DNA of 35,474 nt from a virus, in the IMG/VR virus record IMGVR_UViG_3300047300_000471, positions 1 to 35,474 of that record; one strand, given 5' to 3'. The position numbers and the translations under genes are program-made. The notes under the pieces were generated by a model. The model did no database searches. It was given only the letters and a program-made list of their open reading frames with translations, and was not told the DNA's origin. Positions 1-35,474 of the stretch are shown piece after piece (positions within the stretch are counted from its first letter, which is position 1; every line of letters starts with the position of its first letter).

Positions 1-246
1 GCGGACAACGTAACCAAAAACAACGCCCTGTTGTCTCGCTTGAATCAGCGCGGCAACGTCAAGACCATCTCTGGCGGTAACGTAATTTTTGAAGAACTCT
101 CCTTCGCTGAAAACGCGAACGGTGGCTTCTACTCTGGTTACGACTTGCTGCCTGTGGCTGCTCAAGACGTTATCAGCGCCGCTGAATATCAGATCAAGCA
201 GTACGCAGTTCCAGTCGTTATGAGCGGCTTGGAAATGTTGCAAAAC
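1..246. repeat. Terminal repeat with 35229-35474 (circular overlap)
   Basis: Bases 1-246 align without gaps to 35229-35474. I find five differences, at 123, 186, 189, 201 and 243, all at third codon positions and all synonymous; the first 122 bases are identical. The simplest reading is that the contig is circular, about 35,228 bp, and that the two ends come from slightly different strains in the sample. A second, diverged capsid gene in tandem is the alternative. Confidence 0.9.
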
Positions 247-909
247 AGCGGCAAAGAGCAGTTCATCGACTTGCTCGAGGCTCGCTTGAACGTGGCCGAG
301 TCCACCATGGTCAACCAGTTGGCCCAGTCCATCTACTCTGACGGCACTGGCTCTGGCGGTAAAGAAGTCACCGGCTTGAACGCCGCTGTGCCTGCTGACC
401 CCACAACCGGCACCTACGGTGGCATCAACCGCGCAACCTGGACCTTCTGGCGCTCCAAGCTGTACGACTTCAGCGCTCAAAGCGTGACCCCCAGCGCGAC
501 CACTATGCAGGCCGCGTTGAACGCATTGTGGGCACAGTTGGTTCGCGGCACTGACCGTCCTGACTTGGTCGTGTTGGACAACAACTACTGGTCCTACTAC
601 ATGGGCAGCTTGCAAGCTCAGCAGCGTTTCACGTCTCCTGAGACTGGCAACTTGGGCTTCCCCACGTTGAAGTTCATGGACGCAGACGTGGTGCTCGACG
701 GCGGTATCGGCGGCTATTGCCCTGCCAACACCGGCTTCATGTTGAACAGCAAGTACATCAAGTGGCGCCCTCACAAGGACCGCAACATGGTTCCCTTGTC
801 ACCCAACCGTCGCTACGCGATCAACCAAGATGCGGAAGTCCAAATCTTGGCATGGGCCGGTAACTTGACCACCTCTGGTGCTCAGTTCCAGGGTCGTATC
901 CAAAACTGA
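1..909 (+). CDS. Major capsid protein, 3' part (start lies at the other end of the window)
   Basis: The frame is open from base 1 and continues the reading frame that begins at 35166; joined across the window ends the protein is 323 residues (21 from 35166-35228 plus 302 here). It is the shell protein of the head. It resembles the roughly 320-residue major capsid proteins of short-tailed phages of Burkholderiales and has no membrane segment or cysteine cluster. Support comes from overall sequence feel, length, and position after a scaffold-like gene and before adaptor and nozzle genes. Leucine is mostly TTG here, unlike the CTG-rich terminase, which may reflect high expression. ATG and alternative starts inside this fragment (for example TTG at 31) are not real starts. 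Very likely right as capsid; the exact fold subfamily cannot be seen by eye. Confidence 0.9.
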   Translation, partial: ADNVTKNNALLSRLNQRGNVKTISGGNVIFEELSFAENANGGFYSGYDLLPVAAQDVISAAEYQIKQYAVPVVMSGLEMLQNSGKEQFIDLLEARLNVAESTMVNQLAQSIYSDGTGSGGKEVTGLNAAVPADPTTGTYGGINRATWTFWRSKLYDFSAQSVTPSATTMQAALNALWAQLVRGTDRPDLVVLDNNYWSYYMGSLQAQQRFTSPETGNLGFPTLKFMDADVVLDGGIGGYCPANTGFMLNSKYIKWRPHKDRNMVPLSPNRRYAINQDAEVQILAWAGNLTTSGAQFQGRIQN

Positions 910-924
910 TTTTGGTGGGCCGTC

Positions 925-978
925 GTGGGTCTCCCTTTCCCGAGGGACTGGGGAGACCCACAACCCCTCGGGTTTTTT
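925..978 (+). terminator. Terminator with a competing upstream hairpin
   Basis: Two stems share this stretch. Stem A pairs 925-935 with 951-961 (11 bp, perfect). Stem B pairs 939-946 with 965-972 (8 bp, perfect) and is followed by six T (973-978), the form of an intrinsic terminator. The 5' arm of B lies in the loop of A, and the linkers are too short for an easy pseudoknot, so the two are probably alternatives. It would end or attenuate transcription between the capsid gene and the following head and tail genes. Confidence 0.7.
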
Positions 979-996
979 GACTGAAAGGAAATAATC

Positions 997-1182
997 ATGG
1001 CAGCAACTTTTGGCGCAGCAGTATCTGCAGCAGCTCCCGCGGTCGTAGACACGGCTGCATCCCAATCCACTGGCGCCGTCTGTGAAGGCATTGGCCTGAC
1101 AGGCGCTGACGGTGCATCCATCGGCGGCTCGCGCATCGGTGGTTCTCCTGGTACCGATCTTGTGATCGACACCAACGTTTAA
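997..1182 (+). CDS. Small Ala/Gly-rich hypothetical protein, 61 aa
   Basis: I do not recognise this protein. It is 61 residues, rich in Ala, Gly, Ser and Thr, with almost no charged residues in the first half, and has one Cys near residue 29. A clear ribosome site (AAGGAA) lies about 7 bases before the ATG. It sits directly after the capsid gene and its terminator, in the place where head decoration or small virion proteins are often coded, so a minor head role is possible but only inferred from position. Overlapping antisense frames here are shadows. Confidence 0.6.
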   Translation: MAATFGAAVSAAAPAVVDTAASQSTGAVCEGIGLTGADGASIGGSRIGGSPGTDLVIDTNV

Positions 1183-1201
1183 TCAAAAAAAAGGTAAAGA
1201 G

Positions 1202-1813
1202 ATGCAACCCACGACACCAACCAATTTTGAGGAGCCCAGCGATTTCGCCAAACCGGACGAGACGCGCTTTGCCTCCGACAACAAACTCTACGTCGAGTTT
1301 TTCCGCAAGCCGATCATGCAACCTGGCAAGAGCCGGGAAGCTGGCCGCGCCGTGTACGAGGAAGTCGATTACGTCCGCATTCACGTGCCGGGCGACAAGT
1401 CCTCAGTGATTGAGCGTCCCATGAGCGAGCAGGACGTTTTCCGCTTCCAGGACCGCTACAACAAGTGGAAGGCTGGCCAGGCCGAAGCTGTGACCGGCAC
1501 GCCCCTGAGCGCCCTGCCTGGCATGAATGCTTCCAAGGTCGAGGAGTACAAGTACTTCAAGATCGTCACCGTGGAGCAGCTTGCCGAGGCCAACGACAAC
1601 CTGGGCGGCAAGTTCATGTCGTTCCAGCAAGACAAACAACGCGCCAAAGCCTTCATGGAGGTCGCGGCCAACAACGCCCCGATCGAGAAGATGAACGCCG
1701 AGCTGGCCAAGCGTGACGCCGAGCTTGACGAATTGCGCGAGGCAATGAAGGCACTTCAGGCCAGCATGAAGTCCAAGCGCAACGTCGCGCCGGTCGCTGA
1801 AACAACCGAGTAA
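1202..1813 (+). CDS. Hypothetical protein with C-terminal coiled coil, 203 aa
   Basis: A conserved-looking phage protein of unknown function. The first 100 residues are mixed alpha/beta with many aromatic residues (YVEFFRK, YVRIHVPG); the last third, roughly residues 130-195, is rich in Glu, Lys, Ala and Leu (KMNAELAKRDAELDELREAM) and looks like a coiled coil. A purine-rich site (AGGTAAAGAG) precedes the ATG. It lies between the capsid gene and the adaptor gene, so it is probably a head or head-completion component, but nothing in the sequence shows which. Short Ala-rich linkers end the protein. Confidence 0.75.
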   Translation: MQPTTPTNFEEPSDFAKPDETRFASDNKLYVEFFRKPIMQPGKSREAGRAVYEEVDYVRIHVPGDKSSVIERPMSEQDVFRFQDRYNKWKAGQAEAVTGTPLSALPGMNASKVEEYKYFKIVTVEQLAEANDNLGGKFMSFQQDKQRAKAFMEVAANNAPIEKMNAELAKRDAELDELREAMKALQASMKSKRNVAPVAETTE

Positions 1814-1827
1814 CAGGAGAGCCGGGG

Positions 1828-2577
1828 ATGGCCTATCAAATCGTCAACGAATCGACCCTCTCGGCCATCGTGCAAAACGTGGCTGCGATGGTGGCCTTCC
1901 CCGTTCCCTCTGACCCTGCCGGCGATCCTGATCCGACCGTCCAGCAATTTGTGCAGGCCGCGAACATGGCCGGCATCGAGCTCCTGACCATGTACGACTG
2001 GCAGGAGCTCATCAAGAATTACCAGATTCCAATCACTGCAGACAGCAATGGCCAGAAGGAGAAAGCATTCCCTCTGCCCGAGGACTTTTTTGATTGGATC
2101 GATCAGACCAACTGGAACGCGACCACGCAGTTCCCGTCGCTCGGCCCTGTATCGCCACAGATGTGGCAGCAGCTGCTGATTCGCACCACGTTGCCCACGC
2201 TGTCGTTCTACTGGCAGGTGCGCGACAACATGATCTACGTCTTGGCTCCCCCCAATTCGCCGCAGATCATGAACGTGTTCTACATGTCCCAGGCTTGGGT
2301 GCAGGACCAAGACGACCCGACCCTGTACAAGAACCGCATTACCAAGAACGGTGACAAGGCCCTGCTCGACGCCACGCTGATCACGCTGTACACCCGCGTG
2401 AAGTGGCTTGAGATGAAGGGCTTGGACAGCTCCGCTGCCATGCGCGATTTCCAGATCGCCTACGACAGCCGCAAGGGAGCCGAGAAGGGCGCGCCTGTGC
2501 TCAGCATGGCGCGTGACTTCCGCTTCCCGTACATCCAGCCTCTGGTCAACACGCCAGACACTGGCTATGGAGGCTGA
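1828..2577 (+). CDS. Probable head-to-tail adaptor (tail tubular A-like), 249 aa
   Basis: Mostly helical protein with an N-terminal segment (residues 1-50) matching the feel of podovirus adaptors, in which helices pack on the portal ring, followed by a Trp-rich beta segment around residues 85-150 and helices to about 225. In short-tailed phages the adaptor joins portal to nozzle and its gene comes immediately before the nozzle gene, exactly as here (2-base gap to 2580). Ribosome site AGGAG is about 9 bases ahead of the ATG. No catalytic motif. Assignment rests on gene order, length of about 250 residues and general resemblance; a structure prediction would decide it. Confidence 0.6.
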   Translation: MAYQIVNESTLSAIVQNVAAMVAFPVPSDPAGDPDPTVQQFVQAANMAGIELLTMYDWQELIKNYQIPITADSNGQKEKAFPLPEDFFDWIDQTNWNATTQFPSLGPVSPQMWQQLLIRTTLPTLSFYWQVRDNMIYVLAPPNSPQIMNVFYMSQAWVQDQDDPTLYKNRITKNGDKALLDATLITLYTRVKWLEMKGLDSSAAMRDFQIAYDSRKGAEKGAPVLSMARDFRFPYIQPLVNTPDTGYGG

Positions 2578-2579
2578 TC

Positions 2580-4166
2580 ATGCCGTTGGTGCCTCTTGCC
2601 CCCTTCAAGGCTCCTAGAAGGGCCGCCGCCGCACAGACAGCGCAAGTGCAGGTCATTCCTGCGCCCACCGGCGGTCTGAACTACCGCGACCCGATCAGCG
2701 CCATGTCACCCATGGACGCGCTGGTCCTGACCAACTTCATCCCCAAGCAGCAAGGCGTCGAGCTGCGTAAGGGCTGGAAGCAAACCACGATCTCGCTTGA
2801 GGAGTCGATCGAGTCGGTGTTTGGCTTCAAGGCTCCCAACAACAATGACGACAAAGTGTTTGTGGCGGCTGCCGGCAACATTTACGACGTGACCGATGGC
2901 ACCTACACCGAAGTAGTGACCGGCACGGGCAGCGATGAAGACGAGTGGTGGACCACGCAGTTCTCTACGCCCGCGGACACGTTCCTGTTGGCCGTCTCGC
3001 CTGGCGCCGGCTATTGGACCTATGACACCACCAACGGCTGGGTGCAGCAGTCGGTGACCGGCTTGCCCAGCACCGTGCGCACTGTGGCCGTGTGGAAGCA
3101 GCGCGTGTGGTTCACGGCTGCCGAGGATTCCAACGTTTACTACTTGGACACCGTGGACGCGATTGCCGGCACGGCGACCTCGTTCCCCATGGGTTCACTT
3201 TTGCGCAATGGCGGCAGCGTCTCCGCGCTCATCAACTGGACCATGGACGCTGGGCTTTCAATTGACGACTACTTGATTGTGGTCGGCACCGAGGGCGACA
3301 TTGGCGTGTGGGAGGGCACTGACCCCACCAGCGCCAGCACATTCAACCTCAAGGGCGTGTGGTACGTGGGTCCTGTGCCCAAGCACGGCACGTTCTTCAC
3401 CCCGTTTGGCGGTGACGTGATGATCGTCAGCGAGTTGGGTTTGGTGCCCATGTCCAAGCTCGTCGCTGGCCAGTACACGCAAGACCAACAGATCGGCCCC
3501 GCGTCCAAGATTCAGTCAGTGTTTGCGCCGCTGGTGCGCAAGCTCTTGAACGACAAGTTCTTCGACGTGTTTGTTGTGCCGTCCTCAGACGTCTTGGTGA
3601 TTAAGCTGCCCGCGGACGGCGGCACGTATCGTCAGTTTGCCATGAACGTGACCACAGGCGCATGGTGTCAATTTTTCGGCATTCCCATGCGCAGTGCTGC
3701 GGTGATTGGTGGCCAGCTGTACTTTGGCACCAATGACGGCTACACCTGCTTGGGGTTGTTTGGCGAGCGCGATGGTGTCGATTCGGTCGGCGCTGGCGGC
3801 AACTACATCGAGGGCGAGGTGCAGACCTCGTTTCAGCACTTCAACACGCCTGCGCAGCTCAAGAAGTTTGGCATGGCGCGTCCGATCTTTATTGCCTTGG
3901 CCAACCCCAGCCTAAAGCTGGTGGTCAATACGCAATTCCAATTCAACACCGTGGGCGGCTCGCCGTACTTCTTTGGCGAGGACAATGGTGTCTGGGACGA
4001 GGGCATTTGGAATTCCTCAACTTGGGTGGGGAACAACACGTACCAAGCCTGGTACGGCACAACAGGCCTTGGCTACTACGGCTCGCTGCGCATGAAGGTG
4101 CGCGGCCTGCCCGCGACGGTGTTTACATCGGCGCACATGATGACTGAAATTGGTGGGGTAATGTAA
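2580..4166 (+). CDS. Tail nozzle protein (tail tubular B / P22 gp10-like), 528 aa
   Basis: Large beta-rich protein with the N-terminal signature of podovirus nozzle proteins: a Gly-Gly-Leu-Asn segment, then Asp-Pro and 'LTNFIPKQQGVELRKGW' at about residues 55-71, where the chain enters the first beta-propeller-like blade. The rest is repeated beta strands with many Trp, Tyr, Thr and Gly. The nozzle forms the tube at the distal end of the short tail and, in related phages, plugs the packaged DNA. A perfect GGAGG lies 7 bases before the ATG. Its stop TAA overlaps the next ATG by one base, so the next gene is probably translationally coupled. Confidence 0.8.
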   Translation: MPLVPLAPFKAPRRAAAAQTAQVQVIPAPTGGLNYRDPISAMSPMDALVLTNFIPKQQGVELRKGWKQTTISLEESIESVFGFKAPNNNDDKVFVAAAGNIYDVTDGTYTEVVTGTGSDEDEWWTTQFSTPADTFLLAVSPGAGYWTYDTTNGWVQQSVTGLPSTVRTVAVWKQRVWFTAAEDSNVYYLDTVDAIAGTATSFPMGSLLRNGGSVSALINWTMDAGLSIDDYLIVVGTEGDIGVWEGTDPTSASTFNLKGVWYVGPVPKHGTFFTPFGGDVMIVSELGLVPMSKLVAGQYTQDQQIGPASKIQSVFAPLVRKLLNDKFFDVFVVPSSDVLVIKLPADGGTYRQFAMNVTTGAWCQFFGIPMRSAAVIGGQLYFGTNDGYTCLGLFGERDGVDSVGAGGNYIEGEVQTSFQHFNTPAQLKKFGMARPIFIALANPSLKLVVNTQFQFNTVGGSPYFFGEDNGVWDEGIWNSSTWVGNNTYQAWYGTTGLGYYGSLRMKVRGLPATVFTSAHMMTEIGGVM

Positions 4167-5068
4167 TGCAACGACGTGAAGATTCTGAATTGGCCAATGC
4201 GCTGCTGCAGCTGATCGGCGCAAGCCCTGACATGGCTGCAATGCAAGCGCCTGAGCAACAAGCCGCGCCTAGCTTGGCGCGAGGCGGCACAAGCAGCCTG
4301 ATTCAAGCGCTGCGTGGTGGAGAGTCCAAAAACTCAGCCGGCAATCCTGGCATCAGCTATTTTGACAATCCCGAAAACGGCGCCGCGATCAACTTCCAGC
4401 GCACTGGCGGCGGTCTTTTCAATCCTGCGATCTTGAAGATGTTGCGCACGCCTAAGCCAACAGTGCAGTTACCCAAGGCTGAGACAGGCACGCCCTACGT
4501 CAAGCCGATCGACCCGGTGGTTGATGACTTTGACTTCAAAGACATTGTGATTGATGACGTCGTTGATGAAGACGTTGTGGACGACGTCGTGGACGATGGC
4601 GACGTTCTTGATGATCCAGTCGTAGACGTTGGTACACCAATCGTTGATGGCACAGTTGTTGATGATGACACCGTCGAGGACGACTTGGGCACAAACCTTG
4701 ACACGACTTTGCTTACTGACTTGGTGGTGCCAGAAGAAAAAGAGAAGACGGGCATTGTGGACATGGAAGTTGTTGATGGCCTTGAGGCGCAAGACGACGG
4801 CACAACGGGGGGCATTCTTGATCTGATCAATGCTGGTCTTGGCGACAACTCCGAGAAGACAGGAACCGTAGATATTGAAGTCGTAGACCCTAATGTGGAC
4901 ATTGGGTCAGACGACGGCACGACACAGGACATTCTTGATTTGATCAACTACTTGGACACCAGCGGATACCCTGGTGGCATTCCTGGTTATGACGGGTATG
5001 AACAGTACGGACAGAAAGGCGGCGGCAAAGCGATCTTTGACGAGACCTTGGGCGCTTTGGAGTTCTAA
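4166..5068 (+). CDS. Highly acidic Asp/Val-rich repeat protein, 300 aa
   Basis: Function unknown. Residues 1-110 are ordinary; from about 113 to 265 the protein is dominated by Asp and Val in short strings (VVDD, DVVDE, DGTT). Two longer copies of a unit occur: about residues 193-226 and 230-264, both with EKTG-x-VD-x-EVVD and later DDGTT-x-x-ILDLIN, 37 residues (111 bases) apart. The C-terminus is Gly/Tyr-rich. It sits between the nozzle gene and a GNAT-like gene in the tail region, so it is probably a virion or tail-associated protein; repeated acidic beta units could bind calcium, which is only a guess. Start ATG shares an A with the preceding stop. Confidence 0.7.
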   Translation: MQRREDSELANALLQLIGASPDMAAMQAPEQQAAPSLARGGTSSLIQALRGGESKNSAGNPGISYFDNPENGAAINFQRTGGGLFNPAILKMLRTPKPTVQLPKAETGTPYVKPIDPVVDDFDFKDIVIDDVVDEDVVDDVVDDGDVLDDPVVDVGTPIVDGTVVDDDTVEDDLGTNLDTTLLTDLVVPEEKEKTGIVDMEVVDGLEAQDDGTTGGILDLINAGLGDNSEKTGTVDIEVVDPNVDIGSDDGTTQDILDLINYLDTSGYPGGIPGYDGYEQYGQKGGGKAIFDETLGALEF

Positions 5069-5071
5069 AAG

Positions 5072-5494
5072 ATGCGGCTCACTACAGACAAACCAGGTGA
5101 GCCTCCGGTCATTTGGGAATGGATGCACAAAAGGACAAACCTGCCTTGGAGTAGTGACCTGCGTGCAATAGCGGCGATGCGAGATGACGGCACAATTGGG
5201 GCCGCGGTTGCATACAACGCGTGGACAGAAAAGGGATGCTGGATGCACGTCGCATTTGACACTCCACACAGTTTGACCCGTGAGCTTTGGCGTGCGGCTT
5301 TTGAATACCCGTTGATTACCTGCGGGAAGGAAGCGGTCTACGGCCTTACACCAAAGCACTTGGAAGATGCTGTAAAGATGAACCGCAAGCTCGGATTTCA
5401 GCAGATTGCAGAGACCGTTGATTGCGTGATGTTTGAAATGAAGGCAGAGGACTGCCGTTGGATCAAGGAGAAAGATCATGGGCGGAAAAGCTAG
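5072..5494 (+). CDS. GNAT-like acetyltransferase-fold protein, 140 aa
   Basis: Small alpha/beta protein resembling phage GNAT-family members: beta strands 'IGAAVAYNAW' and 'CWMHVAFDT', a central segment 'RELWRAAFEYPL', then 'VKMNRKLGFQQIAETVDCVMFEM' split over residues 105-127, where the N-x-K-x-GF-x pattern is typical of the last GNAT helix and strand. The acetyl-CoA loop is not classical, so activity is uncertain. Such genes recur next to internal virion protein genes in short-tailed phages. GGAG lies 9 bases before the start; the 3' end overlaps the next gene by 17 bases. Substrate unknown. Confidence 0.65.
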   Translation: MRLTTDKPGEPPVIWEWMHKRTNLPWSSDLRAIAAMRDDGTIGAAVAYNAWTEKGCWMHVAFDTPHSLTRELWRAAFEYPLITCGKEAVYGLTPKHLEDAVKMNRKLGFQQIAETVDCVMFEMKAEDCRWIKEKDHGRKS

Positions 5495-6878
5495 CGCACC
5501 CGCAACCCCCGACTACGTCGGCGCAACACAGCTGCAGGGTCAGCTCTCGAAAGAGAACCTGAACATGCAGAACTACGCCAACCGGCCTGTGATCAACACG
5601 CCGTGGGGCACGCAGAGCTGGGGCACGCAGACCGTGACCGACCCGTCCAGCGGACAGGACGTCACGCAGTGGACCCAGAACACAACGCTGGCGCCTTCGC
5701 TGCAGTCCGCGCTGGATGCGCAAGTAGGCCTGCAGAACGATCGCAGCCAGCTTGCCTCGAGCTTTATGGATCGCGTGGCCAGCGAGTACTCGCAGCCGTT
5801 CAATTACTTTTCGATCCCTCAGATGGCCCAGGCCAACCGCCCCGGCAATCTGCAGACACAGACAAACGACTACTCGCCAGGCTTGGCCACCGGCTTTAAT
5901 TTCGGCTCGCCCCAGGCGTCGCTGAACATGGCCGACAACCCTGCGCTGCCTCAGTTTGATTCGAGCTACCGCGACACGGTGGCCAATCAGCTCATGCAGA
6001 AGATGCAGCCGGTGCATGACTACCAGCAGCGCCAGCTTGAGACAAAGCTCGCAAATCAGGGTTTCCACCAAGGCTCTGAGGCTTACAACCGTGCCTTAAA
6101 CGAGCTGCAAGCGCGTCAGGCTAACGAGCGCTACAACGCCTTGGACACGTCGGGCAATGAAGCTCAGCGCCTGTACAACATGCAAATGGGCACGGCGCAG
6201 CAGGCATTTAACCAAGACTTGGGCGCCGGCCAGTTTGCCAACCAGGCACAGAATCAGGGCTACACCCAGAACCTTGGCGCGGCTCAGTTCCAGAACCAAG
6301 CGCTGGGCCAGGCTTCCGCGCTCGACCTTGCCGGCATGAACGCAGGCAACAATGCGATTGCGCAGCAGTACGGCCTCAACCAGCAGTACGCCAACGCACA
6401 GAACCAACTGCGCCAGCAAGCGATTGCGGAGCAGATGCAGCGCCGCGGCATGTCTTTGAACGAGATGAACGCGTTGTTAAGTGGTCAGCAGGTGAGCATG
6501 CCCAGCATGCCCACGTTCAATCAGGCCGGTCTTGCGCAAACGCCCAACATCCTGGGCGCAACACAAGCGCAGTACGACGCGCAGCTGGGCGCGTACAACG
6601 CACAGCAGGCAGCCGGCGCAAACACACTAGGTGGTTTGTTCTCGCTGGGCAGCGCGGCTTTGATGGCTCCGACTGGGACGTTTAGTTTTTCTGACCGTCA
6701 TTTGAAGTCGAACATCAAGCGCGTGGGCACTCACGCGATCGGCGTGGGCATTTATGAGTACACAATGATGGGAATGCCGCAACGCGGTGTGATTGCCCAG
6801 GAAGTTGAAGCGGTGCGACCTGACCTCGTCAAGCGTCACGCCAACGGTTATTTGATGGTGAATTACGGAGGCCTGTGA
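5478..6878 (+). CDS. Gln/Asn-rich virion protein with C-terminal S74 chaperone-like domain, 466 aa
   Basis: Residues 1-390 are strongly Gln, Asn and Ala rich with long predicted helices, as in internal or tail-associated virion proteins. From Ser405 the protein has the hallmarks of the peptidase S74 intramolecular chaperone domain: SDRHLKSNI, then Gly-x-Tyr-x-Tyr, then GVIAQEVE and a final 'GYLMVNY'. In that family the chain cuts itself at the Ser-Asp bond (here Ser405-Asp406) after helping trimer folding, though not every short version is active. AAGGAG lies 6 bases before the ATG. The stop overlaps the next ATG (ATGA-type). It is unlike the fibre, which is a separate gene at 10224 and lacks this domain. 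Confidence 0.75.
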   Translation: MGGKASAPATPDYVGATQLQGQLSKENLNMQNYANRPVINTPWGTQSWGTQTVTDPSSGQDVTQWTQNTTLAPSLQSALDAQVGLQNDRSQLASSFMDRVASEYSQPFNYFSIPQMAQANRPGNLQTQTNDYSPGLATGFNFGSPQASLNMADNPALPQFDSSYRDTVANQLMQKMQPVHDYQQRQLETKLANQGFHQGSEAYNRALNELQARQANERYNALDTSGNEAQRLYNMQMGTAQQAFNQDLGAGQFANQAQNQGYTQNLGAAQFQNQALGQASALDLAGMNAGNNAIAQQYGLNQQYANAQNQLRQQAIAEQMQRRGMSLNEMNALLSGQQVSMPSMPTFNQAGLAQTPNILGATQAQYDAQLGAYNAQQAAGANTLGGLFSLGSAALMAPTGTFSFSDRHLKSNIKRVGTHAIGVGIYEYTMMGMPQRGVIAQEVEAVRPDLVKRHANGYLMVNYGGL

Positions 6879-7252
6879 TGAATGACGATCTGATGTTTGA
6901 GTACCTGGTCCAGATGGGCCAAATGCGTCCTGAAGAAGCCGAGCTCAAGAAAAAGCAGGCACTGGTTGACGCGTTGCGCAAGGGCGGCATGAGCGCGCCC
7001 GAGGGCCAGATGATTGGCAAGCATTACGTTGCGCCTGGTCTGACGCAATACGCGGCGCAGTTGGGTCAAGGCTACATGGCCAGCAAGGGCCAAGAGGGCG
7101 TCGATCAACAGATGCGCGGTATGAACGCCAACCAAGCCGCGGCCTTGCAGCAGATGCGCGAGCGCCTGCGCCGCAAGCAAATGGGCTTGATGGGTGACGG
7201 CAGCATGGACACGGGGAACTATGGCTTTGAGATGCCAGGATCGGGGTACTAA
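6875..7252 (+). CDS. Hypothetical virion-region protein, 125 aa
   Basis: Not recognised. Predicted helical, with a Lys/Glu-rich segment at residues 20-35, a Gln/Ala/Met-rich middle and a Gly-rich C-terminus (DTGNYGFEMPGSGY). GGAGG ends 5 bases before the ATG and the start overlaps the previous stop by 4 bases, so it is coupled to the S74-domain gene. Position among likely ejection proteins suggests a minor virion component. Confidence 0.7.
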   Translation: MMNDDLMFEYLVQMGQMRPEEAELKKKQALVDALRKGGMSAPEGQMIGKHYVAPGLTQYAAQLGQGYMASKGQEGVDQQMRGMNANQAAALQQMRERLRRKQMGLMGDGSMDTGNYGFEMPGSGY

Positions 7253-7254
7253 TC

Positions 7255-8415
7255 ATGGCCGATTACAGCCTTTACCCCACCGATGAGGAAGTGCCGGCAG
7301 GTCCTGGCATTCTCCTTAAGAAGGCGCGAGCACGGCTCACTTCGGCTGGTGATACGTTGACCAACAACGTGGCGCCTGGTCAGGGCAGTGTGTTGCCCAA
7401 CAGCATTGACATGCTGCGCAACCGATCCGCTGAAACGTACAAACGTGCGTCTGATTTGATGAACGCGCCGCTGGACTATTCCGGCATTCAGGACTTTGCC
7501 AAGCAACGCTCACAGCAGGGCGACGCGGCAATGATGAACGCTTTGGCCGCTCAGTTTGCCGGCGAGCAGTTCGCGCCTGTGCAAGAGCAGCTGCTGAAGA
7601 AATCCGCAGGCGCCCGTGAACCGATCAAGATGGGCGGCGGTTTGATTACGCCCGAGGGTCAGTTCATTAAAGACCCCGAGGCCGCGCAGGACAAAGAGGT
7701 CAACATGCTCTTGCAAAATGCAAAGGCCTACGAGCAAATTGCTCAGACCGCAGAGTCCTCACGCGAGCGCATTGCGGCGCAGCGTCGCCATGACGAGATC
7801 ATGGAAAACATTGCCCTTGGCAACCAAAACCTGCGACGTGATCTGGCAGCCAACAAGCAACCGGATTACAGCAAGACCTGGCGCGCTGAAGACAACCTGC
7901 GGGGTGACTTTGACAAGCTGACAAAGGACCTACGCGAGGAGCTCAACGCCACTAGCAAGATCACGCAGATTGTTGGCGCCACGCCACCAGGTCAAAAGCC
8001 TGACGCGATCACGCAGCAATCTCTTGTCATTTTGTTGAACAAATTCTTAGACCCTGGCTCTGTTGTGCGTGAGGGTGAATTTGATCGCGTCGTCAAAGCG
8101 CAGGGCCTTGAGGGCCAGGCGCGAAACCTGTACGACCGCATCATCAAAGGCCAGCCCTTAGATGCGGCCACGATTCAGCAGATCAACGGTTTGGCCAACC
8201 TGTATTCGCAGGCAGCCACGGCCAAGATTCAGTCGATCGCGGACAACTACACCGACATCGCCGGCAAGCGCAATCTGGACTTAGGCAGCGTAATCAGCGA
8301 TCCGCGTTTCCGCAGAGCTCCTGGTGCCGGATCAAATTCCAACGCGCCGCTGTCTGCTGCTGAGCAAGCAGAGTTGCAGAATTTGCGTCAGCGCTTTGGG
8401 AAAGGTGGTGGCTAA
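7255..8415 (+). CDS. Putative internal virion protein, 386 aa
   Basis: Long, mostly helical protein with low Cys content, many Ala, Gln, Glu, Arg and Asn, and probable coiled coils at about residues 140-215. No enzyme motif or membrane segment seen. Starts 2 bases after the previous stop; ends with a Gly-rich tail whose stop TAA shares its last base with the next ATG. Three consecutive large helical genes between nozzle and fibre are typical of the proteins ejected with DNA in short-tailed phages, and that is the inferred role. Confidence 0.7.
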   Translation: MADYSLYPTDEEVPAGPGILLKKARARLTSAGDTLTNNVAPGQGSVLPNSIDMLRNRSAETYKRASDLMNAPLDYSGIQDFAKQRSQQGDAAMMNALAAQFAGEQFAPVQEQLLKKSAGAREPIKMGGGLITPEGQFIKDPEAAQDKEVNMLLQNAKAYEQIAQTAESSRERIAAQRRHDEIMENIALGNQNLRRDLAANKQPDYSKTWRAEDNLRGDFDKLTKDLREELNATSKITQIVGATPPGQKPDAITQQSLVILLNKFLDPGSVVREGEFDRVVKAQGLEGQARNLYDRIIKGQPLDAATIQQINGLANLYSQAATAKIQSIADNYTDIAGKRNLDLGSVISDPRFRRAPGAGSNSNAPLSAAEQAELQNLRQRFGKGGG

Positions 8416-10211
8416 TGGACCCCCGCGAAGAACTAGCAGCACTGCGCCGATTGGCCGAGCTCGAGAGCAAGGCTCGCGGCGGCATGCCTGAGAAGGTTGA
8501 CTGGGAGCTTGAGCTCCGAAAGCAGGACGCCAAGGAAATGGGCCCCGGCGAGCGCTTCTTTGCCTCCATGGGCCAGCCCGTGGCGGACATTGTTCGCTCG
8601 GCCAAGCGCATCGGCAACATGGTGGGCATCGGTGACTACACCGAAGAAAGAGCCAAGCGCGACAAAGAGCTTGAGGCCCCCATCACTGACACAACTGCCG
8701 GCAAAGCAGGCCGCATTGTCGGCGACATTGCTCTGACGGCGGCTCCTGTGGTCAAAGGCACACAGATGGCCGCTCAAGGCTTGCGTCAGGCATCACGCCT
8801 GCTACCCAAGGCCACGACTGCGATCAACGCTGCAGCGCCCTACGTGGGGGCTGCGGGAGTTGGCAGCGCGACCACAGCCCTGCTGACGCCCGAGGACATG
8901 GCCAAAGGCGCCAAAGAGGGCGCAATTTACGGCGCTGGTGGCGAGGCTTTGGGTCGGGTGGCATCTACTGCCTACCAAGGCGGAAAAGCGCTCCTAGAGC
9001 CTTTGTGGCAGTCGGGCCGCGAACGGGTGCTCAAGCGCACCATTGATCGCTTTGCGCAAGACCCTAATGCGGTGCGCGCTGCCGCGGCCAATCCTGAAGT
9101 GTTTGTGCCTGGTGCAACGCCTACGCTTGCGCAAGCCTCCATGGACCCCGGCGTTGCTCAGCTCGAGCGCGGCGCAATGAGTGTGTCGCCTGACGTGGCC
9201 AACATGGTGGCAGACGCTACTGGCCGCCGCGTGAGCGCCTACAAGACCGCTTTGGACGATTTGGCAGGCAATGACGGCAGGCAGGAGTTTTTCACTGCCG
9301 CCCGCGACCGAGCAGCCGACGAGCTCTATGGCCAAGCCCGTGCTGGTGGCTTGCAGATGACGCGTCAGGCAAACAAGATCATGCAAGACCTGATGAAGCG
9401 CCCATCGATTCAGCAGGCTATGGGTGACGCCCGTCAATTGGCCCTTGAGAAGGGCATCAAGATCGACAACCCAGCCGGCAGCGTCGAAGGTCTGCAATTC
9501 GTCAAGAAGGCGCTTGACGACCGTATCTCGGCAGCCAAGACCGCCGGCAACAGCGAGCTGGCCAGCGCGCTGAGGGACACGCAGGAAAAGCTCTTGGGCT
9601 ACTTGGACATTGCCGCACCCGCTCATGGCGAGGCTCGTCGCACGTTTGCTGCCATGTCTCAGCCTGTGAACCAAATGGCGGTTGGCCAGAAGCTGCGCGA
9701 CACCATGTTCCCGCCGCTGTCAGATTGGAACCCCAACATGATCCGCACGCGGGCTGATGCCTACGCGCAGGCCTTGCGTGATCCCAAGATGGCATCACGC
9801 GCCACAGGCATCAACACCACGCTTGAGGAAGTGCTTGATCCTAGCCAGCTGCAGACTGTCCAAGGCATTGCCAAAGACGTTGCACGGGCAAACACAGCCG
9901 GCGACCTGGCCAAAGTGCCTGGCTCGCCCACAGCTCAATACATGGCCGCGCAGAACGTGATCGGCCAGATTCTTGGACCACTTGGCTTGCCGCAATCGAT
10001 GCTGCAATCGCAGGCATCTAAAATCGCCAGTGGAATTATGGGATGGGCGTACAAAATCCCCGAAAGGGAGTTGCAGCAGATGTTGGGCCAGGCGTTGACC
10101 GACCCAGCTGTGGCAAGTCGAATTTTGGCCGCCAAAGACCCCAAAACAGTTGCAGAAATTTTGCGCCCATACGTGTCAGTTCCCGCTGGCGTGGTGTACG
10201 CAGACCAGTAA
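8415..10211 (+). CDS. Putative internal virion / DNA ejection protein, 598 aa
   Basis: Helical protein with a charged N-terminal region (residues 1-90) followed by a Gly/Ala-rich, weakly hydrophobic stretch at about 97-185 (AGRIVGDIALTAAPVV, AAPYVGAAGVGSATTALL), the kind of segment that could enter a membrane during DNA ejection. The remainder is helical. A similar membrane-active Gly/Ala block is common in ejection proteins. Its start overlaps the preceding stop by one base. No lytic transglycosylase motif is visible. The role is inferred from place and composition. Confidence 0.65.
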   Translation: MDPREELAALRRLAELESKARGGMPEKVDWELELRKQDAKEMGPGERFFASMGQPVADIVRSAKRIGNMVGIGDYTEERAKRDKELEAPITDTTAGKAGRIVGDIALTAAPVVKGTQMAAQGLRQASRLLPKATTAINAAAPYVGAAGVGSATTALLTPEDMAKGAKEGAIYGAGGEALGRVASTAYQGGKALLEPLWQSGRERVLKRTIDRFAQDPNAVRAAAANPEVFVPGATPTLAQASMDPGVAQLERGAMSVSPDVANMVADATGRRVSAYKTALDDLAGNDGRQEFFTAARDRAADELYGQARAGGLQMTRQANKIMQDLMKRPSIQQAMGDARQLALEKGIKIDNPAGSVEGLQFVKKALDDRISAAKTAGNSELASALRDTQEKLLGYLDIAAPAHGEARRTFAAMSQPVNQMAVGQKLRDTMFPPLSDWNPNMIRTRADAYAQALRDPKMASRATGINTTLEEVLDPSQLQTVQGIAKDVARANTAGDLAKVPGSPTAQYMAAQNVIGQILGPLGLPQSMLQSQASKIASGIMGWAYKIPERELQQMLGQALTDPAVASRILAAKDPKTVAEILRPYVSVPAGVVYADQ

Positions 10212-10223
10212 GGAGAAGAAAAC

Positions 10224-12986
10224 ATGCCACGCAACGCATCAGGCGTCTACACGCTACCTGCCGGAAACCCGGTCGAACCCGGCACAACGATTGATTCAGC
10301 GTGGGCAAATGACACGCTGGAGGACTTGGCCAACGAGATCACCAACTCGCTCTCGCGCACGGGCGCGGGCGGTATGTTGGCCCCTTTCCGTATTGCTGAC
10401 GGCACGATCACCGGCCCTGGCCTGTCGTTTTTGAACGAAACCAACACCGGCCTGTATCGCTCTGGCGCTGGCTCGGCATGGATGTCGGTGCTCGGCGTCA
10501 ACGTGGCCCAGTTCTCGACGGTTGGTTTGACGATTCCCTTTGGCAAGGCACTGACTGCGCAGGGTAACGCCTCAGTCGCTGGCACGTTGGCAGTGACTGG
10601 CGCGGTCACCTTGTCCTCTACTTTGGCCGTGACTGGTGCGATCACCGCAACGGGTGGCGTTTTGGGCAACGTCACTGCGGCCTCTGGCACATCGACGTTC
10701 AACAACGTCACGATCAACGGCAATTTGGACATGGACGCCGGCAGCTCGGGCACCATCACCAACCTGCCCAACCCCACAAACAGCGGCGACGCGGCCAACA
10801 AGGGCTACGTTGACGCGCAGGTAGCCACTCGCTTGGCGTTGACCGGCGGCACGCTGACCGGTGCGCTGGCCATGTCCAACAACAAGGTCACCGGCTTGGC
10901 AACGCCAACGGCTGACCAGGACGCGGCCACAAAAGCCTACGTTGACAGCGTGGCCCAAGGCATCGACGCAAAGGCCTCCTGCCGTGCCGCCACAACGGCC
11001 AACATCACCTTGAGCGGCAACCAGACGATCGACGGCGTGGCCGTGATCGCTGGCGATCGCGTGCTGGTCAAGAACCAGTCTAGCGCTGCTGAGAACGGCA
11101 TCTACGTTGCAGCCGTGAGCACCTGGTCGCGTGCGTCTGACGCCAACACCTGGGACGAGCTTGTCGCTGCCTTCACATTCATCGAGAACGGCACAGAGAA
11201 CGGCAACAACGGTTTCATTTGCACGATCGCACCAGGTGGGACTTTAGGCACCACACCTGTGACCTGGGCGCAGTTCTCGGGCGCTGGCCAGATCATCGCC
11301 GGCCAGGGCCTCAGCAAGACTGGTAACACCATCCAGGTGAACACAGCATCAAGCGCACGCATCGTTGTTGGCGCCGACGAGATTGACCTGGCCACGACTG
11401 GCGTGGTGGCTGGCACATACAAGTCAGTGACCGTGGATCAGTGGGGCCGCATCACTGGCGGCACAAACCCAACGACGTTGGCTGGCTTTGGCATTGGCGA
11501 CGCGTACACACAAGCGCAAGTTGACGCCTTGGTTGGCGCCAAGTTGTCCCTGACCGGCGGCACGATGTCAGGCGCGATTGCGATGGGCACCAACAAGATC
11601 ACCGGCATGGGTGATCCCACAAATCCACAAGACGCGGCCACCAAGAACTACATCGACACAATTTTTGGCTCGACCGCTACGGCTGCCGCGTCGGCAGCTA
11701 TTGCAACAACTCAAGCTGGGATTGCGACCACGCAGGCAGGTATTGCTACTACGCAGGCCGGCATTGCTACAACGCAGGCAACTAATGCCGCGGCCTCTTT
11801 TACAGCATTTGACAATCAGTACTTGGGCAGCAAAGCCTCAGACCCATCGACCAACAACACTGGCGGCGCGTTGGTGGAGGGCAATCTGTATTGGAACAGC
11901 ACGGCCAACGAAATGCGCGTCTATGACGGCGCTGCGTGGGTCGCCGCGTACTTGCCCGCAGCTGGCTACCTGGCTCTGACTGGTGGCACGTTGACCGGCA
12001 ACTTGGGATTCAACGGCACGGCCTTGCGCATCACTGGCGACTTCAGCAATGCGACGCAAGCAAGTCGTCTGTTGTTCCAGTCCAGCACTACGAATGGCGC
12101 AACCAGCGTTGGCGTAATCCCCAACGGCACAAGCACAATTTCTCGCTTCTGGTCTTACAACAACGCGGACCCAACAAACGCATCGTTCATTAACTTTGGC
12201 TTGGTCACAGACGAGGCAAGGTTCTGGTCTGGCGCCAACGGCAGCGGAACAACCTATCCGGTAACGTTCTTTGTTGGCGCATCCGAGCGCGGACGCATTG
12301 CAACTACCGGCAACTGGCTGATCGGCAGCTCTACTGACAACGCGACAGACAAGCTCCAAGTGACTGGCAGCATGTCCTTGAGCAGCGCGCTGCGCGTTGG
12401 TGCATTGCCTTCTGCTGGCACGTCTGGCCAGGTGCTCACGTCCGCTGGTGCTGGTGCTGCGCCTACTTGGGCTACGCCCGGTGGCGGTTCGTGGGTATTC
12501 CTGTCAAGTGCATCTGCGTACTACTCGTCGTACGTCGATTTCACCGGCTTTGTTACTTCTACGTATGACACGTACGCGGTTATTTTGACGGCGTTTGATG
12601 TCAATGGCGGCAGCTCTGGCGCGTTTCAATTTTATATTGGCGGCACGCTTCAAACCTCAGGTTATTCGACAGCCGGTTTTTACGCAGACGCCAGTGGAAA
12701 CATCTATGGACGTGGCCCAGATTCAGCACACGTTCGTATTACAAACGCAGCCAATCAAAAGCAGTTTGGAATTGTTTACATCAACTCAAACCAATTTAAC
12801 TCTTTGTCAGGAACCATGACACCCGTGGTTTTTTCTCAGTTGGGAGGCAATGGTTCATACACAACCTATTTCAACACATGCGGAAGCATAAACAACACAG
12901 GTGCAGTTACCGGTATTCGTTTTCTAAATCAAGGCGGGGGAAGTATTAATGGTCGCTTTGATCTGTATGGCATCAAACGCAGTTAA
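10224..12986 (+). CDS. Tail fibre protein, 920 aa
   Basis: Receptor-binding fibre. The N-terminus (PRNASGVYTLP, then GTTIDSAWANDTLEDLA) is the tail-attachment type seen on many phage fibres. The shaft carries repeats of the form LTGGT(L/M)-x-G-x-(L/I)-x-M-x-x-NK(V/I)TG followed by (Q)DAA(T/N)K-x-Y(V/I)D, at about residues 183-200, 206-240 and 443-475, with a shorter LTGGTLTG copy near 590. A tandem of AGIATTQ units lies at about 493-518. The C-terminal 170 residues (from about 750) are Gly/Ser/Tyr-rich beta sequence and are the likely host-contact domain; base composition there is more AT-rich than in the shaft, which fits exchange of fibre tips. GGAGAAG precedes the ATG. Confidence 0.9.
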   Translation: MPRNASGVYTLPAGNPVEPGTTIDSAWANDTLEDLANEITNSLSRTGAGGMLAPFRIADGTITGPGLSFLNETNTGLYRSGAGSAWMSVLGVNVAQFSTVGLTIPFGKALTAQGNASVAGTLAVTGAVTLSSTLAVTGAITATGGVLGNVTAASGTSTFNNVTINGNLDMDAGSSGTITNLPNPTNSGDAANKGYVDAQVATRLALTGGTLTGALAMSNNKVTGLATPTADQDAATKAYVDSVAQGIDAKASCRAATTANITLSGNQTIDGVAVIAGDRVLVKNQSSAAENGIYVAAVSTWSRASDANTWDELVAAFTFIENGTENGNNGFICTIAPGGTLGTTPVTWAQFSGAGQIIAGQGLSKTGNTIQVNTASSARIVVGADEIDLATTGVVAGTYKSVTVDQWGRITGGTNPTTLAGFGIGDAYTQAQVDALVGAKLSLTGGTMSGAIAMGTNKITGMGDPTNPQDAATKNYIDTIFGSTATAAASAAIATTQAGIATTQAGIATTQAGIATTQATNAAASFTAFDNQYLGSKASDPSTNNTGGALVEGNLYWNSTANEMRVYDGAAWVAAYLPAAGYLALTGGTLTGNLGFNGTALRITGDFSNATQASRLLFQSSTTNGATSVGVIPNGTSTISRFWSYNNADPTNASFINFGLVTDEARFWSGANGSGTTYPVTFFVGASERGRIATTGNWLIGSSTDNATDKLQVTGSMSLSSALRVGALPSAGTSGQVLTSAGAGAAPTWATPGGGSWVFLSSASAYYSSYVDFTGFVTSTYDTYAVILTAFDVNGGSSGAFQFYIGGTLQTSGYSTAGFYADASGNIYGRGPDSAHVRITNAANQKQFGIVYINSNQFNSLSGTMTPVVFSQLGGNGSYTTYFNTCGSINNTGAVTGIRFLNQGGGSINGRFDLYGIKRS
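11700..11777 (+). repeat. 21-bp tandem repeat in the fibre gene (AGIATTQ units)
   Basis: About four in-frame copies of a 21-base unit coding Ala-Gly-Ile-Ala-Thr-Thr-Gln (the first copy lacks the Gly). The copies differ at several third positions, so they are not a recent exact expansion. Copy number change would alter the fibre length in steps of seven residues without breaking the frame. Confidence 0.85.
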
Positions 12987-12995
12987 GGAAAAAAC

Positions 12996-13253
12996 ATGAC
13001 ACGTACAGCAATGGTTAACGGTGAGGTAGTCAACCTCACGGCTGAAGAAGAAGCGGCATTTGACGCTGAGGAAGCTGCTTGGGCCGCCAAGCAAGCCGAG
13101 CTTGCAAAGACGCAATACCAACGCGACCGAGCCGCAGAGTACCCGCCGATCACCGACTACATCGACGGCATCGTCAAGGGCGATCAAGCGCAGGTGCAGG
13201 CATACATTAATGCTTGTTTAGCTGTGAAAGCGAAGTACCCTAAACCGGAGTGA
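12996..13253 (+). CDS. Fibre-associated / XkdW-like small protein, 85 aa
   Basis: Acidic, Ala/Glu-rich helix (residues 13-40) followed by the segment 'RAAEYPPITDYIDGIVKG' and a C-terminal helix. The Tyr-Pro-Pro-x-x-Asp-x-x-Asp pattern is common in small proteins encoded just after phage fibre genes (XkdW-like and tail-assembly accessory families). AAGGA precedes the ATG. It may help fibre assembly; this is by position and motif only. Confidence 0.65.
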   Translation: MTRTAMVNGEVVNLTAEEEAAFDAEEAAWAAKQAELAKTQYQRDRAAEYPPITDYIDGIVKGDQAQVQAYINACLAVKAKYPKPE

Positions 13254-13256
13254 TCC

Positions 13257-13580
13257 ATGCCGATCGCCTACACCTGGCAGTTCGATTCGCTTGATGTGTT
13301 CCCGACGTATCAAACAGTGACTGACGCAGTGGAGAGCATGCACTGGCGGCTAACGGCTAATGACGGCCTTGGCCATCAGGCGCAGGCTTACGGTGAACAG
13401 AAAACAGGCCCGATCGACGTCAACGACTTCATCCCGTATGACGACTTGACGTTGGCAGATGTACAGGGCTGGTGCGAGACGCAGATGGGCAGTGAGGTTG
13501 ATGTTGTGAAGGCCGCGCTCGTTGGCCAGATCAACGAGCAGATTGACCCAACCGTGCTGTCATTAGCACCGCCCTGGTGA
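13257..13580 (+). CDS. DUF7936-like fibre-region protein, 107 aa
   Basis: Beta-rich N-terminus (IAYTWQFDSLDVF) that turns to a helical C-terminal half with 'FIPYDDLTLADVQGWCE' and 'INEQIDP'. This is the layout I know from DUF7936-type proteins in tail regions of aquatic and proteobacterial phages; the family name is from memory and should be checked. GGAG lies 5-6 bases before the ATG, and the gene begins 3 bases after the previous stop. Biochemical role unknown. Confidence 0.6.
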   Translation: MPIAYTWQFDSLDVFPTYQTVTDAVESMHWRLTANDGLGHQAQAYGEQKTGPIDVNDFIPYDDLTLADVQGWCETQMGSEVDVVKAALVGQINEQIDPTVLSLAPPW

Positions 13581-13589
13581 TGCGATAAT
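13581..13589 (+). promoter_or_regulatory. Candidate extended -10 promoter before the lysis genes
   Basis: TGCGATAAT gives an extended -10 (TG-N-GATAAT, with GATAAT at 13584-13589). No convincing -35 is seen at 16-18 bases upstream. A similar AT-rich word, GCATAATCGC followed by CACAA, occurs before the capsid gene at 34981. It could drive the 55-residue gene and the lysis cassette. Confidence 0.4.
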
Positions 13590-13637
13590 CACGCCACAAC
13601 AACATTTCATCAACCCACGACACCACAGGAGATTCAA

Positions 13638-13805
13638 ATGGAAATCACATTGCAACTTGAGCTGAACGAAGTCAACGCGGTACTGGATGCGATCGGGCAA
13701 CTGCCTACTAGCACCAACACATGGCCCATCGCGGCCAAGATTCGCGCACAAGCAAAGGCTCAGCTCCCGCACGAAGATTCGCCAGAAGCAAGCACAACTG
13801 ACTGA
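13638..13805 (+). CDS. Small conserved phage protein, 55 aa
   Basis: ATG at 13638 with AGGAG 7 bases upstream. The protein begins MEITLQLELNEVNAVLDAIG, then QLPTSTNTWPIAAKIRAQA: one short strand and two helices. Small proteins with this start and an LPT(x)nWP-x-x-x-KI pattern are frequent before phage lysis genes, but I know no function. It ends 17 bases before the holin gene. Confidence 0.7.
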   Translation: MEITLQLELNEVNAVLDAIGQLPTSTNTWPIAAKIRAQAKAQLPHEDSPEASTTD

Positions 13806-13822
13806 AGCAAGGATGTAGAAAC

Positions 13823-14020
13823 ATGAGCACGGCCAACCACACAGCAGAGACAGGCGCGACGATCATTGCCAAGGCAGGGCCACCTGCCACCGTATCGCTC
13901 GCCACTCTGGCTGGCTATCAAGTCAGCGAAATTCTGCTGTGGGCCACGCTCATCTACACGGTGCTGATGATCGGCCACAAGGTGTGGCAAATCTACAAGG
14001 ACGTGACTCGAGATGAATAA
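13823..14020 (+). CDS. Holin, 65 aa, one clear membrane segment
   Basis: Short protein with a polar N-terminus, a hydrophobic stretch at about residues 34-52 (SEILLWATLIYTVLMIG) and a charged C-terminus (KVWQIYKDVTRDE). A weaker apolar stretch at 21-31 might be a second pass. Together with the endolysin gene that overlaps its 3' end by 8 bases and spanins that follow, this fits a holin that times lysis by permeabilising the inner membrane. With a signal-anchor endolysin it may act as a pinholin that only collapses the membrane potential. Confidence 0.75.
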   Translation: MSTANHTAETGATIIAKAGPPATVSLATLAGYQVSEILLWATLIYTVLMIGHKVWQIYKDVTRDE

Positions 14021-14483
14021 CCGAATCGCCCTCGCCAGCATCACGCTGTCGGCGGCGGCACTGATCAGCCTGGTGGTCAGCGAGGGATACACAGATCAAG
14101 CCGTGATCCCCGTACCAGGCGACAAGCCCACCATCGGGTTTGGCACAACTGACGGCGTGAAGATGGGCGACAAGATCGACCCAGTGACCGCGGTCAAGCG
14201 AGCTTACAAGGACATCCAACAATTCGAAGGCGCTGTGCGCCAGTGCGTGAAGGTTCCCCTCACGCAAGCCGAATACGACGCCTGGGTCGAGTTCACCTAT
14301 AACGTGGGCGCGCAGGCGTTCTGCAATTCCACAGCCGTCAAGAAGCTTAACGCGGGCGACTATGTGGCCGCGTGTGAGCAGATGAAGCGATGGGTCTATG
14401 TCGGTGGCCAATTCAATCAAGGACTGGCCAACCGGCGCGAGCGGGAGTACCGAAAATGTATGTCAGAGCAGCTGCCGCGCTAG
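14013..14483 (+). CDS. Endolysin, GH24 lysozyme with N-terminal signal-anchor (SAR type), 156 aa
   Basis: Muramidase that cuts the glycan strands of peptidoglycan. Residues 5-22 (IALASITLSAAALISLVV) are a weakly hydrophobic Ala/Ser-rich helix, as in signal-anchor-release endolysins, so it can reach the periplasm through Sec and be held at the membrane until depolarisation. The catalytic Glu is E24 in SEGY; D37 and T40 lie in PGDKPTIGFGTT, the GH24 active-site strand region. Later, 'AYNVG'-like 'FTYNVGAQAFCNST' (about residues 93-106) is also typical. Two to three Cys may form periplasmic disulfides. The ATG overlaps the holin stop. Confidence 0.9.
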   Translation: MNNRIALASITLSAAALISLVVSEGYTDQAVIPVPGDKPTIGFGTTDGVKMGDKIDPVTAVKRAYKDIQQFEGAVRQCVKVPLTQAEYDAWVEFTYNVGAQAFCNSTAVKKLNAGDYVAACEQMKRWVYVGGQFNQGLANRREREYRKCMSEQLPR

Positions 14484-14908
14484 TCCTGATCGTCTTCTTT
14501 GCCGGCACACATTGGAAGGCCTATGTGTCGGGCAAGCAGGCCGTGCAAGCCCAGATGGCGCAGGCAGCCCTCAAGGCAGAGCAGGCCTACAGGGCCAAGG
14601 AGCAGGCGCTGATCGCGTCCAAACAACAAGTCGAGGTCAAGTATGCAGAAGACAAACGCAAAGCGGCTGTGGCCGTTTCTAGTGCTCGCGCTGAGCTTGG
14701 GCGGCTGCGCGACGAGCTCTACGCCATTGGTCGTGCCCCCAGTGCATGTACCGCAACCGGCGCCAGAGTTAATGCAAGAGCCCCAATTGAAGGAGAGCTA
14801 CTCGGACAGTGTGCGCAAGCTCTTACAGACATGGCGAGAAAAGCTGACGAGCTTACGGTGACTGTTGTAGGCTTGCAGCAGTACGTGAAGCAGGTGTGCC
14901 TCAAGTAA
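14456..14908 (+). CDS. Rz: Rz-like inner-membrane spanin, 150 aa
   Basis: N-terminal membrane anchor at about residues 5-19 (AAAALVLIVFFAGTHW) followed by a long Ala/Gln/Lys/Glu coiled coil to about residue 85 and a C-terminal periplasmic part with three Cys. This is the layout of the i-spanin Rz, which with Rz1 fuses inner and outer membranes in the last step of lysis. I chose ATG 14456 because GGGAG lies 9 bases upstream; upstream in-frame starts would lie deep in the lysozyme gene. It overlaps lysozyme by 28 bases and contains Rz1 in another frame. Confidence 0.85.
   Translation: MYVRAAAALVLIVFFAGTHWKAYVSGKQAVQAQMAQAALKAEQAYRAKEQALIASKQQVEVKYAEDKRKAAVAVSSARAELGRLRDELYAIGRAPSACTATGARVNARAPIEGELLGQCAQALTDMARKADELTVTVVGLQQYVKQVCLK
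14643..14861 (+). CDS. Rz1: Rz1-like outer-membrane spanin lipoprotein nested in Rz, 72 aa
   Basis: Entirely inside Rz, in a different frame. It has Lys/Arg at residues 3-8, a hydrophobic core (WPFLVLALSL) and a lipobox LGGC with Cys22, so it should be cleaved by signal peptidase II and lipidated. The mature part is Pro-rich (TPLVVPPVHVPQPAP), the standard o-spanin feature. It should bind Rz in the periplasm to complete lysis. The arrangement is of the fully embedded type, as in lambda. Strong case despite being an overlapping frame. Confidence 0.85.
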   Translation: MQKTNAKRLWPFLVLALSLGGCATSSTPLVVPPVHVPQPAPELMQEPQLKESYSDSVRKLLQTWREKLTSLR

Positions 14909-14962
14909 CTGTGCCAAAATTGTGTCACGGCATGTGCCGTTTGTGATTGCCATTGAGACCTT

Positions 14963-14989
14963 GAGCCCTGATTTTCAGGGCTCTTTTTT
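14963..14989 (+). terminator. Intrinsic terminator after the lysis cassette
   Basis: Perfect 9-bp stem (14963-14971 with 14975-14983), loop TTT, followed by six T (14984-14989). It ends late transcription before the attachment site and the oppositely oriented integrase gene. Confidence 0.9.
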
Positions 14990-14998
14990 GCCCGGTGT

Positions 14999-15045
14999 GA
15001 TTGTGATTCCGGTTGTCGTGGGTTCGAGTCCCATCAGCCACCCCA
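14999..15045 (+). other. attP core: 3' half of a tRNA-His(GTG) gene
   Basis: The 47 bases match the 3' half of a proteobacterial tRNA-His: anticodon loop TTGTGATT, anticodon 3' stem, variable loop, T arm with TTCGAGT loop, acceptor strand CAGCCAC, discriminator C and CCA at 15043-15045. The 5' half of the tRNA is absent, so it is not a functional tRNA here. Phages that integrate into tRNA genes carry exactly this 3' part so that the host gene is restored. The integrase gene lies next to it, 71 bases downstream. Confidence 0.85.
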
Positions 15046-15076
15046 GTAAATCAGTCACTTAGCGAAGCGCTCGCAA

Positions 15077-15130
15077 GTGACACAAGCCTTTTGTGTCATT
15101 TTTGTGTCACTTGTGTCAATATAGTGTCAC
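15077..15130. repeat. Cluster of TTGTGTCA motifs, probable integrase arm sites
   Basis: TTGTGTCA-type words lie at 15077-15085 (reverse), 15091-15099, 15102-15110, 15111-15119 and, weaker, 15123-15130; one more is at 14920-14928 on the other side of the tRNA-like core. Repeated short sites flanking a core are what tyrosine integrases use as arm-type binding sites. The last copies overlap the 3' end of the integrase gene. Confidence 0.6.
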
Positions 15131-16090
15131 CCGCTCGGCGGCAGCGGCCAAGTGCTCGGGTGATAAGTGGCTGTATTTTTGGACCATTTGGGGCGAGTGC
15201 CAGCCCCCCAGTTCCTGCAATACCGACAGGGGCGTGCCAGCCATGGCGTGCCAACTGGCCCAGGTATGGCGCAGGTCATGGAAGCGGAACCCTGGCACGC
15301 CGGCCTGTTTGCAGGCCGTCTCCCAGGTGTTTGCCCACACCCGAGTCATGTCGCCCCACACCCTGCCCTGACGGGGCTCGGGCATGCTGGCCAAAAGCTC
15401 CCGCGCCTGGGCGTTCAAAGGGACCACGATCCGCTCACCGGCCTTGGCTTCGTCGCCGTGGACAATGGCCACGCCGCGATCAAGGTCAACGTTCTCCCAG
15501 GTCAGGCCAAAGATATTGGCGCGGCGCAGGCCGGTCAAAAGCGCAAATCGGACGGGCATCCGATATTTAGCCGGGAGAGTGGCGATCAAAACCTCCGCTT
15601 GTTCGTGTGTCAGAAATGCGACACGACGGCGGGGCTCTTGCTCGGTGCGCAGGCTGGGGGCGCGGTCCAGCCAGTCCCACTCGCGCTCGGCAGCGCGCAG
15701 CACAGCGCGGATGAAAGCGCGGTAACGGTTGCGGGTGGCTGGTCGCACGTCTTGGGGCAGGCATTCCTCGATGCGGTCGCGGTCCAGGTCGGACAAGCGC
15801 ACGGTGCCCAGCTTGGGCAGGAAGTAGTCGATCTTGTCTTGGTCGTCACCGATCGACTTCTTGTGACCGCGCTCGAGCAGCCAGCGGTCGCAGGCCTCCT
15901 TGAATGTCTTCTTGGGTTTGATCTTGAGGACCTTGGCGTTCCAGAGGGCGGCGCGGCGCTCGTCGTACAGGCGGGCCGCTTCCTTGGGGTCGCTGGTCTT
16001 GAGGGACTCACGGATTCTCACGCCATTGATCTGCGCAATGATCCAGTAAGTCTTGTTGCGCAGCTGCGGGCCGTTTGCTTTGTTTGCCAT
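15116..16090 (-). CDS. int: Tyrosine-type site-specific integrase, 324 aa
   Basis: Catalyses integration and excision at tRNA-His. Residues 1-60 form an N-terminal arm-binding region, 61-150 a SAM-like core-binding domain, and 155-324 the catalytic domain. Catalytic residues seen: Arg189 in LLTGLRR, probable Lys215 (DEAKAGER), His271 and Arg274 in HDLRHTW, Trp297-His298 in GGWHSP, and nucleophile Tyr306 in QKYSHLS. I prefer ATG 16090, which has AGGAAA about 6 bases upstream, over the upstream ATG at 16132. The gene runs toward attP and has its own promoter and operator (16125-16153), though read-through from the leftward early operon is possible too. Confidence 0.93.
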   Translation of the reverse strand: MANKANGPQLRNKTYWIIAQINGVRIRESLKTSDPKEAARLYDERRAALWNAKVLKIKPKKTFKEACDRWLLERGHKKSIGDDQDKIDYFLPKLGTVRLSDLDRDRIEECLPQDVRPATRNRYRAFIRAVLRAAEREWDWLDRAPSLRTEQEPRRRVAFLTHEQAEVLIATLPAKYRMPVRFALLTGLRRANIFGLTWENVDLDRGVAIVHGDEAKAGERIVVPLNAQARELLASMPEPRQGRVWGDMTRVWANTWETACKQAGVPGFRFHDLRHTWASWHAMAGTPLSVLQELGGWHSPQMVQKYSHLSPEHLAAAAERVTLY

Positions 16091-16124
16091 CGTTGTTTCC
16101 TGGTTGTGAATCGTTGTTAATGAG

Positions 16125-16153
16125 ATTCTCACACCTTAGTGTGAGATTGTCAA
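16125..16153 (-). promoter_or_regulatory. int promoter with palindromic operator in its spacer
   Basis: On the minus strand: -35 TTGACA (16153-16148, consensus), 17-base spacer, -10 GAGAAT (16130-16125). An 8-bp perfect inverted repeat TCTCACAC-CTTA-GTGTGAGA (16127-16146) fills the spacer and part of the -10, so a dimeric repressor bound there would block the promoter. The word TGTGAGAATC recurs just before the small terminase gene (27550). Confidence 0.7.
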
Positions 16154-16161
16154 CACCCTGA

Positions 16162-16749
16162 TTAAATTGACACGACGCCCCACTGATTGGCCATGGCCTG
16201 AGCAATCCCCATGTACGTCTCGCTACGCAGCTTCCAGCGATCAGCAGACGGGGGCAGGTAGTGCAGGCGCTCTCGCTGGTTTTTCGGCAGTTGCATCATT
16301 TCCTCCTTCACGTTGTTGGTTGGGGTCAGCTGTGGCAGGCCCTTGAGCCAAAGGCAGGTGGCCTTCTGCTCCATGTGGCCAAACATCCACGGCTGAATGA
16401 CTTGATCCGGCTTGCGCCAGAGTGACGACATCACACACACGGGGTTTTCGATCGCAATGCGGGGAATGTCCAGCTTGGCCAGCTTCATGAAGAACGAAGC
16501 GCTGGCCTGTTGCGCGCCAACAAGGCGCTTGTTGGCAAACCATGCAGCACCCGACACCGCAAGGTCGGTGCAGGGTGGGTGGGCAATCATCAGGTCCCAC
16601 GGGTAATCAACCACGTCAAACACGTCGCCTTGGTAGTGAGGTCCCGGCGCGTCAGTCGGCAACAGATCGCAGCTCATGGCTTCATGCCCCAGTGCAATAA
16701 AGGCGTCGCGTACACGCCCTGAGTATTCGCAAGCTACTAACACCCTCAT
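16162..16749 (-). CDS. Short DNA cytosine C5 methyltransferase-like protein, 195 aa
   Basis: Resembles phage 'DNA cytosine methyltransferase' proteins. The SAM-binding loop is at the start (MRVLVACEYSGRVRDAF), the catalytic Pro-Cys motif IV is HPPCTDLAVSG (about residues 58-68), and motif VI is IENPV (about 107-111). At 195 residues it is much shorter than full C5 enzymes and I see no obvious target-recognition domain, so specificity or activity is unclear. No restriction enzyme is nearby; it is probably an orphan enzyme protecting phage DNA or marking it. The ATG at 16749 gives a 4-bp ATGA overlap with the upstream gene; the longer ATG 16767 is less likely. Confidence 0.75.
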   Translation of the reverse strand: MRVLVACEYSGRVRDAFIALGHEAMSCDLLPTDAPGPHYQGDVFDVVDYPWDLMIAHPPCTDLAVSGAAWFANKRLVGAQQASASFFMKLAKLDIPRIAIENPVCVMSSLWRKPDQVIQPWMFGHMEQKATCLWLKGLPQLTPTNNVKEEMMQLPKNQRERLHYLPPSADRWKLRSETYMGIAQAMANQWGVVSI

Positions 16750-17231
16750 GCATTCAACCTGCCCCACTCTGCAATCAATGCAGCCTCGGCCCGCCCGTCG
16801 TCCTTCACCCGCTTGAACTCGCCGGCATGCGCTGGCCAGAGCTGTGCAGCCTTAGAACGGCTGCCATCCTTGCCAGAATTGAGCTGCAGCGCTTTTTTCC
16901 ACTTGCCAGGGGTAACGGTAGTAGTGGGAATGCCAAGGCCTGCTAGGACGCCCTTGGCCAAGCCGAAGGATTCCCCAAAGGCAAACATGGAGCTCACCCC
17001 CTGGCCAGGCATCGCGCCCACTTGCTCAATGCAGGCCTTGGCGCCTTGGTCGGCGTAGAGCTTGAGCTCCGCGGCCAGCATCTCAGGTGACACGCGGCGC
17101 TTGAGCTTGCCGCCAACGGTGATCTCCACCGAAGGCATGTCGAACACCTGCACAAACTTCCCGTTGGCCTCAAGGATGGCGATCGCGCCTGCTGCGCCTG
17201 GGTCAATTCCGATGATGAATTCAGTGGTCAT
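16746..17231 (-). CDS. RuvC-like Holliday junction resolvase, 161 aa
   Basis: RNase H-fold nuclease. Acidic residues match the RuvC pattern: Asp10 in GIDPGAAG, Glu69 in CIEQV, Asp145 and Glu149 in KDDGRAEAALIAE. 'TTVTPGKWKKAL' (about 103-114) is also characteristic. It would cut branched DNA made during recombination or replication so that DNA can be packaged. Both ends are joined to neighbours by 4-bp ATGA overlaps, indicating one translationally coupled unit with recombination genes upstream. Confidence 0.85.
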   Translation of the reverse strand: MTTEFIIGIDPGAAGAIAILEANGKFVQVFDMPSVEITVGGKLKRRVSPEMLAAELKLYADQGAKACIEQVGAMPGQGVSSMFAFGESFGLAKGVLAGLGIPTTTVTPGKWKKALQLNSGKDGSRSKAAQLWPAHAGEFKRVKDDGRAEAALIAEWGRLNA

Positions 17232-17629
17232 TCTGTTGGTTCTTTCTTGCTTTTGAGGCGTGCCTCAAGTTGGCGGCGCGTGAGCGCCAGGTTGAAAACG
17301 CTGTTAGCCGTGAGGCGCAGCTTGCGGCGCTCCCAGTACCGGCGCTTGACCGCCAGCTGGTCCGCGACCGGTTTCTTTGCGTCGGTCTTGTCGCCCAAGG
17401 CATAGACGGCGCGGGGGTAGTACCGCTCGCCCTCCATGTCGTAGACGTACTCCTTGATGTACACGCGCTTGCCCGACTCGGGCGATCGCTTGTGCAGTCT
17501 GGTCACCACCGCGGCAATGTCGTCCTTCTCGCGCCCGAGCTGCTTGCAAATCTCGGCGCGAGTCATGGGGCCGTCTTCCTCGAGCATGCGTAGCACCTCT
17601 CGCGTCACTGATCCCCACTTGGCGGTCAT
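17228..17629 (-). CDS. Winged-helix DNA-binding protein, 133 aa
   Basis: N-terminal helix-turn-helix at about residues 6-50: 'VTREVLRMLEEDGPMTRAEI' then 'CKQLGREKDDIAAVVTRLHK', followed by a beta wing region with Tyr/Arg (VYIKEYVYDMEGERYYPRA). The C-terminal third is very basic (KRRYWERRKLRLT, LTRRQLEARLKSKK). A widespread phage family of unknown exact role; a regulator of early or late genes is plausible. ATG 17629 overlaps the previous stop as ATGA, which decides the start against the longer frame from 17674. Confidence 0.75.
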   Translation of the reverse strand: MTAKWGSVTREVLRMLEEDGPMTRAEICKQLGREKDDIAAVVTRLHKRSPESGKRVYIKEYVYDMEGERYYPRAVYALGDKTDAKKPVADQLAVKRRYWERRKLRLTANSVFNLALTRRQLEARLKSKKEPTE

Positions 17630-17808
17630 TTGCTCGGCCTCCTGGTCGTGCGCACGGTCCAGCAGTGAGCGCACATCCAGCGGCCTGGGCCCATCTCAAT
17701 GCCACCCTCTGGCAGACGCATCTCGTTGCACTTGTTGCACATACGCGCTGGGTGCACGGGCTGCTTGCGATTGCCGTTGAGGTTGATGTTTTGCTTTACA
17801 AAGCTCAC
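17626..17808 (-). CDS. Small zinc-ribbon-like protein, 60 aa, GTG start
   Basis: Contains MCNKCNEMRLPE and later MCAHCWTV, two CxxC pairs about 22 residues apart, as in a zinc ribbon, with a basic C-terminus (RTTRRPSK). GTG at 17808 is the best start: GGAGG lies about 6 bases upstream and the start overlaps the preceding stop as GTGA. Probably a nucleic-acid-binding or adaptor protein; function unknown. Confidence 0.65.
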   Translation of the reverse strand: MSFVKQNINLNGNRKQPVHPARMCNKCNEMRLPEGGIEMGPGRWMCAHCWTVRTTRRPSK

Positions 17809-17936
17809 AGCCACCTCCAGCCCGACATGAACGAGAGGTACATGAGCTTGCAAACAAACCCAACCAGCGCCAGGGCTGCGTAGCTGAAAACAAGCGCCAG
17901 CGTCCAGCCGGCGATCATGGTCAACGTTTCTTTCAT
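17805..17936 (-). CDS. Tiny membrane protein, 43 aa
   Basis: Reads MKETLTMIAGWTLALVFSYA, then ALALVGFVCKLMYLSFMSGWRWL, with one hydrophobic helix at about residues 8-28 or a second shorter one after. Its ATG overlaps the upstream stop (ATGA) and its stop overlaps the downstream GTG (GTGA), which supports it as a real gene in a tightly packed operon. Small early membrane proteins often alter host physiology or exclude other phages; no family is recognised. Confidence 0.6.
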   Translation of the reverse strand: MKETLTMIAGWTLALVFSYAALALVGFVCKLMYLSFMSGWRWL

Positions 17937-18208
17937 TTGTTGGCCTCCTTAAGTCTGGATTCCATGATGTTTAGCAAATTCATCATGTGGCGCGGCTCAG
18001 GAAGGCGCGGCAAAGCATCAATCCACTCTTGCTTTTCTTGAGCCGTTAGCTCAACCCATGGCTTCTCTCGCTGTGGCGCTAAGTAAAGCGGGACTGTCTC
18101 CCCCTGCGTTGCACTGACCATCTCGATCGAGTAGGCCTGTGCAAACGTCTCGCTTGTCTTGAAACGCTCTAGGTCGTCTGGGTACATCCAAGCTGCTGGT
18201 TCGTTCAT
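17933..18208 (-). CDS. Small conserved phage protein with a VPLY motif, 91 aa
   Basis: Starts NEPAAWMYPDDLERF and contains ETVPLYLAPQR (about residues 37-47), then WVELTAQEKQEWIDALPR. The pattern 'PxAWM...VPLYxxP...LTxxE' is common in phage early-region proteins of unknown function and also occurs in the 138-residue protein at 26256. ATGA overlaps link it to both neighbours. Soluble, mixed alpha/beta; no catalytic motif. Confidence 0.7.
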   Translation of the reverse strand: MNEPAAWMYPDDLERFKTSETFAQAYSIEMVSATQGETVPLYLAPQREKPWVELTAQEKQEWIDALPRLPEPRHMMNLLNIMESRLKEANK

Positions 18209-19407
18209 TTGTTGCCCTCCATGTTTCTCAGCATGTCCACCATGGCCTTGTTCTGGCGGCGCGCTTTCTTCTCTTGTGGTGTTGGCTCTTTCACCTGGAT
18301 CGCGTCCAGGTCGTCGGACTCCATGTCGTCAAAGCCGGAACCCGTGGAGGCCTTCACGCTGCCTGACACAACCTTGCTGCCAGGAAACACGTTCTTGAAG
18401 TCGGCCATGTCCGCGATCAGCTCGCCTGGGCAGTTGTGCAGCTCCTTGCTCAGGAAGTTGGGACCGTAGTCCTGGCACTGGCCCGTCGAGTTGGTGAAGA
18501 ACGCGCCCGTCGTGCGGTGTTTGTACGCAATCCAGGTTTGGCCACCATCGACCGGCTCGCCGTAGGGCACCAGCGCGGGGATCATCAGGTGATCCTTGCA
18601 GCCTTCGCGCTGAGCTTTATCGGTCAGCACGGTGTCGTGGTGTTGGCAATGCCATGCGGCATTCTCAACGGGTGAGGCGTGACAGCACGTGCGGCAGTTG
18701 GCCTCGGCAGCCTTGCCACCGTGGCAGTGCTTCCAGAATGTGCACATCTTGCAGACGTAGTAGGCAGGGTCTGCGCTGAGGGCCTGCGGTGATGTCGTCT
18801 CCTCGATCAGTCGCTGGGCTCGAGCCATCAAGCTGTAGAAGTGGTCTTTGTCGAAGTGCACCCATTCGCAGTACACCTCGTCGGTGTTCTTGTTCACGCC
18901 CATGTACATGGCGCGCTCGAGCTCCATCAGGCCCATGTAGACGGTCATTTGGTCATAGTGCTGGGGCTTTGCGCCCTGGACCTTCTTGCTCATGAGCTCG
19001 TTGAATGAGCGCTCGTTGTGCGTCTTGAACTCAAGCACGCACGCTGCCTTGGGTGCTTCAGGCAATCCCTTGCCGATGCCGTCCAGGCTGCCACCGAAGT
19101 GGCCATTGACCGCACTCACTCGGAACTGTTCGCCTGTCTCGGGGTCCTTGTCCCACACCTGAGCACCGATGCCGCGCAGCTCCTCGATGAGACGGGCCTC
19201 CTCGCGCTGGCCAGTGCTGAACAAGCGCAGCATGCGACCGGAGAATTCAGGTTTGAGCGCCCAGCGCCAGGTCAGCCATATGTAGCGATCGCATTGGTGG
19301 CCAATCAGGCTCGCGCCCATGTGAGGGCGGTGATCCTGCGGCTTGCTTTCATACCAGCGCACGATCGCCGCGCTGGTGGTGTGTTGGGATTCGGGAAGGG
19401 TTGGCAT
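18205..19407 (-). CDS. Cas4/RecB-like PD-(D/E)XK exonuclease with Fe-S-type cysteines, 400 aa
   Basis: Nuclease domain: Asp109 in GGSLDGIG, Glu126 and Lys128 in VLEFKTHN, and QHYDQMTVYM (about 149-158) as the QxxxY motif. Cysteines fit the 4Fe-4S set of Cas4 and AddB proteins: Cys39 in GHQCDRYIW, then C219-x2-C222-x5-C228 (CKMCTFWKHC). A second Cys/His group (C238, C241, C242, C254, HH) follows and could bind zinc. The last 60 residues are acidic then basic. With the Sak4-like ATPase and DUF669 protein upstream it forms a likely annealing-type recombination set. RBS is unclear; ATG 19407 is the first good start. Confidence 0.82.
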   Translation of the reverse strand: MPTLPESQHTTSAAIVRWYESKPQDHRPHMGASLIGHQCDRYIWLTWRWALKPEFSGRMLRLFSTGQREEARLIEELRGIGAQVWDKDPETGEQFRVSAVNGHFGGSLDGIGKGLPEAPKAACVLEFKTHNERSFNELMSKKVQGAKPQHYDQMTVYMGLMELERAMYMGVNKNTDEVYCEWVHFDKDHFYSLMARAQRLIEETTSPQALSADPAYYVCKMCTFWKHCHGGKAAEANCRTCCHASPVENAAWHCQHHDTVLTDKAQREGCKDHLMIPALVPYGEPVDGGQTWIAYKHRTTGAFFTNSTGQCQDYGPNFLSKELHNCPGELIADMADFKNVFPGSKVVSGSVKASTGSGFDDMESDDLDAIQVKEPTPQEKKARRQNKAMVDMLRNMEGNK

Positions 19408-19597
19408 TGTTGTCTTTCGTTTAGGTGGGGTACTCGCTGCATCTGTTGGTACTGCACCGCATGAACTTAATCACTTGGCTGAGTGTTATCCAACAGCATC
19501 CGTTTTCCCCCGTTTTTTGATTCGGCCTACTCGCGTGGGCTTTTGATGGGGAGGAGTCAACTACCCACCAGCAGCATCCGCTTTCGGCCTTGTTGTT
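19408..19597. other. 190-bp gap inside the leftward operon
   Basis: No gene seen. Two near-identical 13-mers lie here, CCAACAGCATCCG (19490-19502) and CCAGCAGCATCCG (19568-19580), each followed by a T/C-rich stretch and TTCGGCCT. Reading the minus strand I find only frames of 6-13 codons. It may hold a promoter or processing site for the exonuclease gene, but no clear -35/-10 pair is visible. Confidence 0.5.
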
Positions 19598-20071
19598 TTA
19601 GGCCCAAGGCTTCTTGGCTGGTGCAGCAGCTGCGGGACGTGCTGCAGGCGCTGGCTTGGCTGCCGGGGCAGCAGTAGGCACACCAGCGGACTCATAGCCC
19701 ACGATGCGGTTGCGTGTTGGGTCCTTGCGATCGATCTCGACGCTGGCAACAAATGGCGAGTCGTGCAGCTGCTCGGTCTCGGTCATGTCCTCGACACCGA
19801 CCGCGAAGCAAAGAGACGCAAGCGCAGCCTTGGCGATGTCCTCGGCCTGCTTGTTGGGGTTGTCCACGTTCAGGCGCTCCCAGTGGCGACGGCCAGAATG
19901 CTCACCGCCGAGCACTTGCATCTCAAGCTCAAGGTAGTGGCCAGTGCCAGCCTTGGTGGGCTTGATGTCTGACTTGGTGATGATCATGTCGTAATCACCA
20001 TTGGGCAGCGGCTCGTATGAGCGCGGCTCCATGGGTTCGACAGAGTTGCGGTTGAAGTTGAAGTTGGCCAT
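19598..20071 (-). CDS. DUF669 family protein, likely single-strand DNA-binding partner, 157 aa
   Basis: Matches the DUF669 layout: 'LPNGDYDMIITKSDIKPTKA' then GTGHYLELEMQVLGGEHSGR, 'RLNVDNPNKQAEDIAKAAL' and CFAVGV, i.e. an OB-like beta domain with a helical cap over residues 20-95. The last 35 residues are Ala/Pro-rich and end in KKPWA, a flexible tail like those of SSB proteins. In many phages this gene sits beside a Sak4-like recombinase, as here, and is thought to help handle single-stranded DNA. Ribosome site GGAGAACA precedes the ATG. Confidence 0.8.
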   Translation of the reverse strand: MANFNFNRNSVEPMEPRSYEPLPNGDYDMIITKSDIKPTKAGTGHYLELEMQVLGGEHSGRRHWERLNVDNPNKQAEDIAKAALASLCFAVGVEDMTETEQLHDSPFVASVEIDRKDPTRNRIVGYESAGVPTAAPAAKPAPAARPAAAAPAKKPWA

Positions 20072-20092
20072 GTTGTTCTCCAGGTTGATGGC

Positions 20093-20836
20093 TTAGTTGT
20101 TTGCGGCCAAAGCCGCAGCGAATGCGTCCCAGCTGAGAGGCATATTCTTCAAACCGAAACGGTTCCCGCCCATGTGAGCGGGGTGCGGTTCGACGTGAAG
20201 GATTCGTTCACCCGTCGTGCGGGCCTTGGTTTCTTTGTTGCCGTAGCCGGCATCGCTCTGTGTGGTGACGATGCGGTAGTTGGCCCAGCCGATCACGTCA
20301 GCCCATTCCTGGACCAATGCGCCAGCGCGATCGTGGAGCTTAAGCATGTACTGGTCATACCCGTCGTGCAGGGGTGACTCAAAGTGCTTAATCTTGTCGT
20401 GCGCAATCAAGATCACGGCCATGCTGCGCTGCTGACGTAAAGCCTCAAGACCGGCCAGGAGAGTGCGCCATTCCTCAGAGGCAACGATGTAGCCCTTGCC
20501 AAAGCCTGGGGCCTCGATGTTGGCCCACTTGTTCTTTGTGCATACGTGCTGGAGCAGCAGAGGCTCAAGCCAGTCAAGCGAGTCCAGGAACACAGACTCA
20601 TAGGGGTGATCTTCTTTAAGCAGCGTGCCGATCGCCTGGTAGACATCGTCCAGCGTCTGGCACAGGGGGAAGGCTGCTGCGTCCACAGCGTCTGCACCGT
20701 CCTCAGTAAGGATGCCGATCGCGTTGGGTGCGGTGGCCGCAAAGGTGGTCTTGCCGATCTTGCCTGGGCCGGCAATCACGATCTTGGGTGCGCGCATGCG
20801 CTTAGTGCGCGAGATGGATGAGAGATCAAATGCCAT
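20093..20836 (-). CDS. Sak4-like RecA-fold ATPase (single-strand annealing recombinase), 247 aa
   Basis: P-loop ATPase: Walker A GPGKIGKTT (residues 23-31), Walker B SVFLDSLDW with Asp85, and 'MAVILIAHDKIKHFESP' (about 140-156) as the sensor strand. Length and motif order match phage Sak4/AAA-24 proteins, short RecA relatives that help anneal DNA strands during phage recombination and end repair. Neighbours fit: DUF669 and Cas4-like exonuclease downstream. The stop of the upstream gene is 3 bases away. Alternative: a general phage NTP-binding protein of unknown role. Confidence 0.8.
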   Translation of the reverse strand: MAFDLSSISRTKRMRAPKIVIAGPGKIGKTTFAATAPNAIGILTEDGADAVDAAAFPLCQTLDDVYQAIGTLLKEDHPYESVFLDSLDWLEPLLLQHVCTKNKWANIEAPGFGKGYIVASEEWRTLLAGLEALRQQRSMAVILIAHDKIKHFESPLHDGYDQYMLKLHDRAGALVQEWADVIGWANYRIVTTQSDAGYGNKETKARTTGERILHVEPHPAHMGGNRFGLKNMPLSWDAFAAALAANN

Positions 20837-20839
20837 GGT

Positions 20840-21277
20840 TTATTCCTGTTCTGCCGGTACATCGACGTACTCGGTCTTTGGTGTGTAAGGGAAAGTGACA
20901 GGGACAAAACTGTCGCGGTTGGTGTAGCAGCTGCCGCTTGGTTCGCGGAACACGCGACCATTTATGTCATAGGCCTGACCGTCAAAACGATCGGCCTGTT
21001 TAAAAACGCGGCTGCAACGCTTGTTTTGAAGCACACCCTCCGCGGCTTCATTCCATTCATCGTCTTCGCCTGTCAGCGGAGTCAATGGCTCAAAAGCCAA
21101 AACTTTTTTCAAAATGGAAAGCGCATAGTTGGCGCTGAACCCGCTGTGCCCTTCCTCGGCAAAAGCCTTGACCATATGCAAAATGTGATCTCGCATAGCG
21201 CGGTTCATCTCATCATCGCTGTCAGCAGTCATTCCGATGCGATTAAGTTCGCTTTGCGCGTATTCAAGAAGTGCCAT
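20840..21277 (-). CDS. Conserved phage protein of unknown function, 145 aa
   Basis: I recognise the pattern but not a function: an N-terminal helical part (residues 1-60, with 'AEEGHSGFSANYALSIL'), then 'PLTPLTGEDDEWNE', 'QNKRCSRVFK', 'DGQAYDINGRVFREP' and 'FPYTPKTEYVDVP'. This conserved protein is widespread in early regions of phages of Gram-negative hosts. It starts 3 bases after the previous stop and ends 3 bases before the Sak4-like gene. Confidence 0.8.
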   Translation of the reverse strand: MALLEYAQSELNRIGMTADSDDEMNRAMRDHILHMVKAFAEEGHSGFSANYALSILKKVLAFEPLTPLTGEDDEWNEAAEGVLQNKRCSRVFKQADRFDGQAYDINGRVFREPSGSCYTNRDSFVPVTFPYTPKTEYVDVPAEQE

Positions 21278-21280
21278 TGC

Positions 21281-21664
21281 TTATTCCTTGAATGTGATCT
21301 TGATGCCTGTCTTGGCAGGCGTGACGGTGATCGCGGCTGCGATCTGTGCCCACACAGAGGGCGACTCAGCGCGAATGACCTTAAGCTTAGTCTCGTCGGC
21401 CTTGACCTCAGTCTTGAGGGGCCGTGCTTCGCTTGGCCAGCTGCCAGTAAGCGCGGTCAGCTTCTCGATGTCGCACTTGTAAGTGAGCTTGCCAGTCGTC
21501 GTGATCTTCACGCCGTTGGGGGTGCTGAACGTCTCGCTGCCTTCCTCGCGTGCAGGGTTGAGCGCCAGGATGTCTTGCTCAATGGCCACGCGCTCATCAC
21601 GTGCTGCTTCTTCTTTCTGTTTGGCAATGCTCCATTCGATTGCCAGCTCGTCTAGGGTTTTCAT
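21281..21664 (-). CDS. DUF7173-like phage protein, 127 aa
   Basis: Helical N-terminus with many Glu and Ala (residues 1-40), then a beta region 'GVKITTTGKLTYKCDIEKL', and 'ARPLKTEVKADETKLK' and 'ITVTPAKTGIKITF' toward the end. This matches a small family in phage recombination or early regions that I know as DUF7173 (from memory). GGAAA lies about 6 bases before the ATG. The position directly upstream of the Sak4 group suggests a link to recombination, not shown by motif. Confidence 0.7.
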   Translation of the reverse strand: MKTLDELAIEWSIAKQKEEAARDERVAIEQDILALNPAREEGSETFSTPNGVKITTTGKLTYKCDIEKLTALTGSWPSEARPLKTEVKADETKLKVIRAESPSVWAQIAAAITVTPAKTGIKITFKE

Positions 21665-21700
21665 TGTGGTTTCCTTTGGTTGTTAAGACTTGCACATCAC

Positions 21701-22030
21701 TCAGTCGTTGATTTCGTCGCCGTAGTGGTAATCAGGGGCACGTACGGTGATGTTGATTACCTCTTGGCTCTTGGCCTCACCCAGCAGGGCCGCGTACGCC
21801 ACCGCGTCTTCTGCGCTGTCCTGGTGAAAGCCTGGGCGCTGCTTAAGGCGAACGAGCTTGAGTAGGGTCATCATCATCCAGCCGTCAGACTCGCTCAGGC
21901 TGTGGCCGGTGATGTTGTTGAAGGCAGCCACAGTCGCGGCCATGCTGCGCTCGCCTTGGGGCTTGTCGTAGGTGCTGGCGCGGTCTTGCATGTGCTTGCT
22001 GGCCGCGGTCAGGAATTCATTCGCTTTCAT
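21701..22030 (-). CDS. DUF6378-like protein, 109 aa
   Basis: Helical protein with 'DRASTYDKPQGERSMAATV', 'ITGHSLSESDGWMMMTLLKL', 'RLKQRPGFHQDSAEDAVAYA' and a charged end. The YDKPxGER...W-x-M-x-LLK-x-R...DS-x-D-x-x-Y-A pattern is that of DUF6378, found in many phages; the conserved acidic and His residues recall MazG-like folds but no activity is established. ATG 22030 makes a 4-bp ATGA overlap with the upstream stop and is preferred over the longer frame from 22108. Confidence 0.75.
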   Translation of the reverse strand: MKANEFLTAASKHMQDRASTYDKPQGERSMAATVAAFNNITGHSLSESDGWMMMTLLKLVRLKQRPGFHQDSAEDAVAYAALLGEAKSQEVINITVRAPDYHYGDEIND

Positions 22031-22203
22031 TCTTGCTGGTCTTTCTTTGGTCGTTGGAAAACTTCGTAGTAGCGGGCTGGTCTGGTTCGCATCATCTTGC
22101 GCAGCCACTCAGCACCGCCCATCTCTTTGAACTTGCGCCACTCGGTGTCAGACATACGCAAATACCTAGCTTTAAGTGGCTCAGGTGGCTTGGGTCGTGG
22201 CAT
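22027..22203 (-). CDS. Small basic protein, possible ribbon-helix-helix-like, 58 aa
   Basis: Sequence includes 'PLKARYLRMSDTEWRKFKEM' followed by GGAEWLRKMM, a strand-helix-helix pattern frequent in small phage DNA-binding proteins. AGGAG lies 6 bases before ATG 22203. It overlaps the end of the upstream gene by 23 bases and the downstream start by 4. It could be a regulator or an excisionase-like factor, but neither can be shown. Confidence 0.6.
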   Translation of the reverse strand: MPRPKPPEPLKARYLRMSDTEWRKFKEMGGAEWLRKMMRTRPARYYEVFQRPKKDQQE

Positions 22204-22483
22204 CAGCTGCTCCTGTTGCTTTGGCGATGGCGGCACGTGCCTTTTCAAGTCCGCATGAACGCGAGAAGTCATCTAAGCATGGGTTACTCATGGCTTGTAA
22301 TGCCTCCAACAGTTCAGGCGCGGCGGCAATCAGACGGGCGTTGGCTTGCATTGATGGGCCGTAACGTAGCGACATCCCCTCATAGCCCGCGTAATCCAAA
22401 ACTTCGTTGCGTGGGCCTGCTCCATACAAGCCGTTGAAGTTGTCACCCCAAATCCAGGGGCCTGGCGTGTGTTGCGTGGCCAT
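22181..22483 (-). CDS. Conserved phage protein (TPGPW...ANARLIAAAPELLEAL family), 100 aa
   Basis: Contains HTPGPWIWG at the start, 'ANARLIAAAPELLEALQAM' at about residues 48-66 and a C-terminal 'KARAAIAKATG'. These landmarks define a very common small phage protein of unknown function. The ATG at 22483 shares one base with the upstream stop (TGATG). Upstream in-frame starts at 22513 and 22498 lie inside the neighbouring gene and are less likely. Confidence 0.75.
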   Translation of the reverse strand: MATQHTPGPWIWGDNFNGLYGAGPRNEVLDYAGYEGMSLRYGPSMQANARLIAAAPELLEALQAMSNPCLDDFSRSCGLEKARAAIAKATGAADATTQAT

Positions 22484-22653
22484 CAGCTGCTCCACCATGC
22501 AACAAGTAAACAAGCAAGGCCGACACCGATCGCGATGGCCAGCAAGTAGCCGGCAACGCTTTCGATCATGGGCTCGCGGTGCGCTTCAAGGTGGCCAACT
22601 GTAAAGGTGCAGTCAGCAAGAGTGCGGGGGGTTTGGTAGTGAGAGAGTTTCAT
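22483..22653 (-). CDS. Small single-pass membrane protein, 56 aa
   Basis: Begins MKLSHYQTPRTLADCTFTVG and ends with a clear membrane helix at about residues 33-54 (GYLLAIAIGVGLACLLVAWW). I have seen similar short 'PRTLxD...GxLLAxAIG' proteins in early regions of proteobacterial phages; function unknown. AGGA lies 9 bases upstream. Start 22734 is rejected since it would run into the upstream gene. Confidence 0.65.
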   Translation of the reverse strand: MKLSHYQTPRTLADCTFTVGHLEAHREPMIESVAGYLLAIAIGVGLACLLVAWWSS

Positions 22654-22681
22654 TTTGGTGGGTCCTGTCGTGGGTCTCGGT

Positions 22682-22876
22682 TTATTTCTTGGCGATCTTG
22701 AACTGGTCGGGTGCAACTTCATTCCAGAGAACAAAGTCAGGGTCCAGGTCGCGTGCCATTTCGTGCAGCTTGTCGCGCTGCTTTTTGCCGTTGGCGTAGT
22801 CGGTGTAACCGTCTGCGTAGGCGTAGTACCAGTCGTGGGCCTTAAGGGCCTTCTTGTATTTCTCGAGATTGGTCAT
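22682..22876 (-). CDS. First gene of the leftward early operon, 64 aa, unknown
   Basis: Polar helical protein with many Tyr and Asp (HDWYYAYADGYTDYANGKKQ) and 'DLDPDFVLWNEVAPD'. Members of this small family occur widely in phages and prophages without known function. AAGGAGC lies 7-8 bases before the ATG. The start codon and the six bases before it can pair with 22919-22927, so translation may be controlled by a hairpin. Confidence 0.7.
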   Translation of the reverse strand: MTNLEKYKKALKAHDWYYAYADGYTDYANGKKQRDKLHEMARDLDPDFVLWNEVAPDQFKIAKK

Positions 22877-22927
22877 CGTTGATGCTCCTTGTTGCGTTGT
22901 TGATGTAGTGATTCTAGGTCAACGATG
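22874..22927 (-). promoter_or_regulatory. Inverted repeat covering the start codon of the first leftward gene
   Basis: CATCGTTGA (22874-22882) and TCAACGATG (22919-22927) are perfect 9-bp inverted copies. In the mRNA the 3' arm contains the ATG at 22876 and the ribosome site lies in the loop. A shorter GTTGA...TCAAC repeat overlaps it. It could be a translational switch, or an operator for the leftward promoter; no convincing -35/-10 pair is seen here. Confidence 0.45.
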
Positions 22928-22983
22928 AGCAATTCACACCACACAGGACAAACTATTTTCTAGGTGTTTTCCCTAATGGTTTT

Positions 22984-23568
22984 TCAGGTCGGTTTGATCC
23001 ATAGCACGTGCGACACCCACGCCACGTTGGCATCTGTGCGCAGGGCTGTCCCACTGCTGCAGCGGATCAGGTTGAACGTGCCAGTGCGGTAGCCGCGTTG
23101 CAGGCTCGAGAGCACGTGCTCGCCGTTGTCCAAGGCAATCACGCACACTTGGCCAAGACATGAGCGCGGGTCTTCTTCGACCGGCGAAATGAAGTACATC
23201 CACCCATCCTTGGGGCTTTGGGCAATGCGCATCTGCAGCGCGTAGGTTCCAGCTGGGCAGTCTGCCGGCCCAATCACCTTGTCGGCAGTGCGCCGCGGAA
23301 ACAGCGTCACCACCGCGTCGGGGCCAATGTAGCCAGTGACGGGCACGTGGCGAACATCGTCTACGACTTCGACGCCCGCCTGGCGCAGCACCTCGGTGAT
23401 GGGCACGCCAATGAGTGACGCGATCTGCAGCGCCTCCTCGTTGGTCATCTTGCGCTGGCCACGCAGCATCAGAGACACTGCAGCCGCGTCCAAGCCCATT
23501 TGCCTCGCCAAGCCCCGCTGCGAGAGCTTGCGGTCGTTCAGTCGTTTTCTAAACCAGTCTGTATTCAT
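22984..23568 (-). CDS. Phage repressor (CI-like), 194 aa
   Basis: N-terminal helix-turn-helix of the XRE type at about residues 11-60 (LNDRKLSQRGLARQMGLDAA, then AVSLMLRGQRKMTNEEALQI). Residues 72-194 have the length of an S24/LexA-like C-terminal domain, but the usual catalytic motifs are not seen: where Ser-Met should follow Gly-Asp there is QMRIAQSPKDGW, and the Lys region reads HVLSSLQRG. It may therefore dimerise without self-cleavage. It would hold the prophage state by binding the region before the Cro-like gene. No ribosome site is visible upstream of ATG 23568, and the predicted transcript start is only about 10 bases away, as in lambda CI. Confidence 0.85.
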   Translation of the reverse strand: MNTDWFRKRLNDRKLSQRGLARQMGLDAAAVSLMLRGQRKMTNEEALQIASLIGVPITEVLRQAGVEVVDDVRHVPVTGYIGPDAVVTLFPRRTADKVIGPADCPAGTYALQMRIAQSPKDGWMYFISPVEEDPRSCLGQVCVIALDNGEHVLSSLQRGYRTGTFNLIRCSSGTALRTDANVAWVSHVLWIKPT

Positions 23569-23633
23569 GGTCGATGAAAGAGTGACATATACTCACCATT
23601 GAGTCAATCACAACAAGTTGTTAGGAGCAATAC
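23569..23633. promoter_or_regulatory. Immunity-switch region: divergent promoters and operators
   Basis: Leftward promoter for the repressor: -35 TTGTGA (23613-23608), 16-base spacer, -10 TATATG (23591-23586). Rightward -10 candidate TATACT (23588-23593) with no good -35. Operator-like repeats: ACTCA-CCAT-TGAGT (23591-23604), TTGAGTCAA (23599-23607) and GTGA-n7-TCAC (23582-23596). They overlap both promoters. AGGAG (23623-23627) is the ribosome site of the rightward gene. Confidence 0.6.
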
Positions 23634-23876
23634 ATGACGATTCCAACCATTCACACCCTTGAGCCGGCATTCACCATCATCGAGAGGCTGGGGGGCAAGG
23701 CCGCGGTGGCTGAGCAGCTCTCTCTGGACAAATCGGCGCTTTCGCGCTGGTGCCAGCCAAAGCCTTCGGGCACTGGTGGAGTAATCCCGCAGCGGCACTG
23801 GGCCGCGCTGATGCAGATGGCACGTGCGAAGCATGTTGACATCACCCTTGAGGAGCTCGCAGCCGTTGAGGTGTGA
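23634..23876 (+). CDS. Cro-like (YdaS/carph-isopro type) regulator, 80 aa
   Basis: Helix-turn-helix at about residues 14-40: 'IIERLGGKAAVAEQLSLDKS' then ALSRWCQP, followed by 'GGVIPQRHWAALMQMARAKH'. The GG-K-x-AVAE...S-x-x-S-RW pattern is that of phage Cro/YdaS-like proteins. It is divergent from the repressor and heads the rightward early operon, so it probably represses the lysogeny promoter during lytic growth. AGGAG lies 6 bases before the ATG. Confidence 0.8.
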   Translation: MTIPTIHTLEPAFTIIERLGGKAAVAEQLSLDKSALSRWCQPKPSGTGGVIPQRHWAALMQMARAKHVDITLEELAAVEV

Positions 23877-23878
23877 TC

Positions 23879-26023
23879 ATGGTCACCGAGACGCAATTGA
23901 CCATGACAAACTCAGATTTCCTGGCCGAGGTTTACGGCGTTTTTGACCCCAGCGAGTTTGGCTGGGTGACTACTTTCCGCGCTGATCCAGGCTCGGCCCC
24001 ACCGTCCGTTTGGCAAGGCCGCTTCTACAAAGGCACGGAAAAACAAGCCACACTAATCGATCAAGCAGGGCAGGACAACTGTTATTTTTGCACTGCAACA
24101 TTGAAGCCTACAGCTGACGGGGAGTTCTTGCGGCGCAAGGATGCTTTCGAGCGCTTATCCGTTCTTGTCCTAGACGATGTGCCGATCGAAGATGTGGACA
24201 ACTGCAGCTACGCGCTGCAAACCAGCCCAGGCAAACACCAGATCGGCATCTTTTTAGACCCTGACGACCAGGACTGCTACGACCGCCAGCTCATCGACCG
24301 CGTGATGAGCGCGCTTGCAGCCAGAGGCCGAAGCAATGACGCGTCAGGCAATGCCTGCGTGCGCTACGTCAGGCTGCCAGTAGGAACCAACACCAAACCA
24401 AGAGCTGCCGGCCCATGGCAGGTGCAGTTGGTGATCTGGAATCCACGCGTGCGCTGGACCTTGGCCGATGCCTGCGCAGCCGTGGGCGTTGACCTTGATT
24501 CCCTGCACATGGCCGCGGCGATTGCCAAGACGTCCGCACCCAGCAGCACACACACAGGCACGCACGCCGGCGAGATGATCACGGGCCTGACCGACCCTCA
24601 GCCAGAGGCCCGCGTCTACCACGAAAACATCACGCGCTTGGCTGCCAACCTGGTAAGCGGCGGCATGTACGCAGGCGCCGCGGTCGAGTTCCTGTACTCG
24701 CTCATGGACCAGGTCAGGCCCGACCACAACCGCAACCCTGACGAGTTCAAGCGCTGGGAGATCAGGCGCGCTGAGATCCCCCGTGCTGTGAAGTCAGCGG
24801 AGAAGTTCGCGCCCGAGGAGCGCAAGCCCCCACAGATCACCGTCAACCTCAACCTGGCAGAAGACACAAGCTCACCAGATGAGCCAGTCAAACCAGGTGA
24901 GCTCGCGCCTCTGGACTGGTCAGCGCTTGAGGGCACAGAGCCAGAGCCAACCAACTGGCGTGTCGATGGCTGGTTTCCAGAGCGCACCGTCACCCTGTTG
25001 GCCGCCAATGGTGGCGTGGGCAAATCCAACCTGTCCCTGCAAATGGGCGTGGCGCTCGCCCAAGGCCTCGAGTTCTTGGGCCTGCAAACCAAACCCTCAC
25101 GCGTCTTGGTCATCTCTGGCGAGGACGAAGCGCGCACGGTGCACTTTCGTGTGGCCAACATCTGCAAGGATTTGGACGTCTCGGTGTCCGAGCTCGACGG
25201 CAGGATGATCGTCTACGACATGACGCAGACCGACTGTGTTTTGTGGCGTGACGGGGCAGCCACCGAGCGCATGCAATGGCTGGCCGATGCTGTCGTGCGT
25301 CACCGCGCCGATGCCGTGGTGATTGACAACGCGTCCGACGTGTTCGCGGACAACGAGAACGACAGAACAGCAGTGCGCGGATTTATGCGGTGCCTCAACA
25401 TGATCGCTGGCCACACCAGCTGCGCCATGTTGCTGCTGGCCCACGTGGACAAGGCCAGCGTGCGTGTGGGTGCAGGCAATGAGTCGCTGTCCACCTACTC
25501 GGGCTCGACTGCCTGGAACAACAGTGCCAGGTCACGCTGGGCCATGGTGCGCAACAACGACCGAGAGATTCTCTTGCGTCATGAGAAGTGCAACCTTGGA
25601 CCACTGCAAGAGGAGCTCAGGCTTGAGTTTGACACTGGGTCTAAAACGTTCAAGCGGTTTGGAACCATTCCTGGTCAGCAAGCTGCGGCCACGCTGGTGC
25701 GCAATTCCCATCGCGCTGCGATTCTCAGACTGATTAGCCAAGCAGACCAAGCAGGCCAGCGCCTATCGATGAAGGCCAAGTCCAACAACAACGCCTACAT
25801 CATGTTACGCAAAAGCTCTGAGTTTCCGCGTATCAATCGTGAGGATATGTTTGCGATTCTGTTTGACATGCAACGCGAAGGGCTGATCACTGAAGTGGAT
25901 TACATCCACGACCGCAAGAAACACCAACGCATCTGTCTCACGCCTGCTGGTGAGGTACGCGTGGCCATTGGTTCAGGAGCACCGCCCGCATGGGCACAAA
26001 GAGAGCAGGAGAACGACGAATGA
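23879..26023 (+). CDS. RepB-like primase fused to RecA-fold replicative helicase, 714 aa
   Basis: N-terminal half: archaeo-eukaryotic-type primase fold as in phage RepB primases, with VLVLDDV (about 95-101), QTSPGKHQIGIFL (114-126) and YVRLPVGTNTKP (163-174). C-terminal half: AAA-25/RepA helicase with Walker A AANGGVGKS (375-383), VISGEDE (411-417), Walker B VVIDNAS with Asp483, and LLLAHVDK (518-525). It would open the origin, unwind and prime phage DNA. ATG 23879 has GAGG 7 bases upstream; GTG 23873 (GTGA overlap) is the alternative. The end of the gene overlaps the glutaredoxin ATG. Confidence 0.85.
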   Translation: MVTETQLTMTNSDFLAEVYGVFDPSEFGWVTTFRADPGSAPPSVWQGRFYKGTEKQATLIDQAGQDNCYFCTATLKPTADGEFLRRKDAFERLSVLVLDDVPIEDVDNCSYALQTSPGKHQIGIFLDPDDQDCYDRQLIDRVMSALAARGRSNDASGNACVRYVRLPVGTNTKPRAAGPWQVQLVIWNPRVRWTLADACAAVGVDLDSLHMAAAIAKTSAPSSTHTGTHAGEMITGLTDPQPEARVYHENITRLAANLVSGGMYAGAAVEFLYSLMDQVRPDHNRNPDEFKRWEIRRAEIPRAVKSAEKFAPEERKPPQITVNLNLAEDTSSPDEPVKPGELAPLDWSALEGTEPEPTNWRVDGWFPERTVTLLAANGGVGKSNLSLQMGVALAQGLEFLGLQTKPSRVLVISGEDEARTVHFRVANICKDLDVSVSELDGRMIVYDMTQTDCVLWRDGAATERMQWLADAVVRHRADAVVIDNASDVFADNENDRTAVRGFMRCLNMIAGHTSCAMLLLAHVDKASVRVGAGNESLSTYSGSTAWNNSARSRWAMVRNNDREILLRHEKCNLGPLQEELRLEFDTGSKTFKRFGTIPGQQAAATLVRNSHRAAILRLISQADQAGQRLSMKAKSNNNAYIMLRKSSEFPRINREDMFAILFDMQREGLITEVDYIHDRKKHQRICLTPAGEVRVAIGSGAPPAWAQREQENDE

Positions 26024-26259
26024 ACATCACCATTTACACAAAGAGCAACTGCCCCAACTGCGTGGCAGCCAAGCAGCTCATGACATCCAAAGGCATTAAA
26101 TACGTCGAGGTTGATGTGGAGCTGGGTAGCCGGTGGCAAAACCTGCTGGCTGAATTCCCAGACGCCAGGCAGATGCCCCAGATTTTTATCAACGATCAGC
26201 GCGTCGGGGGTTTGGCTGGGCTGCAGGCGGCATTGAAGCAATTGGAGGGACAAGCATGA
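26020..26259 (+). CDS. Glutaredoxin, 79 aa
   Basis: Complete thioredoxin fold in minimal length: strand ITIYTKS, active site C11-P-N-C14, 'GIKYVEVDVE', cis-Pro segment RQMPQIFIN (about 49-57) and GGLAGLQAAL. It would supply electrons, for example to ribonucleotide reductase of the host, or repair disulfides. AGGAG lies upstream and the ATG overlaps the helicase stop by 4 bases, which sets the start (not 25990). Confidence 0.9.
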   Translation: MNITIYTKSNCPNCVAAKQLMTSKGIKYVEVDVELGSRWQNLLAEFPDARQMPQIFINDQRVGGLAGLQAALKQLEGQA

Positions 26260-26672
26260 CTAAAGACGAAGCATTGAACATTGCGATTGATTACATGAAC
26301 GAGCGTCTTGAAGAACACGATGCCAAGTTTCAGCGTCATCCAGCAACAGAAGCCGAGAGAAACAATATTCTTGCTGACATTGAAACAGTCAAAGAAGCCT
26401 TGGCACAGCCAGAGCAGGAGCCTGTTGCGTGGGCTTTTTTGAACGGGCAATACGCTCACATTGTGTGGGGCAAACAACGTCCTGATGACGAGATTCACAC
26501 AACCCCCCTCTACACCAACCCACCACCCGTTGCGGAGCCACATAAGCGCAAGCCGCTGACGGATGAGGAGATAAATTTGCTTTGGCGCAATAGCAAATCA
26601 AACATTGGATGGGAAGACTTTGAAACGGTCGTACGTGAAATCGAAGCCGTAGTAGGGAAGAAACAAAAATGA
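26256..26672 (+). CDS. Phage protein with AWA...TPLY...LTDEEI pattern, 138 aa
   Basis: Two parts: an N-terminal helical part (residues 1-50) and a C-terminal part with QEPVAWAFLNGQY, 'DEIHTTPLYTNPPPVAEP' and 'RKPLTDEEINLLWRNS'. The second part resembles the 91-residue protein at 17933 on the other arm. Function unknown. Starts and ends in 4-bp ATGA overlaps. Confidence 0.7.
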   Translation: MTKDEALNIAIDYMNERLEEHDAKFQRHPATEAERNNILADIETVKEALAQPEQEPVAWAFLNGQYAHIVWGKQRPDDEIHTTPLYTNPPPVAEPHKRKPLTDEEINLLWRNSKSNIGWEDFETVVREIEAVVGKKQK

Positions 26673-27019
26673 CAGACCGCGAACTATTAGAAATTTCCGC
26701 GCTGAGGGCTGGAATTGAGTTGGATTGGGACGTTCCAATTCAATCTTCACCGTGGAGAATAACAGGCACTGGAGATGACAAAGGCCCTACTTGTCAATGG
26801 AATCCCCTTGCAGATGATGGCGATGCATTACGGCTGGCGGTGAAGTTGGGTATTGATATTAACCAACAAAAAACGCTTGGAATCGTTGAGACTTTTTGGT
26901 CAAAAGAATCAGGATGTAAAAGGGAGCAATATAACAACGACCCTTACGCCGCGACCCGACGAGCAATCGTAAGGGCGGCTGTTGTGACAACCGCACACGG
27001 CATTAAGGGGGAAGCATGA
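26669..27019 (+). CDS. DUF2591-like (phage ABA sandwich) protein, 116 aa
   Basis: Opens 'TDRELLEISALRAGIELDW' and has 'WNPLADDGDALRLAVKLGID' and 'NNDPYAATRRAIVRAAV'. The NPL-x-DDGDA-x-RLAVKLG and DPYAATRRAIVRAA marks are those of small phage proteins in DUF2591 (phage ABA sandwich). Function unknown. Coupled to both neighbours by ATGA overlaps. Confidence 0.75.
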   Translation: MTDRELLEISALRAGIELDWDVPIQSSPWRITGTGDDKGPTCQWNPLADDGDALRLAVKLGIDINQQKTLGIVETFWSKESGCKREQYNNDPYAATRRAIVRAAVVTTAHGIKGEA

Positions 27020-27222
27020 GGTTTTGGTTTTACGTCATTCGCGCCTCATGGCGCTATGGGTTTGGCCGTTGGTATGTCTGGCGCGATGCGCCGACAGACA
27101 TTGTGCGCATAGTGGCAGTGCTTTGGTATGTGGAGAGAAAAAGAACGCCAGATGAAAGCTCTGGTTTGATTCAGCAGGCATACAACGAATATCAGTTACG
27201 CAAGCGCAGGGAGGCAGTATGA
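27016..27222 (+). CDS. Small aromatic-rich hypothetical protein, 68 aa
   Basis: Very rich in Trp, Tyr, Phe and Arg in the first 45 residues (RFWFYVIRASWRYGFGRWYV), which may lie on a membrane surface; the C-terminus is charged. I do not recognise it. ATGA overlaps link it to both neighbours, and GGGGGAAGC precedes the start. Confidence 0.6.
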   Translation: MRFWFYVIRASWRYGFGRWYVWRDAPTDIVRIVAVLWYVERKRTPDESSGLIQQAYNEYQLRKRREAV

Positions 27223-27371
27223 GTGACGGCGGCAAAGGATCAGATCGACGCCCTGGCAAGGGCTATCAGGACAACTGGGAGCGCATCTTTGGGCGGCAGC
27301 CTAAGACGTGCCCGCCATGCCACGGCAACTGCAACCAAGGCAGAACATGCCCGGCAAGGCAGGCCAAATGA
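27219..27371 (+). CDS. Small Cys-containing phage protein (SDGGKGS family), 50 aa
   Basis: Begins MSDGGKGSDRRPGKGYQDNW, then ERIFGRQP and TCPPCHGNCNQGRTCP with four Cys, perhaps a small zinc-binding unit. 'SDGGKGS-x-x-R' followed by 'W-x-x-IFG' is a recognisable small phage family of unknown role. GGGAGG lies 3-6 bases before the ATG, which overlaps the previous stop as ATGA. Confidence 0.65.
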   Translation: MSDGGKGSDRRPGKGYQDNWERIFGRQPKTCPPCHGNCNQGRTCPARQAK

Positions 27372-27517
27372 GCGGTTGCGCTCGCATGCGCCTGCTATGC
27401 GATCGCATTGCGAACGCTATGCAAGCGCAGGGGCGGGGAAAGCCCCCTCAAAGGGGCTTCCCCATGCGCTTTTGTGTACTTTTGGGTGACGTAGGAAGTG
27501 CGCCTGCACCTGCATAG
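27368..27517 (+). CDS. Doubtful short frame, 49 aa
   Basis: ATG 27368 overlaps the previous stop as ATGA, continuing the pattern of the operon, and reads MSGCARMRLLCDRIANAMQA before running through a long RNA hairpin (27423-27471). The N-terminal 20 residues look like a helix; the rest is probably only a by-product of the hairpin sequence. It may be real in part, with the hairpin acting after or during its translation. Confidence 0.3.
   Translation: MSGCARMRLLCDRIANAMQAQGRGKPPQRGFPMRFCVLLGDVGSAPAPA
27423..27475 (+). terminator. Long hairpin at the end of the rightward early operon
   Basis: Outer stem AAGCGCA (27423-27429) with TGCGCTT (27465-27471), inner GC-rich stem 27435-27446 with 27453-27463 (one A bulge), loop CTCAAA, then TTTTGTG. 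A strong hairpin with a short T-run, so it is a likely terminator or mRNA-stabilising end. Confidence 0.6.
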
Positions 27518-27547
27518 ATAGAGTGTGAGATGCAGGCGCACTTTTTT
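27496..27547 (+). terminator. Intrinsic terminator before the small terminase gene
   Basis: Perfect 13-bp stem (27496-27508 with 27531-27543), 22-base loop, then further T to 27547. Because CCTGCA is directly repeated (27503-27508 and 27509-27514), a second stem, CCTGCAT (27509-27515) with ATGCAGG (27530-27536), competes with it. It separates early from late genes and would need to be read through by an antitermination mechanism if late transcription starts upstream. Confidence 0.75.
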
Positions 27548-27549
27548 GA

Positions 27550-27562
27550 TGTGAGAATCACA
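27550..27562 (+). promoter_or_regulatory. Palindrome TGTGA-GAA-TCACA before terS
   Basis: Five-base perfect inverted repeat with a 3-base centre, ending two bases before the terS ATG. Its first ten bases, TGTGAGAATC, recur on the minus strand in the int promoter (16133-16124). A second TGTGAGA lies at 27524-27530. Candidate operator shared by late genes and int; GAGAAT inside it could serve as a -10, but there is no matching -35. Confidence 0.5.
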
Positions 27563-27564
27563 AC

Positions 27565-28143
27565 ATGGAAACAAAACAAGAAAACGACATCGGCAAGCAG
27601 CTTCAGGAGGCGGTGCTGAAGGCTGCGATGCCTGAAGAAGTCAACGATGAGCTGGACGCATCAGGGACAGCTAAAAAAGGAGGCGGGAAGCAGGCAGCCG
27701 CCGTCAGCCCGCTGACAGGCGCGCCCGTGCCGAAGGGCCGCGCCAAAGGCACGCCCAACAAGATGACGACGACCATCCGAGACGCGGTCATGCAAGCGTT
27801 CAGCGAGGTCGGAGGGCCTGCGTACCTAGTCAAGCTGGCCAAAGGCACGCAGAGCGACAGAGCCGCGTTCACCAGCCTTCTGAACAAGGTGCTGCCGACA
27901 CAGGTCAATGCCAACGTAGAGGGCGGCGTACAGATACAGCTTTCATGGCTTGGCAGCCGATCGATTGGCACAACAGTGACACAAAATCAGGAACAGATAA
28001 CGCAAGTCGTTGATTTGCAAAAGGATTCAGCGGGCAAGTACCGGATCATTGATCAGGTAAGCGATGTGTCGCCGGCAGCGGCAGACGGCGGCGGCGCCGA
28101 GACGACCGAGCCAAAGCCCGCAGGAGACGCGCAAGGTGCGTGA
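27565..28143 (+). CDS. terS: Small terminase subunit, 192 aa
   Basis: Recognises phage DNA for packaging. The N-terminal 45 residues are flexible; at about 56-112 comes 'KGRAKGTPNKMTTTIRDAVM' followed by 'QAFSEVGGPAYLVKLAKG', 'FTSLLNKVLPTQVN', a pattern shared by many small terminases (DUF5681-like) in proteobacterial phages. The C-terminal part is beta-like then disordered (Ala, Gly, Glu, Pro). Lies directly before the large subunit gene, as usual. No clear ribosome site; the upstream palindrome lies where it would be. Confidence 0.75.
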   Translation: METKQENDIGKQLQEAVLKAAMPEEVNDELDASGTAKKGGGKQAAAVSPLTGAPVPKGRAKGTPNKMTTTIRDAVMQAFSEVGGPAYLVKLAKGTQSDRAAFTSLLNKVLPTQVNANVEGGVQIQLSWLGSRSIGTTVTQNQEQITQVVDLQKDSAGKYRIIDQVSDVSPAAADGGGAETTEPKPAGDAQGA

Positions 28144-28331
28144 GGCTACCAGCCCTAGGGCAGGCAGGCGATCGCGTCTCCTGCGTCGATCTGGCCAGCC
28201 CTTGCCCCCTCGCTGTGGCCTGGGAATTCCTGACCCCCTACCCCCCGTCGATCGGCAGGGGGGTGGCCGGCTCGAGCTGGGGCCCCCCCAACTTTCTCAG
28301 TAGCAAAAAATCGAATAATGAGTAAACCTCA
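28144..28331. other. GC-rich structured gap between terS and terL; possible packaging site
   Basis: Contains CCCCCC (28241-28246) and GGGGGG (28258-28263) as a hairpin extended by A-T, T-G and C-G pairs, the palindromes GCTCGAGC and GGGGCCCC just after, and long C runs. Such structure beside terminase genes is a common place for pac or cos. A GTG-started frame (28140-28325, 61 codons) overlaps the terS stop as GTGA but looks like a by-product. A 5-codon frame ATG 28318 ends across the terL start (ATGA). Confidence 0.45.
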
Positions 28332-29675
28332 ATGAACCTCAACGAGTACCAACCCCGCAGCGTGTTCACCCCGATGCACAACCGCGACAAGCGCTGGACC
28401 GTCGTCGTCGCGCACCGCCGCTGCGGCAAGACGGTGGCCATGTGCGCTGACCTGGTGATCGGCGCGCTCGAGACCGCTCTGCCAAAACCGCAATTCGCCT
28501 ACCTTGCGCCACAACGTGACCAAGCCAAGCGTGTGGCATGGGGATACCTCAAAGACCTGACGCGTCCGATGTGGTCCAAGCCGCCCAATGAGTCCGAGCT
28601 CAAGATTACGCTGAACAATGGCCACGGCGGTGAGAGCACGATCTACGTGGCCGGCGCGGACAACTACGACGCGCTGCGCGGCATGTACTTTGACGGGGCG
28701 GTGCTGGACGAGGTGGGCGACATGAGACCGTCTGCCTGGTACACGGTGATCCGGCCTGCACTGTCTGACCGGATCGGCTGGGCGATCTTTGCCGGCACGC
28801 CAAGAGGCAAGAATCTTTTCTGGAATCTCAGGGAAGAAGCGCGGATGAACCCGAACACGCACATGCTGCTTGAGCTTCCCGCGTCCAAGACCAACATCAT
28901 CCACCCTGACGAGCTGCGCGACGCCAAAATCCAGATGACCGAGGAGGCGTACCAGGTCGAGTACGAGTGCTCGTTCGATGCTGCCGTGCCTGGCGCGTAC
29001 TACGCCAAGCAGATCGGGGACGCGTATGCCGAGGGCCGGATTGGCCTGCACCCGATTGACAAGGCATTCCCAGTCAACCTGGTGGCGGACTTGGGTTTTA
29101 CCGATTCCTGCAGCTGGTGGGGCTGGCAAGAGACCCGCGACGGCCTGCGCATCGTGGATTTCATGGAAGACGACAACCAGCCAATCCAGCACTACATCGA
29201 TTGGGTGAAAAGCAGGCCCTACTTGGTCAACCCCAAGGGCGTTTTTCTGCCGCACGACGCGAAAGCCAAGTCACTGCAGACCGGCAAGTCGATCATCGAG
29301 CAGTTTTTGGCCAACGGCATCCGGCCACAGCTGGTGCCCGAGATGTCATTGCAAGACGGCATCGAGGCGGTGCGCATGATCCTGCCTCATTGCTGGTTTG
29401 ACGAGACCCCGACCTATGACGGTGTCGAGCACCTGCGGGCGTACATGCGGGAATGGGACGAAAGGACGCAGACGTACCGCAACAAGCCCAAGCACGACCA
29501 ACACAGCCACGCGTCTGACTCTTTCCGCTACCTGGCTTTGGCTGCGCGCCCAGTGTCGCGCAAATCGCAACGTGCGCCTACAATCACAACACTACCCAAG
29601 GGCGGGGCCAGCTACGCCTTTGCACTTAACGACATTTGGGACTGCCAACAGACGCAGTCCAGAAGGGTTGGATGA
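28332..29675 (+). CDS. terL: Terminase large subunit, 447 aa
   Basis: DNA-packaging motor and nuclease. ATPase domain: Walker A HRRCGKT (28-34), Walker B DGAVLDE with Asp126 and Glu127, coupling segment 'FAGTPRGKN' (152-160). Nuclease domain, RNase H-like: Asp252 in VADLGFTD, Asp308 in LPHDAKAK, and Asp395 in HASDSFRYL. Length of 447 residues is normal for the podovirus/headful types. It lacks a visible ribosome site; its start overlaps the stop of a 5-codon frame, so translation may depend on upstream ribosomes. The 3' end overlaps the portal start by four bases (ATGA). Confidence 0.95.
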   Translation: MNLNEYQPRSVFTPMHNRDKRWTVVVAHRRCGKTVAMCADLVIGALETALPKPQFAYLAPQRDQAKRVAWGYLKDLTRPMWSKPPNESELKITLNNGHGGESTIYVAGADNYDALRGMYFDGAVLDEVGDMRPSAWYTVIRPALSDRIGWAIFAGTPRGKNLFWNLREEARMNPNTHMLLELPASKTNIIHPDELRDAKIQMTEEAYQVEYECSFDAAVPGAYYAKQIGDAYAEGRIGLHPIDKAFPVNLVADLGFTDSCSWWGWQETRDGLRIVDFMEDDNQPIQHYIDWVKSRPYLVNPKGVFLPHDAKAKSLQTGKSIIEQFLANGIRPQLVPEMSLQDGIEAVRMILPHCWFDETPTYDGVEHLRAYMREWDERTQTYRNKPKHDQHSHASDSFRYLALAARPVSRKSQRAPTITTLPKGGASYAFALNDIWDCQQTQSRRVG

Positions 29676-31633
29676 TGAGTAACAGCGCCGCGATTACGAG
29701 CGACACCGATTTTGAAAACACACCGAACGGTCTTGCTCAGAGATGGCAGACCGAAATTCAGGCGTCACAGCAGGAGCTTTTGAAGTTTCACCAAGACGCC
29801 AACCGCATCACGCAGCGCTACTTGGACAAGCGCGACGCCTACGCCAAAGACGAGAGCAAGGTCAACCTGTTCTGGTCCACGATGCAGGTTTTGCTGTCCA
29901 TGCTGTACGCCCGGCCACCCAAGGCCGACGTGGCGCGCTCGTTCCAGGACTATGACGACGACGTGGCGCGTGTGGCCGGCACGATGCTGCAGCGTTTGCT
30001 CAATCGCGCCTTTGATGACAGCACCTCAGCCTGGGATTCGGCAGTGCGTCAGGGTATTGAGGACTGGCTCGTTGTTGGTGAGGGTCAAATCTGGCTGCGC
30101 TACGAGGTCAAGACCGAGGACTACGAAGTCCCCGCGGTGTTTGACGAGTTTGGCCAAGAAATCAGCCCCGCCGAGCAGGCCGAACGCATCATCGATGAAG
30201 ACGCGCCCGTCGATTACATCTATTGGGAGGACTTTTTCTGGTCTCCCGCCCGCACTTGGACCGAGGTGCGCTGGGTTGCCCGCCGCGTGTTCATGACCAA
30301 GGACCAACTCGAGGCGCGTTTTGGCGAAAAAATCGCCTCGCAAGTGCCACTGGGCAACTTCAGCAAGAAAGACCAGGTTAACGACCAGTCACCCAAGCAT
30401 GACCCGTGGAACAAGGCTGAGGTGTTCGAGATTTGGTGCAAGGAAAAGCGCAAGGTCTACTGGTACGCCAAGAGCTGCGACATCATTTTGGACGTCAAAG
30501 ACGACCCGTTGCAATTGGACAACTTTTTCCCCTGTCCCAAGCCTTTGGCCGCGAACGTCACCTCGAGCAACTTCATGCCGCGGGCCGACTACATCTTTGC
30601 CCAGGACCAATTCAACGAATTGGACGAAATCAACACCCGCATCACGTGGCTTACGCGTGCGGCCAAGGTGGTGGGCGTGTACGACAAGAGCGCCGAGGGC
30701 ATTCAGCGCGTGTTTAACCAAGGCTCAGAAAACCAACTGATCCCCGTGGACAACTGGGCAATGTTTGCCGAGCGCGGCGGCATCAAGGGTCAAGTGGACT
30801 GGATTCCAATCCAAGAAGTGGTCAATGCGATCGACCACTTGCGCCAGTACCGCCAAGACAAAGTCATGCAAATCTACGAAGTGCTGGGCATCTCCGACAT
30901 CATGCGCGGCAGCTCCAAAGCGAGCGAGACCGCGGCAGCTCAGCAAATCAAAGCGCAATTTGGCTCGACCCGCATTCAGCTGAAACAGTTCTACATCGCT
31001 GACTGGATCACGCAGGCCCTGCGCATCAAGGCCGAGATCATCTGCAAGCACTTTCAGCCCGAGACGATCGTGCGCAAGTCCAACATCATGCGCACGCCTG
31101 ATGCGCAGATCGCCATGCAGGGCGTGCAATTGTTGAAGGACGAGGAAATGGCCGAGTACCGCATCAACATCGAGGCCGACTCCATGGCCGCGCTGGACTG
31201 GGCGGCAGAGCGTGACGCCGCGGTGCAGTTTATGCAGGGCTTGGGTGCGTTTATCTCGCAGGTGGCGCCGATGGCTCAGCAAGTGCCGGCTGCGGCGCCT
31301 GTCCTCATGTCATTGCTGCAGTGGAGTGTCTCGAAATTCCGCGTCTCGACGCAGATCGAGTCGGTGCTTGACCAGGCGATTGCCGCGCTTAAGCAGCAGG
31401 GCGTGCCACAGCCCCAGCCCAACCCGATGCAAGAGGCTGAGGTGGCCGAGAAGCAAGCCGGTGCGGCTGAGCGCATGGCCAAGGCCAAGAACACCAACAT
31501 GGAGGCAATGGGCAAAGAGGCTCAGCTGCGCGCCATGGGTGTGTTGCAGCCCCAGCCCCAGTTGCCACCCGCGGCGCCACCGATGCCGGCCCCCGTTCAA
31601 CAGATGCCGCAAGCTGGCGGCGCCATGCAGTGA
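29672..31633 (+). CDS. Portal protein, 653 aa
   Basis: Forms the ring at the packaging vertex through which DNA enters and leaves. Long helical N-terminus (residues 10-50), 'NLFWSTMQVLLSMLYARPP' (66-84), 'DWLVVGEGQIWLRYEV', mixed wing region to about 300, then 'QFNELDEINTRITWLTRAA' and a helical stem and crown; the last 100 residues are Gln/Pro/Ala-rich (possible barrel or disordered tail). Size and order (after terL, before scaffold) match podovirus portals of the P22 size class. AGAAGGG lies 6 bases before ATG 29672, and the earlier ATG 29636 lies inside terL and is less likely. Confidence 0.88.
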   Translation: MMSNSAAITSDTDFENTPNGLAQRWQTEIQASQQELLKFHQDANRITQRYLDKRDAYAKDESKVNLFWSTMQVLLSMLYARPPKADVARSFQDYDDDVARVAGTMLQRLLNRAFDDSTSAWDSAVRQGIEDWLVVGEGQIWLRYEVKTEDYEVPAVFDEFGQEISPAEQAERIIDEDAPVDYIYWEDFFWSPARTWTEVRWVARRVFMTKDQLEARFGEKIASQVPLGNFSKKDQVNDQSPKHDPWNKAEVFEIWCKEKRKVYWYAKSCDIILDVKDDPLQLDNFFPCPKPLAANVTSSNFMPRADYIFAQDQFNELDEINTRITWLTRAAKVVGVYDKSAEGIQRVFNQGSENQLIPVDNWAMFAERGGIKGQVDWIPIQEVVNAIDHLRQYRQDKVMQIYEVLGISDIMRGSSKASETAAAQQIKAQFGSTRIQLKQFYIADWITQALRIKAEIICKHFQPETIVRKSNIMRTPDAQIAMQGVQLLKDEEMAEYRINIEADSMAALDWAAERDAAVQFMQGLGAFISQVAPMAQQVPAAAPVLMSLLQWSVSKFRVSTQIESVLDQAIAALKQQGVPQPQPNPMQEAEVAEKQAGAAERMAKAKNTNMEAMGKEAQLRAMGVLQPQPQLPPAAPPMPAPVQQMPQAGGAMQ

Positions 31634-31641
31634 GGTGAGAG

Positions 31642-32007
31642 ATGGAAAAAGCAAACGAATTTGCGTCCCTGTTGGTCAAGTCCCGGTCACTGGGCCACGT
31701 GGCGCACTGGGCAACTGACAGCTACTCCAAGCACATGGCGCTGGGCGCGTTTTACGAGGGCTTGAGCGAGCTCACCGACGCCTTTGTTGAGCAGTACCAA
31801 GGCTACTACAACAAGCGCATGAAGGTCGAGATTTTGACCTGTGACTTGGACGATGACGTGGCGAGCGAGCTTGAGGAGCACATGGAATGGATCGAGCGCT
31901 ACCGCTACCAGGTCTGCGACAAGGACGAGACGTCACTGCAGAACGCGATCGATGAAATTGTCGGTCTGTACCAAACCACGATCTACAAACTTCGCATGCT
32001 TAAGTGA
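31642..32007 (+). CDS. DUF5856-like, Dps/ferritin-like small protein, 121 aa
   Basis: All-helical protein: 'LGHVAHWATDSYSKHMALGA' then FYEGLSELTDAFVEQYQGYY and a last helix 'ISLQNAIDEIVG'-type segment (about 98-117). The pattern of paired His, Glu and Tyr residues over four helices is that of DUF5856 proteins in phages, distantly like Dps and ferritins. Metal binding is possible (His19, His22, His31, Glu residues) but not shown. GAGGTGAGAG precedes the ATG. Its place between portal and scaffold suggests a packaging or head role or simply a morphogenesis moron. Confidence 0.65.
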   Translation: MEKANEFASLLVKSRSLGHVAHWATDSYSKHMALGAFYEGLSELTDAFVEQYQGYYNKRMKVEILTCDLDDDVASELEEHMEWIERYRYQVCDKDETSLQNAIDEIVGLYQTTIYKLRMLK

Positions 32008-32015
32008 GGGGAGAG

Positions 32016-33530
32016 ATGGCTGAAACGTACATCGAAGAAACACCGGTCAAGCGTCGCTGGGCGGCTGCTTTGGCTGATGCTTTACGCGGTGCGCGAGACG
32101 TTGCCAACCGCGTGGCGGCGCCTGAGTCTGTGCCACTGATTGGCGGCGCCAGATTGGGCGACATGGTTTTGGGGCAATCACCCGAGGGCGCCGAGCGCTT
32201 GGCCTATGGCGAGCGCATGACCAGTGGTCGCGGCCAGACCTTGGCCATTCGGCCCGAGACGATGGACCTGGCCATGCTGATGCCGATCAACACGGCAGCC
32301 AAAGTGCCACAGATGGCCGCCAAGGGTGCCAACAGTGCAACGGTTGCGGCGCTGCGCTCACCCAAGATCAAGCAAACCGTCGATGACCCGCAGCGCATGG
32401 CCTACCCCGGCATTTACAAGCGCCCCGACGAGCTGGCCGCAGAGGCCGCGGCTGCTGTGGCGCCTGAGAACCCCATGTTGCAGCGTCTGTTTGGCGTGAC
32501 GCGTGACGACCTGTACGAGATTGCCAAGGCGCGCCAAGGCAACATCGATCCGGTGCTGCCGGGTGCGGCAGCCAAGCCCAAGGGCAGCGCAGCCGCTGAG
32601 GGCGTGATGAACCGCCGCAACGAGAACCGAATTCTCAATGCGTTGGGAGAAGCTGAACAGCACCCCGGCCTCTACAAAGGCATGGTGGGCTGGTACGTGA
32701 TGGACCCGGCTTTCCAGCGCATGAAGGCATTGGTCGGTGAGGAAGAAGCGATCAAGCGCTACAACAAGTTCAACGCCTTGTCGGGCATGGCCTCGCCTGG
32801 CAGTGACGTGCTGACCGAGTTCAACCGTGGCTCGGCGGCCAACTGGCTAGCGAACGAGGGCCGATTTGACGATTTCGTGAAGTACGCCGGCATGCCTGCA
32901 GCTGCTCGAGGTGAGCGCTTCCCCGAGGACATGCGCGCCGTGATGGGCCACCCGTACCACAAGACGGCGCAGGCCCAGCCGATGCAGAAGTACATCAACG
33001 CGGGCGAGGTGGACATGCAGTCGCCTAAGGTCCCGATGTACATCCAAGCCAGCGGCGTGCCCGAGACGGGATTTCAGACAGCGATGCCTGTGGGCGATGC
33101 GCACTGGTCGCGTGCTGTGGGCCTTGGTGACACGCGCACTAATCAAGCCTACGGCGCCAGCGTCTCCACACCGGAAATGTCGCAACTCTCTCCATGGTGG
33201 CAAAAGCGCATTGCGCAGAAGGTCGGCCTCGAGTCCGTGCCCGCGCAGGCGCTCACCTGGGGCACGTTTGCCCGGCAGACCGGCGTCGATACGCCCATTG
33301 GCGCGCCCAAGCTGGAGCTCCTTGCGCAACAGATTGAGAAAGCATCAAAGCGCATGAACGTCTCGCCTGAGACGGCCCGCGACATGATCTTGACGGGCAA
33401 AGCGCACGCCGGCCTGATCGGAGGCAAGAGCAACGACGACCTGAGCCGCGCCCTCATCAACGAGGCGCGCTCGGCTGCAGTGTCGGCCCTGCGCAAGAAG
33501 AAAGAAACCAAAGAGGACGAGGAAAAATGA
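32016..33530 (+). CDS. Unknown 504-aa virion-region protein
   Basis: I do not recognise it with certainty. The first 150 residues are Ala/Arg/Met-rich helices; residues about 195-260 hold 'RNENRILNALGEAEQHPGLY', and GMVGWYVMDPAFQRM. A central-to-late block has 'VPETGFQTAMPVGDAHWSRA', 'LGDTRTNQAYGASVSTPEMS' and 'WWQKRIAQKVGLESVPAQAL', resembling segments of DUF7178-type phage proteins, possibly a helix-hairpin or DNA-glycosylase-like fold. Charged C-terminus (KKKETKEDEEK). ATG 32016 with GAGGGGAGAG just upstream is preferred over GTG 32004. The 3' end overlaps the next ATG. Confidence 0.6.
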   Translation: MAETYIEETPVKRRWAAALADALRGARDVANRVAAPESVPLIGGARLGDMVLGQSPEGAERLAYGERMTSGRGQTLAIRPETMDLAMLMPINTAAKVPQMAAKGANSATVAALRSPKIKQTVDDPQRMAYPGIYKRPDELAAEAAAAVAPENPMLQRLFGVTRDDLYEIAKARQGNIDPVLPGAAAKPKGSAAAEGVMNRRNENRILNALGEAEQHPGLYKGMVGWYVMDPAFQRMKALVGEEEAIKRYNKFNALSGMASPGSDVLTEFNRGSAANWLANEGRFDDFVKYAGMPAAARGERFPEDMRAVMGHPYHKTAQAQPMQKYINAGEVDMQSPKVPMYIQASGVPETGFQTAMPVGDAHWSRAVGLGDTRTNQAYGASVSTPEMSQLSPWWQKRIAQKVGLESVPAQALTWGTFARQTGVDTPIGAPKLELLAQQIEKASKRMNVSPETARDMILTGKAHAGLIGGKSNDDLSRALINEARSAAVSALRKKKETKEDEEK

Positions 33531-33853
33531 CCAGACGCCGCTGGATTCAAGACCGCAAAACGGGTGAGCTTATTGAGGTCACCGCTGACTACACGCCCGA
33601 GATGCGCACCGACTCTGGCGCGCTGTGGGGCGACAGCAGCTACGACGGCATGAAGGCGCCAGACGGCACTGACATCTCGTCACGCACCAAGCACCGTGAG
33701 TACATGAAGGCCAAGGGCCTGACCACGATGGACGATTTCAAAGATTCCTGGGCGCAAGCCAAGGAGAGTCGCGAGCGGTACATGACCGAAGGCGGCTCAT
33801 TCAAGCGTGCCGACATAGAGCGCGCAATTCATCAACTCCAAAACAGGCGTTAA
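33527..33853 (+). CDS. Conserved podovirus head-region protein, 108 aa
   Basis: Begins 'TRRRWIQDRKTGELIEVTAD', later DSSYDGMKAPDGTDISSRTK and HREYMKAKGLT. Proteins with an RRW-x-QDR-x-TG-x-L(I)EV opening and an R-x-x-HREYxKxxG(L) helix sit between portal and scaffold genes in many short-tailed phages. Function unknown. ATGA overlap with the preceding gene; the scaffold-like gene starts 3 bases after its stop. Confidence 0.7.
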   Translation: MTRRRWIQDRKTGELIEVTADYTPEMRTDSGALWGDSSYDGMKAPDGTDISSRTKHREYMKAKGLTTMDDFKDSWAQAKESRERYMTEGGSFKRADIERAIHQLQNRR

Positions 33854-33856
33854 ACC

Positions 33857-34978
33857 ATGGAACCCACGACATCACTGCGCGACGCAATCGAGTCCGCGAT
33901 CGAAGAACCCGAACAAAAGGCTGCGCCGGCTCCTGAGCCGGTTGCATCTGCAGAACCATCTGTAGAACCTGCCGAACCTTCTGCCGAACCCGCTTCCGCC
34001 GCTCCCGAAGCTGCCGCCGCCGCGCAAGACCTCAATGCTCTTGCCGAAGACAAGGTAGACGACGGCAAGCCCCGCGACGAGCAAGGAAAGTTCAAGCCGC
34101 GGGATGATGGTATGCAAGCTGGGCCAAAATCTGGACCTAAGCCACAGGGCGAGCGTGCCCCGGCATCTTGGCGCCCCGAGGCCCGCGAGCACTGGGCGCA
34201 GTTGCCCGAGGGCGTGCGCGCTGAAGTGGCTCGCCGTGAATCCGAAGTGGCGCGCACCCTGCAAGAAACTGCCGAGGCACGCAAGACCGCCGAGGCCGTC
34301 ATGCGCACGATCGAGCCATACCAGGCATTCATCAAGGCCGAAAACAGCAACCCCTTGCAGGCGATCGACAACCTGATGTCAACGGCGGCGCGCCTGCGCA
34401 CCGGTACGGCGCCCGAGCTCGCCCAGCTGGTGGCCGGCATCGTCAATCAGTTTGGCACGGGCCGCTTTGGCAATGGCTTTATTGAGCTGCTGGACGGCGC
34501 CTTGGCTGGCCAGACACCCAAGCAAGACCCGCAGCAACTGGCCATGGAGCAGGTGCTGAACCAGCGCCTGGCGCCCGTGCAACAGATGCTGACCCAGTTC
34601 CAGCAGGCGCAACTGCAGCAACAGCAGCAGGTTGCCCAAGCCGCGCAGACTGAGGTGTCAACCTTCTTGGACCGCGCTGAGTTTGGCGAGGACGTGCGCG
34701 AAGACATGGCCGACTTGCTCGAGGCAGCGCAGCGCAAGGGTCAGAACCTGAGTCTGGCCGATGCCTACAAGAAGGCTTGCCTGATGAACGACAACGTGCG
34801 GGCCGTGCTGACGCAGCGCGTACGGGCCAAAGGAGCTCAGAACACCACCCAAGCCGCGCAGAAAGCCAGGTCGGCAGCGGTGCAGGTTTCGGGGTCCGCG
34901 CCCATGGGTGGCATCAAACACGACCCCACCGACGTGCGCACGGCCATCGAGGCCGCGATTGCGATGTCATCAAGATGA
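33857..34978 (+). CDS. Scaffold-like protein, 373 aa
   Basis: Residues 1-65 are acidic and Pro/Ala/Glu-rich with short repeats (EPVASAEPSVEPAEPSAEP), then a charged linker with 'DEQGKFKPRDDG', and helical segments from about 110 to 160 and 220-260 (the latter a Gln run: QQAQLQQQQQ). The basic C-terminus has QAARSAAVQVSG-like sequence. The layout, low complexity and position immediately before the capsid gene fit an internal scaffolding protein that guides capsid assembly and is then lost. No protease gene is seen, so it may leave intact. Confidence 0.75.
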   Translation: MEPTTSLRDAIESAIEEPEQKAAPAPEPVASAEPSVEPAEPSAEPASAAPEAAAAAQDLNALAEDKVDDGKPRDEQGKFKPRDDGMQAGPKSGPKPQGERAPASWRPEAREHWAQLPEGVRAEVARRESEVARTLQETAEARKTAEAVMRTIEPYQAFIKAENSNPLQAIDNLMSTAARLRTGTAPELAQLVAGIVNQFGTGRFGNGFIELLDGALAGQTPKQDPQQLAMEQVLNQRLAPVQQMLTQFQQAQLQQQQQVAQAAQTEVSTFLDRAEFGEDVREDMADLLEAAQRKGQNLSLADAYKKACLMNDNVRAVLTQRVRAKGAQNTTQAAQKARSAAVQVSGSAPMGGIKHDPTDVRTAIEAAIAMSSR

Positions 34979-34987
34979 TTGCATAAT
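34959..34987 (+). promoter_or_regulatory. Promoter for the capsid gene
   Basis: -35 TTGCGA (34959-34964), 17-base spacer, -10 CATAAT (34982-34987). It lies at the end of the scaffold gene. Transcription would start near 34994, giving a leader of about 170 bases before the capsid ATG at 35166. Confidence 0.55.
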
Positions 34988-35165
34988 CGCACCACAAGGC
35001 AGGTAACTGCCTTTGGTGTGCCACAGCACCCCAGCCACCGCAAGCTCATAGGAGACACCGCAAGGGTGTCCCACCTACGACAAAGTCGGACTGTGATCGG
35101 TTCGCGTAGGCGCATCTGAACCAAGCAGGCGCAAGCCTTTTTTGAACTCAGATGAGGATTTAATC
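34988..35165 (+). ncRNA. Structured RNA leader of the capsid gene
   Basis: No gene fits in this 178-bp stretch. Hairpin 1: CACCA-C-AAGGCAG (34990-35002) with CTGCCTTTGGTG (35007-35018), GTAA loop. Hairpin 2: GACACC (35054-35059) with GGTGTC (35065-35070), extended by TAGG (35049-35052) with CCTA (35074-35077). Alternative: CCTACG (35074-35079) with CGTAGG (35105-35110). Hairpin 3: CATCTGA (35113-35119) with TCAGATG (35148-35154), enclosing AGGC-GCAA-GCCT and a T6 run. The last arm touches the ribosome site GAGG (35154-35157). Probably a regulatory leader. Confidence 0.6.
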
Positions 35166-35474
35166 ATGAGCTTTCCAAATGTATCGGACATCGTCGCGAC
35201 GACGATTCAGTCCCGCACTCGTCAGATTGCGGACAACGTAACCAAAAACAACGCCCTGTTGTCTCGCTTGAATCAGCGCGGCAACGTCAAGACCATCTCT
35301 GGCGGTAACGTAATTTTTGAAGAACTCTCCTTCGCTGAAAACGCGAACGGCGGCTTCTACTCTGGTTACGACTTGCTGCCTGTGGCTGCTCAAGACGTTA
35401 TCAGCGCCGCTGAGTACCAGATCAAGCAATACGCAGTTCCAGTCGTTATGAGCGGCTTGGAAATGTTGCAGAAC
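35166..35474 (+). CDS. Major capsid protein, 5' part (continues at base 1)
   Basis: ATG 35166 with GAGG 8 bases upstream; the first 21 residues (MSFPNVSDIVATTIQSRTRQ plus I) are unique to this end, after which the sequence repeats bases 1-246. The window ends inside the gene. Over the shared 82 codons the protein is identical to the copy at the start; only synonymous bases differ. With the 1-909 part it gives a 323-residue capsid protein. The ribosome site lies partly in a stem of the structured leader, which could set the timing or level of capsid synthesis. Confidence 0.9.
   Translation, partial: MSFPNVSDIVATTIQSRTRQIADNVTKNNALLSRLNQRGNVKTISGGNVIFEELSFAENANGGFYSGYDLLPVAAQDVISAAEYQIKQYAVPVVMSGLEMLQN

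Follow-up and report, generated by a model that had tools for sequence, protein, structure and literature searches.

A conserved, structured RNA leader that probably acts as a translational switch precedes the major capsid protein gene in a group of phages

The gene for the major capsid protein (MCP) of the phage studied here is preceded by a structured RNA leader of ~175 nt, which is conserved among related phages and, judging from its sequence, probably serves as a cis-acting translational switch of MCP synthesis. Several of its pairings have coevolved, namely those in P1, P3, X and P6 as well as a long-range contact between an upstream "anti-start" segment and the Shine-Dalgarno (SD) region of the MCP gene. 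From these patterns, we infer that the leader may interconvert between two folds, A and B, that turn capsid synthesis off and on, possibly under the control of a ligand. The stretch of DNA analyzed, hereafter called the window, comprises 35,474 bases and was confirmed to be a virus record; genes for terminase, portal and MCP (phrog_9953) were recognized in it. The open reading frame of the MCP gene extends from 35166 to 35474 and continues at 1-909; it begins with AUGAGCUU (35166-35173) and has an SD-like GAGGA (35154-35158) ahead of its start. On its other side, the leader borders a gene (33857-34978) that had no match in family searches and, from its position and composition, presumably encodes a scaffold protein. 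The promoter-like site, the leader elements and the MCP gene all lie on the plus strand.

The relatives of the window phage are metagenome contigs. A search of IMG/VR with the MCP as the query matched nearly 600 loci, 80 of which were taken, and extra queries enlarged this set. A pattern describing the leader core, which has a single match in the window and was absent from 100 shuffles, was found in 119 stretches, including 84 distinct ones in non-genome loci. An MCP homolog lies directly downstream in 81 of these 84 distinct viral matches, while the remaining three look like chance. When 119 distinct leaders were sorted, 71 fell into class 1 (the window type), six were associated with an HNH gene and 42 were of other kinds; the class 1 leader is located directly upstream of an MCP homolog in ~70 distinct IMG/VR relatives. 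Judging by their genes for an integrase and a CI-like repressor, the phages carrying it look temperate. Of 86 matches inspected in a scan of genomes, nearly all were due to chance, and the sole real match recognized outside viral contigs was in a phage-like contig binned with Brevundimonas. Covariance models from Rfam 15 had no match at the gathering score in the window or in 17 loci covering all leader classes (best sub-threshold score: narK, 12.1 bits, E 6.8), and no capsid-gene switch or leader of this kind was found among the Rfam families or in a narrow search of the open-licence literature.

The predicted structure of the leader is unusually stable. RNA comprising positions 34988-35175 folds with -75 kcal/mol, compared to a mean of -53.6 kcal/mol (sd 4.1) for 200 dinucleotide shuffles, none of which was as low (z -5.3); folding from the likely transcript start at 34994 gave a z value of -4.7. 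Coevolution was assessed with a strand-swap test, in which the energy of the duplex formed by the two strands of one leader is compared with the energy obtained when strands are exchanged between leaders. This alignment-free approach was used because the anti-start:SD and P6 columns are out of register in the MAFFT alignment (A1). Since it is a permutation test without a tree model, the values obtained for a reduced set of 13 representatives that are less than 80% alike are the fairer figures. Controls stayed near zero or positive (z between -0.3 and +2; reduced set -0.3 and +1.1), whereas P1, P3, X, P6 and the anti-start:SD pairing showed coevolution of both strands that was kept in the reduced set. 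A preliminary description of the window had proposed a regulatory leader in front of the capsid gene that is able to cover its start, to be checked by conservation and covariation across related phages. The leader is indeed conserved, with compensatory changes in several stems, and P1, P3, X and P6 coevolve according to the swap tests.

The center of the leader is formed by hairpin P3 (GACACC/GCAAG/GGUGUC, 35054-35070; swap z -8, reduced set -4.7), which is enclosed by helix X (35049-35077), consisting of UAGG 35049-35052 and CCUA 35074-35077. The two helices are joined via an internal loop made up of A35053 and CCA 35071-35073. Helix X reached a z value of about -6 (reduced set -4.5 to -4.6), and its column pairs in alignment A1 include U-A (20) exchanged for C-G (10) and A-U (38) exchanged for G-C (4). 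In three relatives (L297, L298 and L501), X is altered and the A/CCA loop kept. For X and P3 taken together with Pc, a helix of fold B described below, 26 cells of alignment A1 are changed on both sides, compared to 8.1 in shuffles (0/500). The preliminary description had correctly placed CCTACG (35074-35079) and its potential partners TAGG (35049-35052) and CGTAGG (35105-35110). The backward pairing, corresponding to X, is borne out by the swap test (reduced set -4.5), but the forward pairing, Y, is weakly supported (z -3.3, reduced set -2.8), with five both-side changes on its own in alignment A1 compared to 2.2 in shuffles (29/500). In the predicted minimum, Y forms part of hairpin Y-P5 (35074-35110), in which CCUACG 35074-35079 pairs with CGUAGG 35105-35110 and CGGACUG 35087-35093 with CGGUUCG 35098-35104. 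Further downstream, P6 (35113-35154; CAUCUGA 35113-35119 : UCAGAUG 35148-35154) coevolves with a z value of -7.4 (reduced set -3.7) and is exchanged for CCACA:UGUGG in half of the relatives; it contains the small hairpin P7 (AGGC/GCAA/GCCU, 35127-35138). P2 (GUGC:GCAC), P5 and the pairing GUGUGCC:GGCGCAU gave no coevolution signal in the swap tests, because one of their sides is invariant. The hairpins with GUAA, GCAAG and GCAA loops described earlier are all present in the window, but their loop sequences are not conserved in relatives.

Transcription of the leader probably starts at ~34994, about 7 nt past the -10 box of a promoter-like site (34959-34987). This site comprises a -35 element (TTGCGA, 34959-34964), a 17-nt spacer and a -10 element (CATAAT, 34982-34987), the latter directly following the upstream gene's stop codon and absent from the preliminary description. 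It matches at 9 of 12 positions, and no other promoter-like site was found (one site compared to 0.2 expected in shuffles). Among 80 relatives with sufficient sequence, only one lacks a -10-like hexamer just behind the upstream stop codon. The best three columns of this hexamer are A (78/80), A (76/80) and T (73/80), although these counts are somewhat inflated because the hexamers were picked by best match. A TG-type extension is common in the relatives, and their -35 elements are weak. Immediately behind the -10 box, the predicted hairpin P1 (CGCACCACAAGGCAG/GUAA/CUGCCUUUGGUGUG, 34988-35020) shows pronounced strand-swap coevolution (z -15, n=59; reduced set z -6.1). With a start at ~34994, its outer 5' strand would be lost, such that the RNA keeps only the inner part of P1 and the full hairpin would be present just in RNA reading through from upstream. 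The outer strand (34988-34993) is in the position of the promoter discriminator, yet complementary to GGUGUG in nearly all relatives. A DNA operator at P1 was rejected, as the spacing of the arms is too variable for a fixed-spacing site. In the leader of Stenotrophomonas phage BUCT555 (L082), an operator-like inverted repeat (ACACGGCC..GGCCGTGT) fills the spacer of a promoter-like site (TTGACA-17-TAGAAT, 2310-2338).

The principal new observation is the anti-start segment AAGCUCAU (35042-35049), another element missing from the preliminary description, which lies between CAGCCACCG and AGGAG. In the predicted minimum structure of the window, it forms a perfect 8-bp duplex with AUGAGCUU at the start codon (35166-35173); alternatively, its CUCAU can contact AUGAG in the SD region (35152-35156). 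The SD contact of the type that coevolves is thus short in the window, and the strong contact is the one with the start codon. Among the relatives, this segment coevolves with the SD region, with a z value of -10.2 (0/20000 permutations) that falls to -4.5 in the reduced set (also 0/20000), individual leaders having their own matching pairs, such as AAAUGCUCC:GGAGCAUUU (L011), UAACUCC:GGAGUUA (L008), AUGACUC:GAGUCAU (L165), GCUCUC:GAGAGU (L050) and GAUGAGC:GUUCAUC (L080). Across the 71 class 1 leaders, the SD is unpaired with a mean probability of 0.11 (median 0.03), compared to 0.45 for the other 24 gene starts considered, all from the window. For the window MCP gene, the SD has a value of 0.38 and the AUG a mean of just 0.058, compared to 0.44 for the 24 other starts, because the anti-start segment pairs with AUGAGCUU. 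Single leaders showed no general excess of SD complementarity over shuffled upstream sequence (mean z -0.8), a test that proved uninformative. In having a conserved contact between upstream sequence and the SD or start, the leader resembles SD-sequestering cis-regulatory RNAs. This contact also shifts the role that had been assigned to the last stem: P6 ends beside the ribosome site rather than covering it, and the predicted cover is the distant segment 35042-35049, paired to the SD/start region.

These pairings suggest a mechanism with two incompatible folds that use common nucleotides. In fold A, the predicted minimum, pairing of AAGCUCAU with the start region would block ribosome entry, with P3, Y-P5 and P6-P7 filling the loop closed in this manner. 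In fold B, CAGCCACCG (35032-35040) would pair with CGGACUG (35087-35093) to form helix Pc, AGG with CCU (X), and GUGUGCC (35016-35022) with GGCGCAU (35109-35115), thereby breaking P6. Within Pc, the pairings CAG:CUG and CCG:CGG flank a CCA/A internal loop, so that fold B would display two A/CCA internal loops and place the anti-start segment in the loop that separates Pc from X, with the start free. A factor binding to these loops, or folding during transcription, would then select fold B and turn capsid synthesis on. CGGACUG is common to Pc and P5 and, like CAGCCACCG, invariant in class 1; class 3 has GAG..CUC and class 2 AUG..CAU in place of the latter. GUGUGCC is nearly invariant, and its pairing with GGCGCAU was drawn with Pc enforced. 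Neither Pc nor GUGUGCC:GGCGCAU varies within class 1, and hence neither shows covariation. When Pc was enforced, each leader printed adopted fold B, with GUGUGCC:GGCGCAU (or a variant), ACC:GGU, Pc, X and P3, and P6 opened in the window. Fold B lies above fold A by a median of 10 kcal/mol (range 4 to 15) in nearest-neighbor energies, calculated with models that ignore tertiary contacts, proteins and pseudoknots.

A short pseudoknot, Y', in which ACGA (after CCU) pairs with the segment before GGC, is compatible with both X and Pc. All three could coexist, so that the two folds may not exclude each other and the switch is a likely reading rather than a proven one. The leader might instead adopt this one static structure, in which P1 would shield the 5' end of the RNA, and set the stability of the mRNA along with a constant rate of translation that is low or late. 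We consider this unlikely: on its own, Y' is weak, with a z value of -1.2 in the reduced set, and full Y does better, and the coevolution of the anti-start:SD pairing demands pairing of the start, which is hard to fit with a closed Pc.

If the leader is a switch, the A/CCA loops, which the preliminary description did not list, are candidates for its receptor. Class 1 leaders contain the 3x1 loop CCA/A twice, in Pc (CAG-CCA-CCG / CGG-A-CUG) and in X-P3 (AGG-A-G / C-CCA-CCU). Class 3 leaders (L338, L348, L370, L375 and L376) have tandem hairpins with GAG-CCA-CC..GG-A-CUC, and class 2 leaders have AUG-CCA-UC..GA-A-CAU together with hairpins such as CGG-A-GAGC..GCUC-CCA-CCG (L071). CCA/A is the commonest of the 3x1 loop types found in 43 representative MCP leaders, with 31 occurrences compared to a shuffle mean of 13.5 (maximum 20; maximum for any 3x1 loop type 24), in a count that includes the class 1 leaders, where the loop was first noticed, and has a high shuffle background. 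Single instances in other leaders may be due to chance. Sequestration of the SD recurs in the other classes. In class 2 and HNH-associated leaders, the bases preceding the SD are matched by the strand that follows GAACAUG or GACAUG (z -3.2, 18/20000) and pair with it, as in CAUGACG:CGUCAUG (L061) and CAUGAGG:CCUCAUG (L071). In class 4 (L082, L432, L438, L441, L443, L459 and L507), which includes phage BUCT555, one or two hairpins are built around CUNAC pentaloops, and their 3' strand pairs with the SD (z -4.2, 1/20000, n=9). In all of these cases, complementarity to the SD region resides in the 3' strand of the conserved hairpin, such that hairpin and SD pairing exclude each other, and it is from the class 2 and class 4 leaders that we infer the direction of regulation. 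In class 3, GGACUCC pairs with GGAG(U)CC, an invariant anti-SD pairing without demonstrated coevolution. It is conceivable, if still somewhat doubtful, that these leaders represent an undescribed family of phage translational switches for the MCP gene, with the duplicated A/CCA module as a candidate receptor and at least three architectures that keep the module and the anti-SD logic.

Phages whose MCPs are still 70-80% identical can differ in leader class. This finding bears on the idea of autogenous repression, already raised in the preliminary description as capsid or scaffold feedback, in which excess MCP or scaffold-like protein would bind both A/CCA loops and shut the start region, in the style of ribosomal-protein leaders. 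The occurrence of the leader only before the MCP gene and a duplicated motif that would suit a dimeric or oligomeric protein speak for this idea. However, apart from the change of leader class, hairpin and SD contact share nucleotides in some classes, such that stabilizing the hairpin would free the SD and activate translation, and we consider autogenous repression unlikely. Even less likely is a metabolite- or ion-sensing riboswitch with the Pc-X core and its two A/CCA loops as the aptamer. A long invariant core (CAGCCACCG, CGGACUG, GUGUGCC, CCCACC) amid variable stems does resemble an aptamer, and SD sequestration could serve as its expression platform; yet the leader is confined to one phage gene, its only real match recognized outside viral contigs being that in the Brevundimonas-binned phage-like contig, and the module also occurs in simple hairpins of other classes, more like a protein-binding site. 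Transcription attenuation, as suggested in the preliminary description, or processive antitermination is highly implausible: hairpins do follow closely behind the promoter-like site and P7 is accompanied by a T6 run in the window, but a terminator scan found no conserved terminator, the T run is missing in most relatives, and the conserved pairing aims at the SD instead. Two further candidates were rejected, a leader peptide, whose GUG frame is open in the window but not kept in relatives because the spacer length varies, and, by reasoning, a CsrA site (GGA motifs), which leaves the conserved CCA strand unexplained.

The proposed translational switch shares features with several known systems. 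SD-sequestering translational riboswitches, including tandem-hairpin types such as guanidine-II, use an anti-SD strand common to alternative folds and a repeated small motif. The capsid leaders have a repeated motif and, on the proposed mechanism, would have such a strand too, but they lack an Rfam match and are restricted to one phage gene. Ribosomal-protein leaders mediate autogenous control and are structured RNAs preceding genes whose products are abundant structural proteins, a setting similar to that of the capsid leader, which is, however, associated with neither a ribosomal protein gene nor an rRNA-like site. In phage Mu, the start of mom becomes exposed when Com binds to a hairpin close to a translation inhibition structure of the mRNA (PMC6483171). 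There, too, the start signals of a phage mRNA are hidden in structure and a nearby hairpin binds an activator, but mom is a DNA-modification gene (PMC6483171). The motif described here is a duplicated A/CCA internal loop within a longer core. A Pfam search of 20 small or candidate window proteins revealed no Com-family zinc finger. In the T4 gene 32 leader, gp32 represses its own synthesis by binding a pseudoknot together with an A+U-rich stretch. According to a review, this pseudoknot may be the sole viral case in translational autoregulation, and no riboswitch has been characterized in T4 (PMC3014915). This leader likewise is a structured phage RNA controlling translation of the next gene, but it lacks an anti-SD pairing of the kind seen here and differs in gene and sequence (PMC3014915).

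The capsid protein is the main product of phage infection. A translational lock on its gene would be one means to keep shell synthesis off in the prophage or time it late, and it would provide a ready sensor for whatever signal opens the leader. The common A/CCA module offers a concrete candidate binding site for finding the factor involved.

Several observations concern the neighborhood of the leader. In six loci (L001, at 2330-2941, L023, L046, L049, L053 and L054), the gap between the upstream gene and the MCP gene is filled by an HNH-like gene, called by eye from DHIVPL..NLQLL..ARKGN. The MCP of L001 is 99% identical to that of the window. The coding sequence of its HNH-like gene contains a class-2-like AUGCCAUC..GAACAUGA; class 2 leaders may be relics of such an HNH-like gene. 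Phages Mx8 and Mx9 have 146- and 163-nt gaps before the MCP gene, respectively, in which CUCGCUUC:GAAGCGAG and CUCGUUUC:GAAGCGAG were noticed by eye and whose folding is unremarkable. The two ends of the window (1-246 and 35229-35474) are near-identical within the MCP gene (241/246), so that the contig closes on itself imperfectly, with five mismatches in the 246-base overlap that reflect either mixed strains or an assembly effect. Elsewhere in the window, a protein encoded on the minus strand (20840-21277) matches Pfam Tad3, a type I Thoeris inhibitor (E 9.6e-43), and is a probable counter-defense factor. Within the head gene cluster, a gene on the plus strand (31642-32007) encodes a DUF5856 / phrog_858 protein labeled "starvation-inducible regulator".
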